From positions 682,001-746,000 of the forward strand of contig NZ_FXBL01000004.1 in the NCBI RefSeq assembly GCF_900177325.1: 64,000 nt of DNA, in the 5' to 3' direction. A program made the position numbers and the translations under genes. Of this stretch, positions 1 to 64,000 are shown piece after piece. This DNA is from Mesorhizobium australicum (GTDB lineage Bacteria; Pseudomonadota; Alphaproteobacteria; Rhizobiales; Rhizobiaceae). The notes under the pieces were generated by a model. That model searched no databases and was not told where the DNA came from. It saw only the letters and a list, made by a program, of their open reading frames with translations. Each line of letters opens with the position of its first letter. Positions within the stretch are counted from its first letter, which is position 1.

Positions 1-57
1 GAGGAAGTGACGCAGACCGAGGACGCGCGCACGAAGCTGCTCGCGGTCGGTGGATGA
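1..57 (+). CDS. cyoB: Cytochrome o ubiquinol oxidase subunit I, C-terminal tail (partial)
   Basis: An open frame runs from the window edge to a TGA at 55-57 and ends in AVGG. It lies immediately upstream of cyoC in the same direction, where cyoB sits in cyoABCDE operons. Only 18 residues are visible, so the assignment rests on gene order rather than on any conserved oxidase motif. The five-base gap to the cyoC ATG fits a translationally coupled operon. Confidence 0.55.
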   Translation, partial: EEVTQTEDARTKLLAVGG

Positions 58-61
58 CACG

Positions 62-694
62 ATGACGATCGCAGCAGAACACACCGCGGGCAAACAGGAG
101 CCCGTCTTCTACCTCAGGGACGAGCACGGACATGCCGAGGGCGGCAGCACCATGCTCGGCTTCTGGATCTACCTGATGAGCGACTGCCTCATGTTCGCGG
201 TCCTGTTCGCGATCTATGGGGTGCTGGGCGCGAGCTATGCCGCCGGCCCTGCGCCGAAGGACCTCTTCGACCTCGAGCTCGTGGCGCTGAACACCGCCAT
301 GCTGCTCTTCTCGTCGATCACCTACGGCTTCGCCATGCTGGCCATGGTCAAGGGCAACGTGCGCGCGACGCTCGCCTGGCTCGCCATTACCGGCCTGTTC
401 GGCCTCGCCTTCCTCGGCATCGAGCTCTACGAGTTCCAGCACCTGATCCATATCGGCGCGACGCCGCAGCGCAGCGCCTTCCTGTCGTCCTTCTTCGTGC
501 TGGTCGGCACGCACGGCCTGCACGTCACCTTCGGCATCGTCTGGCTTGTGACGCTGATGGCGCAGGTGTGGGGGTTCGGGCTGATCGAGGCCAACCGGCG
601 GCGGCTGATGTGCCTGTCGATGTTCTGGCACTTCCTGGACGTCATCTGGATCGGCGTCTTCACCTTCGTCTATCTGATGGGAGTGCTGAGATGA
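62..694 (+). CDS. cyoC: Cytochrome o ubiquinol oxidase subunit III
   Basis: This is the heme-copper oxidase subunit III of the bo3-type quinol oxidase, an integral membrane component of the aerobic respiratory chain. The protein is about 210 residues with five hydrophobic segments. It carries the family-typical N-terminal stretch GFWIYLMSDCLMF, the central ELYEFQHLI and the FWHFLDVIWI motif near the C-terminus. The ATG at 62 is preferred. A GTG at 50 in the same frame would overlap the preceding cyoB tail. The stop overlaps the cyoD start (ATGA), indicating coupled translation. The family assignment is very safe; subunit stoichiometry and oxidase function follow from family knowledge. Confidence 0.95.
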   Translation: MTIAAEHTAGKQEPVFYLRDEHGHAEGGSTMLGFWIYLMSDCLMFAVLFAIYGVLGASYAAGPAPKDLFDLELVALNTAMLLFSSITYGFAMLAMVKGNVRATLAWLAITGLFGLAFLGIELYEFQHLIHIGATPQRSAFLSSFFVLVGTHGLHVTFGIVWLVTLMAQVWGFGLIEANRRRLMCLSMFWHFLDVIWIGVFTFVYLMGVLR

Positions 695-1077
695 GCGCTA
701 CGAACGCGGAATCGCACGCGGCCCACGATGCGGGGCATGGCGAGGACGGTCACGCGCACGGCTCGCTGCGCGGCTACCTGATCGGCTTCTTCCTGTCCGT
801 CGTGCTTACCGCCGTCCCGTTCTGGCTGGTGATGGGCGACGTGCTGGACAGCAAACAGCTGACCGGCTTCATCGTCATGGCGCTCGCGGTCGTGCAGATC
901 GTCGTCCACATGGTCTACTTCCTGCACATGGACACGCGTTCCGAGCAGGGATGGACGATGATGGCGCTGATCTTCACGCTGATCGTCGTCGTCATCGCGC
1001 TGTCCGGCTCGCTGTGGGTGATGTACCACCTCAACACCAACACCATGCCGTTCCACGACATGCAGCAGATGCCATGA
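691..1077 (+). CDS. cyoD: Cytochrome o ubiquinol oxidase subunit IV
   Basis: This is the small membrane subunit that assists CuB binding and assembly of the bo3 oxidase. The 128-residue protein has a His/Asp-rich cytoplasmic N-terminus (residues 8-25) followed by three hydrophobic helices. It contains the family signature VVHMVYFLHMD in the middle of the second and third helices. The ATG overlaps the cyoC stop by four bases, and its own stop overlaps the following SURF1 start (ATGA), so all three are probably one transcript. Length and topology match the family. Confidence 0.93.
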   Translation: MSATNAESHAAHDAGHGEDGHAHGSLRGYLIGFFLSVVLTAVPFWLVMGDVLDSKQLTGFIVMALAVVQIVVHMVYFLHMDTRSEQGWTMMALIFTLIVVVIALSGSLWVMYHLNTNTMPFHDMQQMP

Positions 1078-1853
1078 CGGCAAGGCCTCCGGCCAGCGTC
1101 CTCCTCATCACGGCCGCCGCGCTCGTCTGCGCGGCGTTGCTGTGCGCGCTCGGCGTCTGGCAGGTGCAGCGGCTCCAGTGGAAGCTGGACCTCATCGCGC
1201 GCGTCGACGCGCGGGTCTCTGCGGCGCCCGTCGCACCCCCCGGCTCCGCGGCGTGGGACCGCGTCGACGCAGCCTCTGCCGAATACCTGAGGGTCCGCGC
1301 GACCGGCCGCTTCCTCCATGACAGGGAAACGCTCGTCCAGGCCGTGACGGACCTCGGCAGCGGATATTGGGTCATGACGCCGGTGGTTACGGACCAGGGC
1401 TTCACCATTCTCGTCAACCGCGGCTTCGTCACGCCGGAATTGCGCGATCCCGAGACGCGTTCCGAAGGCGCGGCCGGCAGCGAAACCACCGTGACCGGCC
1501 TTTTGAGGCTGAGCGAGCCGGGCGGCGGGTTCCTGCGCGACAACGATCCCGGCAACGGCCGCTGGTATTCCCGCGACGTGGCGGCGATCGCCGCGGCACA
1601 ACGTCTCGATCATACCGCCCCCTATTTCATCGACGCCGATGCGACCCCAAATCCGGGCGGCTGGCCGGTGGGCGGGCTGACGCGGATCAGTTTCAGCAAC
1701 AACCATCTGGTCTACGCGATCACGTGGTTCGGGCTGGCGCTGATGGCGCTTGCCGGCGGCTGGTTCGTCCTGAAGGATTGGAGGCGGCGGGAAAGCGGAA
1801 AGCCGATGGAACCGCCGGGAGGAATGGTGTCCGAGCCCGGATCCGCGCCCTGA
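1074..1853 (+). CDS. SURF1 family cytochrome oxidase biogenesis protein
   Basis: SURF1/Shy1 proteins assist insertion of heme into subunit I of terminal oxidases. The 259-residue protein has the characteristic two-helix topology: an N-terminal helix near residues 7-26 ending in LGVWQVQRLQWK, a large periplasmic domain containing GSGYWVMTP and VNRGFV, and a C-terminal helix (ITWFGLALMAL) followed by a basic tail. It directly follows cyoD with a four-base overlap. That order is common in alphaproteobacterial bo3 operons, where SURF1 takes the place usually held by cyoE-linked factors. cyoE is not visible in this window. Confidence 0.9.
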   Translation: MTARPPASVLLITAAALVCAALLCALGVWQVQRLQWKLDLIARVDARVSAAPVAPPGSAAWDRVDAASAEYLRVRATGRFLHDRETLVQAVTDLGSGYWVMTPVVTDQGFTILVNRGFVTPELRDPETRSEGAAGSETTVTGLLRLSEPGGGFLRDNDPGNGRWYSRDVAAIAAAQRLDHTAPYFIDADATPNPGGWPVGGLTRISFSNNHLVYAITWFGLALMALAGGWFVLKDWRRRESGKPMEPPGGMVSEPGSAP

Positions 1854-1897
1854 CAGGCCGGCGGGCGCGGGCGTCGACTGGGTGGAGGAGCCCCCGG

Positions 1898-3175
1898 ATG
1901 CCGATGCTGGAAATGACCAACCGCAAGAATCTCCTCCTGCTCGTGCAGCTCCGCTGGCTCGCTGTCATCGGCCAGATCGTGACGATCCTCGTCGTCCACT
2001 GGGGCATGGGCATCGCCCTGCCGCTGATCCCGATGGCGGCGATCGTGCTGCTGCTGATCATCCTCAACGTCACGACGCTGCTGCGGCTGCGCGACCAGCG
2101 CGGCATCGCGCATGCGGAACTGTTCATCGAACTGCTGCTCGACGTCGCGGCACTGACGGCGCAGCTCTATCTCAGCGGCGGCGCGGCCAACCCGTTCGTG
2201 CTCCTCTACGTGCTGCAGATCATGCTCGGCGCCACGCTGCTCGACACGCGCTCGACCTGGGCCCTCGTCGCGTTCGCCGGTGCCGGCTACCTCGCGCTGA
2301 TGGCGTTCAACCGGCCGCTCGCATTCCCCGACGGCGACGCGGACGCATTCTTCGCGCTGCACGTGCAGGGAAGCTTCATCGCCTTCGCGTTGACGACCTG
2401 CCTGCTCGTCCTGTTCATCACCCGCATCAACCGCAATCTGCGCGAGCGCGACGCCCATCTCGCCGACCTTCACCGGCAGGCCGCCGAAGAGGACCATATC
2501 GTGCGCATGGGCCTTCTGGCCTCGGGTGCCGCGCACGAACTCGGCACGCCGCTCGCCACGCTTTCGGTGATCCTCGGCGACTGGCGGCGCATGCCGGTCT
2601 TCCGCAAGGATTCCGAACTCGCCGAGGATATCGTCGAGATGCAGGCGCAACTCGACCGCTGCAAGCAGATCGTGTCGGGCATCCTGATCTCCTCCGGCGA
2701 GGCCAGGGGCGAGGGCACGATCCGGACGACCGTGCGTGACTTCGTCGACGCGGTGGTGCTAGAATGGCGTGCCAGCCGGACGCCAGCGACGTTTGACTAC
2801 GACAACGTCTTCGCGCCGGACGCCGCAATCATCTCCGATGCGGCGCTGAAGCAGGTGTTGTTCAATCTGTTCGACAACGCCCTGGAAGCCTCGCCTTCGT
2901 GGATGGGTCTGTCCGTCAGCCGACAGGAGGACAAGCTGGTAATCGCCGTGAAGGATGCCGGGCCCGGGTTCCGGCCCGAAGTGCTCGAATCGTTCGGCAA
3001 GCCCTATCAGTCCAGCAAGAACCGGCCCGGAAGCGGCCTCGGCCTGTTCCTGGTGGTCAATGCCGTGCGCAAGCTCGGCGGCATGGTGTCGGCGCGCAAC
3101 AACGACGGCAAGGGCGCGGCGGTCACCTTGACCCTGCCGCTCGCCGCGCTGTCCGGTGCGGGGTTCGATGGCTAG
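1898..3175 (+). CDS. actS: RegB/ActS/PrrB-type redox sensor histidine kinase
   Basis: This is a membrane sensor kinase that in related bacteria monitors quinone pool redox state and phosphorylates RegA/ActR. The chosen ATG follows a GGTGGAGGAG ribosome-binding site and gives 425 residues. Six hydrophobic segments occupy roughly residues 15-175. The quinone-binding heptapeptide GGAANPF is at 94-100. The H-box AAHELGTPL places the phosphorylated His near 213, and the redox-active cysteine of the family is seen as RCK at about 255. The N-box (FDNALEAS) and G-box (DAGPGF, GLGLFL) complete a functional ATPase domain. It sits directly after the oxidase/SURF1 genes and overlaps the response regulator, consistent with control of respiration. 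The symbol is by family; regB and prrB are equivalents. Confidence 0.93.
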   Translation: MPMLEMTNRKNLLLLVQLRWLAVIGQIVTILVVHWGMGIALPLIPMAAIVLLLIILNVTTLLRLRDQRGIAHAELFIELLLDVAALTAQLYLSGGAANPFVLLYVLQIMLGATLLDTRSTWALVAFAGAGYLALMAFNRPLAFPDGDADAFFALHVQGSFIAFALTTCLLVLFITRINRNLRERDAHLADLHRQAAEEDHIVRMGLLASGAAHELGTPLATLSVILGDWRRMPVFRKDSELAEDIVEMQAQLDRCKQIVSGILISSGEARGEGTIRTTVRDFVDAVVLEWRASRTPATFDYDNVFAPDAAIISDAALKQVLFNLFDNALEASPSWMGLSVSRQEDKLVIAVKDAGPGFRPEVLESFGKPYQSSKNRPGSGLGLFLVVNAVRKLGGMVSARNNDGKGAAVTLTLPLAALSGAGFDG

Positions 3176-3701
3176 TGCCCGCTCGCTCCTGATCGTCGAG
3201 GACGACGCCGCCTTCGCGCGCGCCCTGCGGCGCTCGTTCCAGCGGCGCGGCTATGCGGTGGAGGTCTGCGAGGGGCTCGAAGCCCTTCCCGACGCACTCG
3301 CCCGGATGGAGCACCGCTATGCCGTCGTGGACCTCAAGCTCGGCGTTGGCTCGGGGCTCAAGGCCGTGAAGATGCTGCACGACCACGATCCGGAGATGCG
3401 CATCGTCGTTCTCACCGGCTTCGCCAGCATCGTCACGGCCGTCGAGGCGATCAAGCTCGGCGCCAGCCACTATCTCGCCAAGCCCGCCAACACCGACGAC
3501 ATCGAGGCTGCCTTCGGCAGGTCGGACGGCGATACCGAGGTTCCGCTGACAAAGCGCCAGACCTCGCTCAAGACGCTCGAATGGGAGCGCATCCACGAGA
3601 CGCTGGTGGAGTCCGAGTTCAACATCTCGGAGGCCGCGCGCCGCCTCGGCATGCATCGCCGCACGCTGGCGCGCAAGCTGGAGAAACGCCGGGTCACGTA
3701 G
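3168..3701 (+). CDS. actR: RegA/ActR/PrrA-type response regulator
   Basis: This is the DNA-binding partner of the preceding kinase. The 177-residue protein has a receiver domain with the acidic pair EDD at 11-13, the phosphoacceptor Asp near 55 (AVVDLKLG) and a conserved Lys in LAKPAN. A linker follows, then a Fis-type helix-turn-helix at the C-terminus (ISEAARRLGMHRRTLARKL). Length and the near-invariant HTH are those of RegA/ActR. The ATG at 3168 overlaps the kinase stop by eight bases; an in-frame GTG at 3156 is a less likely start. In relatives the pair controls oxidases, carbon and nitrogen fixation and hydrogenase. Targets here are inferred only from the adjacent cyo operon. Confidence 0.93.
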   Translation: MASARSLLIVEDDAAFARALRRSFQRRGYAVEVCEGLEALPDALARMEHRYAVVDLKLGVGSGLKAVKMLHDHDPEMRIVVLTGFASIVTAVEAIKLGASHYLAKPANTDDIEAAFGRSDGDTEVPLTKRQTSLKTLEWERIHETLVESEFNISEAARRLGMHRRTLARKLEKRRVT

Positions 3702-3712
3702 CTTCCGCCGGC

Positions 3713-4018
3713 TCAGCGCTTGCGCACGAACTCCGTGCGCAGGACCAGCCCTTTGATCGCTTCGTGCCGGCAGTCGATCTCTTCCGGATTGTCGGTGAGG
3801 CGGATCGACCGGATCACGGTTCCCTGCTTCAGCGTCTGGTTGGCCCCCTTCACCTTGAGGTCCTTCACCAGCACGACCGAATCCCCGTCGGCAAGGACAT
3901 TGCCGGCGGCGTCGCGCGCCACGGCGCGCCCGGCCTCCACGGCCGCGGCCATCTCCGACGCGGGCCGCCACTCGCCGGTCGCCTCGTCGTAGATGTAGTC
4001 GTCATCGTCGCCGGCCAT
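3713..4018 (-). CDS. PhnA/YjdM family protein
   Basis: This small 101-residue protein matches the C-terminal PhnA domain (VLADGDSVVLVKDLKVKG, followed by GTVIRSIRLTD). The usual N-terminal zinc ribbon is reduced to an acidic stretch, MAGDDDDYIYDEATGEW, without cysteine pairs. The family name comes from proximity to phosphonate genes in E. coli, but the domain has no established phosphonate-cleaving activity. The product should therefore be read as PhnA-like of unknown role. It is transcribed convergently with actR, 11 bases away, and follows dadA on the same strand. Confidence 0.8.
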   Translation of the reverse strand: MAGDDDDYIYDEATGEWRPASEMAAAVEAGRAVARDAAGNVLADGDSVVLVKDLKVKGANQTLKQGTVIRSIRLTDNPEEIDCRHEAIKGLVLRTEFVRKR

Positions 4019-4102
4019 GTCAGCCCCTTCGCTGGAATTGATGCCTCGCCGAATCCGCCACGACGCTCCCGGCGAGGCATTTATGCCGGCGCGGCGCCCG
4101 CC

Positions 4103-5359
4103 TCAACCTTGATACCGTCCGATGCCGAGTTCGGACACGTCGATGTCGGGCGCCTTGCCCGACACGATGTCGGCGAGCACGTGGCCGGAGCCGCACGCCA
4201 TTGTCCAGCCCAGCGTCCCGTGCCCTGTGTTGAGGTAGAGACCGGCGATCTCGGTCGGCCCGATGATCGGCGGTCCGTCCGGTGTCATCGGCCTCAGCCC
4301 GCACCAGAACGTCGCCTGCTCCACCGAGCCGCCCGCGCCGAACAGGCTGGTGAACGAGTGCTCCAGCGGCGCGCGCCGCGAGGGCCTGAGCGACAGGTCG
4401 TATCCGGCGATCTCCGCCGTGCCGCCGACCCGGATGCGATCGCCAAGGCGCGTGATCGCCACCTTGTAGGTCTCGTCCATGACGGTCGACATCGGCGCCG
4501 CCGCCGCGTCGGTCACCGGCAGCGTCAGCGAATAGCCCTTGACCGGATAGACCGGCACGCGGATGCCGACCGGTCGCAGCAGCCGCGGCGAGTAGCTGCC
4601 GAACGCGACGACGACCGCATCCGCGTCGAACGTGCCCTTGTCCGTGCTCACGCCCGTGGCGCGGCGGCCGTCGTGCACGATCTCCTTCACGGTCACGCCA
4701 TGGCGGAAGTCGACGCCCGCCTTGGCCGCAAGCGCGCCGAGTGCGTTGGTGAACATATGGCAGTCGCCCGTCTCGTCTCCCGGCAGCCTGAGCCCGCCCA
4801 CGAACGTGTCCGCCACCCGCGCGAGCGCCGGCTCCGCCGCGATGCAGCCGGCGCGGTCCAGCACCTCGAAGGGAACGTCGAAGCGCTTCAGCACCTCGAT
4901 GTCTCCGCCGATCCCGTCGAGCTGGTACTGCGTGCGGAAGAGCTGCAGCGTGCCGAGGCTGCGCTCGTCATAGGCGATGCCGGTCTCGGTCCTCATGTCG
5001 CGCAGGCAGTCGCGGCTGTATTCGGCGATCGGCACCATCCGCGCCTTGTTCACCGCATAGCGCGCCGAGGTGCAGTTGCGCAGCATCTGGACGAGCCAGG
5101 TCCACATCGCGGGGTCGAGGCCCGGCCTGACCGCCAGCGGACCGTATTTCATCAGCAGCCATTTCACCGCCTTGACCGGCACGCCCGGCCCGGCCCACGG
5201 CGACGAATAGCCCGGTGAGATCTCGCCGGCATTGGCGAAGCTTGTCTCGAGGGCAGGCCCCGCCTGCCGTTCGAGCACGGTCACCTCATGACCGGCCTTC
5301 GCGAGATACCACGCGGACGTGACGCCGATGACGCCGCCGCCGAGGACGAGAATTTTCAA
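4103..5359 (-). CDS. dadA: D-amino acid dehydrogenase small subunit (FAD)
   Basis: This flavoenzyme oxidises D-amino acids (classically D-alanine) to keto acids, feeding electrons to the membrane quinone pool. The 418-residue protein starts with the Rossmann dinucleotide motif [19 protein letters not shown]. It also has the DadA-typical [17 protein letters not shown] and the C-terminal [14 protein letters not shown] flavin-binding element. Length is normal for DadA. No alr/dadX racemase is next to it. A 190-base gap separates it from the upstream ferric-reductase-like gene. Physiological substrate range cannot be read from sequence. Confidence 0.93.
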
Positions 5360-5549
5360 TCGTGTGCCCCTTTCGTGAACAACAACGCCGCCTCACCTGC
5401 AATGCGCGCCGCGTTTGCGACGTCGACGACATCGGCGCGCCGGGCCGTCGCGATGCATGAGCCTTTCGCGATTGTTCAGCCCCTGGCGTGACCGATATAC
5501 AATTCCCGCAGCCTTGTCGTCTGCGGACGATTGAGCCAACGAAGGCCGT

Positions 5550-6902
5550 CTAGCGCATCGCGAACAATTCCTGGTGGAAGCGCTGCGCGACGGGGAATCC
5601 CTGGGCGGCGAAATCCTTCCGCAGCGCTTCGCCGAAGCCGGGCGGGCCGCAGAACCAGATGCTCGCCTCGCGCCAATGCGGCACCGCCGCGCGGATGCGC
5701 TCGCCCGTCAGGCGACCGTCCCGTGCGTCGACCAGCACGTGCAGCGCGACATTGGCATTCTTGGCGTCGGCCGCCAGCTTGGCGAGCGCCTCCTCGTCGA
5801 CGTCGGCGGTGGTGTGGAAGACGTCCACCGCCTGGGACACTGGCCCGTCGGGCGCGTCCTTCTGCAGCGCCATGTACTTCATGCGGGCGATGAACGGCGT
5901 GACCCCGATGCCGCCGCCGATCCAGATTTGCCGCGCACAGTCGTCGTCGAACGTGAAGCAGCCATACGGCCCCTCGACCTTCACGTCCTGGCCGACGCGC
6001 AGCTTGTCGCGAAGCTGGTTGGTGTGGTCGCCCAGTTCCTTGGTGATGAAGGTGATCTTCCGATCGTCATCCTTCCAGGCCGAGGCGATTGTGTAGGGAT
6101 GCGCGCCTTCCGACGCGTCCGACGTGGCGAAGGCAAACTGCCCGGCCTTGTGGCCCGGCCAGCCTTGCGGAACCGCGATCTCGGTCTCCAGCACCTTCAC
6201 TCCGGAATAGTAGTGCAGCGAGGCGATCGTGCCGGCGGCCTGCCGGCCGGCGCCGACCTGGCGCAGCAGCACCACGCCGGCCGCAAACACGCCGGCGACA
6301 AGCAGCGCCTCCGTCAGCCAGGCCACGGGCGAGCTCCAGTAGCTGAACTTGATCAGCACCACCGCATGGAAGGCCAGCATCAGATAGGCGAGCGCAATCA
6401 GCCGGTGCGTCTTGAAGAACAGACGGTAAGGGAATGCCTTGATCAGCGCCAGCGCGATCAGCAGGACGGCGGCGTAGAACGCCCACTCGCCAATGCCTTC
6501 CGCTGTCCCGCGCAGGCCGGAAAAGAACGCCTCGACCGGATTCTCGATCGGCGGCCGTGCGCCGCGGGCCGGCCGTTCGAGCAGTCCCCAGCCGACCGCC
6601 CATTTCGGCCCCTGCGACCAGAGCCAGTGGACGATCGACAGGACGAGCGCCCCGATGCCCAGCCATTTGTGCAGGCGGTACATCTTGTCCAGCCCGCCGA
6701 ACCAGGCTTCGGGCCATCGCGGCCGCAACGCCAGGATCATCGCCGCGCTCATGCAGACGATGGCGAGGATGCCGGTGACCTGCACCATCGGGTCGCGCAT
6801 GCCGAAGAGGCTCGATGCCTGGAAGACCGAAGTGTCCGCGAGCAGCCACAAAAGCAAAGGCACGGTGAGCGTGGCCCAGAACACGCGGTTCAGTCTTTGC
6901 AT
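5550..6902 (-). CDS. Ferric reductase-like transmembrane flavoprotein with NAD(P)H-binding domain
   Basis: This is a predicted membrane oxidoreductase of 450 residues. The first half has six to seven hydrophobic segments with paired histidines (RLHKWLG, LSIVHWLW, KTHRLIALAY, AFHAVVLI), as in ferric-reductase/NOX transmembrane domains that bind two hemes. The second half is a ferredoxin-reductase module: an FAD site with HPYTIAS, a region EGPYGCF, and a nucleotide site GGIGVTPFI. The C-terminus ends SIWFCGPPGFGEALRKDF. Such proteins move electrons from cytosolic NAD(P)H across the membrane. Iron reduction is only one possibility, since the family also includes sulfoxide- and oxygen-reducing systems. 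No siderophore genes are nearby. Confidence 0.87.
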   Translation of the reverse strand: MQRLNRVFWATLTVPLLLWLLADTSVFQASSLFGMRDPMVQVTGILAIVCMSAAMILALRPRWPEAWFGGLDKMYRLHKWLGIGALVLSIVHWLWSQGPKWAVGWGLLERPARGARPPIENPVEAFFSGLRGTAEGIGEWAFYAAVLLIALALIKAFPYRLFFKTHRLIALAYLMLAFHAVVLIKFSYWSSPVAWLTEALLVAGVFAAGVVLLRQVGAGRQAAGTIASLHYYSGVKVLETEIAVPQGWPGHKAGQFAFATSDASEGAHPYTIASAWKDDDRKITFITKELGDHTNQLRDKLRVGQDVKVEGPYGCFTFDDDCARQIWIGGGIGVTPFIARMKYMALQKDAPDGPVSQAVDVFHTTADVDEEALAKLAADAKNANVALHVLVDARDGRLTGERIRAAVPHWREASIWFCGPPGFGEALRKDFAAQGFPVAQRFHQELFAMR

Positions 6903-7013
6903 CGGTCATTCCTCGCGGGCATCGCCGGACAAGAGCCGTCCGATGAACACCTAGCTCCCGCGAAAGGGGGGCCGCGTTGACCAGGATCAACACGGCATCG
7001 GTCGTTGCGGGCC

Positions 7014-7955
7014 TCAGCCCCGCTTCGCCTCGACCGCGTCCCAGAACAATGCCGCGATATCCGCGCCGCCGAAGCGCTTCACCTCGCGCACGCCCGTCGG
7101 CGAGGTCACGTTGATCTCGGTCATGTAGTCACCGATCACGTCGATGCCGACCAGGATGAAGCCGCGTTCCTTCAGCGAGGGGCCGATGCGCTCACAGATC
7201 TCGCGCTCGCGTGGCGTCAGTTCGGTCGCTTCCGCGCGGCCGCCGACGTGCATGTTGGAGCGGCTGTCGTGCTCGGCCGGCACACGGTTGATCGCGCCCA
7301 CCGCCTCGCCGTCGATCAGGATGATGCGCTTGTCTCCCTTGCGCACGTCCTTCAGATACTGCTGCACGATGAACGGCTCGCGGAACATCTGGCCGAACAT
7401 CTCCAGCAGCGAGGCGAGGTTCCGGTCGTCCTCGCGCATGTGGAAGATGCCAGCGCCGCCATTGCCGTAGAGCGGCTTGACGATGATGTCGCCATGCGCC
7501 CTGCGGAAGGCGGCAACCTCCAGCGGGTCGCGGGTGATCAGCGTCGCCGGCATCAGGTCGGGGAACTCGGTGACGAAGATCTTCTCCGGCGAGTTGCGCA
7601 CCCAGGCGGGGTCGTTCACCACCAGCGTCTTCGGATGGATGCGCTCCAGCATGTGGGTGGTGGTGATGTAGTTCATGTCGAAGGGCGGGTCCTGGCGCAA
7701 AAGCACCACGTCCATCTCCGAAAGATCCGTGCGCACCGGCTCTGCGAGCGTGAAGTGGTCCCCCTTGACGTCCCGCACCTCCATCTCCTCGACGCGGGCG
7801 AAGATGCGGCCGTCCTCCTGGGTCAGCCGGTCGGGCGTGTAATGGTAGAGGCTATGGCCGCGCCGCTGCGCCTCCAGCGACAGCGCGAACGTCGTGTCGC
7901 CCGCGATGTTGACGGTGCGGATATGGTCCATCTGGACGGCGACGCGGAGCTTCAT
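7014..7955 (-). CDS. gshB: Glutathione synthetase
   Basis: This ATP-grasp ligase joins gamma-glutamylcysteine and glycine in the second step of glutathione synthesis. The 313-residue protein matches GshB along its length: VAVQMDHI at the N-terminus, [31 protein letters not shown], the ATP-grasp lysine segment [16 protein letters not shown], and the C-terminal [20 protein letters not shown]. It is a stand-alone gene here; gshA is not in the window. Normal length and all main blocks are present. Confidence 0.97.
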
Positions 7956-8057
7956 CGAATACCCTCTGGAAACGGGAAGCTGGATGTAGCCCGTCCCGCT
8001 GTCACGGTCCAGCGGGGCCGCGTCGCGTTTTCCTGAACGGCCGTTTCGCGCCGCTGA

Positions 8058-8432
8058 TCAGCGGTCGAACACGAGCCGCGAATAGCCTGCGAAGGAAAAG
8101 GCCAGCGCCACCACCGAGGCGACGACGAGCGCGACGATGATTGGCACGTCGGGCATGGCCCACAGAAAGGCGGAATAGGCGAGATAGTTGATCGCCGAAG
8201 TGGCGATCCCCACGCCGCCATAACGCGCCCCCTCCACCGCGACGGGACGCGACGAGGGGCCGAAAGTGATCAGCCGGTTGAGCAGCCAGGTGACGGCGAG
8301 GGCGAAGGCGATCGATACGAGGCGGGCCGAATAGACACCCAGCGGCGTCCACATCAAGAGAGCGCCGAGCATCCCCGCATCGGCGACGAAGCCGATGACG
8401 CCGATGACGAGGAAGCGCCCGAAGCGTCTCAC
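8058..8432 (-). CDS. GtrA-like family membrane protein
   Basis: This is a four-helix membrane protein of 124 residues beginning at a GTG that overlaps the upstream glycosyltransferase stop by four bases (GTGA). It has the GtrA hallmarks: FLVIGVIGFVADAGML, then LVSIAFALAVTWLLNRLITF, then YGGVGIATSAINYLAYS, and a final helix ending in YSRLVFDR. GtrA proteins are thought to move or help move polyprenyl-linked sugars across the membrane in cell-surface polysaccharide modification. The tight coupling to a GT2 enzyme supports that role. Confidence 0.87.
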   Translation of the reverse strand: MRRFGRFLVIGVIGFVADAGMLGALLMWTPLGVYSARLVSIAFALAVTWLLNRLITFGPSSRPVAVEGARYGGVGIATSAINYLAYSAFLWAMPDVPIIVALVVASVVALAFSFAGYSRLVFDR

Positions 8433-9418
8433 GCCGCGCGCGGCTTGGTCGCGCCGCCGGTGCGCAGCTTCACGGTCTCCGAGCGCAGCGGCGGATAGGA
8501 GAGATAGACCATGCGCTTCTGCTCGGCGCGGCCGCGCGCCACCGAATCCAGCACCAGTCCCGCGATCGCAAACAGCATCGACATCATCATCAGCGCCATC
8601 GACAGTACCCATGTCGGCATGCGCGGCACCAGCCCGGTGGCGAAATACTCGGCCAGCACGGGCGCCATCAGCACCAGGCTGGCGATGAGGCAAACCGCCG
8701 AGATCGCGCCGAAGAAGCGGATCGGCTGCGTCTCCTTCATCAGCATCGCGAACATCCAAAGGATCCTCAGCCCATCGCCGTAGGTGGAGAGCTTGGAGGC
8801 CGATCCCTCGGGCCGCCGCCCGTAGTCGAGGGCGATCTCCACCACCGGCAGCTTCAGCATCGAGGCGTGCACCGACATTTCCGTCTCGATCTCGAAACCG
8901 GCCGAGACCGCCGGGAAGCTCTTGACGTAGCGGCGGGTGAACGCCCGGTAGCCGGAGAAGATGTCGGTGAAGTCGCGGCCGAACAGCCGGTGGTAGAGTG
9001 CGTTGAAAAGCCGGTTGCCGAAGGCATGGCCGGCGCGGCCCGCATCGTCGCCGACGCCTCGCCTTGTGCCGACGGCCATGTCGGCATGCTCGGTCATCAG
9101 CGTGTTGATCAGAAGAGGCGCGTCCTCCGGCGCATAGGTGCCGTCCCCGTCCGCCATCACGTAGATGTCGGCGTCGATGTCGGCAAACATGCGCCGCACC
9201 ACATTTCCCTTGCCCTGATGCGGCACCCGCACCACCTGCGCGCCTGCCGAGCGGGCGCGCAGCGCCGTCAGGTCGGTCGAGTTGTTGTCGAACACCACGA
9301 TGCGCGCCCCGGGCAGCGCCTCGCGGAAGCCGGCGACCACGCCGGCGATCGTCGTTTCCTCGTTGTAGCAGGGCAGAAGCACCGCCACCGACAGGCTGGT
9401 CGAGAGGGGTTCGGTCAT
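8429..9418 (-). CDS. Family 2 glycosyltransferase, DPM1-like, with two C-terminal helices
   Basis: A cytoplasmic GT-A domain (PCYNEE near 16-21, DNNSTD 44-49, DGDGTY 90-95, FSGYRAFTRRY) is followed by two hydrophobic helices around residues 235-260 and 270-295. This gives 329 residues in all. The architecture resembles enzymes that charge polyprenyl phosphate with a sugar. The following GtrA gene would provide the flippase and the divergent GT-C-like protein a candidate transferase, forming a possible three-part surface glycosylation set. Sugar and acceptor are not predictable. Confidence 0.88.
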   Translation of the reverse strand: MTEPLSTSLSVAVLLPCYNEETTIAGVVAGFREALPGARIVVFDNNSTDLTALRARSAGAQVVRVPHQGKGNVVRRMFADIDADIYVMADGDGTYAPEDAPLLINTLMTEHADMAVGTRRGVGDDAGRAGHAFGNRLFNALYHRLFGRDFTDIFSGYRAFTRRYVKSFPAVSAGFEIETEMSVHASMLKLPVVEIALDYGRRPEGSASKLSTYGDGLRILWMFAMLMKETQPIRFFGAISAVCLIASLVLMAPVLAEYFATGLVPRMPTWVLSMALMMMSMLFAIAGLVLDSVARGRAEQKRMVYLSYPPLRSETVKLRTGGATKPRAA

Positions 9419-9511
9419 CGCTGGGCTCCGGGCGCACGCGGGACGCGGCGCTTTACTGTCTATTGACGCGGTTAAGGCTAGGTTTAGGCCCTGGAGCCGG
9501 GGACCTCTTTC

Positions 9512-11308
9512 TTGACCGAAACCGCATCGAAACCGCTGTCGGGCGGCCAGGGAACCCTGCGCGTCGATCTTGCCGTCGCGCTGGCCGTCGTCCTGTTCGG
9601 CATTCTTCTCGCCGCCTCGGACGGCTTCGCGCGGCTCTCCGACGCGCAGGGCGACAATGACAGCCTGCTGCGCCTGGTCCAGGTCCGCGATCTGCTCGCC
9701 GGCCAGGGTTGGTTCGACCCGATGCAGTATCGCATGGGCCTCGAAGGCGGCTTTCCGATGCACTGGTCGCGGCTGGTCGACGCACCGATCGCGGCAATCG
9801 TGCGCCTCGCGTCCGCCCTCACCGGCAGCGCCCCGCTCGGCGAAGCCGTCGCGCTGGTGCTCTGGCCGTCGCTCCTGCTTGGCGCCGGCGCCTTTCTCAT
9901 CGTCCGCACGGCGCGCATCGCCTACGGGCCGGAGGCGGCGTTTCCGGCCGCCATCGTCGGCGCGATGGCGCTGGTCTCGATCGGCGTCTTCCAGCCCGGC
10001 GCGATCGACCACCACAACATCCAGCTCGTGCTGACGCTCGGCGTGGCGCTCGGCCTCGTCGCGGGCGGCTTCGCGTCGGCCGCGGCGGCTGGCGCCTGCG
10101 CGGCGCTCACGCTCGCCATCGGCATGGAGACGCTGCCCTACGTCGCCGTCGGCGGCGCGGTCGCCGCCGGGCTGTTCCTCGTCCGGGGCGAAGCCGAGCG
10201 CAGCGTGGCCGCCGGCTTCGGTCTCGGCTTCGCCATCGTCGCGGCGGCGGCCTTCCTGGTCACGGTTCCGCCTTCCCGATGGGGCCTGCCCGCCTGCGAC
10301 GCCTATTCGCTGGCGCAGGGCTCGGTCGCCGTGCTCGCCGGCCTCGGCCTTGCCGCCATCGCGGCGCTGCGCCCGCTCTCCGCGAGCCTTGGCCGTCGCC
10401 TGGCGGCGCTTGCGCTGCTCGGTGCCGTGGTGGGCGCGCTCGTCGTCCTTGCCTTCCCGCAATGCCTCGCCGATCCATATGCCAGCCTCGATCCGCGGCT
10501 GAAGCGCCTCTGGCTCGACGGCGTCACCGAGGCCCAGCCGCTATTCCAGATCGCCGCCAGCGACCCCGCGATGCTTCTGACCTGGTATGCGACGCCGCTC
10601 GTCGCCATGCTGGTCCTTGTGCTGTCGGCACTCCGCCACGGCATCCGGCGCGTCGATACCATCGTCGGCGCGCTGCTCGTCGCGGCCGTGCTGGTCTCGG
10701 CCTGGCAGGTGCGTGGCGCGCTGTTCTCGGTGGCGCTGGCCGCCATCCCGCTGTCGGGCTGGATCGCGTCGCGGCGCGAGAGGGCGACCGGCGCGCCGTC
10801 TGGCACAGCCACGCTGGCATTGGCTGCCGCCTGGATCCTCTCCTTCAACGCCGTCTGGAGCACGGCCGGCAGCCGCATATTCGCGCCGGCCGCCACGCCG
10901 GAGGCTACCCTGGCAGCGGCGCCGCCCGGCGCCTGCTACCGTTCGGAGGATTACGTGGCGCTGGCTGCCCTTGCGCCCACCACCGTCGTGTCGGTCTCCA
11001 ATCTCGGCTCAGCCATCCTCGCCTGGACGCCGCACCGGGCGCTCGCCGGCTCCTACCATCGCAACGTCGCGGGCAATCTTGCCGCGCTCGACATGCTGCT
11101 CGCCGATCCGCAAGCGGCCGAAGCGCTTGCACGCAACGCGAAAGTGGGCGTTGTCGCCGTTTGTCCCGGAAATTCCGAGACCACCCTGCTGGCCGCCGCG
11201 GCCCCCGACGGGCTCCTTTCGGCGTTGAATGCGGGCCGCGTGCCCGCCTGGCTTGAGCCGGCCGGAGGCGATCAGGCGCTGCGCCTCTATCGCGTCAGGC
11301 CGGACTGA
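9512..11308 (+). CDS. Polytopic membrane protein, candidate GT-C glycosyltransferase
   Basis: This 598-residue protein has about a dozen hydrophobic helices and a soluble C-terminal third. Near the N-terminus an acidic loop, SDAQGDNDSLLRLVQ, follows the first helix. Further on GGFPMHWSRLVD and GAIDHHNIQL resemble the acidic and His-containing external loops of GT-C enzymes such as oligosaccharyltransferases. The start is TTG at 9512 with only a weak upstream GGAG, so the true start could differ. It is divergent from the GT2/GtrA pair and probably works with it. No confident named family is claimed. Confidence 0.7.
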   Translation: MTETASKPLSGGQGTLRVDLAVALAVVLFGILLAASDGFARLSDAQGDNDSLLRLVQVRDLLAGQGWFDPMQYRMGLEGGFPMHWSRLVDAPIAAIVRLASALTGSAPLGEAVALVLWPSLLLGAGAFLIVRTARIAYGPEAAFPAAIVGAMALVSIGVFQPGAIDHHNIQLVLTLGVALGLVAGGFASAAAAGACAALTLAIGMETLPYVAVGGAVAAGLFLVRGEAERSVAAGFGLGFAIVAAAAFLVTVPPSRWGLPACDAYSLAQGSVAVLAGLGLAAIAALRPLSASLGRRLAALALLGAVVGALVVLAFPQCLADPYASLDPRLKRLWLDGVTEAQPLFQIAASDPAMLLTWYATPLVAMLVLVLSALRHGIRRVDTIVGALLVAAVLVSAWQVRGALFSVALAAIPLSGWIASRRERATGAPSGTATLALAAAWILSFNAVWSTAGSRIFAPAATPEATLAAAPPGACYRSEDYVALAALAPTTVVSVSNLGSAILAWTPHRALAGSYHRNVAGNLAALDMLLADPQAAEALARNAKVGVVAVCPGNSETTLLAAAAPDGLLSALNAGRVPAWLEPAGGDQALRLYRVRPD

Positions 11309-11397
11309 CCGTTCGTTCATAACATCGTTATCATCGATACCCTTCTTCAACTGTTTTGCGGCATAGTGAGGCTGAATCATCAGCATGCACGGATAAG

Positions 11398-12735
11398 ATG
11401 CCCGGATCGACCGGCACGACAGACACGGGGAGGGAGCCTGCGGATCTCGCATTTACGGATCCGCTGACGGGCCTCGGCAACCAGCGCCGCTTCGTCGACA
11501 AGGTCGAGCGGCTGAAGGCGGAGCGCGCGGAGGATCCTGCCCCGTTTGCCATCGGCATCGTCGATCTAGACGGCTTCAAGCCGATCAACGACCTGTTCGG
11601 CCGGCGTGCCGGCGACCATATCCTGATGCAGGTCGCCATGCGTCTGCGTGCCGCGATGGACCAGCAGTCGACGGTCACGCGCCTCGGCGCAGACGAGTTC
11701 GGCGTCCTCCTGCCGATGACCTTTTCCGAGCAGGCCGCCGACCAGCAGGCGCAGATGCTGATCGAGATTCTGTCCGCCCCCTACGATGTCGGCGACCGCA
11801 CCGCGCGCCTGTCCGCCTCCGTCGGCTGTGCGCTCTATTTCGGCGACCAGAGCGCGGAAGACCTGATCAGCAAGGCGGAGACGGCACTCTATCACGCCAA
11901 GCGCTCCGGCCGCGGCAGGGTCGTGGTCTACACCCACCAGATGGAGGAGGCGGCCAAGCGCGTCACCCGCATCGAGCAGGCGCTGCGCCGCGCCGTCGCC
12001 GCCGGTGAGGTGGAGCCCCATTTCCAGCCGATCGTCGACCTGCGCACACGTGATACCATCGGCTTCGAGGCGCTCGCCCGCTGGACCGACCAGGATCTCG
12101 GCGTCGTGCCGCCCAACGTCTTCATCCCGATCGCGGAGGAGCGCGGCATCATCGGCGCGCTCTCGCAGCTCGCGCTGCGCAAGGCGACGCTCGCCGCGCG
12201 CGACTGGCCGGAGCACCTGTTCCTGTCTTTCAACCTGTCGCCCTCGCAGCTCGTCGACCAGAACACCGGCCTGCACATCCAGTCCATCCTCGCCGAAACG
12301 GGCTTCGATCCGCACCGGCTGGAGATCGAGATCACCGAGACCGGCATGATGACCGACCCGATCTCGGCCGAGAAGATCGTCGACGATCTCCGCGCCGTCG
12401 GAATCCGCATCTCGCTGGACGATTTCGGCACCGGCCAGTCGTCGCTCGGCCGCCTGCGCGACTTCCACTTCGACAAGCTGAAGATCGACCGCGCCTTCGT
12501 CGCCTCGATCCTGGAGGACAGGCCGTCGCAGCACATCATCCGCGCCATCCTCGCCATGTGCGACGGGCTCGGCATGGAGGTCGTGGCCGAAGGCATCGAA
12601 GAGGAGGCGCAGGCTTCCAGGCTCATCCAGTTCGGCTGCGGCGGCGGCCAGGGCTACCTGTTCGGCAGGCCGGTCGATGCCGCCGCGACGCTCGAATACC
12701 TGCGCAACGCCGGGCCGCGCGCGCTCGCGATCTGA
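11398..12735 (+). CDS. Diguanylate cyclase/phosphodiesterase (degenerate GGDEF plus EAL)
   Basis: This is a cytoplasmic two-domain protein with no membrane segment. GGDEF domain: DPLTGLGNQRRF, then the signature read as RLGADEFG, where the second glycine is alanine, so cyclase activity is doubtful. EAL domain: intact GFEALARW, FNLSPSQL, the metal-binding ITETGMM, LDDFGTG, LKIDRAFV and VVAEGIEE. These are the residues needed for cyclic-di-GMP hydrolysis. It therefore probably acts as a phosphodiesterase with a regulatory GGDEF. The ATG at 11398 gives 445 residues; a TTG at 11356 would add 14. No sensory domain is visible. Confidence 0.92.
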   Translation: MPGSTGTTDTGREPADLAFTDPLTGLGNQRRFVDKVERLKAERAEDPAPFAIGIVDLDGFKPINDLFGRRAGDHILMQVAMRLRAAMDQQSTVTRLGADEFGVLLPMTFSEQAADQQAQMLIEILSAPYDVGDRTARLSASVGCALYFGDQSAEDLISKAETALYHAKRSGRGRVVVYTHQMEEAAKRVTRIEQALRRAVAAGEVEPHFQPIVDLRTRDTIGFEALARWTDQDLGVVPPNVFIPIAEERGIIGALSQLALRKATLAARDWPEHLFLSFNLSPSQLVDQNTGLHIQSILAETGFDPHRLEIEITETGMMTDPISAEKIVDDLRAVGIRISLDDFGTGQSSLGRLRDFHFDKLKIDRAFVASILEDRPSQHIIRAILAMCDGLGMEVVAEGIEEEAQASRLIQFGCGGGQGYLFGRPVDAAATLEYLRNAGPRALAI

Positions 12736-12806
12736 GCATCGTCCGGGGCCTTGCGGCGGCCGCGCCTTTTTCCGATACATTCGGACCGGGAGAAGGAGCT
12801 TCACGC

Positions 12807-13574
12807 ATGGCGATCACGGCGGTCTATCCGGACCTGAGGGACAGGCCTGTCCTCATAACGGGCGGCGGTTCCGGCATCGGCGCCGCGCTGACCGAGGGCT
12901 TCGTCCGGCAGGGATCGAAGGTCGCCTTCATCGACATCGCCGACGCGCCCAGCAACGCCCTCTGCGACAGGCTGGAAAGGGAAGCGGGCGTCCGGCCGCT
13001 GTTCGTCAAGGCTGACCTGCGCGACATCGAGGCGCTCCGGGCCGCCATCCACTATGCCGAGGCCGCGCATGGGCCGGCGCTGGTGCTGATCAACAACGCC
13101 GCCCGCGACGACCGGCACGACATCGCCGCCGTCACCTCCGAGTTCTGGGACGCCAACCAGGCGGTCAACCTCAAGCCGCATTTCTTCACCGCGCAGGCGG
13201 TCGCCGAGGGCATGAAGAAGGCTGGCACGGGCTCCATCATCAACTTCACCTCCACCTCCTTCATGATCAATCTCGGCACGCTGCCCTCCTATGCCGCGGC
13301 CAAGGCCGGCATCATCGGCCTCACCAAGGGGCTGGCCGGCGCGCTCGGCAAGCACGGCATCCGCGTCAATGCGATTGCGCCCGGCTGGGTCATCACCGAG
13401 CGCCAGCAGGAGCTATGGGTCACCGAGGAGGGGCTGGCCGCCCATGTCGCCAAGCAGTGCATCCACGAGGTGATGAAGCCCGACGACATCGTCGGCCCTT
13501 GCCTCTTCCTCGCCTCCGACAGTTCGCGCATGCTCACCGCCCAGACGATGATCGTCGACGGAGGTTTCCTGTGA
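12807..13574 (+). CDS. SDR family oxidoreductase, probable sugar 1-dehydrogenase of the galactose pathway
   Basis: This 255-residue short-chain dehydrogenase has the cofactor motif TGGGSGIG (18-25), NNAA (97-100), and the catalytic Ser in NFTSTS with Tyr162 and Lys166 (YAAAK). It begins after an AGAAGGAG ribosome-binding site. Its stop overlaps the dgoK start, and dgoK, dgoA and a lactonase follow in one operon. By context it should oxidise D-galactose or a related aldose to the lactone, the first step of the De Ley-Doudoroff route. SDR sequence alone does not fix the substrate. Confidence 0.88.
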   Translation: MAITAVYPDLRDRPVLITGGGSGIGAALTEGFVRQGSKVAFIDIADAPSNALCDRLEREAGVRPLFVKADLRDIEALRAAIHYAEAAHGPALVLINNAARDDRHDIAAVTSEFWDANQAVNLKPHFFTAQAVAEGMKKAGTGSIINFTSTSFMINLGTLPSYAAAKAGIIGLTKGLAGALGKHGIRVNAIAPGWVITERQQELWVTEEGLAAHVAKQCIHEVMKPDDIVGPCLFLASDSSRMLTAQTMIVDGGFL

Positions 13575-14500
13575 CCTCGCCGGCCGTGCTCGCCGCCGTC
13601 GACTGGGGCACGTCGAACCTGCGCGTCTGGCTGCTCGACGAGGCCGGCGATGTCGTCGGCGAGCGCAAGTCGGGCGAGGGCATGTCGAGCGCCGGCGGCA
13701 AGGGCTTCGCGGCGATCCTCGAGGAACATCTGGCGGCCCTCGGCGCGCCGGAAGGCCTGCCCGCGATCGTCTGCGGCATGGCCGGCGCCCGCCAGGGCTG
13801 GGTCGAGGCGGGTTATCTCGACGTGCCGGCGCGGATCGCCGATTTCGCGCAGGCAGCGACGACAGCCCCCGGCGCGCGCCGTCCGGTGCGCATCCTGCCC
13901 GGCCTCGCCCAGCGCGGCGCGGAGCATCCGGACGTGATGCGCGGCGAGGAGACGCAGCTTGCCGGCGCCGAACTCGCCGAAGGCGCGCATTTCGTCTGCA
14001 TGCCGGGCACCCATTCCAAATGGGTTGCCGTCGAGGACGGCGTCGTCACCGGCTTCCGCACCGCCATGACCGGCGAGCTGTTCCACCTGCTCGCCAGCCA
14101 CTCGATCCTGCGTCATTCCCTCGGCGAGACGCCGGATGCCGGTACGCCTAAGGCGCCTGCGTTCCAGAAGGCCTTGAGGGATGCGCTCGCCAATCCAGAG
14201 CGTCTCACCTCCGCGCTCTTCGCCATCCGCGCCGGCGGCCTGCTCGACAACGTTCCGTCGGAGGATGCCGCGGCGACGCTGTCCGGCCTCCTCATCGGGG
14301 CCGAGATCGCCGGAGCGAAGTCCGCCGCGCCCGCCATGCATGTCGTCACCCTCGTCGCGTCCGGTGGCATGGCGAAGCGCTACGCAGCTGCGCTGGGAAC
14401 CGCCGGCCTTCTGGTCAATCTCGTCGACGCCGACGACGCCGTGCGAAAAGGCCTGTTCGAGGCCGGTCGCCGCCTTTTCCTGTCCGGAGCCTCCGCATGA
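13571..14500 (+). CDS. dgoK: 2-dehydro-3-deoxygalactonokinase
   Basis: This kinase phosphorylates 2-keto-3-deoxy-galactonate to the 6-phosphate. The 309-residue protein shows the family N-terminus VDWGTSNLRVWLLD, the central CGMAGARQGW, the PGTHSKWV block and GEETQLAGA. It starts at GTG overlapping the SDR stop (GTGA) and ends overlapping the aldolase start, so translation is coupled on both sides. Full length for the family. Confidence 0.95.
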   Translation: MTSPAVLAAVDWGTSNLRVWLLDEAGDVVGERKSGEGMSSAGGKGFAAILEEHLAALGAPEGLPAIVCGMAGARQGWVEAGYLDVPARIADFAQAATTAPGARRPVRILPGLAQRGAEHPDVMRGEETQLAGAELAEGAHFVCMPGTHSKWVAVEDGVVTGFRTAMTGELFHLLASHSILRHSLGETPDAGTPKAPAFQKALRDALANPERLTSALFAIRAGGLLDNVPSEDAAATLSGLLIGAEIAGAKSAAPAMHVVTLVASGGMAKRYAAALGTAGLLVNLVDADDAVRKGLFEAGRRLFLSGASA

Positions 14501-15135
14501 CCGCCTCCGCCCCCTGGCCGAAGCTGAAGCGCAACATCGTCGCCATCCTGCGCGGCGTGACGCCCGACGAGATCGCCGACATCGGCGATGCGCTCCATGA
14601 GGCCGGCGTCGAGGCGATTGAGGTTCCGCTCAACTCGCCCGATCCCTTCCGGTCGATCGAGCTTCTGGCGAAGCGCCTGCCCGATGCGCTCACCGGCGCC
14701 GGCACCGTCGTGCGCATCGGCGATGTCGACCGATTGCACCAGGCCGGCGGTCGCCTGCTCGTCGCGCCCAATGTCGATCCGGCAATCCTCGCCCGTGCAG
14801 CGGAATTCGGCATGGTCACCATGCCCGGGGTCTTCACCGCGACCGAGGCCTTCCTCGCGCACCACGCGGGCGCCTCGGCGCTGAAGTTCTTCCCGGCCAG
14901 CGTGCTCGGCCCGGCCGGCATCTCGGCGCTCAGGGCCGTTCTGCCGCGCGAGGCGGTGGTCGGCGCGGTCGGCGGCGTCTCGGAAGCCGACTTCGCGGCC
15001 TATGCCAAGGCCGGCGTCGTGGCTTTCGGCCTCGGCTCCAGCCTCTACAAGCCGGGCCTGGATCGGATCGAAGTCGCGAAACGGGCCAAGGCGGCGGTCA
15101 CCGCCTATGACGAGGTCTTCGGGAGGACGGCATGA
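14497..15135 (+). CDS. dgoA: 2-dehydro-3-deoxy-6-phosphogalactonate aldolase
   Basis: This class I aldolase splits KDPGal into pyruvate and glyceraldehyde 3-phosphate. The 212-residue TIM barrel has Glu42 in AIEVPLNSP as general acid/base, GAGTV, and the Schiff-base lysine Lys130 in ALKFFPA. The C-terminal phosphate-binding part includes GAVGGVS. It overlaps dgoK and the lactonase gene by four bases each. With dgoK it defines the operon as galactonate/galactose catabolic. Confidence 0.95.
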   Translation: MTASAPWPKLKRNIVAILRGVTPDEIADIGDALHEAGVEAIEVPLNSPDPFRSIELLAKRLPDALTGAGTVVRIGDVDRLHQAGGRLLVAPNVDPAILARAAEFGMVTMPGVFTATEAFLAHHAGASALKFFPASVLGPAGISALRAVLPREAVVGAVGGVSEADFAAYAKAGVVAFGLGSSLYKPGLDRIEVAKRAKAAVTAYDEVFGRTA

Positions 15136-16001
15136 GCGCGACGACACTCTGCGACATCGTCTGCCATCTCGGCGAGGGACCGACCTGGGACACGGCGACG
15201 AACACCGTCTACTGGTTCGACATCCTTGAGCGCCGCCTGCTGGAAAAGGCCTGGCCGGACGGCGAGACCGTCGTGCACGACCTGCCCTTCATGGCGAGCG
15301 CGCTGTTCCGCATCGACGCGCAGCGCCAGCTCGTCTGGAGCGAGACCGGCTTCCATCTTCGCGACCGTGCCACCGGCAAGCTCGTCCTCCACACCCCGGT
15401 CGAGGCCGACAACCCCGTCACGCGCTCCAACGACGCCCGCGCCCATCCTTCCGGCTCGATCTGGGCCGGCACGATGGGCAAGAAGGCCGAGAAACATGCC
15501 GGCGCCATCTACTGGTTCCGCACGGGCGAGGTGCGCCGGCTCTTCCCCGACATCAGCATCCCCAACTCGATCTGCTTCTCGCCCGATGGCGCGACCGGCT
15601 ACTTCGCCGACACGGCCAAGAACATCCTCTTCCGCGTCGCCTGCGACCCCGATACCGGCCTGCCCACGAACGAGCCCGAAGTGCTGCTCGACCATCGCGG
15701 CCGGAAAGGCGGCATCGACGGCTCGGTCTGCGACGCCGACGGCGTCATCTGGAACGCCCGCTGGGGCTCGTCATGCGTCGACGCCTACGCGCCCGACGGC
15801 ACGCATCTGCGCAGCATCCCGGTCCCCGCCACACAGGCTTCATGCCCCGTCTTCGTCGGCCCGGACCTGTCCCGCCTCGCCGTCACCACCGCTTGCGAGG
15901 GCATGGACGAAGCCACGCGCCACGCCGATCCGGGTGCCGGCATGCTCTATCTGCTCGACGTCGAGGTGAAAGGCCGCGCCGAGCCCGACGTGCTCGCCTG
16001 A
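15132..16001 (+). CDS. SMP-30/gluconolactonase family lactonase
   Basis: This is a six-bladed beta-propeller of 289 residues. Metal-binding positions of the family are seen as Glu15 (LGEGPTW), Asn100 (SNDARAHP), Asn145 (IPNSI) and Asp196 (GIDGS). It begins four bases inside the aldolase gene and is the last gene of the operon. It would open the galactono-lactone produced by the SDR. A galactonate dehydratase, needed between lactonase and kinase, is not in the operon and must be encoded elsewhere if the pathway is complete. Confidence 0.93.
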   Translation: MSATTLCDIVCHLGEGPTWDTATNTVYWFDILERRLLEKAWPDGETVVHDLPFMASALFRIDAQRQLVWSETGFHLRDRATGKLVLHTPVEADNPVTRSNDARAHPSGSIWAGTMGKKAEKHAGAIYWFRTGEVRRLFPDISIPNSICFSPDGATGYFADTAKNILFRVACDPDTGLPTNEPEVLLDHRGRKGGIDGSVCDADGVIWNARWGSSCVDAYAPDGTHLRSIPVPATQASCPVFVGPDLSRLAVTTACEGMDEATRHADPGAGMLYLLDVEVKGRAEPDVLA

Positions 16002-16142
16002 CGCTTCCCCGATCGCCCGTCGCGCTGTCTGTCGCAACCGCCCGTGTCGTGCGTCGGTTTCGTGCAAGCCCGTCCCGTCCCGCCGCGCTTTTCTGCCGGA
16101 CAGATCCGCATGTCCGCGGCGCAACCCGGTGAAGCCCGTCCC

Positions 16143-17204
16143 ATGACATCCCTCGGCGAACTGCTCTTCGTCTACGAGCCCGAAGCCGCCTGCCGCGCGC
16201 GTCTGGCCGCGCAGGGTTTCTCCGACCGCCATGCGCTGGAGATTTCCTCCTACCTCGCGCAATCGACCGACATCCAGCCGGAGCTCGGCGACTTCGCCGC
16301 CGCCTGCGCCGCGCGCGGCATCGTCTTCACGCCGGTCGAGCTCGACAATGCCGTAGCCGCCATCGCCACCCGCGATCCCGCCCGCACGCTGGTCTGGACC
16401 ATCTCCGACGGCATCGCCTACTACCGGGGCAGCGCCGGCCCGGCCCTCGCCCGCCTCGCCGGCATGCGCACGGTCGGCTCGGACGATTCCCTCTTCGCGC
16501 TCTGCCAGGACAAGTTCCGCTCCGGCGCGGTGCTGCGCGCCCTCGGCGTGCCGACGCCCGGCTGCGGACTCGCGCGGAACGGGGCATGGATCGTCGAGCC
16601 GCCACCCTCGCCGCAGGGCTGGTTCGTCAAGCCGAACCGCCTCGGCTCCAAGATCGGCATCTGGCCGGATTCGCGCGCCGCCACCCGTGACCACGCGCTC
16701 GCCCTCTCTCGCCGCATCTTCGAGGCGTACCGCGACGACGCGGTCGTCCAGCCCTACGTCCCCGGCCGCAACGTCCGGGCGAGCTATCTGGCGGTGGACC
16801 GAGACGCCGGCCCCGACGCGCTCGCCGCCGTCTTCGTCGACTCGGGCGCGGACTTCCAGACCATGGCCGACAGCCTCGCCCTCTACGGCGAGACCGGCGA
16901 CGCGGCGAAGGCGTCAGGCGCCTATGCCGAGCCCGTGCTGGAGCAGGTCGGCGACACGCAGCTGGAGGCCGAACGCCGCATCCGCGCCATCGCCGCCCGC
17001 CTCGTCGAAGGACTCGGCCTGCGCGACGTCTTCTCGATGGATTTCCGCGTCGAGCCGGACGACACCGTCCACCTCATCGAATTCGAAGTCTGCCCCGGCC
17101 TGCCCTGCTTCGACTTCCGCGACTACCTGCGCCGCCGCTGGACCATGAGCCTCGCCGAGGCGATCGCAGCGACGGCGGCCGACCGGCTGGGTCCAGCTGA
17201 CTGA
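16143..17204 (+). CDS. D-Ala-D-Ala ligase-like ATP-grasp protein
   Basis: This 353-residue protein resembles the ATP-grasp superfamily. It has a pre-ATP-grasp Rossmann-like part (residues 1-110), a QDKFRSGAVLRALGVPTPG segment typical of the linker in D-Ala-D-Ala ligases and carboxylases, a lysine strand GWFVKPNRLGSKIGI, and a C-terminal metal-binding strand IEFEVCPGLPCFDF. The last carries FEVCPGLP where ligases usually have N-x-N-P. The exact ligase reaction cannot be deduced. ATG at 16143 is chosen; in-frame starts at 16110 and 16044 are possible. A stand-alone gene after the galactose operon. Confidence 0.75.
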   Translation: MTSLGELLFVYEPEAACRARLAAQGFSDRHALEISSYLAQSTDIQPELGDFAAACAARGIVFTPVELDNAVAAIATRDPARTLVWTISDGIAYYRGSAGPALARLAGMRTVGSDDSLFALCQDKFRSGAVLRALGVPTPGCGLARNGAWIVEPPPSPQGWFVKPNRLGSKIGIWPDSRAATRDHALALSRRIFEAYRDDAVVQPYVPGRNVRASYLAVDRDAGPDALAAVFVDSGADFQTMADSLALYGETGDAAKASGAYAEPVLEQVGDTQLEAERRIRAIAARLVEGLGLRDVFSMDFRVEPDDTVHLIEFEVCPGLPCFDFRDYLRRRWTMSLAEAIAATAADRLGPAD

Positions 17205-17289
17205 GGCGAGGGCGGACCATGCCGGAACCGTTCCCGGGCTAAGCCTTTAACTGAAGCCGCTTCAGTCGGTCGAACCAGGAGGACCGTCC

Positions 17290-17679
17290 ATGACCGATCT
17301 CGCCTCGCTCTACCGTGGCTACATCGATTGCCTCAACCGGCAGGACTGGCCGAAGCTCGGCGTCTTCGTGCATGACGACGTGCGCTACAACGACAGGACT
17401 GTCGGCCTCGCGGGCTATCGCGCCATGCTCGAGCGCGACTTCGAGCAGATCCCGGACCTTCGCTTCAAGATCAGCCTGCTTGTCGCCGACACGCAGCATG
17501 TCGCGAGCCGGCTCGACTTCGCCTGTTCGCCGAAGGGCGTGTTCCTCGGCCTGCCGGTAAACGGCCGCGCCGTCTCGTTCAGCGAGAACGTCTTCTACCG
17601 CTTCCGCGATGGCCGGATCGAGAAAGTGTGGTCCGTCATCGACAAGGCGGCGATCGAAGCACAGCTCGCGCAGAGTTGA
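17290..17679 (+). CDS. SnoaL-like / ester cyclase family protein
   Basis: This is a small NTF2-fold protein of 129 residues with the SnoaL pattern: N-terminal YRGYIDCLNRQDWPKL, middle VGLAGYRAMLERDFEQIPDL, and a last strand FYRFRDGRIEKVWSV. It has a strong AGGAGG ribosome-binding site at about 17277. Family members include polyketide cyclases, but many are uncharacterised and no polyketide genes are nearby. Function left open. Confidence 0.82.
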   Translation: MTDLASLYRGYIDCLNRQDWPKLGVFVHDDVRYNDRTVGLAGYRAMLERDFEQIPDLRFKISLLVADTQHVASRLDFACSPKGVFLGLPVNGRAVSFSENVFYRFRDGRIEKVWSVIDKAAIEAQLAQS

Positions 17680-17793
17680 GGCCAGGTGTCGTCGCGGTCG
17701 AGCAACAGCTAATGTGCTTGTGACCTGCCGGCTCTCGATCGCGGAACCCGCCGACCCCTCCGCGCATTGCAATCGCATCTGGAGGAGTTGGTC

Positions 17794-17892
17794 ATGGAAC
17801 CGATGGGTGGAGATTACGTCAGCTACGGCCTGTTCTTCGCATGCGCCGGATTTGTCGCCCTGGTGTCGCTGGGCGGACTTACGGCTTTCTGA
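17794..17892 (+). CDS. Predicted 32-residue single-TM small protein
   Basis: An ATG preceded by CTGGAGGAG at good spacing opens a 32-codon frame. It encodes MEPMGGDYVS followed by a hydrophobic stretch (YGLFFACAGFVALVSLGGL) and a stop. The ribosome-binding site is as good as any in the window, and the product looks like a single membrane-spanning microprotein. No family is recognised. It lies in the gap between the SnoaL-like gene and the convergent proline-racemase gene, which leaves no larger alternative gene there. Confidence 0.45.
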   Translation: MEPMGGDYVSYGLFFACAGFVALVSLGGLTAF

Positions 17893-17913
17893 AGCATCAG
17901 GCGGCGCCTGCCG

Positions 17914-18942
17914 CTACGCACCGGGCCAGGTGTCGGACAGCCTGTAGCCGCCCGGCCACGGATCGTCCGGGTCGAGCATCAGCTGGTGCGTGCCGGTGAT
18001 CCAGGCGCGACCCGAAATCTGCGGCACGATCGCCGGCTTGTCTCCCACGCGCGTCACGCCGGCGATCCGTCCAGTGAAGCGCGAGCCGATCAGCGACACG
18101 CCCTCGAATGTGTCGCCTTCCTTCATCATCCCCTTGGCATGCATCACCGCCATGCGGGCCGAGATCGCCGTGCCGGTCGGCGACCGGTCGATCTTGCCCG
18201 GCCGGATCGCCACCGCCGATCGCCCCGTCAGCCTGCCGCTCCCGCCGCTCACCGGCCCTGCGAAGGCGCAGAACGAGAAATGATCCCAGTCCGAATTCTC
18301 CGGATGCGAAAAACCAATCTGCTCGTCCGCCGCCGCGGTGATCTTCATCCCCACCTCGGCCAGCGCCCGTGCCTCTCCCGGCTCCAGCGCGAATCCCAAT
18401 CTCTCCGCGTCGACGATCACGAAACTGTCGCCGCCATAGGCGGTGTCCACTGTCAGCGTGCCCAGCCCCTCCACCTCCAGCGGCACGCGCAGCCTGTCCG
18501 CGAAGGAAGGCAGGTTGGTCACGGTGATGCGCTCCGCCTTGCCGTTCCGGCAATGAGCCTCCACCGAGACCAGCCCGCCCGGCGCCTCCAGCACCAGTCG
18601 CGTCACCGGCTCCGTCATCGGCACGATGCCGCTGTCGAGCAGCACCGTCGACACGCAGATCGAGTTGGAGCCCGACATCGGCGGCGTATCGGCCGGCTCC
18701 ATGATGATGAACCCCATCTGCGCGCGCGGGTCCTTCGGCGGCACGAGCAAGTTTACATGGCGGAAAACGCCGCCGCGCGGCTCGTTCAGCACGAAATTGC
18801 GCAGGGTTCCGTCCCGGTGGATGAACCGGCTCTGCTCCCACAGCGTCTCACCTGGCGGCGGCGCCACGCCCCCCACGATCACATCCCCCACCTCGCCCTC
18901 GGCATGGCAGGAAACGACATGGATGGTCTTGGTGGAGCGCAT
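17914..18942 (-). CDS. Proline racemase superfamily protein (3-hydroxyproline dehydratase-like) with Ser/Thr at both catalytic positions
   Basis: This 342-residue protein has the full diaminopimelate-epimerase-type two-domain fold of the family: CHAEGEVGD near the N-terminus, [12 protein letters not shown] around 85-95, [10 protein letters not shown] near 166-175, and DRSPTGTA around 252-259. Racemases and 4-hydroxyproline epimerases use a cysteine in each of the last two motifs. Here the positions are Ser90 and Thr256. Thr at the second site is characteristic of trans-3-hydroxy-L-proline dehydratases, so a dehydratase is more likely than an epimerase. Start at 18942; upstream codons in frame belong to an intergenic repeat. 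No hydroxyproline catabolic partner is adjacent. Confidence 0.85.
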
Positions 18943-18954
18943 GGAGCCGGAGCC

Positions 18955-19033
18955 TATCTCCCCCCTGGAGGGGGAGAAAGCAAATTCCTGGGCTTGGCAA
19001 AGCCAAGTCCTTGGAATTTGCAAGAGAGGGGGT
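18955..19033. repeat. Intergenic repeat family A, copy 1
   Basis: About 78 bases that recur at 54109-54186 with three differences in the shared core. It contains a CCCCCT/AGGGGG palindrome and a longer palindrome AATTCC...CTTGGC...GCCAAG...GGAATT. Here it lies just upstream of the proline-racemase start and would be transcribed in its leader. It resembles rhizobial intergenic mosaic elements. Confidence 0.8.
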
Positions 19034-19058
19034 ATTTGGAGCATCCTGACAACAAAAA

Positions 19059-19080
19059 CCCCGGCGGTCGCCCGCCGGGG
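19059..19080 (-). terminator. Intrinsic terminator after the MFS transporter gene
   Basis: A perfect nine-base-pair GC stem (CCCCGGCGG / CCGCCGGGG) with loop TCGC is followed on the minus strand by GTTTTTGTTG. It lies 28 bases beyond the transporter stop. On the plus strand it is followed by CTTTTC, so it may act in both directions. Confidence 0.8.
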
Positions 19081-19107
19081 CTTTTCGTCAATGCATGATC
19101 CCGCCCG

Positions 19108-20994
19108 TCAGTCCTTGTCGTGCAGGTCGGTGCCGAGCGTGTCCTTCACGAACAGCGTGCCGATGACGAAGCTCATCGCTGCGATCGCGATCGGATACCA
19201 GAGGCCGTAGTAGATGTCGCCGGCCGCCGCGCTCATCGCGAAGACGGTCGCCGGCAAAAGACCGCCGAACCAGCCGTTGCCGATGTGATAGGGCAGCGAC
19301 ATGCCGGTGTAGCGGATGCGGGTCGGGAACATCTCGACCAGGATCGCCGCGATCGGGCCGTAGACCATGGTCACGTAGATCACGAGCACGAACAGGATCG
19401 CGATGATCACCGGCCAGTTCACTGCCGCCGGGTCCGCCACCATGGTGAAGGAGCCGGCGCCGGGGATCGAATAGGCGGTGACCTCGGTGGCCGATCCGGC
19501 TTCCTCCGCCGTCACCAGCTTGTCCTTGATCGCCTGCGCGACAGGCACCGTCTTCTTCTCGCCGGCGCGGATGGCGGCGGCGTCGAGCTTCACTTCCGGA
19601 TTGGCGGCCACGAAGGCGTCGAGCTTCTGGTCCGCAACGGTCGCGGCTCCCCGGTTCAGCGGATAGCCGGCGGCGTGCAGTGCGATGTTGACCGCCTTGT
19701 TGAAGGCGTTGCCGAGGCCTGCCGCCTTGTCGCCCGCGGCGATCGCGTCATAGGATTCGATCGTCGTGTCGCCGATCTTGACCGTGGCGGCGGTGCCGGG
19801 AGCCGCGGTCTGCACCACGTCGTAGGGCACCGAGTTGCGGGTCAGGAACGACGTCGCGATGTCGCAGGAGGTGGTGAACTTGGCGGTGCCCACCGGGTTG
19901 AACTGGAACTTGCAGTCTCCCGGCGCGGCGGTGACCGTGGCGCGCGAGGTCGACTGCGCCGTTGCCAGCGCCGGATTGGCGGCCCAGGTCAGCGCCTTGA
20001 ACAGCGGGAAGTAGGTCAGGATCGCCAGCAGCAGTCCGGCCATGATGATCGGCTTGCGGCCGATCTTGTCGGAGAGCCAGCCGAACACCACGAAGAAGAT
20101 GGAACCCAGCGCCAGCGCGACGGCGATCATGATGTTGACCGACACCGCATCCACCTTGAGCACGTTCTGCAGGAAGAACAGCGCGTAGAACTGGCCCGAA
20201 TACCACACCACGGCCTGGCCGGCGGTGAGGCCGAACAGCGCCAGCAGCGCGATCTTGGCGTTCTTCCATTGGCCGAACGCCTCGGTCAGCGGCGCCTTCG
20301 AGCCCTTGCCCTCTTCCTTCATGCGCTTGAAGGTCGGCGATTCGTTGAGCGACAGACGGATCCAGACCGAGACGCCGAGCAGCACGAAGGAGATCAGGAA
20401 CGGCACGCGCCAGCCCCAGGCCGCGAAGTCCTCCTTGCTGAGCAGGTTCTGCACCGCGAGGATGACGATCAGCGACAGGAACAGGCCGAGCGTCGCGGTC
20501 GTCTGGATCCACGACGTGTAGAAGCCGCGGCGGTTGTCCGGCGCGTGCTCCGCGACATAGGTCGCCGCACCACCATATTCGCCGCCGAGCGCCAGGCCCT
20601 GCAGCATGCGCAGCGCGATCAGGATGATCGGCGCGGCGATGCCCCAGCTGGCGGAGCCGGGCAGCAGGCCGACCAGGAAGGTCGACATGCCCATGATCAG
20701 GATGGTGACGAGGAAGGTGTATTTGCGGCCGACGAGGTCGCCGATGCGGCCGAACACCAGCGCGCCGAACGGACGCACCAGGAAGCCCGCCGCAAACGCC
20801 AGCAGCGCGAAGATGTTGCGCGTGGCTTCAGGATAGCTGGAGAAGAAGGTCGCGCCGATGAAGGCCGCGAGCGAACCGTAGAGATAGAAGTCGTACCATT
20901 CGAAGACGGTGCCGAGGGAGGAGGCGAAGATGACCTTCTTCTCCTCCCGCGTCATGCCTTGCTGGATTGATCCAGCCGTCGATGCCATTGCCAT
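19108..20994 (-). CDS. MFS transporter of the metabolite:H+ symporter type with a large periplasmic insertion
   Basis: This 628-residue protein has the MHS-family layout: ASSLGTVFEWYDFYLYG at 25-40, the RPFGALVFGRIGDLVGRK loop at 74-91, and GGEYGGAATYVAEHAP at 137-152. The second cytoplasmic loop is GWLSDKIGRKP at 305-315. Members are normally about 430-550 residues. Here about 190 residues (roughly 337-525) are inserted between helices 9 and 10, on the periplasmic side. They are rich in Ala and Thr with two cysteines (361 and 377). Substrates of the family include organic acids and osmolytes. Nothing adjacent identifies one. A terminator follows. Confidence 0.9.
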   Translation of the reverse strand: MAMASTAGSIQQGMTREEKKVIFASSLGTVFEWYDFYLYGSLAAFIGATFFSSYPEATRNIFALLAFAAGFLVRPFGALVFGRIGDLVGRKYTFLVTILIMGMSTFLVGLLPGSASWGIAAPIILIALRMLQGLALGGEYGGAATYVAEHAPDNRRGFYTSWIQTTATLGLFLSLIVILAVQNLLSKEDFAAWGWRVPFLISFVLLGVSVWIRLSLNESPTFKRMKEEGKGSKAPLTEAFGQWKNAKIALLALFGLTAGQAVVWYSGQFYALFFLQNVLKVDAVSVNIMIAVALALGSIFFVVFGWLSDKIGRKPIIMAGLLLAILTYFPLFKALTWAANPALATAQSTSRATVTAAPGDCKFQFNPVGTAKFTTSCDIATSFLTRNSVPYDVVQTAAPGTAATVKIGDTTIESYDAIAAGDKAAGLGNAFNKAVNIALHAAGYPLNRGAATVADQKLDAFVAANPEVKLDAAAIRAGEKKTVPVAQAIKDKLVTAEEAGSATEVTAYSIPGAGSFTMVADPAAVNWPVIIAILFVLVIYVTMVYGPIAAILVEMFPTRIRYTGMSLPYHIGNGWFGGLLPATVFAMSAAAGDIYYGLWYPIAIAAMSFVIGTLFVKDTLGTDLHDKD

Positions 20995-21171
20995 GTCGTC
21001 CTCCCGTTCCGGCGGCGCGGGCTTGTTCGCCCCGCGCAACGCCGTCTTCAAAAAACGGGAAAGTCATACTCCGATCATGTCAAATAGACAGAACGGCTTT
21101 GGTTGTATGACTTTTGTATCACGGCAAGTGTATGAGAATTTCAGAACGTGTCTGAAGTTTACCTTAAACTG

Positions 21172-21345
21172 TCAGGACACTTTTTCCTTCAATTCCTCGC
21201 CGATATAACCTTTCTCCTTCAGCCACTTCTCAATCAGGATCTCGGTCAGCGAGGAGACGGAGCGATGATCGTCTTTCGCGGCCCTGACGAGTGCTTCCTT
21301 CAGGTGGCGTTCGATGCGGAAGCCGAGCGGATGGGTCTTTGCCAT
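21172..21345 (-). CDS. Small ribbon-helix-helix-like protein
   Basis: A 57-residue frame starting at an ATG preceded by a GAAAGGCAAG ribosome-binding site. It reads MAKTHPLGFRIERHLKEAL, then SVSSLTEILIEKWLKEKG, and ends EELKEKVS. A short beta strand (PLGFRIE) followed by two amphipathic helices is the CopG/Arc pattern. It may be an antitoxin-like or autonomous DNA-binding regulator. No partner gene is directly adjacent on the same strand. Confidence 0.7.
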   Translation of the reverse strand: MAKTHPLGFRIERHLKEALVRAAKDDHRSVSSLTEILIEKWLKEKGYIGEELKEKVS

Positions 21346-21469
21346 GGGTCTTGCCTTTCGTGATTGCAGCCGCCGCGCTCGGAGAGGGGAGCCGGCCTGC
21401 CAGGATGAATAGCGTTAGAATGCGCGAGGCCGGCGCAGCCGGCGTCTTCGCGGATCTGCCTGACGTGTC

Positions 21470-21880
21470 TCAGGAGTGCGGCGGTGCCCGCGCCCGGAAG
21501 TGCCGGTCGATGCCGGCGGCCGCGACGTCGGAAAGGGCGCGCACCGGCAGCGAGCCGGTGTCCTCCGCGACGAGGTCGTCGCTGCGCGCCGGTATTCCGG
21601 GCGTGTCGTCGAAAAGCAGTGAGGAGACGGCCGCGTCGTCGCTGCTCCGCAGCGTTTCCGCCACGGCGAGCGCCTCGCCGGCAAGCGTGAAGCGCACCGG
21701 CAGGTCGCCCTGCTGCGCCTCGCCTCTCTTGCGTTCGTAGACGTGGCTCTCGGCGGCGAACAGCTCGCCGGTGCCGAGCGGGGTGGCGCACAGCGCCAGG
21801 ATCGCGAACAGCGCCCAAAGCACGCGCCAGCCCAAGGCGTTCGCCTTGTCCGCTGGTCGCTTGTGCAGAAGATGCCGCAT
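21470..21880 (-). CDS. Hypothetical membrane-anchored or exported protein
   Basis: A 136-residue protein not recognised as a known family. A basic N-terminus (MRHLLHKRPADK) is followed by a hydrophobic segment, VLWALFAILALCATPLG, consistent with a signal peptide or anchor. The rest is acidic and Asp/Ser-rich. An alternative start at 21934 adds 18 residues. Expression is unproven; the codon pattern fits the neighbourhood. Confidence 0.5.
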   Translation of the reverse strand: MRHLLHKRPADKANALGWRVLWALFAILALCATPLGTGELFAAESHVYERKRGEAQQGDLPVRFTLAGEALAVAETLRSSDDAAVSSLLFDDTPGIPARSDDLVAEDTGSLPVRALSDVAAAGIDRHFRARAPPHS

Positions 21881-21986
21881 GCTGCCGTTCGTCCTTCCCG
21901 GCAACATATTAGCGCTCCCCCCGCGGGGGATCAATCAAACGTTAGTGGAACTCCAACAATCGCCTTCGCGACCGATCGCCGCGCAG

Positions 21987-23519
21987 TCAGTCCATGTGCA
22001 CCGCGGCCGATGCTCCGGCCCCCGCCGCCTTTGGCTTGCGCAGCAGCAACGCGAGCGGAATGGCCAGCAGCGTCACCAGCATCATCGCCTTGAAGTCATT
22101 GACATAGGAGATCATCAGCGCCTGCTGGTTGACCAGCTGGTCGAACTGGGCCAGCGCGGTCGGGTTGCCGGCCGCCGCCGCAGGCGACAGTGCGCTGAGG
22201 TTCGGGTTGAACGGCGAGATCGCCGCCGACAGTTCGGCGTGGTTGATCTGGGTGTTGCGGGTCAAGAGCACCGTCACGATCGAGATGCCGATCGACGAGC
22301 CGATGTTGCGCACCAGGCTGAACAGTGCCGCCGCATCGGTGCGGAAGCGCGGCTCCAGCGTCGCAAAGGCGATCGTCGACAGCGGCACGAAGACCAGGCC
22401 GAGGCCGAGCCCCTGGATCACGCCCGACCAGATGATCAGCGTATCGTCCATCTGCGGCGAGAAGCCGGCCATGTCGTAGAGCGACCAGGCGGTGAGCGCC
22501 AGCCCGGTCACCACCAGCACGCGCGCGTCCACCTTCTGAACCAGCCGGCCGACGAGAATCATCGAGATCATCGTGCCCACCCCGCGCGGCGCCATGATCA
22601 GGCCGGTCAGCACGGTCGAGTGGTTGAACAGGCGCGACAGCATCGGCGGCAGCAGCGCCAGGCTCGCCAGCAGGATGATGCCGATCACGAAGATGAAAAC
22701 CAGCCCGGTGACGAAGTTGCGGTCGGCGAAGATGCGCGGGTCGATGAAGGTGTCCCGCCCGGTGGCGAGATGCACCACAAACACCCAGAAGCCGGTGATG
22801 GCGAGTCCCAGCTCGATCCAGATCTCGGCCGCCGAGAACCAGTCCACCTCTCCGCCGCGGTCGAGCATGAGCTGCAGCGCGCCCACGCCCAGCGACAGCA
22901 TGGCGAAGCCGAAGAAGTCGAAGCCTCTGAGGCGGCGCGGTATCCGCGGCAGGTAGCCGGCGCAGCCGAGGAAGGCGAGGATGCCGACCGGCAGGTTGAT
23001 GAAGAACACCCAGCGCCAGTTGGCCGCTTCCGTCAGCCATCCGCCGAGCGTCGGGCCGATGATCGGGCCGACCATGATGCCGGCGCCCCAGATCGCCATC
23101 GCCGAGCCGTGGCGCTCCTTCGGGTTGATGTCGAGCAGGAAGGTCTGCGACAGCGGCACGATGGCCGCGCCGAACAGGCCCTGCATCACCCGGAAGGCGA
23201 CCATGCTCTCCAGGCTCCACGACAGGCCGCACAGCATCGAGGTCACGGTGAAGCCCACGATCGACACGAGGAACAGCTCGCGCCGGCCGAACCGGTCCGA
23301 CAACCATCCCGTCACCGGTGTCATGATCGCGGCTGCCACGATGTAGGAGGTCAGCACCCAGGTGATCGTGTCCTGGCTCGCGCCGAGGTCGCCCGTCATC
23401 GTCGGCAGCGCGACGTTGGCGATGGTCGTGTCCAGCACCTGCATGATCGTCGCCAGCATGATGGCGATGGTGATCAGGCCGCGATGCGGCACTTCCTTGA
23501 ACGGGGCGGGTGTGGTCAT
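21987..23519 (-). CDS. emrB: DHA2-family multidrug efflux permease (EmrB-like)
   Basis: This is a proton-driven 14-helix drug exporter of 510 residues. DHA2 motifs are present: MQVLDTTIANVALPTM in helix 1, SYIVAAAIMTPVTGWLSDRFGRR in loop 2-3, and the antiporter motif region GAGIMVGPIIGPTLGGWLTE. It belongs to a marR-emrA-emrB set on the minus strand and would form a tripartite pump with an outer-membrane channel not seen here. It is separated from emrA by 234 bases containing a long inverted repeat. Confidence 0.93.
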   Translation of the reverse strand: MTTPAPFKEVPHRGLITIAIMLATIMQVLDTTIANVALPTMTGDLGASQDTITWVLTSYIVAAAIMTPVTGWLSDRFGRRELFLVSIVGFTVTSMLCGLSWSLESMVAFRVMQGLFGAAIVPLSQTFLLDINPKERHGSAMAIWGAGIMVGPIIGPTLGGWLTEAANWRWVFFINLPVGILAFLGCAGYLPRIPRRLRGFDFFGFAMLSLGVGALQLMLDRGGEVDWFSAAEIWIELGLAITGFWVFVVHLATGRDTFIDPRIFADRNFVTGLVFIFVIGIILLASLALLPPMLSRLFNHSTVLTGLIMAPRGVGTMISMILVGRLVQKVDARVLVVTGLALTAWSLYDMAGFSPQMDDTLIIWSGVIQGLGLGLVFVPLSTIAFATLEPRFRTDAAALFSLVRNIGSSIGISIVTVLLTRNTQINHAELSAAISPFNPNLSALSPAAAAGNPTALAQFDQLVNQQALMISYVNDFKAMMLVTLLAIPLALLLRKPKAAGAGASAAVHMD

Positions 23520-23570
23520 GGGAGTCGGCCTGTTTCGACGAACGCACTCGTCGGATACCGTCCGCAAGCA

Positions 23571-23724
23571 CCCCCCTCTGGCCTGCCGGCCATCTCCCCC
23601 TCAAAGGGGGAGATCGGCAGCTTCGGCCATCCGCGCAACCCGGCGATGCCGGTGATTGGCGAAGGTCCTGGTGACGTCCAATCTCCCCCCTTGAGGGGGA
23701 GATGGCCGGCAGGCCAGAGGGGGG
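23571..23724. repeat. 34-bp perfect inverted repeat between emrA and emrB
   Basis: Bases 23571-23604 are the exact reverse complement of 23691-23724, with 86 bases between them. The arms begin CCCCCCTCTGGCCTGC. Smaller CCCCCT/AGGGGG palindromes lie at the inner ends. This is a rhizobial-type intergenic mosaic element rather than an IS, as there is no coding sequence inside. It separates two genes expected to be co-transcribed and could fold into a long hairpin in the mRNA. Confidence 0.88.
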
Positions 23725-23753
23725 TCCTCATGGCGTTGATTCCTGAAATCCGC

Positions 23754-24953
23754 CTACTTCTTCGCCGTCCCGGCAAACGCGCTCGGGATCAGGTCGCCGA
23801 AGCCGCGGCTCACGCCCGTATCGACGGCCACCGTGGCGCTCATGCCGGTGCGAAGCAGCAGGTCGGCGTCCTCGGACGAGACCTTGAGCCGCACGGGGAT
23901 GCGCTGCGTCACCTTCACCCAGTTGCCGGTCGCGTTCTGCGCCGGCAGCAGCGAGAATTCCGCGCCGGTGCCCGCGCCGATGCTCTCGATCGTCGCCTTG
24001 AGCGGTCGGTCTGGGAAGGTGTCCAGCATCACCTCCGCTTCCTGGCCGACCTTCATGTGCGTGAGCTGCGTTTCCTTGAAATTCGCCTCGACCCAGGTGT
24101 CGCTGGTCTCGACGAGCGTGAACAGCGAGGTGCCGGCCGTGACGAACTGCCCGAGCTTGAAGGACGAGGCCTGGCTCACCGTGCCGTCGGCCGGCGCGCG
24201 CACCGTGGTCTGCGCCAGCTGGTAGGCCGCCTTGTCGCGCGCGGCAAAGGCGGCGAGCACCGCCGGATGCTTGTCGGTCACGATGTTCGGATCGCCGCCA
24301 AGGGCCGCAAGCGCGCTCGAGATCGATTCCGCGGCGGTGGCCGCGGCGTCCTGCGCCTTGAGCAGGTCGCGCTCGGCCGAGTCCAGCGCCGCCTTGGTCG
24401 TCACGCCCTTGCCCGACAGTTCCTTCTGCCTGGCCAGCTGGTCGGTGTAGTAGGCGACGTCGCCGGCAGCGGTCTTCGCCTGCGTCTGCGCCTGCCCGTA
24501 GGCGGCGCGCAGCTGCTCGACCTGCAGGCGGGCCTGCGCGAGCGCGGCATCTGCCTGGGCGAGCGCGATGCGGTAGGGCTCCGGATCGACGGCGAACAGC
24601 ACGTCGCCGGCCTTCACCTTCATGTTCTCGGCGACCCGCATGTCGACGATGCGGCCGGCCGTCTCGGAGGAGATCGTCACCCGGGCCTGGCGCAGGTTCG
24701 CGTTCTCCGTCTCCTGGATGCGTCCGCCGGTGATCCAGTACCAGCCGCCGCCGGCGGCCAGCGCCAACGGCAGGGCCAGCATGAGCAGGACCCGCCCGCC
24801 CCGGCGCGGTCTGGGCGCAGGGGCGGGCGGCGCCAGATTGACCTGCGAAGGGGCCGGCGCGGCAGGGTGCGTCGGGGCCTCGAGGTCAACCTTCACGGCG
24901 TCGTCGCCGACGCGCTGTCCATCTTCGATCTTTGTCACTGCGTTCATCGTCAT
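23754..24953 (-). CDS. emrA: HlyD/EmrA family efflux adaptor
   Basis: This is the periplasmic adaptor of the drug pump, 399 residues. It has a Pro/Ala-rich cytoplasmic N-terminus, one membrane helix around residues 50-72 (VLLMLALPLALAAGGGWYWI), a lipoyl half-motif MKVKAGDVLFAVDPEPY, a long coiled-coil hairpin, and the second half-motif VRAPADGTVSQAS. Its ATG overlaps the marR stop by four bases. A homologous layout occurs in E. coli mprA-emrAB. Confidence 0.93.
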   Translation of the reverse strand: MTMNAVTKIEDGQRVGDDAVKVDLEAPTHPAAPAPSQVNLAPPAPAPRPRRGGRVLLMLALPLALAAGGGWYWITGGRIQETENANLRQARVTISSETAGRIVDMRVAENMKVKAGDVLFAVDPEPYRIALAQADAALAQARLQVEQLRAAYGQAQTQAKTAAGDVAYYTDQLARQKELSGKGVTTKAALDSAERDLLKAQDAAATAAESISSALAALGGDPNIVTDKHPAVLAAFAARDKAAYQLAQTTVRAPADGTVSQASSFKLGQFVTAGTSLFTLVETSDTWVEANFKETQLTHMKVGQEAEVMLDTFPDRPLKATIESIGAGTGAEFSLLPAQNATGNWVKVTQRIPVRLKVSSEDADLLLRTGMSATVAVDTGVSRGFGDLIPSAFAGTAKK

Positions 24954-25432
24954 GCTGCCTTCTCGCCGCGCCCGGCGCAGTCCTGCGGCGTCTCGCCGTC
25001 GGAAAGATTGTTGATGATCGCTTTCAGGCCGTCGATCGTGGCCTGCCGCGCTTCAGGGGAGAGGCCCGACAGGGCCGCCTCGTAGACCTCGCCGACCATC
25101 GACTTCACCTTGCCGTAGGCCTCGCGCGACTTGTCGGTCGGGAAGATCAGCCGCACGCGCCGGTCCGCGGCGTCGCTGCGCCGTTCGATCCAGCCGCCGT
25201 CCTCCATGCGGTCGACCAGTCGCGACACGCTGATCGGCTCGATCTCGAGCAGTTCAGCCAGCCGCGCTTGCGGAACGCCCGGTTCCTTGGCGACGCGCAC
25301 CAGCAGGCGCCATTGCGCCGCCGAAAGGCCGGAGCCGGAAGCCTTCGCCTCGAACCGTCGGCGGATCAGCCGCGCGGCGTCATGGATCAGGAAACCGAGC
25401 CTGTCTCTGTCTTCGTTGGTCATGAGCGGCAT
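24950..25432 (-). CDS. MarR family regulator of the efflux operon
   Basis: This is a winged-helix repressor of 160 residues. The recognition region is LAELLEIEPISVSRLVDRMEDGGWIERR, with the wing SDAADRRVRLIFPT. It is translationally coupled to emrA, so it is probably an autoregulatory repressor released by pump substrates. Two in-frame ATGs (25432 and 25423) are possible. The promoter-like TATAAT lies so close that the downstream one may be used. Confidence 0.92.
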   Translation of the reverse strand: MPLMTNEDRDRLGFLIHDAARLIRRRFEAKASGSGLSAAQWRLLVRVAKEPGVPQARLAELLEIEPISVSRLVDRMEDGGWIERRSDAADRRVRLIFPTDKSREAYGKVKSMVGEVYEAALSGLSPEARQATIDGLKAIINNLSDGETPQDCAGRGEKAA

Positions 25433-25434
25433 AT

Positions 25435-25450
25435 ATTATAAGCATGCTTA
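25435..25450 (-). promoter_or_regulatory. Promoter -10 and palindromic operator candidate of the marR-emrAB operon
   Basis: On the minus strand a perfect TATAAT occupies 25440-25435 and abuts a 12-base perfect palindrome, TAAGCATGCTTA, at 25439-25450. A MarR dimer bound there would block the promoter. No convincing -35 was found. The -10 is only three bases upstream of the first ATG, so transcription may begin within or at the start codons. Confidence 0.5.
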
Positions 25451-25528
25451 GGAAACAATGGGCACAGGGGCGGATTCCGCCACCCTGTTTGCGCATGGCT
25501 GCATCGCAGGGCATGCATGGCTTGCCAG

Positions 25529-26011
25529 TCAGGCGTCGTCGGTCTTCACCGGCGGCCGCCGCACCTCCAGCCGCTCCTCGACGGTGCGCAGCACCTGCAC
25601 CGCCGCCCTCAGTGCGGCCGGCTCGATGCCGGAAATCAGATCCTCCCGCATCGGGTCGATGATCTCGTGGATCGCCTGCAGCCGCTCCATGCCGGCCGGC
25701 GTCAGCGAGACGATCTTGGCCCTGCGGTCCGTGGAATCCTCGGCTCGCGTCACCAGACCGTCCTCGACCAGCAGGTCCATCAGCCGCACCATCGAAGGGC
25801 CTTCCAGTCCGGCCTCCTCCGCGATCACGCCCTGCCGCGCGCGCCCGCCCAGTCGCTTCAGCGCCAGCAGGGGTGCGGCCGTCGCGTGCGACAGGTCGAA
25901 CTGGTCGAGCTTCTGGTTCGCGGCCCGCCGCCACAACCGGCTGACCGCGAAGACGAGCTCGCCGAAAGCGGCGTGGTCGCTGTCGGGGTGTGGATCGTTT
26001 GGTCCAGGCAT
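25529..26011 (-). CDS. MarR family transcriptional regulator
   Basis: A second MarR-type protein of 160 residues, not a copy of the first. It reads FDLSHATAAPLLAL, recognition region GVIAEEAGLEGPSMVRLMDLLVEDGLVTR, and wing STDRRAKIVSLTPAG. It is divergent from the PQQ-dehydrogenase gene 135 bases away, which makes that gene a plausible target. The gap holds an AT-rich stretch (TTCATATACGATCTATTAAC) suitable for promoters. Confidence 0.88.
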   Translation of the reverse strand: MPGPNDPHPDSDHAAFGELVFAVSRLWRRAANQKLDQFDLSHATAAPLLALKRLGGRARQGVIAEEAGLEGPSMVRLMDLLVEDGLVTRAEDSTDRRAKIVSLTPAGMERLQAIHEIIDPMREDLISGIEPAALRAAVQVLRTVEERLEVRRPPVKTDDA

Positions 26012-26146
26012 TGCCGAATGTTCATATACGATCTATTAACATGCAAGCCAAATTAGCAAGCGGCGGCGGGCCTCGTCTGTCACCGCTCCGGGTCCGGACC
26101 CTGGCGCTCGCAGTGCCTCGGTCCCGAAAAGAGAACGAGGTTCCTC

Positions 26147-28633
26147 ATGTCTACATCGACACCTTCATCCGCCACGGCGGGCCGGGGCAGGTTGGGCTGG
26201 CTGCTGACGCTCGTCGGCATCCTGTTCGTGCTCGCCGCGCTGCCGCTCGTCTGGGGCGGCGTCCAGCTCGTCTCGCTCGGCGGTTCCTGGTACTATCTGC
26301 TCGCCGGTCTCGGCGTGGCGCTGTCCGGCATCCTCATTGCGGCCCGGCGCATCGCCGGCATCTGGCTTTATGCGCTGGTGTTCCTCGCCACCGTCGTCTG
26401 GGCATTGTGGGAATCCGGCCTCGACTTCTGGCCGCTCGTCCCGCGCCTCGTTGCGCCCGCGGTGCTTGCCCTTGTCGCCGCGCTGATCGCGCCGCTTTTC
26501 CCCGCCGCTCCGCGCTCGAAGGCCCTGCCTTTCGCGGCCGCCGCCGTGCTGGTGCTGGGCCTCGCCGCCACCGGTTTCTATGCCTTCCAGCCGCATGGCG
26601 TGACCCGGACCAACTTCCAGGCCGCCGCGGGTGCTGCGCCCTCCGCCGTCACCACGGCCTCCGGCAACGACTGGGCCGCCTACGGCCGCACGCCGGCCGG
26701 CACGCGTTATGCGCCGTTCGCGGAAATCACGCCCGAAAATGCGAAGGACCTCGAGGTTGCCTGGACCTTCCGGACCGGCACTCCGCCGGCCAAGGGCGCG
26801 CAGGACCAGAACACGCCGCTGCTCGTCGGCAACACGCTCTACACCTGTTCCTCGACCAACATCATCAACGCGCTCGACGCGACCACCGGCGAGAAGAAGT
26901 GGACCTACGATCCGCAGGCCAAGTCGCCGCTCTGGCAGCGTTGCCGCGGCGTCTCCTATTATGACGCCTCCGCCGCGCCTGCGCAGGCTGCGACTGGTGC
27001 GGCTGCGTCCGTGCCGATGGCCACCGTGCCGCTCGGCTCGACCGACAGCGCCCAGGCGCCTGCCGCGCCCGCGCCGGCAGCCCCGGTCGCGGCCGTCTGC
27101 CCGAAGCGCATCGTCATGACCACGATCGACGCCCGTCTCATCGAGATCGACGCCGAGACCGGCGAACCCTGCGCCGACTTCGGCACCAACGGCATCGTCG
27201 ACCTCAAGCAGGGCATGGGCGAGGTCAAGGACGGCTTCTACTTCCAGACGTCCGCCCCCACCGTCATGCGCGACCTCGTCATGGTCGGCGGCTGGGTATG
27301 GGACAGTGTCGAGGTCGGCGAGCCTTCGGGCGCCGTGCGCGCCTTCAATGCCCGCACCGGCGAACTCGTCTGGGCCTGGGACCTCGGCAATCCGGCGATC
27401 ACCAAACTGCCGCCTCCCGGCGAGAGCTACACCCGCGGCACGCCGAACGTCTGGTCGACCCCGGCCTATGACGACGCGCTCGGCCTCGTTTATCTCCCCA
27501 CCGGCAATGCAACGCCCGACTTCTGGGGCGGCCACCGCTCCAAGGCGGCCGAGGAGTATTCGGCCTCCGTCGTGGCTCTCGACATCGCCACCGGTCGCGA
27601 GCGCTGGAAGTTCCAGACCGCCCATCACGACATCTGGGACTACGACGTCCCCGCCCAGCCGTCGCTCTACGACGTGCCGGACGGCAAGGGCGGCACGGTG
27701 CCGGCGCTGATCCAGGTCACCAAGCGCGGCCAGATCTTCATGCTCGACCGTCGCGACGGCACGCCGATCGCCGAGGTTCAGGAGAAGCCTGTGCCGCAAG
27801 GCACGGAGGAAGGCGACTTCACCGCGCCGACCCAGCCCTACTCCGTCGGCATGCCGGCGATCGGCACCGAGCCGTTCACCGAGGCCCGCATGTGGGGCGC
27901 CACGCCCTACGATCAGCTCTACTGCCGCATCGAGTTCAAGAAGATGCGCTACGATGGCGAGTTCACCCCGCCGCGGCTCGACCGCAGCCTGATCTATCCG
28001 GGCTACTACGGCGGCATGAACTGGGGCTCGGCCTCGGTTGACGAAGGCCGCGGCCTGCTCATCGTCAACGACATCCGCATGCCGCAGTTCGTGCAGCTCA
28101 TCCCGCGCGAGAACGTCGACACCTACGGCCCGTCGGCGGCGCATGACGGCCTGTCGAAGCAGCTCGGCACGCCCTACGGCGTCATCAAGGCCGGCTTCTT
28201 CTCGCCGCTCAACGTGCCTTGCCACCAGCCGCCCTACGGCACGATCAGCGCCATCGACCTCGCCTCGCGCCAGCTCGTCTGGCAGGTGCCGGCCGGCACG
28301 CTGCAGGACACCGGCCCGACCAACCCGGTCACCGGCGGCCTGATCAAGACCGGCCTGCAGATCCCGATCGGCATGCCTTCGCTCGGCGGTCCGATGACGA
28401 CGGCCGGCGGCGTCACCTTCTACGCCGGCACGCAGGACTACTACCTGCGCGCCATCGACACGACCACCGGCGAGGAGCTCTGGAAGGGCCGCCTGCCGGT
28501 CGGCGCGCAGGCCACGCCGATGTCTTATGTCGGCGCGGACGGCCGCCAGTACGTGGTCATCTCCGCCGGCGGCGCCCGCCTGTCGCCCGATGTCGGCGAC
28601 TACGTCATCGCCTACGCGCTGCCGAAGAAGTAG
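26147..28633 (+). CDS. Membrane-bound PQQ-dependent dehydrogenase, glucose/quinate/shikimate type
   Basis: This quinoprotein oxidises sugars or polyols in the periplasm and passes electrons to ubiquinone. Of 828 residues, about 1-150 form five membrane helices and the rest is an eight-bladed propeller with repeated tryptophan-docking motifs (DATTGEKKWTYDP, NARTGELVWAWDLG, DIATGRERWKFQT, DTTTGEELWKGRL). DQNTPLLVGNTLY near 220-232 matches the active-site entrance of GCD-type enzymes. Residues about 275-317 are an Ala/Pro-rich insertion. PQQ biosynthesis genes are absent from the window. Glucose, quinate or shikimate cannot be separated by eye. Confidence 0.92.
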   Translation: MSTSTPSSATAGRGRLGWLLTLVGILFVLAALPLVWGGVQLVSLGGSWYYLLAGLGVALSGILIAARRIAGIWLYALVFLATVVWALWESGLDFWPLVPRLVAPAVLALVAALIAPLFPAAPRSKALPFAAAAVLVLGLAATGFYAFQPHGVTRTNFQAAAGAAPSAVTTASGNDWAAYGRTPAGTRYAPFAEITPENAKDLEVAWTFRTGTPPAKGAQDQNTPLLVGNTLYTCSSTNIINALDATTGEKKWTYDPQAKSPLWQRCRGVSYYDASAAPAQAATGAAASVPMATVPLGSTDSAQAPAAPAPAAPVAAVCPKRIVMTTIDARLIEIDAETGEPCADFGTNGIVDLKQGMGEVKDGFYFQTSAPTVMRDLVMVGGWVWDSVEVGEPSGAVRAFNARTGELVWAWDLGNPAITKLPPPGESYTRGTPNVWSTPAYDDALGLVYLPTGNATPDFWGGHRSKAAEEYSASVVALDIATGRERWKFQTAHHDIWDYDVPAQPSLYDVPDGKGGTVPALIQVTKRGQIFMLDRRDGTPIAEVQEKPVPQGTEEGDFTAPTQPYSVGMPAIGTEPFTEARMWGATPYDQLYCRIEFKKMRYDGEFTPPRLDRSLIYPGYYGGMNWGSASVDEGRGLLIVNDIRMPQFVQLIPRENVDTYGPSAAHDGLSKQLGTPYGVIKAGFFSPLNVPCHQPPYGTISAIDLASRQLVWQVPAGTLQDTGPTNPVTGGLIKTGLQIPIGMPSLGGPMTTAGGVTFYAGTQDYYLRAIDTTTGEELWKGRLPVGAQATPMSYVGADGRQYVVISAGGARLSPDVGDYVIAYALPKK

Positions 28634-28697
28634 CCTTCGGCGTCAGGACAATCATCGAGCGGGGCGTCCTCCGGGACGCCCCGCTTGCGTTTGGGGT

Positions 28698-28752
28698 TAT
28701 CCTCCCCTGCGAAGCGGGGGAGGGGGACCGCCGAAGGCGGTGGAGGGGGCGC
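28698..28752. repeat. Two-hairpin repeat family B, intergenic copy
   Basis: A GC-rich module of two stem-loops: CCTCCCC...GGGGGAGG, then ACCGCC-GAA-GGCGGT. It is followed by GGAGGGGGC. The same order recurs at 43439-43489 (inside a gene), 63795-63848 (inverted) and 63871-63922. It lies in the 269-base gap after the PQQ-dehydrogenase gene and may help end transcription there. No gene is visible in the gap. Confidence 0.8.
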
Positions 28753-28902
28753 CCGCATATGCGCCCCGCATTTTCCCGCTCCGCGGGAAAGTCGTTGCCC
28801 GATTCCGTGCCTACCCGCCGTGCGAGCCGCGGCTATCCTTCCCTTCGACACAGAACGGCTGCGGCGCAGAAGCCGCGGCCGCAGAAGCGGTGAGGAAGCA
28901 GC

Positions 28903-29805
28903 ATGAATACCCAGCATGTCGTCGAGCTCCGCGAGAACGGCTACGCCGTCATCCGCGGCTTTCTCAACAAGGACGAGGTCGCCGAGCTGCGGCGCGAGAG
29001 CGAGAAGGTCTACGCCGAGGGGCTGAAGCACCACGCGACCTATCGCGACAGGAACCTCTATTTCGAGGTCATCAACGATCCGGGCAACAATCACCGCGCG
29101 GTGCCGCAGGCGCACTGGTTCTCGTGGATCAATCCGGTGTTCGAGCAGTATCGCCGCAGCCAGAAGATTTTCGAGGCGCTCGCGCCGCTGCTCGGCCCGG
29201 ACATCAAGCAGATCGCCAACCAGCTCCACTGGAAGGCGCCCGGCGGCAAATACACCTATTACCGCATGCACCAGGACGTGCGTTTCCGCAGCCGGCCGGA
29301 ACTGTTCGCCAATCTCGACCGCTACTCGCTCAACCTCGGCCTCGCCCTCAACCGGCAGGACGCGTCCAACGGCGCGCTCAAGGTCGTGCCGGGCCACCAC
29401 AAGCGCGGCTATCTCGGCCTCGCCGAGGACGGCGGCGGCATCATGGTCGGCTCGACCGAGCAGGGTTCGGAGCTGAAGGCCGTCGGCATCGATCCGTCCG
29501 AGGTCGTCCAGCTCGAGATGGAGCCGGGCGACCTTGCGATCTGGACGCTCTACACCATCCACGGCTCCGGCCCCAACGTCTCGACCGAGCCGCGCATTCT
29601 CCTCATCGACAACTACGTCCGCGCCGAGGATTCGCCCGATCGCGGCGAATGGGCCTTCCGCGACGGCCGCTCCATCCCGCTCGGCGCCGAGCCGGAGATC
29701 TGCAAATACGAACAGCTGCGCGAGAACCCCGGCCCGTTCTATGTCGAGGAGAAATGGACCGACGAGGCGAAGCAGTCGGGAGAGAAACTCAAGGCGGCGG
29801 GTTGA
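28903..29805 (+). CDS. Phytanoyl-CoA dioxygenase family protein
   Basis: This is a predicted Fe(II)/2-oxoglutarate-dependent oxygenase of 300 residues. The iron-binding HxD is seen in MHQDVRF (around 124-130), the distal His in TIHGSGPN near 225, and the 2-oxoglutarate-binding Arg in TEPRILLI. An RBS-like GAGGAAG precedes the ATG. Substrates in this family range from fatty acyl-CoAs to small secondary metabolites and hydroxyproline or ectoine. Nothing adjacent fixes the substrate. Confidence 0.88.
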   Translation: MNTQHVVELRENGYAVIRGFLNKDEVAELRRESEKVYAEGLKHHATYRDRNLYFEVINDPGNNHRAVPQAHWFSWINPVFEQYRRSQKIFEALAPLLGPDIKQIANQLHWKAPGGKYTYYRMHQDVRFRSRPELFANLDRYSLNLGLALNRQDASNGALKVVPGHHKRGYLGLAEDGGGIMVGSTEQGSELKAVGIDPSEVVQLEMEPGDLAIWTLYTIHGSGPNVSTEPRILLIDNYVRAEDSPDRGEWAFRDGRSIPLGAEPEICKYEQLRENPGPFYVEEKWTDEAKQSGEKLKAAG

Positions 29806-29848
29806 CGGGAGCCCCGGGGGCTTCTTGAGGCGCGCGCATCGCACACAT

Positions 29849-29935
29849 CCCCCACCCCGTACCCCTCCCCGCAAGGGGGGTCGCCGAGGCCTCAGAATCC
29901 CCCTCCCCCTTGCGGGGAGGGGTACGGGGTGGGGG
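29849..29935. repeat. 30-bp perfect inverted repeat between convergent genes
   Basis: Arms 29849-29878 and 29906-29935 are exact reverse complements, separated by 27 bases. The left arm begins CCCCCACCCCGTACCCC. It occupies most of the 178-base gap between the convergent phytanoyl-dioxygenase and LysR genes. It could terminate transcription from both sides, although no T-tract follows either arm. Confidence 0.85.
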
Positions 29936-29983
29936 TAAGACGGAAGCGTTACATGAAGCTGGCTGCGCAGCGGGAAGACCACT

Positions 29984-30928
29984 TCAATCGAGATCAGGGG
30001 AGAGCTCTCGCATGAGGAATTCGACGAACACCCGCACCTTCATGGCAACATAGGTCCGGTGCGGATAGAGCGCATAGATCGGGCTCGACGCCGGCTTGAA
30101 CTCCTCCAGCAGGGTTTCGAGCCGGCCGTCCTCTATTGCGGGCCTCGCCAGCAGGCTCGGCAGGTTGCCGATGCCGAAGCCGGCCATCGTCATCTGGTAG
30201 GCGGCCTCGACGCTGTTGGTCGACACGCGTCCCTTCACCGGCGTCGACATGCGCCCCTCCGGTCCCATGAACGGCCATGCGCCCAGCCGTTTGGCGAAGT
30301 TCGACAGCACGCAGGAATGGCCGGCCAGCTCGTCCGGATGAAGCGGCCTGCCGTGCCGGTCGAGATAGGCCGGCGTCGCGCAGACGAAATTGCGCACGGT
30401 GCCGAGCTGTCGCGAGACGATCTCGGAATCGTTCTGCGCCTCGAAGCGGATCGCCACGTCGTAGCCTTCCTCGACGATGCCCACCACGTGGCGCGAGGTC
30501 AGGTTGAACTCCACCGAGACCAGCGGGTTCTCCTCCAGGAAGCGCGGGATCAGCCGCGTGATGCGCGTATAGGCGAGCACGTTGGAGCACGAGAGGCGCA
30601 AGAGCCCCCGTGTGCCGCGGTCGAGCCGCCGCGTCTGGTCCTGCAACTCCTCCACCTCGGCCAGCAGCGCCTTCACCCGCTCGGCATAGTCGCGCCCGGC
30701 CTCGGTCGGGCTCATCCGCCGCGTCGTGCGGTTCAAGAGCCGCACGCCCAGGTCGTCCTCCAGCTCCTTCAATTGCCGGCTCACCGCCGTCGTCGACATG
30801 CCGAGGTCGCGCGCCGCCGCCGACAGGCTGCCGAGGGTGCAGACCCGGTCGTACACCTTCATCGCGATCAACAGGTTCACCGGGACCTCCAGGGGAATCT
30901 CGCCAGCCGGCGCGGCCGCGCGCGCCAC
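29984..30928 (-). CDS. LysR family transcriptional regulator
   Basis: This is a 314-residue regulator with an N-terminal winged HTH ([25 protein letters not shown]), then [16 protein letters not shown], and an effector domain with the AaeR/CrgA-subgroup look ([26 protein letters not shown]). It is divergent from the solute-binding-protein gene 45 bases away and so probably controls it. An internal start around residue 16 ([10 protein letters not shown]) is possible and would free more room for the shared promoter. Confidence 0.9.
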
Positions 30929-30972
30929 TGTCGGACGGCTTCAATCGGAAAATCAACAGAGGGAGATACTGA

Positions 30973-32604
30973 ATGACACGTAAGCTTCACCCCGCGATCG
31001 CGATGTATGCCCGCGATGCCCGCGAGGGGCGCATGAACCGGCGCGAATTCCTCGCCACCGCCAGCGCGCTCGGCGCCTCGACCGCCGCCGCCTACGGCCT
31101 CCTCGGCCTGTCCGCGCCAACCCTCGCTTCCGCGCAGGAGCCGGTGAAGGGCGGCATCGTGCGTGTTTCCATGCAGGTCATGGCGCTGGAAGACCCGCGC
31201 CTGTTCAAGACCTCGCAGATGGGCAACATCGCCATGCAGTTCATCGAGCCGCTGGTGCGCTGGAAGCCCGACTTCACCTTCAAGCCGATGCTGCTCGAAA
31301 GCTGGGAGGTCAACGAGAACGCCACCGAATACGTCCTGCACGCCCGCAAGGGCGTGAAGTGGTCGAACGGCGACGACTTCACCGCCGAGGACGTCGTCTT
31401 CAACATCACCCGCTGGTGCGAGAAGGAGGTCGCCGGCAACTCGATGGCCGGCCGCATGGGTTCGCTCATCGACCCCGACACCAAGAAGGCGCGGGCCGGC
31501 GCGATCGAGATGCGCGATCCGCACACGGTCGTGCTCAAGCTCTCCAAGCCGGACATCTCGATCATCCCGGCGATGACCGACTATCCGGCCCTCATCGTCC
31601 ATCGCGGCTTCAACACGGCCACCGCGACGCTGTCGCAGGCGCCGATCGGCACCGGCCCGTTCGAGCTCACCCATCACGAGGTCGGCGTGCGCGCTTCCGC
31701 CCGAAAGCGTCCGGACGGCTCGTGGTGGGGCGGCAACGTCCACCTCGACGGCATCGACTGGGTCGACTACGGCACCGAGACCGCGCCGACGCTGGCCGCG
31801 ATGGAATCCGGCGAGATCGACCTCACCGCCCAGACCCAGTCCTACGATGTCGGCGCGCTGGACAGCATGGGCATGAAGAAGTCGGAGATCGTCACCGCCG
31901 CCACCATCGTGCTGCGCACCAACGTCAACGCCAAGCCCTATGACGACAAGCGCGTCCGCAACGCCATCCAGCTCGCCATCGACAACGAGGCGGTGATGAA
32001 GCTCGGCATCGACGGTCAGGGCGAGGTGGCGCAGAACCACCATGTCGGCCCCATGCATCCCGAATATGCCGAACTGCCGCCGATCAAGCGCGACGTCGAG
32101 AAGGCGAAGGCGCTGCTCGCGGAAGCCGGCCAGTCCGACCACGAATTCGAGATCATCTCGGTCGAGGCCGACTACCGCAAGGAAAGCTCCGACGCCGCCG
32201 CCCAGCAGATGCGCGACGCCGGCTTCAAGGTGAAGCGCACCGTCATCCCGGAAAGCTCGTTCTGGAACGACTGGACCAAATATCCGCTGGCGACCACCAA
32301 CTGGAACGCGCGGCCGCTCGGTATCCAGACCTATGCGCTCGCCTACAAGACCGGCACCGCCTGGAACGAGACCGGCTTCTCCGATCCCGAGTTCGACGCG
32401 CTGATCGAGAAGGCCAATGCGATCGCCGACGCCGACACGCGCCGGCCGCTGATGAAGGAGCTTGAGACCCGCCTGCAGGACTCCGGCATCATCGTCCAGC
32501 CCTACTGGCGCAAGCTGTTCTGCCACATGAGCCCCAAGCTCAACGGCTACCAGATGCACCAGGCCTACGAGCAGGACTTCACCGAAGCCTGGCTTGCGGC
32601 CTGA
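30973..32604 (+). CDS. Peptide/opine-type ABC transporter solute-binding protein (Tat-exported)
   Basis: This is a 543-residue DppA/OppA-class periplasmic binding protein. A twin-arginine signal, [16 protein letters not shown], begins near residue 17, followed by a hydrophobic stretch and SAQEPVKGG at the likely cleavage site. Family blocks include [24 protein letters not shown] and [22 protein letters not shown]. No permease or ATPase gene follows, so this is either an orphan receptor or its transporter lies elsewhere. The divergent LysR suggests ligand-dependent control. Confidence 0.9.
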
Positions 32605-32636
32605 CGCATACGCCCTGAATCCGGGCGGTCGCGCTC

Positions 32637-32801
32637 TCACGCGCGGCCGCTCTCGCCCTTGGTGGAGACGAAGGGCGAAAACGGACAGGTCAGCTTCTTC
32701 GGGCAGGTGGAGCAATCCCGCCCGCAGGCCGACGCCACCGCCCCTCGTGTCGCGCCGCCCACCGGCACTTGCTTCCCGCTTTCCGCAACAATCGCGTCCA
32801 T
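32637..32801 (-). CDS. Predicted 54-residue Cys-rich small protein
   Basis: An ATG preceded by GCAGGAGGAAG at about eight bases starts a 54-codon frame. Its centre reads ACGRDCSTCPKKLTCPF, four cysteines spaced C-x3-C-x2-C-x5-C at 26, 30, 33 and 39. This is a metal- or iron-sulfur-binding pattern. The strong ribosome-binding site and the tight Cys cluster argue for a real gene. It lies about 100 bases downstream of the DoxX gene on the same strand, in a gap that otherwise holds nothing, and could be a distal member of the metal-response operon. No family is recognised. Confidence 0.6.
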   Translation of the reverse strand: MDAIVAESGKQVPVGGATRGAVASACGRDCSTCPKKLTCPFSPFVSTKGESGRA

Positions 32802-32904
32802 CGCCGTCTTCCTCCTGCGATGGAGACACGATAATCCGCCGTCCGGCGCACGCTAGCCGCCGGCTACGGGAACGACCTTTGCGCCGATCGGGAAAATACC
32901 TGGC

Positions 32905-33408
32905 TCACATCTTCTCGCGGCCAAGGCCGATGAGGCGATCGAGCGACAGCGCGCCGCCGCCGTAGACGGCCAGCGTCAGCGCCATCGCAGCCCAGGGCAG
33001 GTGGAAGTTCGCCCAGCCCTCCGGCACGGTGATCTGGATCACCGCCGTCATGATGAGCAGGGCAAGCGCGGCGAAGCGCGTGCCCAAGCCGAGCACCAGG
33101 AGCACCGGCAGCACGATCTCCGCCGTTCCCGCGCCATAGGCTGCGGCCGTCGGGAACGGATAGGGATACTGCGCGCCAAAAACGTGCAGCTTGAATTCCT
33201 GCCCGAACAGGAACTGCGCGCCGCCTGACAGTTGCAGGAACCCGTCCCACTTGGTCAGCCCCGATTTGTAGAAGGGAACCGCCAGCGCCAGACGCAGCGC
33301 CAGCAGGGGCAGCGCCGCCGGCACCGAGGCGAGCCAGCCCTCCGCGCGCCGCACCGGCGCCAGCAGTTTCCATCCGCTGCCGGATGGCGCTTCAACCATG
33401 TCCGTCAT
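32905..33408 (-). CDS. DoxX-family membrane protein of the bufferin operon
   Basis: This is a four-helix membrane protein of 167 residues. It has the DoxX pattern LALRLALAVPFYKSGLTKWDGF, a periplasmic loop with GAQYPYPFPTAAAYGAGTAE, then IVLPVLLVLGLGTRFAALALLIMTAVIQ. The ATG lies 17 bases inside the end of the preceding DUF2063 gene. In DUF2282-DUF692-DUF2063 operons a DoxX gene is the usual fourth member. Its precise role (electron transfer to the maturation enzyme or transport) is not settled. Confidence 0.9.
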   Translation of the reverse strand: MTDMVEAPSGSGWKLLAPVRRAEGWLASVPAALPLLALRLALAVPFYKSGLTKWDGFLQLSGGAQFLFGQEFKLHVFGAQYPYPFPTAAAYGAGTAEIVLPVLLVLGLGTRFAALALLIMTAVIQITVPEGWANFHLPWAAMALTLAVYGGGALSLDRLIGLGREKM

Positions 33409-34183
33409 CCTCGTCTCCCTTGTCGTTCGAAACCGTGCCTGCAAATGCGCCCAGGCCCGTCAATCCGAGCAGTGCGGCGCCGAAATCGAAACCATCGTCG
33501 GCCGAGAGCGCCTGCGAGGCCGCTTCACCCAACGCCACGCCGTCGAGCAGTGCGGCGGCAAAGCTCGCGTCGCGCGCCGGCAGGATATGGACGCCGACCT
33601 CGAAGCCCGGCCGGACGATCAGCACCGTCTCGCCGCCCGCGGCCGAGATCGGCGCCACGACGTCCGCCTGGTGCGCCTGCCAGATTGTGCCCACGGCAAA
33701 ACGCGAGCGCACCAGTGCCGCCGCCGGATGCGGCGCAAGCCGCACGTCGCCCAGCGTCTCCGCCGGCAATGCGGCCAGTTGCGCGATGTCGAGCGGCGCG
33801 GCGTCTTCGGCGTGGTAGGCGCGCGTCACGGCAGCTTCCAACCGCGCGACATCGGCCAGGTAAGGCACTGACGCCACCGGCGCGAAGCCTCCGATGAAAT
33901 CGGGCAAGTCGTCGCCATAGGCGAAGAGCAGCGGCGAAGCGGGCCTCGCGCCGGCAATGTAGGCGCGCGCCATCAGCGCGAAGAACTCCTCGCCGACCAG
34001 CCGCTCGACGACGCGGAAGCGTGTCGCCAGCGTCTTGCGCAGGCCGACGGCGACATTGTTCCTGTAGACGGCGAAGCGCTTCTCGTCCGGCACGCCGCGC
34101 GCTGTCGTCAGACCTCCCGGCGAAGGCAGGGCAGGGTCGAGAAGCGCCGCCGCGAAGGCTGCCTCGGTAGCGGCGTGGCTCAT
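33392..34183 (-). CDS. DUF2063 / HvfC-BufC family partner protein
   Basis: This 263-residue protein has an N-terminal DUF2063 domain ([39 protein letters not shown]) and a C-terminal part of the HvfC type. These proteins bind the RiPP precursor and hand it to the DUF692 iron enzyme. The start overlaps the DUF692 stop by four bases, so the two subunits are made in coupled fashion. This matches the bufB-bufC order. Confidence 0.88.
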
Positions 34184-35076
34184 GCAGACGCCCTCCTCGG
34201 CAGTGTCGCAAAGCCCCGCCGCTTCGCCTCCTCTGCCAGCACTGCGTCGGCGCGCCGAGCCTCGTCATGGAGGATGGCGAAGCCCGGCACGTCGTTGTCC
34301 CATTCGATCAACGTTGCCACCGGACCGCAGCGACGGATCGCGTGGCGGTAGAGCGCAAACACGTCCTCCCTCACGCGCGAGCCGTGTGCGTCGATCAGAA
34401 GCCGCTCGCCGGCGCCGTCGACCGTCTCGTCATAGCCGGCGAGGTGAATTTCGCCGACGCGTTCGACCGGGAATCGGTCGACATAGGCGAGGGGGTCGAG
34501 CCCATGATTGACGGCCGACACCATCACATTGTTGACGTCGAGCAGCAGGCCGCAGCCGGTGCGTTCTGCGACGGCGTCGAGGAAGTCGATCTCGTCGATG
34601 CAGCTCTCCTCGAACAGGACATAGGTCGACGGGTTTTCGAGCAGCATCTGCCGGCCGGTCGCCTGCTGCACCTCGTCGACATGGTCGATGACGCGCGCCA
34701 GCGTTTCCGGCGTATAGGGCAGCGGCAGGAGGTCGTTGAGAAAGCCGGTGTCGTGGGTCGACCAGGCGAGATGTTCGGAAAACGATTGCGGCTTGTAGCG
34801 GTCGATCAACAGGCGCAGCCGCGCCAGATGCGCCCTGTCCAGCGGCCTCGCCGCGCCGATCGACAGGCCGACGCCGTGCAGCGACAGAGCGTAGCGCGCG
34901 GAGAGTTCCGCCAGCATGCGATGCGGCATGCCGCCCTCGCCCATATAGTTCTCGGCATGGACCTCCAGGAAACCGATATCCGGTTCCGTCTCCAAGACGT
35001 CGCCATAGTGCTCCGGCTTGAAGCCGATGCCGGCGCGCGGCGGCAGTCTGGAAGCATGGAGGGGTTCATAGGACAT
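34180..35076 (-). CDS. DUF692 multinuclear iron oxidative enzyme (BufB/HvfB/MbnB family)
   Basis: This is a TIM-barrel protein of 298 residues. Conserved DUF692 segments are GIGFKPEHY at the N-terminus, [67 protein letters not shown] and LIEWDNDVP. The His/Asp/Glu residues in these blocks coordinate iron in characterised members. MbnB converts cysteines in methanobactin precursors, and bufferin enzymes convert cysteines to thiooxazoles. With the adjacent DUF2063 partner and DUF2282 precursor it should modify BufA-like peptide cysteines. Confidence 0.93.
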
Positions 35077-35180
35077 GGCGGAATCTCGCTTCTTCGTGCT
35101 GGACGCTTCGGGCGATCGCCCCCGGCGAGTGTGGGCGGGGCCGGCGGGCCGATTGGCACGCCGGTCCCGCGCGAGAGGGA

Positions 35181-35468
35181 TCAGCCCTTCATCGGCTCGA
35201 GCATGCCCTTGTGACCGTTGACGTCCATCGTGGTGCAGGTGCCGGCCGGCACGGCCTTCCAGGCATTGCCCTGGTAGTCCATGGTCGAAGTGCCGGCGCA
35301 GGTGGTGCCTGCGCCCGCGGCGCAGTCGTTCTGGCCCTTCAGCGCGATGCCGTAGCACTTCTCCATGCCCACCATCTTCTCGGCGGGCAGCGGGGCTGCG
35401 TAGGCGGCGGTGGCGAAGGCGCTGGCGAGCGAGCCGGCAAGGGCGAGAGCGATGGTCTGGCGGTTCAT
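35181..35468 (-). CDS. DUF2282 bufferin-type RiPP precursor (BufA1-like)
   Basis: This 95-residue exported peptide is the likely substrate of the DUF692/DUF2063 pair. It has a signal peptide (hydrophobic [14 protein letters not shown], predicted cleavage after AAYA at 24) and a core with four cysteines at 38, 49, 57 and 78 ([22 protein letters not shown]). The [14 protein letters not shown] pattern is diagnostic of DUF2282. Characterised bufferins carry modified cysteines and bind copper in the periplasm. The first gene of the minus-strand operon, with a sigma-F-like promoter upstream. Confidence 0.93.
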
Positions 35469-35524
35469 AGTCTACTCCTCTGGAAGTCTTGGATGGAACG
35501 CGACATGCGCTCCATGACGGTGAC

Positions 35525-35551
35525 TTCGCTGCCAAGGGCCGCCGCGTTACA
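35525..35551 (-). promoter_or_regulatory. Candidate ECF sigma (sigma-F type) promoter of the bufferin operon
   Basis: Reading the minus strand, TGTAAC at 35551-35546 is followed after 17 bases by CGAA at 35528-35525. This matches the GTAAC...CGAA promoter form reported for Caulobacter sigma-F. It lies 57 bases upstream of the precursor ATG, a suitable leader length. Confidence 0.6.
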
Positions 35552-35616
35552 CTGCCCGCGAGCACGCTTTCGTGATGCTTGCGTGAGAAGCCCCGTGACA
35601 TTTCCGCCGCGGCCCG

Positions 35617-35642
35617 TGTAACAAATGCCGCCGCCCGACGAA
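35617..35642 (+). promoter_or_regulatory. Candidate autoregulatory ECF promoter of the sigma/anti-sigma pair
   Basis: TGTAAC at 35617-35622 and CGAA at 35639-35642, with 16 bases between, mirror the divergent site 66 bases away. The predicted start of transcription (about 35648) would give a leader of roughly a dozen bases containing GAGAAGG. That supports TTG at 35660 as the translation start. Confidence 0.55.
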
Positions 35643-35659
35643 GATGGGATGAGAAGGTC

Positions 35660-36187
35660 TTGACCGAAGCCGACGAAGCGGAACTCGCCCGCATGCTGCG
35701 GGCAGCGCTTTCAGGCGACGAGCAGGCCTATGCCGCGTTCCTGGAGCGCGTGGCCGCGCTGGTGCGCGCCGTCACGAGACGCAACGCCGGGAGCGGCGCC
35801 GAAGTCGAGGACATCGTGCAGGAAACGCTGCTGGCCATCCATCTCAAGCGCCACACCTGGCGTGCGGACGCGCCGGTCCGCCCGTGGATTTTCGCCATCG
35901 CGCGCTACAAGCTGGTCGACAGCCTCCGGCGGCGGGGCCGGCGGATCGAGGTCGACATCGCCGACTACGCCGAAACGCTGGCCGAGCCGGTCGAGGATGC
36001 CGCCAGCCCGCGCGAGATCGAGCGGGCGCTCGAACAGCTGCCGCCCGGCCAGCGCCGCGTTGTCTCTGCGGTCAGCGTCGAGGGCCTGTCGATCGGCGAG
36101 GCGGCGACGGCGTTCGGCATGAACGAGACCGCCGTGCGCGTCGCCCTGCATCGCGGGCTCGCGGCCATCGCCAGGGGACGCGGCTAG
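35660..36187 (+). CDS. ECF sigma factor (sigma-F-like, metal/oxidative stress type)
   Basis: This is a group IV sigma factor of 175 residues. Region 2 contains [20 protein letters not shown] and [22 protein letters not shown], and region 4 has [23 protein letters not shown] with [22 protein letters not shown] at 35660 with upstream GAGAAGG is preferred; an in-frame start at 35579 would place the promoter-like motif inside the gene. It pairs with the downstream NrsF-like protein and faces the bufferin operon. In Caulobacter this combination responds to heavy metals such as chromate and cadmium, and related loci to copper. Confidence 0.9.
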
Positions 36188-36300
36188 TTGAAGAAGCCTG
36201 CCGCATGTCCCAGCGAACGGCGCCTGGCTGGCGGATGGACCCGGCGCGCCATACATCGAGCACATCGGCCGAATGGCCGGGGAAGGATCTGAGCAGTCGA

Positions 36301-36936
36301 ATGGACACGCAAAGCCTCATTCGCGGCCTGTCGCGGGATACCGCCGGCGCCGGCCGGCTGGACCGGCGGCTGGCCGCGGGCTTTGCGCTCGCGGCGGGGC
36401 TGGCGGCCCTTGTCTTCCTCGTCCTGCTCGGACCGCGTCCGGACATCGCCGAGGCTGCGGCGACGTTGCGTTTCCCGTTCAAGTTCGTGGTGACGCTGGC
36501 CCTGGCCGCCTCCGCCGCTCTTGCCTGGCGCGCCGCCGCACGGCCGGGAACGTCGCTCGCACCCGCGGCCGCCGCGCTGCTCGCCGCGCCTCTTCTGCTC
36601 GCCGCGGGCGTGATCGCCGAACTGTTCACCGTGCCCGAGGGGGCGCGGATGGCGCGGCTGATCGGCACCAACTCGACCGTATGCCTCACCTTCATTCCGC
36701 TGATCGGCGCCCTGCCGCTCGCCATGCTTCTTGCCGCGCTGCGCAATGGAGCGCCGACCCGGCCGACGCTGGCCGGCGCCCTCAGCGGTCTTGCGGCCGG
36801 AGGTCTCGCGGCGACGTTCTACGCCGCCCACTGCATCGACGATTCGCCGCTCTTCGTCGCCGTCTGGTACACGCTCGCGATCGGCATGCTCACGCTCGCC
36901 GGCGCACTGGCCGGCCGCCTTGTCCTGCGCTGGTAG
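36301..36936 (+). CDS. NrsF-like anti-sigma factor (DUF1109)
   Basis: This is a six-helix inner-membrane protein of 211 residues with the DUF1109 start MDTQSLIRGLSRD. Two cysteines at 128 (STVCLTF) and 178 (AAHCIDD) lie in periplasm-facing positions. Paired conserved cysteines are required for signal sensing in Caulobacter NrsF. It follows the sigma factor by 113 bases on the same strand. An in-frame ATG at 36205 is a less convincing start. It should hold the sigma factor until metal or oxidative damage at the cysteines releases it. Confidence 0.9.
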   Translation: MDTQSLIRGLSRDTAGAGRLDRRLAAGFALAAGLAALVFLVLLGPRPDIAEAAATLRFPFKFVVTLALAASAALAWRAAARPGTSLAPAAAALLAAPLLLAAGVIAELFTVPEGARMARLIGTNSTVCLTFIPLIGALPLAMLLAALRNGAPTRPTLAGALSGLAAGGLAATFYAAHCIDDSPLFVAVWYTLAIGMLTLAGALAGRLVLRW

Positions 36937-36943
36937 TCAGAGG

Positions 36944-36968
36944 CGCGTTTCAGCGAGCTGGAAACGCG
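36944..36968. terminator. Hairpin between convergent nrsF-like and efp genes
   Basis: An eight-base perfect stem, CGCGTTTC / GAAACGCG, with a nine-base loop lies in the 41-base gap between the two stop codons. It has no flanking T-tract, so it is a possible but weak bidirectional terminator. Confidence 0.4.
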
Positions 36969-36977
36969 TCCTGGGAA

Positions 36978-37547
36978 TCAGTCCTTGGCGCGCTCGACAT
37001 AGGAGCCGTCGGCGGTCATTACCACGATGCGGGTGCCCACCTGGATGTGCGGCGGCACGGCCGAGCGCACGCCGTTCGACAGCACGGCCGGCTTGTAGGA
37101 CGACGACGCCGTCTGGCCCTTGGTCACCGGTTCGGTCTCCACCACTTCCAGCGTCACGCGCTGCGGCAGCTCGATCGCCACCGCCACGCCCTCGTGCACC
37201 GACAGCGTCACCTCCATGCCTTCCTGCAGGTAGGGTGCATAGTCGCCCACCACGTCGGGATGCACGGCGATCTGCTCGTAGGTCTCCATCTGCATGAAGT
37301 GGAAGCCCTCGCCGTCCTGGTAGAGGTAGTTGTACGGCCGGTCCTCGACATGGGCGCGTTCCACCTGCTCGGTGGTGCGGTAGCGCTCCGACACCTTCAC
37401 GCCGTCGGAGATGCGACGCATGTCCAGCTGGGTCACCGGCGTGCCCTTGCCGGGGTGGATGTTTTCAGCGAAGAGGATCGAATACAGCTTGCCGTCCTTT
37501 TCGACGACATTGCCCTTGCGGAGCGAACTCGCAATCACCTTCACCAT
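36978..37547 (-). CDS. efp: Elongation factor P
   Basis: EF-P rescues ribosomes stalled at polyproline. The 189-residue protein has the KOW-like first domain and two OB domains. The modified-loop lysine is Lys34 in HPGKGTP, the residue that EpmA beta-lysylates in enterobacteria. Conserved [21 protein letters not shown] and the C-terminal [20 protein letters not shown] are present. The modifying enzyme EpmA is encoded 355 bases away in divergent orientation. Confidence 0.97.
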
Positions 37548-37673
37548 GACGAATCCTCAGAATCCCTGTCTCGCGCACCCGCGCGTGCTTTCCCGCGCTC
37601 TAACCTATCTTTCGCCGGCATGCCAGCCGGAGCGGGATTTTTCGCCGCCAGCACCTCGCCGCATCGAGTCTGG

Positions 37674-37885
37674 CCGTCATCCTCGGGCTTGTCCCGAGGA
37701 TCTGCTGTCGTGCGCGACCATGCGCGGCGCGCCCGCCGTAGAACGCCGCTGCGCCGGTGACGAAGATCGCAACCGTTGGCAGATCCTCGGGGTGAGTTGG
37801 TGGTTCGCACTTAGGGCGAATTGCAAGGTCCGGTGGACCTTGCAAAACCTATCGAACGCCCGTAGGGCTCGGCCCGAGGATGACG
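37674..37885. repeat. Intergenic palindromic repeat cluster between efp and epmA
   Basis: The 355-base efp-epmA gap holds two repeat types and no gene. First, CCTCGGG/CCCGAGG palindromes near 37681-37700, 37780-37790 and 37867-37885, the common rhizobial TCATCCTCGGGC form. Second, a perfect hairpin at 37821-37845 (TTGCAAGGTCC, loop GGT, GGACCTTGCAA), which belongs to a four-copy family in this window. Confidence 0.75.
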
Positions 37886-37902
37886 TCGATCGAGATATTC
37901 CC

Positions 37903-38949
37903 ATGACCGCCGCCTCCCCCTGGTGGACACCCCACGTCCACGCCGACCGCCGCCCCCGACTTCTCGCCCGCAACGCCATCGCCGCCGACATTCGCGCCTG
38001 GTTCTCGCAACGCGATTTCATCGAGGTCGACACCGCCATCCTGCAGGTCTCGCCCGGCAACGAGGCGCACCTGTCGGCCTTCTCGACCGAGGCGATCACC
38101 ACCGGCGGCGAGCGCGCGCCGCTCCATCTCCACACCTCGCCGGAATTCTCCTGCAAGAAGCTGCTGGCCGCCGGCGAGCGCCGCATCTTCTCCTTCGGAA
38201 AAGTCTTCCGCAACCGCGAGCGCGGCGCGCTGCACTCGCCGGAGTTCACCATGGTCGAGTGGTATCGCGTCGGCGAACCATACGATGTGCTGATGGACGA
38301 CTGCGCCGCCTTCCTGGCGCTCGCCGCCGCCCGCGCGGGTGCTGCGCGCTTCTGCTTCCGCGGCCGCGAGGCCGATCCGTTTGCACAGCCCGAGCGCGTC
38401 ACCGTCGCGCAGGCCTTTGCCGGCCATGCCGGCATCGACCTGATGGCCTCGATCCGCCCCGACGGCTCGACCGACCGCGACATCCTCCACGAAGCCGTCT
38501 CCGCCGCCGGCATCCGCACCGCGCCCGACGACACCTGGGCCGACCTCTTCTCCCGCGTCATGGTCGAGAAGGTCGAGCCTAATCTCGGCATCGGCGTCGC
38601 CACGGTGCTGTGCGAATACCCGACCGCCGAGGCGGCGCTGGCCCGCCCCACCGCGCACGATCCGCGCGTGGCCGAGCGCTTCGAGCTCTACTGCTGCGGC
38701 GTCGAACTCGCCAACGGCTTCGGCGAACTCACCGACCCCGCCGAACAGCGCCGCCGCTTCGAAGCCGAGATGGACGAAAAGCAGCGCGTCTACGGCGAGC
38801 GCTACCCGATCGACGAAGACTTCCTGTCGGCGCTGTCGATCATGCCCGACGCCTCCGGCGTGGCTCTGGGCTTCGACCGCCTCGTGATGCTGGCCACGGG
38901 CGCGCGCCATATCGACGACATCATCTGGACGCCGGTGGCGCAGCTCTGA
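37903..38949 (+). CDS. epmA: Elongation factor P--(R)-beta-lysine ligase
   Basis: This is a class II lysyl-tRNA-synthetase-like catalytic domain without the anticodon-binding part, 348 residues. Motif 2 is seen as FRNRERGALHSPEFTMVEWYR and motif 3 as GVALGFDRLVMLATG. HLHTSPEFSCKKLLAAG is the substrate loop. It attaches beta-lysine to Lys34 of EF-P. EpmB (lysine 2,3-aminomutase), normally required to make the beta-lysine, is not in the window. Start chosen at the ATG at 37903; sequence upstream is a repeat. Confidence 0.94.
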   Translation: MTAASPWWTPHVHADRRPRLLARNAIAADIRAWFSQRDFIEVDTAILQVSPGNEAHLSAFSTEAITTGGERAPLHLHTSPEFSCKKLLAAGERRIFSFGKVFRNRERGALHSPEFTMVEWYRVGEPYDVLMDDCAAFLALAAARAGAARFCFRGREADPFAQPERVTVAQAFAGHAGIDLMASIRPDGSTDRDILHEAVSAAGIRTAPDDTWADLFSRVMVEKVEPNLGIGVATVLCEYPTAEAALARPTAHDPRVAERFELYCCGVELANGFGELTDPAEQRRRFEAEMDEKQRVYGERYPIDEDFLSALSIMPDASGVALGFDRLVMLATGARHIDDIIWTPVAQL

Positions 38950-38955
38950 ATCGGT

Positions 38956-39567
38956 TCAGCTGCCGCTCTTGATCATCGTCGTGGCGACGCCCGAGATCCG
39001 CCGCGTCATCGCCTCCGGGTCGCCGTCGATCTCGCCGCGCAGCCAGCGGATCACCAGCCACATGATGCCGCCGGCGAGCACCGCCATCAGGTCGTCCCTG
39101 GCCGCCAGCCCCTTGCGCGCCGCGATCTCGAACGCCTCCGGCAGCATGCGCTGCGCCACGAAGGCGACGATCTCCTCGAAGAACGCCACGTTGCCGCCGC
39201 CCTCCAGCACGCGCACGTAGAAGTCGCGATGCGCGCGCAGGTGCGTGAGCACCGGCAGCGTGTGCCGCTCGATCTGCCCCCGCATCTCCGCCGTCGCCAT
39301 CCCGGCCAGCGCCGCCGCCGGCTGCGGGATCGGAAACGCGTCTGCCAGCCGCGCCAGCCCTGCCCGCCGCGCCGCATCCGGCAGGTCGGCGAAGTGCTGG
39401 TAGAAGGTCGGCCGCGTCACCCCGGCCGCCTCGACGATCCGCGTGATCGACAGGTCCTGCAGCGGCTCGCGGTCGAGCAGCTCCGACACCGCGTCCACCA
39501 GCGCCTTCAGGCTGCGCTGGAAGCGGGGGTCCTCCGCTCTCGGTCTCGCCGACTGCACGATCGCCAC
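38956..39567 (-). CDS. TetR family transcriptional regulator
   Basis: This is a 203-residue regulator with a TetR HTH at the N-terminus (LSITRIVEAAGVTRPTFYQHFAD) and an all-helical ligand domain. It is divergent from a CYP102-type P450 gene 97 bases away. In Bacillus megaterium the P450 BM3 gene is likewise repressed by a TetR protein (BM3R1) induced by fatty acids, so this is the likely repressor of the P450. Ends six bases from the convergent epmA stop. Confidence 0.9.
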   Translation of the reverse strand: MAIVQSARPRAEDPRFQRSLKALVDAVSELLDREPLQDLSITRIVEAAGVTRPTFYQHFADLPDAARRAGLARLADAFPIPQPAAALAGMATAEMRGQIERHTLPVLTHLRAHRDFYVRVLEGGGNVAFFEEIVAFVAQRMLPEAFEIAARKGLAARDDLMAVLAGGIMWLVIRWLRGEIDGDPEAMTRRISGVATTMIKSGS

Positions 39568-39594
39568 TTTACAAGCCTGCCTTGCGCATCTATT

Positions 39595-39606
39595 TTACGT
39601 TTGTAA
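39595..39606. promoter_or_regulatory. Candidate TetR operator
   Basis: TTAC-GTTT-GTAA is an inverted repeat in the AT-rich centre of the 97-base TetR/P450 intergenic region. It is the best-placed symmetrical site for repressor binding between the two divergent starts, but half-sites of four bases are weak evidence. Confidence 0.35.
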
Positions 39607-39663
39607 TTTAGTCTGCCGCGCTTGTCCGGTCAAGCGCCTGCCTCTGTCCGAAGGTGCACACCC

Positions 39664-42600
39664 ATGGCCCAAGACACAACGACCCCCCGGATCCCCCAGC
39701 CGCCGCTGCGGCCTTTCGTCGGCAACCTGCCCGAGCTCGACACCGATGCTCCGGTGCAGAGCCTGATGCGGCTTGCCCGCACCTACGGCCCGTTCTTCCG
39801 CCTGCGCATCCTCGATCGCGAGTTCTACGTCGCGAGCTCGCAGGAACTGGTCAACGAGCTCTGCGACGAGAGCCGCTTCAACAAGCGCGTCCACCCGCCG
39901 CTCAAGGAAATCCGCGCCTTTGCCGGCGACGGCCTGTTCACCGCCTACAACAGCGAGCCCAACTGGGCGAAGGCCCACCGGCTGCTGATGCCCGCCTTCG
40001 GGCCGATCGGCGTGCGCTCCATGTTCGACCGCATGCTCGACATCGCCGACCAGATGTTCGTCCGCTGGGTGCGCTTCGGCCCCGCCGCCTCGATCGACGT
40101 CGCCGACAACATGACGCGGCTCACCCTCGACACGATCGCGCTCTGTGCCTTCGACTACCGCTTCAACAGCTTCTACCGCGACGAGATGCATCCCTTCGTC
40201 GGCGCCATGGTCGGCGCCCTGTCGGAATCCGGCCAGCGCGCCCGCCGGCCGAAGCTGATGACCAGCCTGATGCTGTCCACCGCCCGCCGCTTCGACAGCG
40301 ACGCCGCCCTCATGCGCTCGGTCGCGCAGGAGCTGATCGCCGAGCGCCGCCGCGATCCCAGGGGCGCCGAAAAGCACGACCTGCTCAACATCATGCTCAA
40401 CGGCGTCGACCCGGTCACCGGCGAGAAGCTCGACGACGAGAACATCGGCTATCAGATGATCACCTTCCTGATCGCCGGCCACGAAACCACCAGCGGCCTG
40501 CTGTCCTTCGCCACCTACCTTCTGCTGAAGAACCCGCAGGTGCTGGCAAAGGCCCGCGCGGTCGTGGACGAGGTGCTGGGCGACGAGATGCCCCGCGTCG
40601 AGCACCTGGCGCAGCTGCGCTATATCGAACAGGTCCTGATGGAGAGCCTGCGCATCTGGCCGACGGCCTCCGTCTTCGCCGTCAAGCCGCTCGAGGACAC
40701 GCTGCTTGCCGGCAAATATCCGCTCACGCCCGACGACAGCGTGATGATCCTGGAGCCGATGCTCCACCGCGACCCCGCTGTCTGGGGCGACGATGCCGAG
40801 GCTTTCGTCCCCGAGCGCTTCGCCCCGGAAAACGCCGAAAAGCTGCCGCCCAATGCCTGGAAGCCGTTCGGCAATGGCGCGCGTGCCTGCATCGGCCGGC
40901 CCTTCGCCATGCAGGAGGCGCAGCTGGTGCTCGCCATGATGCTGCAGCGTTTCGACATCGCCTTCGACGACCCCTCCTATCAGTTGAAGATCCACGAGAC
41001 GCTGACCATCAAGCCGGAAGGCCTGCGCATCCGCGCCCGCTCGCGCCGCTCTGCCCAGGCGCTGGTGCGCGCGCCTTCGCTCGCCGCCCCGCAGAAGATG
41101 CTGGCGCCCGCCGCGCCCGCGCCGCTGCGCGAGGGCGAGGCCGCCACCGCGCTGCTTGTCCTCTACGGCTCCAACACCGGCTCCTCCGAGGCCTTCGCCA
41201 ACCGCATCGCCGCCGACGCCCCGTCCTACGGCTTCGCGCCCACCGTGGCGCCGATGGACGATTTTGCCGGCCGCCTGCCGACGGACGGCGCGGTCGTCGT
41301 CGTCACGGCCTCCTACGAAGGCCAGCCGCCGGACAATGCGCGCCGCTTCGTCGCCGATGTCGAAGCGCTCGCGTCCGGCTCCCTCGAAGACCTGCCCTTC
41401 GCCGTCTTCGGCTGCGGCAACCGCCAGTGGGCGCGCACCTTCCAGGCGATCCCCAAGCGCGTCGACGCGGCCCTTGAAAAGGCCGGCGGCCGGCGCGTCG
41501 CCCCGCGCGGCGAGGCCGATTCCGGCGGCGACTTCTTCGGCGCCTTCGACGAATGGTATGCCGCGTTCTGGCCGGCGCTTTCCGCCGCCTTCGGCCGGCA
41601 GGCCGCCGTACCCGAAGCGCCGGCGGGAATCCATCTCGACTTCGTCAAGGCCGGCCGCGAAAGCGCGTTGCGGCTCGGCGACCTCAAGCAGGGCGTCGTG
41701 GTCGAGAACCGCGAGCTGGTCGACATGGCCGCTGCCGGCGCCCGCTCCAAGCGCCATATCGAGTTCGCCCTGCCCGAGGGCATGACCTACCGCGCCGGCG
41801 ACTATCTCGCCGTGCTCGCCCGCAATCCGGACGCGCTGGTCGACCGCGTGCTGCGCCGCTTCGGCCTTTCCTCCGACACTCTGGTGGTCATCGACCGCGC
41901 CGCCGGCTCCACCGGCCTGCCGGTCGGCCATCCGGTCAGCTGCGGCGAGCTCATCGCCAACTATGTCGAGCTCGCCCAGCCCGCCACCCGCGCCCAGGTC
42001 GCCGCGCTCGCCGCGGCCACCCGCTGCCCGCCGGAGAAGAAGGAGCTGGAGGCGCTCGCCGGCGACGGCTACGAGAACGAGGTACTCGGCCGCCGCTTCA
42101 GCGTCATCGACCTGCTCGACCGCTTCCAGTCCTGCCCGATCGATTTCGCCCGCTTCCTCGACATGCTGCCGCCGATGAAGGCGCGGCAATATTCCATCTC
42201 GTCCTCGCCGCTGTGGAACCCGGCCAACGCCACGCTCACCATCGCCGTGGTCGACGCGCCGGCGATGTCAGGCGTCGGCCGCTACCAGGGCGTCGCCTCC
42301 TCCTATCTGGCGGGGCTCGAACCCGGCGACCGCGTCTCCATCGCCGTGCGCCCGTCCAATGCGCGCTTCCATCCGCCGGCCGATCCGAAGACGCCGCTGG
42401 TGATGATCTGCGCCGGCTCCGGCCTCGCGCCCTTCCGCGGTTTCCTGCAGGAGCGCGCCGCGCAGAAGGCCGCCGGCCAGGAGGTCGGCCCGGCGCTCCT
42501 GTTCTTCGGCACCAACCATCCCGATGTCGACTACCTCTACCGCGACGAGCTCGCGGCCTGGCAGAACGACGGCGTCGTCACCGTCCTGCCCGCCTTCTCC

Positions 42601-42852
42601 GACGCGCCGGAGGGCGACATCCGCTTCGTCCAGCACCGCGTCTGGTCCGACCGCGCCCTGATCGCCGACCTCTTCCGCCGGGGCGGCACCGTCTTCGTCT
42701 GCGGCGACGGCAAGCACATGGCGCCTGCCGTGCGCGAAACCCTGGTCAAGATCTACCGCGACACCACCGGCGCCTCGGCAGAAGACGCCGACACCTGGGC
42801 TGACACGATCGAGCGCGACCACGGGAGATATGTGGCCGACGTGTTCGCGTGA
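39664..42852 (+). CDS. Self-sufficient cytochrome P450-reductase fusion (CYP102 / P450 BM3 type)
   Basis: This is a fatty-acid or aromatic hydroxylase carrying its own reductase, 1062 residues. P450 domain (1-470): I-helix AGHETT 271-276, ExxR Glu327-Arg330, heme loop FGNGARACIG with ligand Cys409. A linker rich in Ala/Pro leads to a flavodoxin FMN domain (LVLYGSNTGSSEAFA), then FAD and NADPH domains (RQYSISSSPLW, AGSGLAPFRGFLQER, VFVCGDGKHMAP). All cofactor motifs are intact. It is probably repressed by the divergent TetR. Substrate is inferred from the family only. Confidence 0.96.
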   Translation: MAQDTTTPRIPQPPLRPFVGNLPELDTDAPVQSLMRLARTYGPFFRLRILDREFYVASSQELVNELCDESRFNKRVHPPLKEIRAFAGDGLFTAYNSEPNWAKAHRLLMPAFGPIGVRSMFDRMLDIADQMFVRWVRFGPAASIDVADNMTRLTLDTIALCAFDYRFNSFYRDEMHPFVGAMVGALSESGQRARRPKLMTSLMLSTARRFDSDAALMRSVAQELIAERRRDPRGAEKHDLLNIMLNGVDPVTGEKLDDENIGYQMITFLIAGHETTSGLLSFATYLLLKNPQVLAKARAVVDEVLGDEMPRVEHLAQLRYIEQVLMESLRIWPTASVFAVKPLEDTLLAGKYPLTPDDSVMILEPMLHRDPAVWGDDAEAFVPERFAPENAEKLPPNAWKPFGNGARACIGRPFAMQEAQLVLAMMLQRFDIAFDDPSYQLKIHETLTIKPEGLRIRARSRRSAQALVRAPSLAAPQKMLAPAAPAPLREGEAATALLVLYGSNTGSSEAFANRIAADAPSYGFAPTVAPMDDFAGRLPTDGAVVVVTASYEGQPPDNARRFVADVEALASGSLEDLPFAVFGCGNRQWARTFQAIPKRVDAALEKAGGRRVAPRGEADSGGDFFGAFDEWYAAFWPALSAAFGRQAAVPEAPAGIHLDFVKAGRESALRLGDLKQGVVVENRELVDMAAAGARSKRHIEFALPEGMTYRAGDYLAVLARNPDALVDRVLRRFGLSSDTLVVIDRAAGSTGLPVGHPVSCGELIANYVELAQPATRAQVAALAAATRCPPEKKELEALAGDGYENEVLGRRFSVIDLLDRFQSCPIDFARFLDMLPPMKARQYSISSSPLWNPANATLTIAVVDAPAMSGVGRYQGVASSYLAGLEPGDRVSIAVRPSNARFHPPADPKTPLVMICAGSGLAPFRGFLQERAAQKAAGQEVGPALLFFGTNHPDVDYLYRDELAAWQNDGVVTVLPAFSDAPEGDIRFVQHRVWSDRALIADLFRRGGTVFVCGDGKHMAPAVRETLVKIYRDTTGASAEDADTWADTIERDHGRYVADVFA

Positions 42853-42897
42853 GGGCGGGATGGCGGCCGATCGGCGTGATCGCTACGCCCGCCGAGG

Positions 42898-45800
42898 TCA
42901 CGCCGCCTTTCTCAGGATATGGCGTCCGTCCGGCGCGACATAGCGCCCGTTCGCCAGCGCGCTGGCGCGGCCGTAGAGCGCGAGCGTGCGCAGCACCTGC
43001 GCCACCCGCGGCTCGATCCGCCTGCCGCCGCCTCTGAAGCCGCGCGCGAGCGCGGCCACGTCCATCGGCCGGCCGCTTGCGCCGAGCAGCGTCTCGACGG
43101 CGAGCGTCTGCTCGCCCTTGTCCTTCGGCCAGGCCGGCAGGCGGCTGTCGATCGCGACCACCGTTTCGCCGAGGTCGAGCTCCCCGGTCTTCACCGGCGC
43201 GCCCTTGGCGAAGCGCGGAATCTGGTAGTCGGGCCGCAGCCAGCGCACATGGCCCGCCGCCTCTTCCTTCGCCCGCTCGGCGTTCAGCGCGACCAGCCGC
43301 GCGAGGATCTCCTCGCCGGGCAGGTCCGCTGGCCAGCCATAGGCCTGCGCCGTCAGCCGGTCGATCGTCTCGTGCAGCTCCTTCAGGATCAGCACCAGCC
43401 CGCGATTCTTGATGTCTTCCTCCTTCGCGGTGAGCGCGGATCCTCCCCCGCCTGCGGGGGAGGGGGACCGCGAAGCGGTGGAGGGGGCGTCGCCCCTCAG
43501 CTTCTCCAGCACATTGTAGAGCCCGGTCAGCGTCAGGTCCGGATGCTCGGCCAGCACACGCTTGCGCAGCGCATCGAGCTCTTCTCCGGCCTCGCGCAGT
43601 TTTTGGCGGAGCGCTTCGGAGAGTTCGGGAAAGGGGAACGGGTCGAAGCAGCGGGATTTGGAATAGCGGGGATCGTTGCCGTAGCCGAGCCAACCTCCCA
43701 TTGTCGGCGCCCAGCTTGTATGAATGCGGCTGGATAGAATTGCCAAGATCGCCGCGTCCGGAATAGCTACGACAACGATCATATTGTCGGCCAGAATCGA
43801 AGCATCCAAAAACTGAAATACACGATGCTTTGTGGTTTCGACGGTGGCGATGTAACGCGGAAGCCCGTCAAGAGCAGGCCTGAGCTCCCCGCGCGGCTCA
43901 CCAAATATCCACCAGTTCTGCCGGTAGCTTCCGCGATTGTTCCATTCGCGCCCGAGCTTGCGGCCATCCTTATCCGTGCGTGGTTTACCATGCTCGTCGA
44001 GGTCGTATCGCACCCGCTCCGTGAGATGCTGGTACACTTCCGGAAAATCCCGCCGAACAGTCTCGGCCGAAAGGCCGAACAGATCGATGACCATGACATT
44101 ACGCGGATGCGCGGTGAGATCTCGTCCGTTTCGGTATGATTTGACGTGTTTGACGAGGCCGGGTCTGGTGTGAAGACCGAGATGCTCAGCCTCGGTGCGA
44201 GTTACAATAAACCCGGAGCCCATGAGCTGCACACCTCTCGAGCAAAGCCCCTGTGTCGCAAGCAGTGGTGATGCAGTCGCCACGTTCACGCCCGTCGTCA
44301 GGTCGGAATTGATCGCTCCGCTCTTGAAACCGAATTCCAGCCTCGGCTCATCCGTATCCAGTCCTGTCTCCTCCATCACCTCATACAGCGTCCCCTCCTT
44401 TTTCCCCGCCTCGCCCACCGTCATCGCGATCCGCACCGCCGCGCTGTCCTTGGTCGCCTTGGTCCAGGGATGGTCGGCAATGGCGAAGACCAGGCTCATC
44501 GGGTTCTTGGCGTTGAGATGCCGCTCCATCACCCGGCGCTGGAACACCTGGCTGATCGAATTCGTCGTCACCAGGCCGAAGCGACGCAACGGGCTCGCCT
44601 TGCGCGTCAAGAGTTCCGCCGCCCGGTCCCACCAGTACATGACGAAATCCGCGCTCTCGTTCATGTGCTTGTGCACCGCCCACAGCGTCTCGACATAGGC
44701 CGAGCCCAGCCGCGACCGCATGTCCTTGCCGCCCATGAACGGAGGGTTCCCGACAATGAACTCCGCTTCCGGCCAGTCCGGCCGGCGCGCATTCGGGTAG
44801 GTCTCGACACGTTTCCCGTTCTTGTCCGCCACCGTTGGCAGCGGATATCCGTCCCAGGTCAGCACGGCGTCATAGCCGTCGCGGCGGCCGAAATTGATGT
44901 TGGCGAAGGCCTTCAGGATCGGCTCGGCCGGATGGCCCGTATGCGTGCGGTAATGCTGCTGCAGGTAGCCGATCCATACGACGAGCTCCGCGATGGCAGC
45001 CGCGCGCGGATTGAGCTCCAGCCCGAGGAACTGATGCGGGTCCACCGTTTCCCGCTCCAGGCCGAGGCTCTCGCTGACGCCGAGACGCGCCAGCGTCTCC
45101 AGCACCTCGCCTTCTAGCCGTTTCATCAGCTCCAGGCTGACATAGAGGAAATTGCCGGTGCCGCAGGCAGGGTCGAGCACGCGGGTCGTGCAGAGCCCGT
45201 GATGAAACGCGCGCACGATCGCGGCCGCGGTCTTTTCCTCGCCGCGCTCCTTGGCGTCCTCCGCCTTGGTCAGTGCCCGTTCCCAGTCCTCGCGCAACGG
45301 CTCCATCACCGTCACCTCGACCAGTCGCTGCACATAGGAACGCGGCGTGTAGTGTGCGCCGAGCTTCCTGCGCTCGCCCGGCTCCAGCGCTTGCTCCAGC
45401 AGGGTGCCGAAGATCGCCGGGTCGACTTCGGTCCACTTTGCCCTCGCAGCCTCCAGCAACTCGCCGATCTCTTCGCGGCCGAGGGGGACCGCCCGCGCGT
45501 CCTTGAACAGATTGCCGTTGAAGTGACGCAGATGCGCGCGGAAGGCCGAGAAGAAGCGCCGCTCGTGTGCAGGGTTGTCCATCTTCGCCCACAATTCCTC
45601 GATCAGCGGCACGAAGGCGCCGGGGCTCGAAATGCAGTCCTGCAACAGGTCGGTAAACTTGCCTCTGGGAAGAAGATCGACGTCCTCCGCGAACATGGTG
45701 AAGATGCAGCGCATCAGGAAATGCGCCACCTCTTCAGGTGCATGCTTTGCCTCCAGCGCCTTTGACACCTCCGCCAACCGCCGTGCGATCGCCCGCGTCA

Positions 45801-46494
45801 CTCGCGCCGACTCCCGTGCCGGGTCGAGGCTCGCGGGATCGGTCCAGATCTTCGCCAGCAGGTCGCGCGTCTCGGGTCGGCGCAGGTCCTCCATGTAGAT
45901 GCGAAAGCCCTTGCGGTCGGGAAACTGGCCGTAGGCGCGGCCAGTGCCGGTGAAGTCGGCGAAGATCTCGAAGGCGTGGCCGACATCGCAGGTGACGATG
46001 AAGGGCGGCGCCGGCTGGCTCGCATCGAGCAGGAAGACATAGGCCTCCGCCTGCCGGCGCGCATTCTGCATCATCGCGTCCCAGCCGCGCGCCGCCGAGC
46101 GCCTGCCCAGGCTCTCGGGCTCCGCGTCCGGCAGCGGCAGCTGCCCGGGTATGGCGTTCTTGGCGCCCGGCATACGCGACTGCTTGGCCTCCAGGATGAA
46201 GCAGCCCTTCTTGTAGAGATCGATGCGCTTCGAGGAGGCCACATCGTCGCTGTCGCGGGTGCGCACCGCGCGTTCGAAGACATAGTCGTTGCGCCCGGTC
46301 TCGGCCCCCGCCGGCCGTGGCCGGTCGACCGCGATCACGTCGCAGAGCTCCGACAGGAACATCTGATAGTTGGCACGCTCCGCGCCCCCCTCCCGCGCTG
46401 TCCAGCGCCGGATGAAATCCTCCGCGTCCACCCCGCTCCCCCCGTCGCGACGCGCGCGGCCGTGGGCGCGGCCCAACGCCACGCCGTCCTCCAT
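42898..46494 (-). CDS. MmeI-like single-chain restriction-modification enzyme (Type IIL/IIG)
   Basis: This 1198-residue protein combines nuclease, methyltransferase and target recognition. The N-terminal PD-(D/E)xK-like site is Asp92-x9-Glu102-x-Lys104 (IDLYKKGCFILEAK), the same spacing as in MmeI. A helical spacer follows. The adenine methyltransferase has motif I LDPACGTGNFL (about 440-450) and motif IV NPPF (583-586). The remainder should hold the specificity domain. One polypeptide would cut and methylate, so no partner gene is needed. It is longer than MmeI (about 920 residues). Around residues 1001-1018 a palindromic repeat is inserted in frame (separate entry). Start uncertain by about 20 residues. 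Confidence 0.87.
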   Translation of the reverse strand: MEDGVALGRAHGRARRDGGSGVDAEDFIRRWTAREGGAERANYQMFLSELCDVIAVDRPRPAGAETGRNDYVFERAVRTRDSDDVASSKRIDLYKKGCFILEAKQSRMPGAKNAIPGQLPLPDAEPESLGRRSAARGWDAMMQNARRQAEAYVFLLDASQPAPPFIVTCDVGHAFEIFADFTGTGRAYGQFPDRKGFRIYMEDLRRPETRDLLAKIWTDPASLDPARESARVTRAIARRLAEVSKALEAKHAPEEVAHFLMRCIFTMFAEDVDLLPRGKFTDLLQDCISSPGAFVPLIEELWAKMDNPAHERRFFSAFRAHLRHFNGNLFKDARAVPLGREEIGELLEAARAKWTEVDPAIFGTLLEQALEPGERRKLGAHYTPRSYVQRLVEVTVMEPLREDWERALTKAEDAKERGEEKTAAAIVRAFHHGLCTTRVLDPACGTGNFLYVSLELMKRLEGEVLETLARLGVSESLGLERETVDPHQFLGLELNPRAAAIAELVVWIGYLQQHYRTHTGHPAEPILKAFANINFGRRDGYDAVLTWDGYPLPTVADKNGKRVETYPNARRPDWPEAEFIVGNPPFMGGKDMRSRLGSAYVETLWAVHKHMNESADFVMYWWDRAAELLTRKASPLRRFGLVTTNSISQVFQRRVMERHLNAKNPMSLVFAIADHPWTKATKDSAAVRIAMTVGEAGKKEGTLYEVMEETGLDTDEPRLEFGFKSGAINSDLTTGVNVATASPLLATQGLCSRGVQLMGSGFIVTRTEAEHLGLHTRPGLVKHVKSYRNGRDLTAHPRNVMVIDLFGLSAETVRRDFPEVYQHLTERVRYDLDEHGKPRTDKDGRKLGREWNNRGSYRQNWWIFGEPRGELRPALDGLPRYIATVETTKHRVFQFLDASILADNMIVVVAIPDAAILAILSSRIHTSWAPTMGGWLGYGNDPRYSKSRCFDPFPFPELSEALRQKLREAGEELDALRKRVLAEHPDLTLTGLYNVLEKLRGDAPSTASRSPSPAGGGGSALTAKEEDIKNRGLVLILKELHETIDRLTAQAYGWPADLPGEEILARLVALNAERAKEEAAGHVRWLRPDYQIPRFAKGAPVKTGELDLGETVVAIDSRLPAWPKDKGEQTLAVETLLGASGRPMDVAALARGFRGGGRRIEPRVAQVLRTLALYGRASALANGRYVAPDGRHILRKAA
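43439..43489 (-). repeat. Two-hairpin repeat family B inserted in frame in the restriction-modification gene
   Basis: The sequence CCTCCCCC...GGGGGAGG followed by ACCGC-GAA-GCGGT matches intergenic copies at 28698, 63795 and 63871. Here it is read through in the gene, adding a peptide DAPSTASRSPSPAGGGGSA at about residues 1001-1018. This falls in a low-complexity connector between LRG and LTAKEED. No stop or frameshift results. Confidence 0.88.
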
Positions 46495-46756
46495 TCAACG
46501 GACGCGCGAGAAAGCCGGTCTTTTTGCCGGCATCGCACTCTAAAATTGTACAATCCGGATTTGCAATCGCAAAGTTGCATCCGCCGGCGGAGCGATGCCG
46601 AGATCTTCCTTCGCCCGGCGGCGAGGCCTCCTGTCCGAATGGTCTTGGGCCGCCATCTTCCGCGAATTCCAGACGCTGGCGTCTTTATGTCTTCCCAACA
46701 TGACGTAACGTCAACTACACTGCCCTGGGGCATTCGATCTTCCCAGGAGCAATAGG

Positions 46757-47848
46757 ATGCAAGTGCTGAAAGCGATCTGCGTGGCCGCCTGTGCCGCGCT
46801 CACCGCGCTAAACCCCGCCGCCGCCCAGGCGCCCGGCGCGGTCTCGACGTCCACGGCGTCCACCCCCTCCGTGACCAGCCTCACCGCGGCCCAGCGCGCC
46901 GCGATCACGCGCGAGCTGATCGCCAAGTGGCAAAGCGTGGTCAAGGCCTCGCCGGGCGGCGACGTCGCGCGCTGGTCGGCCAGGCTGACGGCCGCCATCG
47001 CCGAGGGAGACGCCGCCAATGTCCTGCGCGCCACAACCGCGCCGACGCTGGAGCTGATGCATGCCGCGCTGACTGGCTACATCCCCACCGCCGTCGAGGT
47101 GCAGGCCGCCTCCGGCGCGATCGGCAACGGCCTCGTGGCGCCGCAGGCGCTCGGCGACGTCAATGCCGATTTGACCTTCACGCCGCTGCCCAACGGCCGC
47201 TGCCGCATCGCCAATTCCGTCGTGCTCAACAGCCCGCTGCCCGCCGCCACGCCGCGCCACCTGGTCGTCGCACCGGCCGGGAGCTATCAGGGCCAGGGCG
47301 GCGTCGGCACCATCGCCGGCGGCAATTCCTCAGCGGACTGCGGCATTCCCGGCACGTATCCTGCCGCCTATGCGCTCTCGATCTCGCTGCTCTCGCCGGC
47401 CGGCAACGGCACGTTCAAGGTCTACGCTTACGGCCAGACGCACGAGGCGGGCCCCGGCATCCTGTTCTCTGCCGGCAGCTACGGCGAGGCGGGCAACCTG
47501 ACCGTCCCCGCCTGCAACACCTGCCTCTGGGACATCACCGTGCGCGCCAGCACCCAGGTGCACTATGTCATCGACGTGATCGGCTATTACATGCGCCCGG
47601 TGGCGACCGCGCTCGATTGCGTCACCACGGCGACGGGCGATCTCACCGTCGCGCCGGGGAGCGGTGGCAACGCCGTCGCGCCCGTCTGCGCGGCCGGCTA
47701 CACCCAGACCTCGACCAACTGCGAATCCTCCACCTGGATGATGCCCATGGTCTTCTTCAAGAGCGGCACCTGTTCGGCACTGAACAACTCCACGGGCCCC
47801 GCCACCCTGCGCGCCAGCCGCACCTGCTGCCGCGTGCCCGGCCGCTGA
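46757..47848 (+). CDS. Secreted hypothetical protein
   Basis: This 363-residue protein was not recognised. A signal peptide (MQVLKAICVAACAALTALNPAAAQA) follows an AGGAGCAATAGG ribosome-binding site. The mature part has a helical region (TAAQRAAITRELIAKWQSVV), then a Gly/Ala/Ser-rich beta-like domain (SVVLNSPLPAATPRHLVVAPAGSY, YYMRPVATALDCV). The C-terminus has several cysteines (CAAGY, NCESS, GTCSA, RTCCRV). It is probably extracellular or periplasmic with disulfides. The 262-base gap upstream, shared with the divergent restriction gene, is AT-richer and presumably holds both promoters. Confidence 0.75.
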   Translation: MQVLKAICVAACAALTALNPAAAQAPGAVSTSTASTPSVTSLTAAQRAAITRELIAKWQSVVKASPGGDVARWSARLTAAIAEGDAANVLRATTAPTLELMHAALTGYIPTAVEVQAASGAIGNGLVAPQALGDVNADLTFTPLPNGRCRIANSVVLNSPLPAATPRHLVVAPAGSYQGQGGVGTIAGGNSSADCGIPGTYPAAYALSISLLSPAGNGTFKVYAYGQTHEAGPGILFSAGSYGEAGNLTVPACNTCLWDITVRASTQVHYVIDVIGYYMRPVATALDCVTTATGDLTVAPGSGGNAVAPVCAAGYTQTSTNCESSTWMMPMVFFKSGTCSALNNSTGPATLRASRTCCRVPGR

Positions 47849-47923
47849 GGCCAGCGCATCTCCGGGCCGCCCGCGCGGCCCGGACCCTTTGCCTTTCAGC
47901 ACTTCCCTGCTAAAGGCGCGCTC

Positions 47924-49735
47924 ATGACCTTCCCGCTCGACCACATCCGCAATTTCTCGATCGTCGCCCACATCGACCACGGCAAGTCGACGCTCGCCGA
48001 CCGGCTGATCCAGCTCACCGGCGGGCTCGACGCGCGCGAGATGGAGGGCAAGGAGCAGGTGCTCGACAACATGGACATCGAGCGCGAGCGCGGCATCACC
48101 ATCAAGGCGCAGACCGTGCGCCTCTCCTACCGGGCCAAGAACGGCGAGGACTACATCCTCAACCTCATCGACACGCCCGGCCATGTCGACTTCGCTTATG
48201 AAGTTTCACGCAGCCTCCGCGCCTGCGAGGGCTCGCTGCTGGTCGTCGACGCCTCTCAAGGGGTCGAGGCCCAGACGCTCGCCAATGTCTACCAGGCGAT
48301 CGACGCCAACCACGAGATCGTCGTGGTGCTCAACAAGGTCGACCTGCCCGCCGCCGAGCCCGAGCGCATCCGCGAGCAGGTGGAGGAGGTAATCGGCATC
48401 GACGCCTCCCAGGCCGTGCTGATCTCCGCCAAGACCGGCCTCGGCGTGCCGGACGTGCTCGAAGCCATCGTCCACCAGCTCCCGCCGCCGCGCGAGGGCG
48501 ACCCGGCCGCGCCCTTGAAGGCGATGCTGGTCGACTCCTGGTACGACGCCTATCTCGGCGTCATCGTGCTGGTGCGCGTCATCGATGGCACGCTGAAGAA
48601 GGGCCAGACCATCCGCATGATGGGCACCGGGGCCAAATATCCGGTCGAGCGCACCGGCTTCTTCACGCCGAAGATGATCCAGGCCGAGGAGATCGGCCCC
48701 GGCGAGTTCGGCTTCATCACCGCCTCGATCAAGGAGGTGGCCGACACCCGCGTCGGCGACACCATCACCGAGGACCGCCGCCCGACGCCCGAGATGCTGC
48801 CGGGCTTCAAGCCGGCGCAGCCGGTCGTCTTCTGCGGCCTCTTCCCGGTCGACGCCGCCGACTTCGAGGACCTGCGCGCCGCCATGGGCAAGCTGCGCCT
48901 CAACGACGCCAGCTTCTCCTTCGAGATGGAGACATCGGCCGCGCTCGGCTTCGGCTTCCGCTGCGGCTTCCTCGGCCTTCTCCACCTCGAGATCATCCAG
49001 GAGCGGCTGGAGCGCGAGTTCGACCTCGACCTCATCGCCACCGCGCCCTCCGTCGTCTACCGCATGGCGATGACCGACGGCACGGTGAAGGAGCTGCACA
49101 ACCCGGCCGACATGCCGGACCTGGTCAAGATCGCCCACATCGAGGAGCCGTGGATCCGCGCCACCATCCTCACGCCGGACGACTATCTCGGCTCCATCCT
49201 CAAGCTCTGCCAGGACCGGCGCGGCGTCCAGCACGACCTTTCCTATGTGGGAAAACGCGCCATGCTGGTCTACGACCTGCCGCTCAACGAGGTGGTGTTC
49301 GACTTCTACGACCGGCTGAAGTCGATCTCCAAGGGCTACGCCTCCTTCGACTACGCGCTCACCGACTATCGCGAGGGCGACCTGGTCAAGATGTCGATCC
49401 TGGTCAACGAGGAGCCGGTCGACGCGCTCTCCATGCTGGTCCACCGCTCCGCCGCCGAAAAGCGCGGCCGCGCCATGTGCGAGAAGCTGAAGGAGCTGAT
49501 CCCGCAGCACATGTTCAAGATCCCGATCCAGGCGGCCATCGGCGGCCGCGTCGTCGCCCGCGAAACCATTTCGGCGCTGCGCAAGGACGTGACCGCCAAA
49601 TGCTACGGCGGCGACATCACCCGCAAGCGCAAGCTGCTCGACAAGCAGAAAGAGGGCAAGAAGCGCATGCGGCAGTTCGGCAAGGTGGACATCCCGCAGG
49701 CGGCGTTTATTGAGGCGCTTAAGATGGGGGACTAA
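47924..49735 (+). CDS. lepA: Elongation factor 4
   Basis: This ribosomal back-translocase GTPase has 603 residues. G1 AHIDHGKST, switch [10 protein letters not shown]3 DTPGHVDF, G4 NKVD and G5 SAKTG are all present. The LepA-specific C-terminal domain ends [15 protein letters not shown]. The start ATG has TTPLD-like [11 protein letters not shown] as in other rhizobia. The last 31 bases (49702-49732) are duplicated at 50513-50543. Confidence 0.98.
49702..49732 (+). repeat. lepA 3-prime end, first copy of a 31-bp direct repeat
   Basis: This sequence is part of lepA and encodes [10 protein letters not shown]. Twenty-nine of its 31 bases recur in the same orientation at 50513-50543. The copy there follows GTGGGATGGCGTGCCGG and also reads [10 protein letters not shown] in one frame. 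Confidence 0.9.
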
Positions 49736-49739
49736 GCGG

Positions 49740-49850
49740 TCGGGCCTCCGGCCCGACGCATCGATCCGGTGGATCGATGCGAGCGCAAGTCCGGGCGGGG
49801 GCTGCCGCAGGCAGCAGGGACCCGCCCCGGGGGGACGTTGAAGCTGCTGC
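49740..49850. repeat. Hairpin mosaic downstream of lepA
   Basis: The 204-base gap after lepA starts with two perfect stems. One is GTCGGGCC-TCC-GGCCCGAC. The other is CGCATCGATCC-GGT-GGATCGATGCG at 49757-49781, of the GGT-loop family. A GCTGCC-GCA-GGCAGC stem follows, then a GGGACCCGCCCCGG block that recurs at 54348-54363. The first stem could terminate lepA. No gene is seen here. Confidence 0.75.
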
Positions 49851-49939
49851 GACCCCTCAACCTATCAGTTTGTGCTACGATCGAGACGTTTCGCAACGCG
49901 AGCCGACCCCGCCGCCCCCCCGCGCGGCGCGCCGCCGCA

Positions 49940-50398
49940 TCACTGCACATATTCCCCCGCGATCGAGCACTCGGCGCCGCTCATCCCGTAGGTCACGAAG
50001 CTCAGCGACAGTTCGAGGAAGCGGTCGCGGCCGACATAGAAATAGACCGGCTCGTTGATCGTGTAGACATAGGTGCTGTTGACCACGGTCTCGCCCTTGA
50101 TGGGGATGAACACCTTCTTCTTCGTCGGCCCGCCTTGCACCTCCGTCATGCCGAGCGTCAGCCGGTCCATCCGCACCGACGAATAGATGTAGCAGTTGAC
50201 GGAGCGGATCAGCACGCGCGTGGTCGACGGCGTCTTCGGGAAGGTTTTCAGGCAGGCGATCCGGGGCGGGTCCATGTTGGTGCAGGTCGCCATCGGGCTG
50301 GCGCCGTCGTAGATGCTGGGCGCCGTCTGCGCCCCCGCCGGCGACGCGGCCGCGCAGAGCATCATCAGGGCGGCAAGGCGGCGGGAAAGATATCGCAT
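49940..50398 (-). CDS. Secreted hypothetical protein
   Basis: This 152-residue protein has a signal peptide (MRYLSRRLAALMMLCAAASPAGA). It contains CTNMDPPRIACLK, VLIRSVNCYIYSSVRMD and a C-terminal SGAECSIAGEYVQ. Four cysteines suggest a periplasmic disulfide-bonded fold. No family recognised. It is the only gene between the two lepA-end repeats, and its composition is GC-rich like the chromosome. Confidence 0.7.
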   Translation of the reverse strand: MRYLSRRLAALMMLCAAASPAGAQTAPSIYDGASPMATCTNMDPPRIACLKTFPKTPSTTRVLIRSVNCYIYSSVRMDRLTLGMTEVQGGPTKKKVFIPIKGETVVNSTYVYTINEPVYFYVGRDRFLELSLSFVTYGMSGAECSIAGEYVQ

Positions 50399-50512
50399 CC
50401 GCAATCTCCGGTCTCCGCCGGCCCGACGCCGGCCCGCCAGACTAGACCCTCGACCTGCCGTTGCGTCAAGTCCGGCCAGTTGCCGCGAAGGGGTGGGATG
50501 GCGTGCCGGGAT

Positions 50513-50543
50513 GGCGTTTATTGAAGCGCTGAAGATGGGGGAC
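50513..50543 (+). repeat. Displaced copy of the lepA 3-prime end
   Basis: It matches 49702-49732 at 29 of 31 positions in the same orientation. It stands immediately left of the point where composition changes from GC-rich to AT-rich (about 50546). This looks like an attachment-site or duplication footprint. Confidence 0.85.
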
Positions 50544-50566
50544 AACTAGCGCCGCTAATTGGAATC

Positions 50567-52111
50567 TTAAAATAGATCGGCCGGCACGAAGAACTCAACT
50601 CCTTTGTATGAGCCAAGTACCTTCCTATTTTGATTCTGTTCCTTGCAGATAGTAGACGCTTTTATCATATCCCACGATCTGCGAAGAGACATATCGAAAT
50701 CCCTTTTGTTTCTGGCTAAAGACATATCTATATTCTTCACTAGATCTACTGCTGTCTCACGATCAATCGTACCTGCTTCAAATTCTTGCTCAAACCAGTG
50801 CATTAGAGCTGACAGAAGAACCGGATAATTCTCTGCATCCTTCGCCTTGAATATTGATTCCATGTAAAAATGCCGACCGAGTTCCAGATCTCCCTTCTTA
50901 AATCTCACAAGCCCTTCGAGACCATCCCTATACATGGCCTCCACTGACTTTGAAGGTGGTTTTATTTTTGACAGAGCAATTTCGGCTTCCTCTACCCTCC
51001 CTAGCTTTGCGAGAGCGAATGCCCTGTTGTTCTGCAGCATGAAACTGCTTGGATTGGCGACTAGTCCTCGATCCGCAAAGCCCAATCCAGCTTCATAATC
51101 TCTCGCTAAGGCGAGACTAATGAATGATCCGTGCGCTGCTGCTCGCACAGAATAAGGCTCATCCAAGAACCAACGCTCGACACTTTCAACGCCTACAGAC
51201 ACTTCGCCGGTGTCAAGCGAGTGAAGCACTCGTGCCTCGTGCATGTCCTCTCGTTCAAGAAGGTTGTTAGGATAGTCGACCTGCAGTTTGTCGCTTCGAT
51301 CCATCCATTGCGCTTGAGCAACTGCATTTTCGGTTGGGTTATCTAAGCTTCGCGCGATGAGACGTCGCGCTCGCTTCCGGTTGCCGGAAGAAATCTCCAA
51401 CATGCCCAACGCTGACGCAAGCTCACTATACTGCCTATTTATTCGCTTTGATCCTGCGATCCCGGCGATCTGCGATATACCCCATCGTGGGCTGCGACCC
51501 AAAAGATCTGCCAACGCAACTTCGGTCGACATTATCCACGGATCAACCCGAACTAGGTTTGATTTTGTGATAGCCCTGTAAGCGCGCGCCAAATCTCCCT
51601 GATGCACGAAAAAGCGAGCTGCGCTTCGCAATACAAATCTATCCTCTGGCGCTGCTTTTAAGGCACGCTCGGCCGCCTTGGCGGCTGGGGTCAACTGACC
51701 TATCAACGTGTAGTTTCGTGCCAGCTCAATTGCCGCAATAGCGTCAAGTGGCTGACGGCGTAGTCGCACCTTGAGCTTACGAATTGTAGAATAAAGCGTA
51801 TCGTCACCATAGGACGAAGGCAGAGCCGCGTAAGCGATTTTTTGTGTTGAAGAGCTTCGGAAAAACTCAAGTGCAGAGTTTGCCCGAACGTCCTGCCCCG
51901 CGAGCGAGACAGCATCTGCTACTTCTGCCGCACTGATTAGATCGGGTTGCGCATGCCACTCTCTCAGACTCCGCTCCAATTCGCGACGGGCGCTTGAGTG
52001 AATCTCCGACCTAGCCTGTTCCGACCCCCGCATCTCGGTAGTCGGCGTTAAAGCCAATTTTCGCCACCGCGGCAGAATCCGACGGGGCTTTGTCAACTCG
52101 CTTTCGTCCAT
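50567..52111 (-). CDS. TPR-repeat protein of the AT-rich kinase operon
   Basis: This 514-residue soluble protein is mostly alpha-helical. Repeats of the tetratricopeptide type are visible around LARNYTLIGQLTPAAKAAERALKAAPED and ARDYEAGLGFADRGLVANPSSFMLQNNRAFALAKLGRVEEAEIALSK. There is no signal or membrane segment. The N-terminus is basic. It is the last gene of the operon, and its ATG shares one base with the kinase stop (TAATG), implying tightly coupled synthesis. It may be a scaffold or substrate of the kinase. Codon use and base composition differ strongly from the flanking genes. Confidence 0.82.
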   Translation of the reverse strand: MDESELTKPRRILPRWRKLALTPTTEMRGSEQARSEIHSSARRELERSLREWHAQPDLISAAEVADAVSLAGQDVRANSALEFFRSSSTQKIAYAALPSSYGDDTLYSTIRKLKVRLRRQPLDAIAAIELARNYTLIGQLTPAAKAAERALKAAPEDRFVLRSAARFFVHQGDLARAYRAITKSNLVRVDPWIMSTEVALADLLGRSPRWGISQIAGIAGSKRINRQYSELASALGMLEISSGNRKRARRLIARSLDNPTENAVAQAQWMDRSDKLQVDYPNNLLEREDMHEARVLHSLDTGEVSVGVESVERWFLDEPYSVRAAAHGSFISLALARDYEAGLGFADRGLVANPSSFMLQNNRAFALAKLGRVEEAEIALSKIKPPSKSVEAMYRDGLEGLVRFKKGDLELGRHFYMESIFKAKDAENYPVLLSALMHWFEQEFEAGTIDRETAVDLVKNIDMSLARNKRDFDMSLRRSWDMIKASTICKEQNQNRKVLGSYKGVEFFVPADLF

Positions 52112-53187
52112 TATCCAACCTGTGCCAGCCTATCGAACAGTGACACGTATCTTTTTAGCGAGTAATGGGTACCACGTGGATAGATTTCGGCCGGATGGCC
52201 GCGTCTGGCCGGGTCTGGCTCACTTAGTTGAAGGACGCAATCGACGATCTGATCGGCATACTTTCGAACGGCGGGGTCCGCAGACGCAGCCAGAGTATCT
52301 GCCAAACACTCAATCTCTTCACCAAAGGCAGCGCGCCAATAGGGGAGAACTTCTAGGAATGTGCCACCCCACCCGCCTACAGCAAGCGGGCGGTGGAGAG
52401 CACTCATCCGATCGACCAAGGAGGGAGTTAACATTCTCCCACAGAATAGATAGTAGATAAAGCTTCCAAGGAGATATAAATCGCACGCCCGTCGCGACTC
52501 ATTAGAAAAGATGCGCTGGCCCGGCTTTCCGTCTTTTGCATAAAGCACCTCGGGAGCAGCATAACGCGGATCACCAACTATAGCGTTGCAATCATGCGGA
52601 GCTAGAATGTCTTCACGCGTAGCCTGACCTAGATCGGCAACGCGGTGGCCATCGCTGTACACTAGAATGTTGGGGGGCTTTATATCATTGTGGCTTACTA
52701 GCGCGCCATGTAGTTGCGATATACCTACGGTGACGTGATGTAGTAGAGAAAATTTCTGCGCAAATGTCCAATTTTTCTCGATCAAGGCGTGTGTTCTTAC
52801 ATCGCCGTCTGCGAGTTCGAATATTAGGTAAAATAGAGGCTCTTTGACGCCATTGTTTTCCAACATAGCGTCGCCGAAATCAATCGTAAGCGATACACGA
52901 TCCATACTATTACCACGACAGTGCTCTGAAACCCCCGCCTCAAATGAATGGTGCATTAGGACGGCCTGAAGCCGCACCGCTATGGATTCATCGTTGTCGT
53001 GGGCAAGATCGGCATCGGACGCCTTTAGGAAGCCCTCTTTGCCACTCTCGTGACGAACCCTGTAACCAAAAGAGCGCTTGCCACCACTGTTGCCGTCCGG
53101 GTCCGTTAGTCGGTCCAGGATTGTCCAAAGCCCGGGCATCTTCTTTCCGGGAACCGTTCTCCCTTCCAAGTTTGCTGCAATGCCCAT
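52111..53187 (-). CDS. Eukaryotic-like Ser/Thr protein kinase
   Basis: This is a cytoplasmic kinase of 358 residues with a complete catalytic set. ATP-anchoring lysine is Lys55 (GFLKASD). The catalytic loop is HNDIKPPN with Asp168 and Asn173 (non-RD type). Metal Asp185 is in a DLG replacing DFG, and YAAPE is at 209-213. An Asp equivalent to the F-helix Asp is in CDLYLLGS. No transmembrane or PASTA domain. It is translationally fused to the TPR gene and follows a two-TM protein gene by 16 bases. Likely active; substrates unknown. Confidence 0.87.
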   Translation of the reverse strand: MGIAANLEGRTVPGKKMPGLWTILDRLTDPDGNSGGKRSFGYRVRHESGKEGFLKASDADLAHDNDESIAVRLQAVLMHHSFEAGVSEHCRGNSMDRVSLTIDFGDAMLENNGVKEPLFYLIFELADGDVRTHALIEKNWTFAQKFSLLHHVTVGISQLHGALVSHNDIKPPNILVYSDGHRVADLGQATREDILAPHDCNAIVGDPRYAAPEVLYAKDGKPGQRIFSNESRRACDLYLLGSFIYYLFCGRMLTPSLVDRMSALHRPLAVGGWGGTFLEVLPYWRAAFGEEIECLADTLAASADPAVRKYADQIVDCVLQLSEPDPARRGHPAEIYPRGTHYSLKRYVSLFDRLAQVG

Positions 53188-53203
53188 CTCCGCCCCTCAA
53201 CCC

Positions 53204-53458
53204 TCATCCAGATTTTGTGCTATTGGAGAACGCAAAGCCGATTGCGCTGCCTACAACGAGAGAAATGAGCCCTGTGGCCCAAGTCTGAAGTTCCCTGTCA
53301 CCCATTCTTAAGGCGATTGATAGAAACAGAACCCCAACTATTAAAGCAGCTGCAGCTATGATCAGAGCTGCTCTAATCTTCAAGAGATCACCCGGAGTTT
53401 CACTTACTGAGGACCTTGGAATAACCTCATCCGACTCGATTTTCTCCGGGTGATTCAT
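53204..53458 (-). CDS. Small two-TM protein of the kinase operon
   Basis: This 84-residue protein has an acidic N-terminus (MNHPEKIESDEVIPRS) and two hydrophobic segments, AALIIAAAALIVGVLFLSIAL and WATGLISLVVGSAIGFAF. Both ends would lie in the cytoplasm. No family recognised. It sits between the RHH and kinase genes with gaps of 9 and 16 bases, so it could tether the kinase complex to the membrane or act as an effector. Confidence 0.72.
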   Translation of the reverse strand: MNHPEKIESDEVIPRSSVSETPGDLLKIRAALIIAAAALIVGVLFLSIALRMGDRELQTWATGLISLVVGSAIGFAFSNSTKSG

Positions 53459-53467
53459 CGGAATATC

Positions 53468-53686
53468 TCAGTTTAGCACGCCAACTATTTCGGCATCAAG
53501 TTTGCTTGGGTCCTTTACGAATCCTATATGGCTTCTTCCGCGTTCCTTCTGGTCCTTATAGGCCTTCAAGACCGATAGAGCACGGCGAACTATTTCGGTT
53601 TTGGTAGCCCCTTCTTCGTTTGCGAGGCGCTCGATGAAATCAGCCACTTCAGGGCTAACTTCGATGTTCATCCGTATCTTGCTCAT
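53468..53686 (-). CDS. Ribbon-helix-helix (CopG-like) regulator of the kinase operon
   Basis: This 72-residue protein begins MSKIRMNIEVSPEVADFIERLANEEG and continues ATKTEIVRRALSVLKAY, a classic RHH fold with an N-terminal beta strand and two helices. The first gene of the operon and probably its autoregulator. The acidic/basic tail GRSHIGFVKDPSKLDAEIV could contact a partner. A near-consensus promoter lies just upstream. Confidence 0.85.
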   Translation of the reverse strand: MSKIRMNIEVSPEVADFIERLANEEGATKTEIVRRALSVLKAYKDQKERGRSHIGFVKDPSKLDAEIVGVLN

Positions 53687-53716
53687 TCTCTAACTCCATA
53701 TGAGCGTTAAATGAGG

Positions 53717-53746
53717 GATATATGTGCATAAATTGCCCATTGTCAA
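53717..53746 (-). promoter_or_regulatory. Sigma-70-type promoter of the RHH/kinase operon
   Basis: On the minus strand a perfect TTGACA (53746-53741) is followed after 18 bases by TATATC (53722-53717). The predicted start lies about 24 bases upstream of the RHH ATG. This is closer to consensus than most sequences in this GC-rich window. Confidence 0.65.
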
Positions 53747-53839
53747 TGTTCTTGATGATTGGAATGGTCTCGCCGCCAACCCGTACTATTCCGCAACTTC
53801 CCGTGCGAACGAATCGGTGGCTCTAGGCATCTTGTCCAA

Positions 53840-53858
53840 ATTAGCTAGTTTAGCTAAT
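53840..53858 (+). promoter_or_regulatory. Palindromic operator of the Phd-type antitoxin gene
   Basis: ATTAGCTA-GTT-TAGCTAAT, eight-base perfect arms with a three-base centre, ends eight bases before the antitoxin ATG. Phd/YefM antitoxins repress their own operons through short palindromes in this position. Confidence 0.65.
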
Positions 53859-53866
53859 CGCCTGTT

Positions 53867-54103
53867 ATGAAAACCCTTGCCGCAACCGACGCCAAAAACC
53901 GTTTCGACGAACTGATCGACATGGCCCAGGCTGAGCCGGTTCTTGTCCAGCGGCGGGGGTGCGACGTAGCGGTGGCGCTGTCACCGGAAGAGTTCCGCCG
54001 CCTCACGGACGCCGCGTCCGGCAAGGTCAGCTCGGCTGTCGAGAGACTGCATGCCGAGAGCGCCAGGCGCTGGGGCAAGGTCTATGAGGCGCTGGCGAGT
54101 TAG
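53867..54103 (+). CDS. Phd/YefM-type antitoxin without a visible toxin
   Basis: This 78-residue protein reads MKTLAATDAKNRFDELIDMAQ, then PVLVQRRGCDVAVALSPEEFRRL, the N-terminal Phd fold. An acidic/basic tail that would wrap a toxin follows. The expected RelE- or Doc-type toxin gene is missing: the stop is followed within six bases by intergenic repeat A. It is either an orphan antitoxin, a remnant of a broken toxin-antitoxin pair, or a partner for a toxin elsewhere. Confidence 0.85.
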   Translation: MKTLAATDAKNRFDELIDMAQAEPVLVQRRGCDVAVALSPEEFRRLTDAASGKVSSAVERLHAESARRWGKVYEALAS

Positions 54104-54108
54104 CGCTC

Positions 54109-54186
54109 TATCTCCCCCCTGGAGGGGGAGAAAGCAAATTCCTGGGCTTGGCGCAGCCAAGTCCTTGGAATTTGCCAGAGAGGGGT
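54109..54186. repeat. Intergenic repeat family A, copy 2
   Basis: It matches 18955-19033 with three differences in the shared core. The palindrome around CTTGGC...GCCAAG differs in its loop (GCGCA versus AAA), which preserves the stem. It starts six bases after the antitoxin stop. Confidence 0.8.
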
Positions 54187-54196
54187 GAGACGCCGG

Positions 54197-54680
54197 TTCG
54201 CCGCAGGCGAATTCGTCATGCCGGTGGCATGACGAAAGGCGTCGAACGGGGGGGTGAGGCAGCGGTTCGCCGCAGGCGAAGCAGAAGGTCCGGTGGACCT
54301 TCTGCAGCAGCCGAACGCCCGAAGCCATAGCGGAGGGCCCGAAAGCAGCGGGACCCGCCCCGGCAGGCCGCCGCTACCTCCGGCCGGAGGCTCTCCTGGT
54401 GCGATAGGGGCGTGCATCAATTCCCACCAGGGGTGGATCGCCGCCGCCACAATCTCCCCCTCACGTGCGATTTCTAAGACTTGGCCTTCGGCCAAGGTCG
54501 TGAAATCGGCCCTTCGGGCGTTCGTCATTTGACAAGCCCATTCAAGGGCTTGTCATCCGCTGCGCGGAACCATTCCTCACTCTCTCCCTCAAGGGGAGAG
54601 ATCGAGCGGCGTACCCGCCATCGCTTTTTCCATCCACACCCCTTCCCGCCTCCGCGACACTGTCGGCGATGAAAGGAGGC
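54197..54680. repeat. Repeat mosaic (no gene)
   Basis: About 480 bases made largely of hairpin modules. TTCGCC-GCA-GGCGAA occurs at 54197 and near 54266. Two GGT-loop hairpins are at 54212-54236 and 54281-54305. A CCGAACGCCCGAAGCCATAG block lies at 54311 with a related block at 54811. Further on are GGGACCCGCCCCGG (54348), CTTGGCC-TTC-GGCCAAG near 54480, and TGACAAGCCC-ATTCAA-GGGCTTGTCA at about 54530-54555. Long open frames crossing it are fortuitous. Confidence 0.75.
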
Positions 54681-54684
54681 GACG

Positions 54685-55518
54685 GTGAGTGTCTGGGACA
54701 GAAGTGACGGGGAAAGCGGGATCGACTGGGACGGCGTCATCGAGCGCAACGTGCGCCTGCTCGGCCCCATCGTCGCCACGCTGTGCGTCATGGCGGGGCT
54801 TTTCGAGCGCCCGAGCGCCCGGAGCCATAGCGAAGGACCTGGTGAGGGGTATCTGCCGTCCCCGACTCTTCCCCGCCGCTGGCACCGCGCCGTCTACCGC
54901 TTGCTGCGCGCGGCGGAAGCCGCCGTGCGCCGGCTGATCATCGTCGTCGGCCGCGACATGGTGGCAGCGGAGCCGGTGCTGGCCCCGCTCAAGACCAGGT
55001 CCGGCCCGCTGGTCACGCACATCCCCGTCCGCCCCGGCCTGGGGCTCGCCTGCGCCGGTCCCGCCGAGGTTCCCGCCGAAGCGAACCCCCCGCGCAAACT
55101 CGCCTTCTCCCTCCTCGACCCGCTGCCCGATCCGACGAGGCCGCCATTCCTCATGCGCAGCTCCGGCGTGCCGCGCATGTCCGTGCCGGGCTGGACGCCG
55201 CTCTTTCCCGTCGCGCCCCGCCACGAGCCGTCGCCCAACGACCCGATCGATGCCGGATATCTGCGCCGGCGGGTGGACGCGCTCAGCCGCGCGCTTGCCG
55301 ACCTGCCGCGCCAGGCGCAGCGGCTCGCCCGCTGGCGGGCGCGCTGCGAGGCGCTGCGCAAGGCACGCCGCGTCCGCCGCCTCTCGACGCTGCGCCCCGG
55401 CCGCGCCTACGGGCTGCGCCGGCCCGGCTCGCCGCGGCCCGAGCACCCGATCGACGACATCCTGCGCGACCTGCACTATTTCGCCTGGGAAGCGCAGGAG
55501 CCGCGCGACACGTCGTGA
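54685..55518 (+). CDS. Hypothetical Arg/Pro-rich protein
   Basis: This 277-residue protein starts at a GTG preceded by a strong GAAAGGAGG. It is very basic, rich in Arg, Pro and Leu. An N-terminal hydrophobic stretch (LLGPIVATLCVMAGLF) may be a membrane segment. The C-terminus contains YLRRRVDALSRALADLPRQAQRLARW and ends HPIDDILRDLHYFAWEAQEP. No family recognised. Residues about 43-52 (RPSARSHSEGP) are encoded by a block resembling the intergenic repeat at 54311, so the repeat has entered this gene too. Confidence 0.65.
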   Translation: MSVWDRSDGESGIDWDGVIERNVRLLGPIVATLCVMAGLFERPSARSHSEGPGEGYLPSPTLPRRWHRAVYRLLRAAEAAVRRLIIVVGRDMVAAEPVLAPLKTRSGPLVTHIPVRPGLGLACAGPAEVPAEANPPRKLAFSLLDPLPDPTRPPFLMRSSGVPRMSVPGWTPLFPVAPRHEPSPNDPIDAGYLRRRVDALSRALADLPRQAQRLARWRARCEALRKARRVRRLSTLRPGRAYGLRRPGSPRPEHPIDDILRDLHYFAWEAQEPRDTS

Positions 55519-55560
55519 GACGGCAATGCCCGCGCAAGCAAGGCCGGCGATGATGGCGCC

Positions 55561-55917
55561 ATGCGAATTTTGGCCGCCGTCCTCGTCGCGCTTGCGCTCA
55601 GCACCCCCGCCCATGCCGAGGGCGGCATGACCTTCTACATGAAGAACGAAACCACCCGCGCCATGGTGCTGGAGCTGCACGGCCGCGACACGCAGCGCGT
55701 CTGGCCGGGCGACGACCAAGTCTACCTGCTCGAGCCCGGCGAGAAGAAGTCGGTGCTGATCGACTGCCGCGAGGGCGAAAACATCTGCTACGGCGCCTGG
55801 GTCAACGGCAACGACCGCATCTCCTACGGCGTCGGGCCGGACGGGAACCGCGCGTGCCGCGACTGCTGCTCGATCTGCGTCGCCAAGACCACCACGACCA
55901 TCGACATGCCGCGATAG
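55561..55917 (+). CDS. Secreted Cys-containing hypothetical protein
   Basis: This 118-residue protein has a signal peptide (MRILAAVLVALALSTPAHA). The mature domain contains MTFYMKNETTRAMVLELHGRD, VLIDCREGENICYGAW and a C-terminal RACRDCCSIC cluster. Six cysteines suggest disulfides or metal binding in the periplasm. Function not recognised. It stands alone between two plus-strand genes. Confidence 0.75.
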   Translation: MRILAAVLVALALSTPAHAEGGMTFYMKNETTRAMVLELHGRDTQRVWPGDDQVYLLEPGEKKSVLIDCREGENICYGAWVNGNDRISYGVGPDGNRACRDCCSICVAKTTTTIDMPR

Positions 55918-55956
55918 CGGACGTATCACTCCGGGCGCTCAGAGCCGGAGGAAAGC

Positions 55957-56412
55957 ATGGCAGGTCTGTATTTCGACGAACTCTCGGTGGGCCAGGTCTT
56001 CCGCCACGAGATCCGCCGCACCATCACCGAGGCCGACAATGTCTGGTTCTCGGCCATCACCCACAACCCGGCCTATCTCCACCTCGACGAGGAATACTGC
56101 CGCACCGAGACCGAGTTCGGCACCCGCATCGTCAACTCCTGCTTCACGCTGTCGCTGATGGTCGGCATCTCCGTCGGCGAGACGACGCTCGGCACCGCCA
56201 TCGCCAATCTCGGCTGGGACGAGGTGCGCTTCCCCAAGCCCGTCTTCCACGGCGACACCATCCGCGTCGAGACCGAGGTCGCCGAGCTGCGCGCCTCGAA
56301 GTCGCGGCCCGACCAGGGCATCGTCACCTTCATCCACCGCGCCTACAACCAGAAGAACGAGCTCGTCGCTTCCTGCCGCCGCGCCGGCCTGCAGAAGAAG
56401 AGGCCGGCATGA
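55957..56412 (+). CDS. MaoC family dehydratase (mesaconyl-CoA hydratase-like)
   Basis: This is a hot-dog-fold hydratase of 151 residues: [26 protein letters not shown] holds the catalytic Asp/His pair, and [17 protein letters not shown] and [13 protein letters not shown] are typical. The stop overlaps the start of the CitE-like lyase gene. Such pairs occur in beta-methylmalyl/mesaconyl-CoA or related acyl-CoA routes. The convergent family III CoA-transferase strengthens an acyl-CoA catabolic role. Confidence 0.9.
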
Positions 56413-57293
56413 TCCCGCGTTCGCTGCTCTTCGTCCCGGCCGATTCCGAAAAGAAGCTCGCCAAGGGTCTCGGCTCCGGCGCCGACGCGCTGATCCTCGA
56501 CCTGGAAGATTCCGTCTCCCTCGAGCGCAAGCCGGTGGCGCGCGACATGGCCGCGGCCTTTCTCGCGGAGAACCGCGGCGGCGAAGGTCCCGCGCTCTGG
56601 GTGCGGGTCAACCCGCTCGCGCAGGGCGGGCTCGACGATCTCGTGGCGATCGTGCGGGCCGCCCCCGCCGGCCTGATCGTGCCCAAGCCCGACGGCCCGT
56701 CCGACCTCCTCTCGCTCGGCCTGATGCTCGATGCGCTGGAGCGCCGGGACGGCATCGCCGCGCCCATCCCGCTCATCCCCATCGCCACCGAGACGCCGAC
56801 GGCCGTGCTGTCGCTTGGCGACTACGCGCAGGTTCCCGTCCCGCGCCTCGCCGCCATCACCTGGGGCGCGGAGGATCTCGCCGCCGCCCTCGGCGCCCGC
56901 GCCAACCGCGGGCCCGACGGCGCGCTCGACCTGACCTATCGGCTGGCCCGCTCCTCCTGCCTGCTCGCTGCCAAGGCCGCCGGCGTCGCGGCCATCGACA
57001 CGGTCTGGACCGACTTCTCCGACGCCGCCGGCTTCGCCGCCGACTGCGCGGCCGCCGCGCGCGAGGGCTTTTCCGGCCGCATGGCCATCCACCCCAACCA
57101 GGTCGCCGTCATCAACGCCGCCTTCACCCCCTCGGCCGAGGAGGTCGCGCATGCGCGGGAGGTGGTCGCGGCCTTCGCCGCCGCGCCGGGTGCCGGCGTC
57201 GTCAACCTCGGCGGCAGGATGTTCGACGTGCCCCACCTGAAACAGGCCCGCGCCCTCATCGCGCAGGCCGAGGCGTTTGCGGCGCGCGGTTAA
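56409..57293 (+). CDS. CitE-like CoA ester lyase
   Basis: This is a TIM-barrel lyase of 294 residues in the HpcH/HpaI and CitE-beta superfamily. It shows [17 protein letters not shown], metal-binding [28 protein letters not shown] and the C-terminal [15 protein letters not shown]. Members cleave citramalyl-CoA, malyl-CoA or beta-methylmalyl-CoA. It is coupled by four bases to the MaoC hydratase, which could make its substrate. Confidence 0.9.
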
Positions 57294-58432
57294 GCCGTCA
57301 CGCCCGCCGCCTTCAGCCGCGCGATCTCGTCCGCCGCGAAGCCGAAGCCCGCGAGAATCTCCGCCGTATCCGCCCCCGGCTCCGTCGCCGGGTGCGAGAT
57401 CTGCGACGGCGTGCGGCTGAAGCGCGGCGCGGGCGCGGTGTTGACCACGCCGCCGACCGTCGGGTGGATGCCCCGCGCCGCCATGTGCGGATGCGCCTGC
57501 GCCTCGTCCAGGTCGAGCACCGGCGCGAAGCAGGCGTCCGAGCCTTCCAGCACCGCGCACCACTCCTCCCGCGTCTTCGTCCGGAACACCTCCTCGAACC
57601 GCGCCTTCAGCCTGGGCCAGCCTTTCGTGTCGTATTGCTGCGGCAGATCCTCGCCCGCGAGCCCCAGCTTCTCGATCATCTCGGCATAGAACTTCGGCTC
57701 CAGCGCGCCGATCGCCACATGCTTCCCGTCGCCGGTCTCGTAGACGCCGTAGAACGGCGCTCCGCCGTCGAGCAGGTTCGTCCCGCGCCTGGTCTGGAAG
57801 CTGCCCATCTGCCGGAAGGCGTGGAACATGGTCATCAGCCCCGCCGTGCCGTCGACGATCGCCGCGTCCACCACCTGCCCCTTGCCCGAGCGCAGCGCCT
57901 CTATGTGCGCGGCCAGCACGCCCATCGCCAGATACATCGACCCGCCGCCGAAATCGCCGAGCAGGTTGAGCGGCGGCACCGGCGCCCCGCCCGTCGGCCC
58001 GATCGCGGCCAGCGCACCGGTCAGGGCGATATAATTGATGTCGTGGCCGGCCGCCTTCGCCAGCGGCCCCTCCTGTCCCCAGCCGGTCATGCGGCCGAAC
58101 ACCAGCCGCGGATTGGCGGCGAGGCACACCTCCGGCCCGAGCCCGAGCTTCTCCATCACGCCGGGCCTAAACCCCTCGATCAGGATGTCGGCCTGGCTCG
58201 TCAGCCTGAGCACCGTAGCCACGCCCTCCGGCGACTTGAGGTCGACGGCGATCGAGCGCTTGTTGCGGTTGAAGAGGTCGTAGCGGACGGGGATCTCGAC
58301 GCCGAGACCCGACGGCGCGAGCCGGTCGACGCGGACCACGTCGGCGCCCATGTCGGCCAAGAGCATGCCGCAGAACGGCCCCGGGCCGATGCCCGCCATT
58401 TCGATGATCCGGATCCCCGCGAGCGGTCCCAT
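57290..58432 (-). CDS. Family III CoA-transferase / alpha-methylacyl-CoA racemase-like
   Basis: This 380-residue protein of the CaiB/BaiF class has [27 protein letters not shown] at the N-terminus, then [38 protein letters not shown] and [24 protein letters not shown], with the His used in proton transfer, is characteristic of alpha-methylacyl-CoA racemases. It is convergent with the CitE-like gene, their stops overlapping by four bases. Confidence 0.9.
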
Positions 58433-58645
58433 GTGTCCTCCCTTTCTTGTCCTCGAAGACGATGGCTCGCCGAGATGCGCGCCGCCGTCAATAGACCGAT
58501 GCCGGCACACCGGCCGTTGCGCGAAATGTTCTTGTAATGTTCTTGACGCGCAGTTCGCGATATGTTTCGATGGTTTTGCAACCAGACATTGGGGACGCCG
58601 GGCGAGGGGTTGAGCGCCGGCAGGTCGCAGCGCACGGGGCGGGCA

Positions 58646-60178
58646 ATGGTTTCGCGGGTGAGCACGGTCGCATTCGAGGGGATCGAGGCGGTTCCGGTCG
58701 ACGTCCAGGTGATGATCGCGCCGGGCAAGATGAACATCCATATTGTCGGCCTGCCAGACAAGGCGGTGGCCGAGAGCCGCGAGCGCGTGCAGGCCGCGCT
58801 CCACGCATCAGGCCTGTCGCTGCCGGCCAAGAAGGTGACGGTGAACCTCGCCCCGGCCGACCTGCCGAAGGAGGGCAGTCACTACGACCTGCCGATCGCA
58901 CTCGGCCTGATGGCCGCGCTGGGCGCGATCCCTGGCGATGCGATCGCGGACTATGTGGTGCTGGGCGAACTGTCGCTCGACGGCACGATCGCGCCCGTCG
59001 CCGGCGCCCTGCCGGCCGCGATCGGGGCGAATGCGATCGGCAAGGGCCTGATCTGCCCGCATGCGTCCGGACCGGAGGCGGCGTGGGCAGGTTCCGACAT
59101 CGACATCCTGGCGCCGCGCAGCCTGATCGCGATCGCCAATCATTTCCGCGGCACGCAGGTTCTGTCGCGGCCCGAACCTGCGGTGAAGCGCATGGGCGTG
59201 GACGCGCTCGACCTCGCCGACATCAAGGGCCAGGAGAGCGCCAAGCGGGCGCTGGAGGTGGCGGCGGCCGGCGGGCACAATCTGCTGATGATCGGGCCTC
59301 CGGGCTCAGGCAAGTCGATGTTGGCGCAGCGTTTGCCGTCGATCCTGCCGCCGCTGTCGCCGAAGGAACTGCTGGAAGTGTCGATGATCGCCTCGATCGC
59401 CGGCGAGCTGGCCGACGGCAGGCTCACCGATCGGCGGCCGTTCCGCAGCCCCCATCATTCCGCCTCGATGGCGGCGATGGTGGGCGGGGGCCTGCGCGTG
59501 CGGCCGGGCGAAGCCTCGCTCGCCCATCATGGCGTGCTCTTCCTCGACGAGTTCCCCGAATTCACGCCGCAGGTGCTGGATGCGCTGCGCCAGCCGCTGG
59601 AGAACGGCGAGTGCGTCATCGCGCGGGCAAACCACCGCGTCAGCTACCCGTCTCGAATACAACTCGTGGCCGCGATGAACCCGTGCCGGTGCGGCATGGC
59701 GGGGCAGCCGGGCTACAGGTGCCTGCGCGGCCCGCGCTGCCAGGCAGACTATCAGGCGCGCATCTCCGGACCGCTGATGGACCGCATCGACATCCGCGTC
59801 GAGGTGCCGGCGGTGTCGGCGGCGGACCTGATCCGGCCGGCGAAGGCCGAGGCGTCCAGCGTGGTTGCGGCCCGCGTCGCCCGCGCCCGCGACATCCAGC
59901 GGGCGCGCTTTTCAGCGCTCGGCCTGTCGGCGGCGACCACCAACGCCCATTGCGCGACGGCGATGGTGGAGGAGATCGCCGTGCCGGATGCTGCCGGGAC
60001 GGCGCTGCTGCGCGACGCGAGCGAGAAGCTCGGCTTTTCCGCGCGGGCCTATCACCGGGTGCTGCGCGTGGCCCGCACGCTGGCCGATCTCGACGGCGAG
60101 GAAAAGGTCGGCCGCATCCACCTCGCGGAGTCGATCTCCTGGCGCATGAGCGGCGAGCGGATGGCGCAGGCGGCGTAG
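58646..60178 (+). CDS. comM: YifB/ComM family Mg-chelatase-like AAA+ ATPase
   Basis: ComM is a hexameric helicase that promotes branch migration during natural transformation and recombination. The 510-residue protein has an N-terminal Lon-protease-like domain ([20 protein letters not shown]), Walker [11 protein letters not shown], Walker [22 protein letters not shown] with the Cys cluster continuing through [11 protein letters not shown], and the C-terminal Mg-chelatase domain ([20 protein letters not shown]). Start at ATG 58646. Complete and of standard length. Confidence 0.94.
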
Positions 60179-60278
60179 TCTCCGCAGGGCTTGGCCGGCG
60201 GGCCGCGGATCTCGCTTCGCTGGGAACCGCCCATGGCTGCCGCCGTTGATCCTTCGAGACCAACGGGAGAGCGTCCAC

Positions 60279-60734
60279 ATGGCCGGGAATATGTTCAGGC
60301 TCGAGCACGATATGTTCGTCGTCGTCGCGGATGGAGAGAAGGCGCTGTTCCTGCGCAACGAGGGCGACGCGCTTTATCCCAACCTCGAGGTCGTGCGCGA
60401 GATCAGGGAAGAGAATCCGCCGACGCGCGAGCAGGGCAGCGACAGGCCGGGCCGTTTCAACGACGGGCCGAGCGCCCATCGCAGCGCCGTCGCGGACACC
60501 GACTGGCACCGCGCCCAGAAGGAGAAGTTCGCGGACGACATCGCCAGTCGGCTCTACAGGCTGGCCCACCGCGGCGATTTCGACAAGCTGGTGATCGTGG
60601 CGCCGCCGCTCGTGCTCGGCGAGATGCGCCGCAAGTTTCACAAGGAGGTCAGCGACCGGATCGTCGGCGAGGTGCCGAAGACGCTGACCAACCACCCGGT
60701 CTACGAAATCGAAAAGCTGCTGATGGCCGCCTAG
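60279..60734 (+). CDS. Host attachment family protein
   Basis: This 151-residue protein belongs to the host_attach group named after an Agrobacterium gene affecting plant-cell binding: MFVVVADGEKALFLRNEGD, then HRAQKEKFADDIASRLYRLAHRGDFDKLVIVAPPLVLGEMRRKFHKEV. The fold resembles release-factor eRF1 domain 3 proteins, so a direct role in attachment is not certain. ATG at 60279 is chosen; 60291 and 60246 are alternatives. Confidence 0.88.
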   Translation: MAGNMFRLEHDMFVVVADGEKALFLRNEGDALYPNLEVVREIREENPPTREQGSDRPGRFNDGPSAHRSAVADTDWHRAQKEKFADDIASRLYRLAHRGDFDKLVIVAPPLVLGEMRRKFHKEVSDRIVGEVPKTLTNHPVYEIEKLLMAA

Positions 60735-60826
60735 GCCTACTGCATCCCCGAACGCCGAATTGAACTCGGCAGGGCGCGTAGCAAGGAGGTCTCGGATCGT
60801 CTTCCGCGCCTTGGCCCGGCCCGCGC

Positions 60827-61666
60827 CTAACCAGCCAGGAACTGCCGCAGCAGGTCGATCTCCGCGGCCGTCGCCAGCGTCGGCGCGTGGCCGATGCCGG
60901 GGAACTCGACCAGGCGAGGCCTCGGGCCGCGCTGCGTCATCGTCGCGGCGACCGGGGCGGCGAGCACGTCGGACGTCTCGCCGCGCAACAGCAGCGTCGG
61001 CGCCGTGATCGCGTCGTAGGCGTCCCACACGTCGAGGTCGGCCTTGTGGTGCGTGAACTGGGTGACGATGGCCGGATCGTAATGCACAGTCACCTTGCCG
61101 GCGTCGGTGCGGCGCACGGACGTGTCGACCATGCGCTGCCAGAAGGCATCGCTGTTCGGGCCGAAGGGGGCGTAGTTCCGGCGCAGCCACGCGTCCATCT
61201 CGGCCACCGTCTCGTAGACCGGCGGGCTGCCGACATAGGTGGCGATGCGCCCCGTTCCGGCTTCGGGGATGTCGGGGCCGATGTCGTTGATGACGAGATG
61301 GCTGATGCGCTCCTTCAGCCGGCCAGCCGCGAGCGTGACACCGATCAGCCCGCCCATCGAGGTGCCGATCCAGCGCAGCCGGTCGATGCCGTAATGGTCA
61401 AGGATGCCGAGCGCGGTGTCGCCAAAGGAACGATAGGAATAGTCGACCTCCGGCCGCCGCGCCCAGGACGACAGGCCGCGGCCGATCGTGTCCGGGCAGA
61501 GGACGAAATAGGTGTCGCTCAGTGCCCGCGCCGCCTCGTCGAAGTCGCGCCCGGTCCGCGCCAGCCCATGCCACATGACGAGCGCAGGATTGTTCGGATT
61601 GCCCCATTCGGTGACGTGCACCTCGAAGCCCGCGGCGGTCACATAGGTGGAGCGCGGTCCGGTCAT
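60827..61666 (-). CDS. Alpha/beta hydrolase linked to a branched-chain ABC transporter
   Basis: This 279-residue hydrolase has an oxyanion region MWHGLARTG, the nucleophile elbow GTSMGG, and a C-terminal GIGHAP histidine. Its start overlaps the livM stop by four bases, so it is the last gene of the liv operon. The enzyme may act on the transported compound, suggesting an ester or amide rather than a simple amino acid as the ligand. Confidence 0.9.
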   Translation of the reverse strand: MTGPRSTYVTAAGFEVHVTEWGNPNNPALVMWHGLARTGRDFDEAARALSDTYFVLCPDTIGRGLSSWARRPEVDYSYRSFGDTALGILDHYGIDRLRWIGTSMGGLIGVTLAAGRLKERISHLVINDIGPDIPEAGTGRIATYVGSPPVYETVAEMDAWLRRNYAPFGPNSDAFWQRMVDTSVRRTDAGKVTVHYDPAIVTQFTHHKADLDVWDAYDAITAPTLLLRGETSDVLAAPVAATMTQRGPRPRLVEFPGIGHAPTLATAAEIDLLRQFLAG

Positions 61667-62760
61667 TTGCGCCAATCCTTGTTCATCAGCGTGCCGGCGA
61701 TCCCGGCGGGGAAGAAGTAGACCAGCAGGATGAAGATCACCCCGAGCCAGAGTAGCCATCGGTCGGGCTCGAGCAGCTGGTGGACCACCGGCACGCCGGC
61801 CGTGGCGTCGGCGCCGATCTGCATCAGGTCCTTCAGGTAGAACTGCGCCAGCGTCATCACCACGACGCCGATCACCGCGCCGACCATGGTCCCCATGCCG
61901 CCGATGACGACCATCAGCAGGATGTCGATCATGATGCCGAACGACAGCGCCGCGTCCGGTCCCGCATATTTCAGCCACACCGCGCGCAGGATACCGGCCA
62001 TGGCCGCGATCAGCGCCGCGAGGCAGAAGATGGCGGTGCGGTAGGCGACGACCCGGTAGCCGATAGCCTCGGCGCGCATCTCGTTCTCGCGGATCGCCTT
62101 GAGCACCGAGCCGAGCGGCGAGGCGACGACGCGCAGCATGAACAGGAAGAGTGCGAGGCTGGTGAGGAACACGAAATAATAGGCCGCCACGCGCCCGTTG
62201 AGCGGCACGTCGAACAGCCGCAGCACCTTGCCGTCGGCGTCCTCGAACAACTTGAAGGCCGGGGAGAACAGGCGCGGCACCTGATAGGTGATGCCGTCCT
62301 CGCCACCCGTATATTCGGAGAGCTGCGAAGCGAGCACCAGCATCACCGAGGCCGCGGCCAGCGTGACCATGGCAAAGAAGATCGCCTTCACGCGCAGCGA
62401 CAAGAGCCCGATCAGCAGAGCCAGCACCAACGTGGCGACCAGCCCCGCGCCGCCGCCGATGGCGATGGCCGTGAAGCTCGGTCCCATCGCCTTCAGCGCG
62501 ATCGCGGTGCCGTAGGCGCCGAGGCCGAAGAACATCGTATGCGCGAAGGACACGATGCCCGTGTAGCCGATGAGCAGATCGTAGCTCGCCACCAGCACGA
62601 TGAAGATGCAGATCCGCGCCGCCACCTCCTGCGCCCGCACGTCGGGGAAGAGGAACGGCGCGAAGGCGAGTGCAAGCCCGATGGCAAGCACCACGCCATA
62701 GACCGCGAGGCGGCCGGCCGGGACGCGGCGGGGAGCGGTGGTTTCCAGGGCGAGGCTCAT
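61663..62760 (-). CDS. livM: Branched-chain amino acid-type ABC transporter permease
   Basis: This is an inner-membrane permease of 365 residues with about ten helices. LivM features: LLIGYTGIVSFAHTMFFGLGAYG, LALLIGLLSLRVKAIFFAMVTLA, the EAA-like loop RVVASPLGSVLKAIRENEMRAEAIGY, and VVIGGMGTMVGAVIGV. It pairs with LivH five bases upstream. Actual substrates of this family include amides, urea and aromatic acids as well as leucine-type amino acids. Confidence 0.93.
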   Translation of the reverse strand: MSLALETTAPRRVPAGRLAVYGVVLAIGLALAFAPFLFPDVRAQEVAARICIFIVLVASYDLLIGYTGIVSFAHTMFFGLGAYGTAIALKAMGPSFTAIAIGGGAGLVATLVLALLIGLLSLRVKAIFFAMVTLAAASVMLVLASQLSEYTGGEDGITYQVPRLFSPAFKLFEDADGKVLRLFDVPLNGRVAAYYFVFLTSLALFLFMLRVVASPLGSVLKAIRENEMRAEAIGYRVVAYRTAIFCLAALIAAMAGILRAVWLKYAGPDAALSFGIMIDILLMVVIGGMGTMVGAVIGVVVMTLAQFYLKDLMQIGADATAGVPVVHQLLEPDRWLLWLGVIFILLVYFFPAGIAGTLMNKDWRK

Positions 62761-62764
62761 GGAG

Positions 62765-63751
62765 TCATCCCTTCACCGCCGGCTTCAACCCCCACGGCCG
62801 CCACAAGAGGATCGCCATCATCAGGATCATGTTGGAGGCGAGCGACAGTTTCGGCGCGAGGAAGGCGACGTAGTTGGCCATCAGCCCGACGAGGATCGCG
62901 CCGAGCAGCGAGCCCTGGATCGAACCCAGCCCGCCGATGATGACGACGATGAACACCAGGATCATCAGCTCGCCGCCGATCGCCGGGGTGATCAGGCCCT
63001 GGTAGCCGGCCCACATCGCCCCGCCCATCGCGGCGAGCGCCGAGCCGGCCATGAACACGCCGACAAACAGCCGGTCGATGCGGAAGCCGAGCGATTCCAC
63101 CATTTCACGGTTCTCGACGCCGGCGCGGATGAGCAGCCCGAGCCGGGTGCGGTTGAGCACGAGGTAGAGCGCGACATAGACGGCGAGGCCGAGCAGGAAG
63201 GCGAAGACGCGGTAGATCTCGATCGACACGTCGCCGAGGATGATCGAACCGGTGAGGATCGCCGGCCGGTGCACCTGGATCGGCACGCCGCCCCAGATCG
63301 CAAGGATGAGCTGCTCGGCGACGATCAGCGCCCCCATGGTGATGAGGATCTGCCGCAGGTGGTCCTTGTAGACCGGCTTGACGATGACGCGCTCGAAGGC
63401 CCAGCCGGCGATCGCGCCGAAGGCCGTGGCGGCCCCGATCGCGGCGAACAGCGCGATGAAATTGAGGAACGCGCTGTCGCCGTCGAGCCAGACGCCCAGC
63501 GCCGCGAGCACCGTCGCCGCGATGAAGGCGCCGAAGGAGACGAAGGCCGAATGGCCGAAGTTCAACACGTCCATCAGGCCGAACACCAGTGACAGGCCCG
63601 ACGCCATCAGGAAGATCATCATCCCCATGGAAAGGCCCGCCACCGTCAGCGTCGCCCAGGTGGAGGGCTGGCCGATGAAGACCAGTGCGATCAGCGCCAG
63701 GATGACGGGCAGCATGTAGACGCCGCCGATGCGATCGAGATTCAGGCCCAC
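62765..63751 (-). CDS. livH: Branched-chain amino acid-type ABC transporter permease
   Basis: This is the second permease, about 328 residues from the GTG at 63751 (VGLNLDRIGGVYM) or 316 from the ATG at 63715. LivH blocks: SGLSLVFGLMDVLNFGHSAFVSFGAF, GWAFERVIVKPVY, the cytoplasmic loop RLGLLIRAGVENREMVESLGF and IIGGLGSIQGSLLGAI. Sequence upstream of the start is repeat B, which excludes the longer frame reaching 63904. Confidence 0.93.
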   Translation of the reverse strand: MGLNLDRIGGVYMLPVILALIALVFIGQPSTWATLTVAGLSMGMMIFLMASGLSLVFGLMDVLNFGHSAFVSFGAFIAATVLAALGVWLDGDSAFLNFIALFAAIGAATAFGAIAGWAFERVIVKPVYKDHLRQILITMGALIVAEQLILAIWGGVPIQVHRPAILTGSIILGDVSIEIYRVFAFLLGLAVYVALYLVLNRTRLGLLIRAGVENREMVESLGFRIDRLFVGVFMAGSALAAMGGAMWAGYQGLITPAIGGELMILVFIVVIIGGLGSIQGSLLGAILVGLMANYVAFLAPKLSLASNMILMMAILLWRPWGLKPAVKG

Positions 63752-63794
63752 GTTGCGACACTCCAGACGGCGATCGGGAAGGGCGCAGAACGAC

Positions 63795-63922
63795 CGCCCC
63801 CTCCACCGCCTTCGGCGGTCCCCCTCCCCCGTGAACGGGGGAGGATAAGGGCGCGGTTGGCGCGACAGCGAATCCTCCCCTGCGAAGCGGGGGAGGGGGA
63901 CCACGAAGTGGTGGAGGGGGCG
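63795..63922. repeat. Two copies of repeat family B in opposite orientation
   Basis: The gap between livH and the upstream ATPase gene holds an inverted copy (63795-63848, ACCGCC-GAA-GGCGGT stem) and a direct copy (63871-63922, ACCAC-GAA-GTGGT stem). The two face each other and could fold into a large hairpin in the mRNA between two operon genes. Confidence 0.85.
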
Positions 63923-63947
63923 TATCCCGACGCAGCCAGATGGTCCA

Positions 63948-64000
63948 TCAATGCCCCTCCACGCTGAGGCTCAGCAGCCGCGTCTGCAGCGCCGTATCGG
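63948..64000 (-). CDS. Branched-chain ABC transporter ATP-binding protein, C-terminal end (partial)
   Basis: The minus-strand frame enters at the window edge and stops at 63948, ending LLSLSVEGH. This is the usual extreme C-terminus of LivF/LivG-type ATPases and fits the operon position before livH. Only 16 residues are visible. Confidence 0.5.
   Translation of the reverse strand, partial: DTALQTRLLSLSVEGH

Follow-up and report, generated by a model that had tools for sequence, protein, structure and literature searches.

The Buf1 bufferin (captophorin) family comprises RiPPs modified by MNIO enzymes to 5-thiooxazoles, and is encoded together with an MNIO, a DUF2063 protein and a DoxX protein, the DUF2282 precursor carrying four cysteines. 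For Caulobacter Buf1, thiooxazole modification and copper chelation have both been demonstrated, and a 2025 survey reported genes for a sigma factor and NrsF in Buf1 clusters (PMC12452194). In Caulobacter vibrioides, sigF-nrsF (CC3253-CC3252) is adjacent to the bufferin 1 cluster CC3254-CC3257 (PMC3511200), with a divergent order implied by the gene numbers; GTAACC-N16-CGAA promoters precede the sigma gene and bufA, the bufA transcript starts 61 nt from the start codon, and a second SigF-driven cluster (CC2907-2905) and MsrPQ also belong to the regulon. The rpoE7-ecfR7 and SMb20530-SMb20527 genes of Sinorhizobium meliloti form the same unit, considered orthologous to CC3254-3257 by its authors, and the accessible part of that report lists both promoters and seven RpoE7 targets in all (PMC6180224). 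Sigma dependence and promoters have been demonstrated in these two homologues (PMC3511200, PMC6180224). A further parallel is the EcfF-OsrA pair of Bradyrhizobium, in which an ECF16 sigma factor and a DUF1109/NrsF anti-sigma factor with two conserved cysteines are autoregulated from a GTAAC promoter; this system differs in its methionine-sulfoxide reductase targets, its methionine-rich anti-sigma factor and its induction by H2O2, and the available sections of the paper report no bufferin targets and mention neither DUF692 nor DoxX (PMC3420878).

The locus described here occupies positions 32905-36936 of a 64,000-nucleotide stretch of Mesorhizobium australicum DNA (the window) and contains the same six gene families as that of Caulobacter: a Buf1-type operon, bufA-bufB-bufC-doxX, on the minus strand, diverging from an ECF sigma factor gene and nrsF on the plus strand. 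The Sinorhizobium/Ensifer loci included in our comparison share this divergent order, and no difference from the Buf1 family was found at the family level of gene content. Profile searches gave Pfam matches above the curated cut-offs for all six proteins, establishing the gene identities and bearing out the sequence-only reading of a DUF2282 precursor with four cysteines, a DUF692 enzyme, a DUF2063 partner and DoxX, divergent from an ECF sigma factor (Sigma70_r2 and r4_2) and a DUF1109/NrsF-like protein. Its description of one overlapping minus-strand operon held for the four genes and their strand, but overlaps are confined to two junctions, bufB/bufC by 4 nt and bufC/doxX by 17 nt provided that doxX begins at the ATG at 33408; bufA overlaps no gene of the operon and is separated from bufB by 104 nt of hairpin-capable sequence. 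DUF2282, MNIO and NrsF each occur in a single copy in the 5.86 Mb genome, the single MNIO locus contrasting with the second SigF-driven cluster of Caulobacter. The layout is more than a chance arrangement, since these families are single-copy and the block recurs in relatives; it is nevertheless of a kind already known, a canonical arrangement rather than a special combination.

The precursor gene, bufA (35181..35468, minus strand), encodes 95 residues matching PF10048 (2.3e-25, 88.8 bits, cut-off 22.4). No NCBIfam family was found for BufA at E <= 0.001; several of its top homologues carry the NCBI name 'BufA1 family periplasmic bufferin-type metallophore'. Cysteines 38, 49, 57 and 78 are all kept in 42 of 42 aligned sequences, that of the window included. 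A putative Sec-type signal peptide spanning approximately residues 1-24 (35397..35468, minus strand), with cleavage at AYA|A, was recognized by eye in the translation, and many of the aligned homologues have related N-termini. The product of bufB (34180..35076, minus strand; 298 residues) is an MNIO (DUF692) bufferin maturase, scoring 374 bits against NF050167 MNIO_BufB (cut-off 310) and 345 bits against PF05114, and aligns to the solved MNIO/DUF692 proteins 3bww, 8hci and 7dz9. Its partner BufC (33392..34183, minus strand; 263 residues) is a DUF2063 protein of PME type 1 (PF09836, 5.7e-23, 81 bits, cut-off 27), scoring 31 bits against HvfC (NF050145), under the cut-off of 142, and giving no match in a sequence search of solved structures. 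The last gene of the operon, doxX (32905..33408, minus strand), encodes a DoxX-family membrane protein (PF07681, 4e-18, 66 bits, cut-off 24); against HvfX (NF050144) it reached 58.9 bits, under the cut-off of 80, both scores having been obtained on a longer ORF reaching 33444. DoxX genes are common, not universal, in Buf1 operons.

On the opposite strand, the ECF16-type sigma factor (35660..36187, plus strand; 175 residues) scored 234 bits against NF009165 (cut-off 198), its profile scores being those of a longer ORF beginning at 35579. The TTG at 35660 is most likely the true start: a start at 35579 is disfavoured because it would lie upstream of the sigma factor's own promoter. In relatives, the codon aligned to residue 1 is GTG in 28, TTG in 17 and ATA in one. 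The adjacent nrsF (36301..36936, plus strand) encodes a six-helix membrane anti-sigma factor of 211 residues (PF06532, 183.9 bits, cut-off 27) that scores 92 bits against the Caulobacter-type equivalog AntiSigF_NrsF (NF042994), under its cut-off of 300, and probably holds the sigma factor by binding it. A fold search of the PDB with NrsF returned no match at E <= 0.001. Cys128 and Cys178 are invariant in 27 of 27 sequences and are also present in four NrsF copies without a sigma gene. In the AlphaFold2 model (pLDDT 92), Cys128 sits where the fourth membrane helix begins, and Cys178 is located in the segment joining the final two helices. A periplasmic side for both, as in the sequence-only reading, is suggested by topology; they match Cys129 and Cys179 of OsrA by position alone, not by alignment, and the OsrA equivalent of Cys128 was placed inside the membrane by its authors, in the part of their text available (PMC3420878).

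The 191-bp gap common to both operons contains two back-to-back ECF16-type promoters, which fit the (T/C)GTAAC-N16/17-CGAA form of this class. A motif search located a candidate promoter of the bufA operon, tGTAAC-N17-CGAA, at 35525..35550 on the minus strand, 56 nt upstream of the bufA ATG, and a candidate promoter of sigma-nrsF, tGTAAC-N16-CGAA, at 35618..35642 on the plus strand, suggestive of autoregulation. The pair resembles that of Caulobacter, and the predicted bufA leader, of approximately 50 nt, compares with the 61 nt reported there. In the whole genome GTAAC-N16/17-CGAA occurs 20 times, two of these sites falling within the 191-bp gap, against 79 occurrences of a reversed-pattern control. 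A mechanical ORF scan separated the 20 sites poorly, because long spurious ORFs cover most of them, the two genuine ones included. Three further sites that by eye may lie upstream of genes (a Bax1-I family protein, an M20 peptidase and a TetR regulator) were judged likely to be chance occurrences; a small regulon beyond the bufferin locus is possible.

Conservation of the block and of its promoters bears on whether the two halves are merely neighbours, the sigma factor having no control over the bufferin operon. Among the 80 nearest NrsF loci, the bufferin block is present in 41, divergently oriented in 40 of them; another 34 have the sigma-nrsF pair with its promoter and no bufferin match in the stretch examined, some of these stretches ending at contig ends. 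The switch is therefore not tied to bufferins everywhere, a point in favour of a chance neighbourhood. On the other hand, the bufA-side motif GTAAC-N15-18-CG(A/T)A is kept in all 40 divergent relatives, the sigma-side motif in 39 and both in 39; in total, the 10,428 bp of the 40 divergent gaps hold 79 such sites, whereas all the rest of the 80 loci, 1,062,621 bp, holds 59. Motifs so retained on both strands of the gap, together with the sigma dependence of the Caulobacter and S. meliloti homologues, leave a fortuitous association very improbable. A Buf1 bufferin cluster under the control of its own ECF16 sigma/NrsF switch is, with good confidence, the best explanation of the locus.

Copper induces the Caulobacter system and a sigF::Tn5 mutant is copper-sensitive (PMC8224329), making copper the best-supported candidate inducer in M. 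australicum. A general response to heavy metals (chromate, cadmium, gold or silver), not to copper in particular, would agree with the response of Caulobacter SigF to chromate and cadmium (PMC3511200) and with the induction of the related gig cluster of Cupriavidus by gold, silver and copper (PMC8224329). Loss of sigF, however, spares the viability of Caulobacter under dichromate or cadmium and impairs its growth in copper (PMC8224329), and the S. meliloti counterpart was, in the accessible part of that study, induced by neither 1 mM H2O2 nor cadmium nor chromate (PMC6180224). The silence with the two metals indicates that not every heavy metal acts as the signal, and we regard such a broad response as improbable.

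The same genes and promoters could alternatively answer to an oxidant of thiols or methionine (H2O2, singlet oxygen or HOCl) sensed by NrsF, the peptide guarding the envelope from copper toxicity created by oxidation or from the oxidant itself. Other ECF16 pairs do respond to such cues, as far as the available portions of the reports extend: Bradyrhizobium EcfF-OsrA is induced by H2O2 through Cys179 (PMC3420878) and Brucella BcrS-AbcS by HOCl (PMC8315932). An association with oxidative or sulphur stress has also been reported for a DoxX homologue (PMC12452194). The S. meliloti counterpart, as noted, did not respond to H2O2, and the SigF-dependent genes of Caulobacter are not induced by agents generating reactive oxygen species (PMC3511200). 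The eight periplasmic-loop methionines described for OsrA in the text available (PMC3420878) are unmatched in the NrsF of the window, which has four methionines (1, 117, 142 and 196), with Met117 the sole one predicted in a periplasmic inter-helix stretch. Moreover, the Bradyrhizobium and Brucella regulons hold methionine-sulfoxide reductase genes, whereas the two PF00174 (MsrP-like) loci of M. australicum, searched over ~3.4 kb each, have no GTAAC-N15-18-CG(A/T)A site within that span; a degenerate search found one GGAAC-type site and two of GTCAC type in one of the two loci (L112) and none in the other (L113). This last argument is weak, given that MsrPQ belongs to the copper-responsive regulon of Caulobacter (PMC8224329). 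Taken as a whole, an oxidant cue appears unlikely.

A copper-responsive switch would operate as follows. In unstressed cells, NrsF, with its six helices in the inner membrane, would retain the sigma factor. A surplus of copper in the periplasm, or of a different thiol-reactive metal, would act on NrsF through Cys178 in its loop and Cys128 at the helix end, freeing the sigma factor to fire the two divergent promoters, that of bufA-bufB-bufC-doxX and that of its own operon, the latter providing both amplification and new NrsF for reset. BufB, with its partner BufC, would convert the two central cysteines of BufA, Cys49 and Cys57, to thiooxazoles before Sec export, and the mature peptide would chelate periplasmic copper, with DoxX in an accessory membrane role. 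The earlier proposal of a self-contained metal-responsive unit pairing the bufferin genes with sigma/NrsF is supported by sequence, promoters, conservation and literature, with copper as the probable metal and the metal response itself extrapolated from Caulobacter.

The bufA-bufB gap, whose 104-nt sequence occurs once in the genome, contains a stem-loop (35135..35170, minus strand) that begins 10 nt past the bufA stop and has two 16-nt arms with two mismatches and no U-tract; none of 100 shuffles gave as good a stem. Only this local stem stands out, the fold of the first 70 nt (z -1.7) and that of the whole gap being not extreme (z -1.6 for a stretch that takes in a few bases of bufA, 14 of 200 shuffles being as good; z -2.2 in a run of 60 shuffles). 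With a tolerant stem score, 19 of 22 near relatives, the window included, reached the threshold, as did 0 of 22 for each of two controls, which were coding stretches and not other intercistronic gaps; this near clade was delimited at 64% BufB identity after the list of the strict test had been seen. Across all 42 sequences the corresponding numbers are 23 for the gap, with 0 and 1 for the coding controls, and the strict test, which requires a perfect stem 8 bp or longer, gave 12 against 0 and 1. The window itself fails the strict test, its best perfect stem being 5 bp. In 12 Sinorhizobium/Ensifer loci, with BufB 51-57% identical to that of the window, the tolerant threshold was reached in three. 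For two of the 19 near-clade stems the distance from the stop codon is greater: 26 nt in L044, where comparison with shuffles showed no significance (p 0.08), and 41 nt in L082. A simple intrinsic terminator was rejected: none of the 19 stems is followed by four T in a row within 8 nt. Whether an RNA stem-loop under selection separates the expression of the precursor from that of the enzyme in the bufferin operons of this clade, as a 3'-end stabilizer or partial terminator, is in our judgement an evenly balanced question; such a stem-loop may set precursor expression above that of the enzyme. A limited search of the bufferin literature found no description of a bufA-bufB hairpin or of stoichiometry control.

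These results confirm that the sigma-NrsF-bufferin unit of rhizobia-like Alphaproteobacteria is a module both compact and conserved, very probably one for copper stress, and provide in the bufA/sigma promoter pair a directly testable element. If functional, the hairpin would explain how more chelator peptide than maturation enzyme could be obtained from one transcript.

The sequence-only reading had described a bufferin operon opposite a σ/anti-σ module, and both were found at the places that it gave. The minus strand carries the precursor gene bufA (35181–35468), the MNIO maturase gene bufB (34180–35076), bufC (33392–34183) and doxX (32905–33408, scanned as a longer mechanical ORF to 33444), and the plus strand carries the ECF σ-factor gene (35660–36187, scanned as a longer mechanical ORF from 35579) and nrsF (36301–36936). 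The description of the operon as overlapping holds for bufB and bufC (4 nt) and for bufC and doxX (17 nt, provided that doxX starts at the ATG at 33408), but not for bufA, which is 104 nt away from bufB. BufB matched the NCBIfam model MNIO_BufB with 374 bits (cut-off 310); since the HvfC, HvfX and AntiSigF_NrsF models scored under their cut-offs at the locus and BufA had no match in the NCBIfam scan of the locus proteins, family membership rests on Pfam and MNIO_BufB. The genome has a single copy each of DUF2282, MNIO and NrsF, so that sensor, precursor and enzyme form a single locus. Beyond it lie elongation factor P (36978–37547, minus strand), beside a plus-strand gene reaching 38949 for a class II tRNA-synthetase-like protein, which we take to be perhaps an EpmA-type modifier of this factor, and a TetR gene (38956–39567, minus strand) adjoining a gene for a cytochrome P450 fused to a flavodoxin/FAD/NAD reductase (39622–42852, plus strand), presumably P450 BM3-like.

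Two ECF16 promoters are predicted in the gap between bufA and the σ gene (35469–35659): tGTAAC-N17-CGAA on the bufA side (35525–35550, minus strand) and tGTAAC-N16-CGAA on the σ side (35618–35642, plus strand). The ECF16 consensus is given as tGTAACc-N16-CGAA in one account (PMC3420878) and as (T/C)GTAAC-N17-CGAA in another (PMC8315932). GTAAC-N16/17-CGAA occurs at 20 sites in the 5.86 Mb genome, compared with 79 for the reversed pattern; a search of the two PF00174-match loci of the same genome found no GTAAC-type site.

Conservation was assessed in the best 80 of at least 559 confirmed genome-contig stretches found from the NrsF alignment, a set made up of near relatives rather than drawn at random. 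A complete bufferin block was present in 41 of these loci, and one further locus, at a contig end, had part of it; 34 held a σ–nrsF pair, but the stretch retrieved gave no bufferin match, and four held nrsF without a neighbouring σ gene. The block is divergent in all but one of the 41 (L081, where it lies downstream with its own GTAAC site). With the looser pattern GTAAC-N15–18-CG(A/T)A, the 40 divergent loci displayed the bufA promoter in 40 cases, the σ promoter in 39 and both in 39. Their gaps, 10,428 bp in total, contained 79 matches to this pattern; the remaining sequence of the 80 loci (1,062,621 bp), which still contains the σ promoters of the loci lacking a divergent bufferin block, contained 59. 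The σ promoter was also kept in all 34 pairs without a bufferin match. In the window's family, DUF2282 was present in 54 of 101 sampled genomes, the present one included. Among the relatives' loci whose alignment extends to σ residue 1 or 2 (n = 46 within L032–L111), the codon at residue 1 is GTG in 28, TTG in 17 and ATA in one, and never ATG; such a GTG or TTG start (45/46; TTG at 35660 in the window) may keep σ translation low.

The only two cysteines of NrsF, Cys128 and Cys178, are found in every one of the 27 aligned sequences, and His177 is nearly invariant. The AlphaFold2 model (pLDDT 92) contains long helices at residues 3–42, 57–79, 87–110 (broken), 125–147, 155–175 and 183–208; its fold matched none of the solved structures at E ≤ 0.001. 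If the N-terminus is cytoplasmic, as assumed here, the model would place Cys178 in a periplasmic loop (176–182) and Cys128 near the periplasmic end of helix 125–147. The earlier description of both cysteines as periplasmic is thus roughly right by model topology, although in the Bradyrhizobium homologue OsrA the first cysteine was set inside the membrane by its authors (PMC3420878). In four relatives' loci, nrsF (7001–7636 in L049, L067 and L103; 7001–7633 in L076) encodes both cysteines and has its own GTAAC-N17-CGAA promoter, with no σ gene alongside; L103 comes, by record title, from the same Mesorhizobium assembly as L035, which holds a σ–nrsF pair. Such a σ-less NrsF is possibly a second, feedback anti-σ factor.

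The solved MNIO/DUF692 proteins 3bww, 8hci and 7dz9 align with BufB, including its E, D, H and D-x-H positions, which we take to be iron ligands. In BufA, Cys38, Cys49, Cys57 and Cys78 are all kept in 42 of 42 aligned sequences (the window counted), and the name 'BufA1 family periplasmic bufferin-type metallophore' is already in use at NCBI for several close homologues. For Buf1, a disulfide between the first and last cysteines and modification of the central two are reported in PMC12452194. In BufA from Sinorhizobium/Ensifer loci (for example L068, L077 and L080), the signal peptide is separated from the first cysteine by a longer stretch, and the intercistronic hairpin is mostly absent there (found in 3 of 12), so that Buf1 may split into two groups among the loci compared. 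On the short contig of L054, a divergent ECF16 promoter faces an in-frame stretch (680–870, minus strand) with a BufA-signal-peptide-like start and no cysteine core, perhaps a decayed bufA.

The one unexpected feature of the locus is a predicted stem-loop between bufA and bufB (35135–35170, minus strand), 10 nt past the bufA stop, with two 16-nt arms and two mismatches. Using a tolerant score over the first 70 nt of the gap, and two equal-length coding stretches as controls, the threshold was reached in 19 of the 22 loci (the window counted) that share at least 64% BufB identity with the window, versus 0 of 22 in each control; in 18 of the 22, at most five of 100 dinucleotide shuffles were as good. 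Among the 19 stems, 18 distinct inner-arm sequences occur: structure is kept among close relatives and sequence is not. More distant loci reached the threshold in 4 of 20 cases versus 0 and 1 in the controls, and a strict perfect-stem test, which the window's own stem fails, was passed by 12 of 42 gaps versus 0 and 1. A repeat element was ruled out, since the 104-nt gap sequence occurs once in the genome. As four consecutive T within 8 nt after the stem were found in none of the 19 cases, the stem-loop is better read as a transcript-end stabilizer or pause than as a strong terminator. The main text of PMC12452194 does not mention a hairpin, terminator or stem-loop, nor that of PMC13097082 a hairpin or terminator, and in a narrow literature search the papers mentioning a stem-loop were, by title, not about bufferins.

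The σ–NrsF–bufferin system itself is already described in close relatives. In Caulobacter, SigF/NrsF is reported to control CC3254–3257 via GTAACC-N16-CGAA, and cysteine substitution in NrsF to alter repression (PMC3511200); the core copper response includes SigF genes, and copper impairs the growth of a sigF mutant (PMC8224329). The same unit is found in S. meliloti as rpoE7-ecfR7/SMb20530–20527, with both promoters listed; its promoter fusions were not induced by H2O2, Cd or chromate, and copper is mentioned once in that paper, concerning a different protein (PMC6180224). A survey of MNIO enzymes found σ and NrsF genes in Buf1 clusters and not in Buf2 clusters, and describes Caulobacter Buf1 as chelating Cu(I) and Cu(II) through its thiooxazoles (PMC12452194). 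The proposal of a bufferin locus under its own σ/anti-σ module, responsive to copper or heavy metals, is supported, the metal response by analogy with Caulobacter, and copper is likely, on the same analogy, to be the signal in Mesorhizobium australicum.
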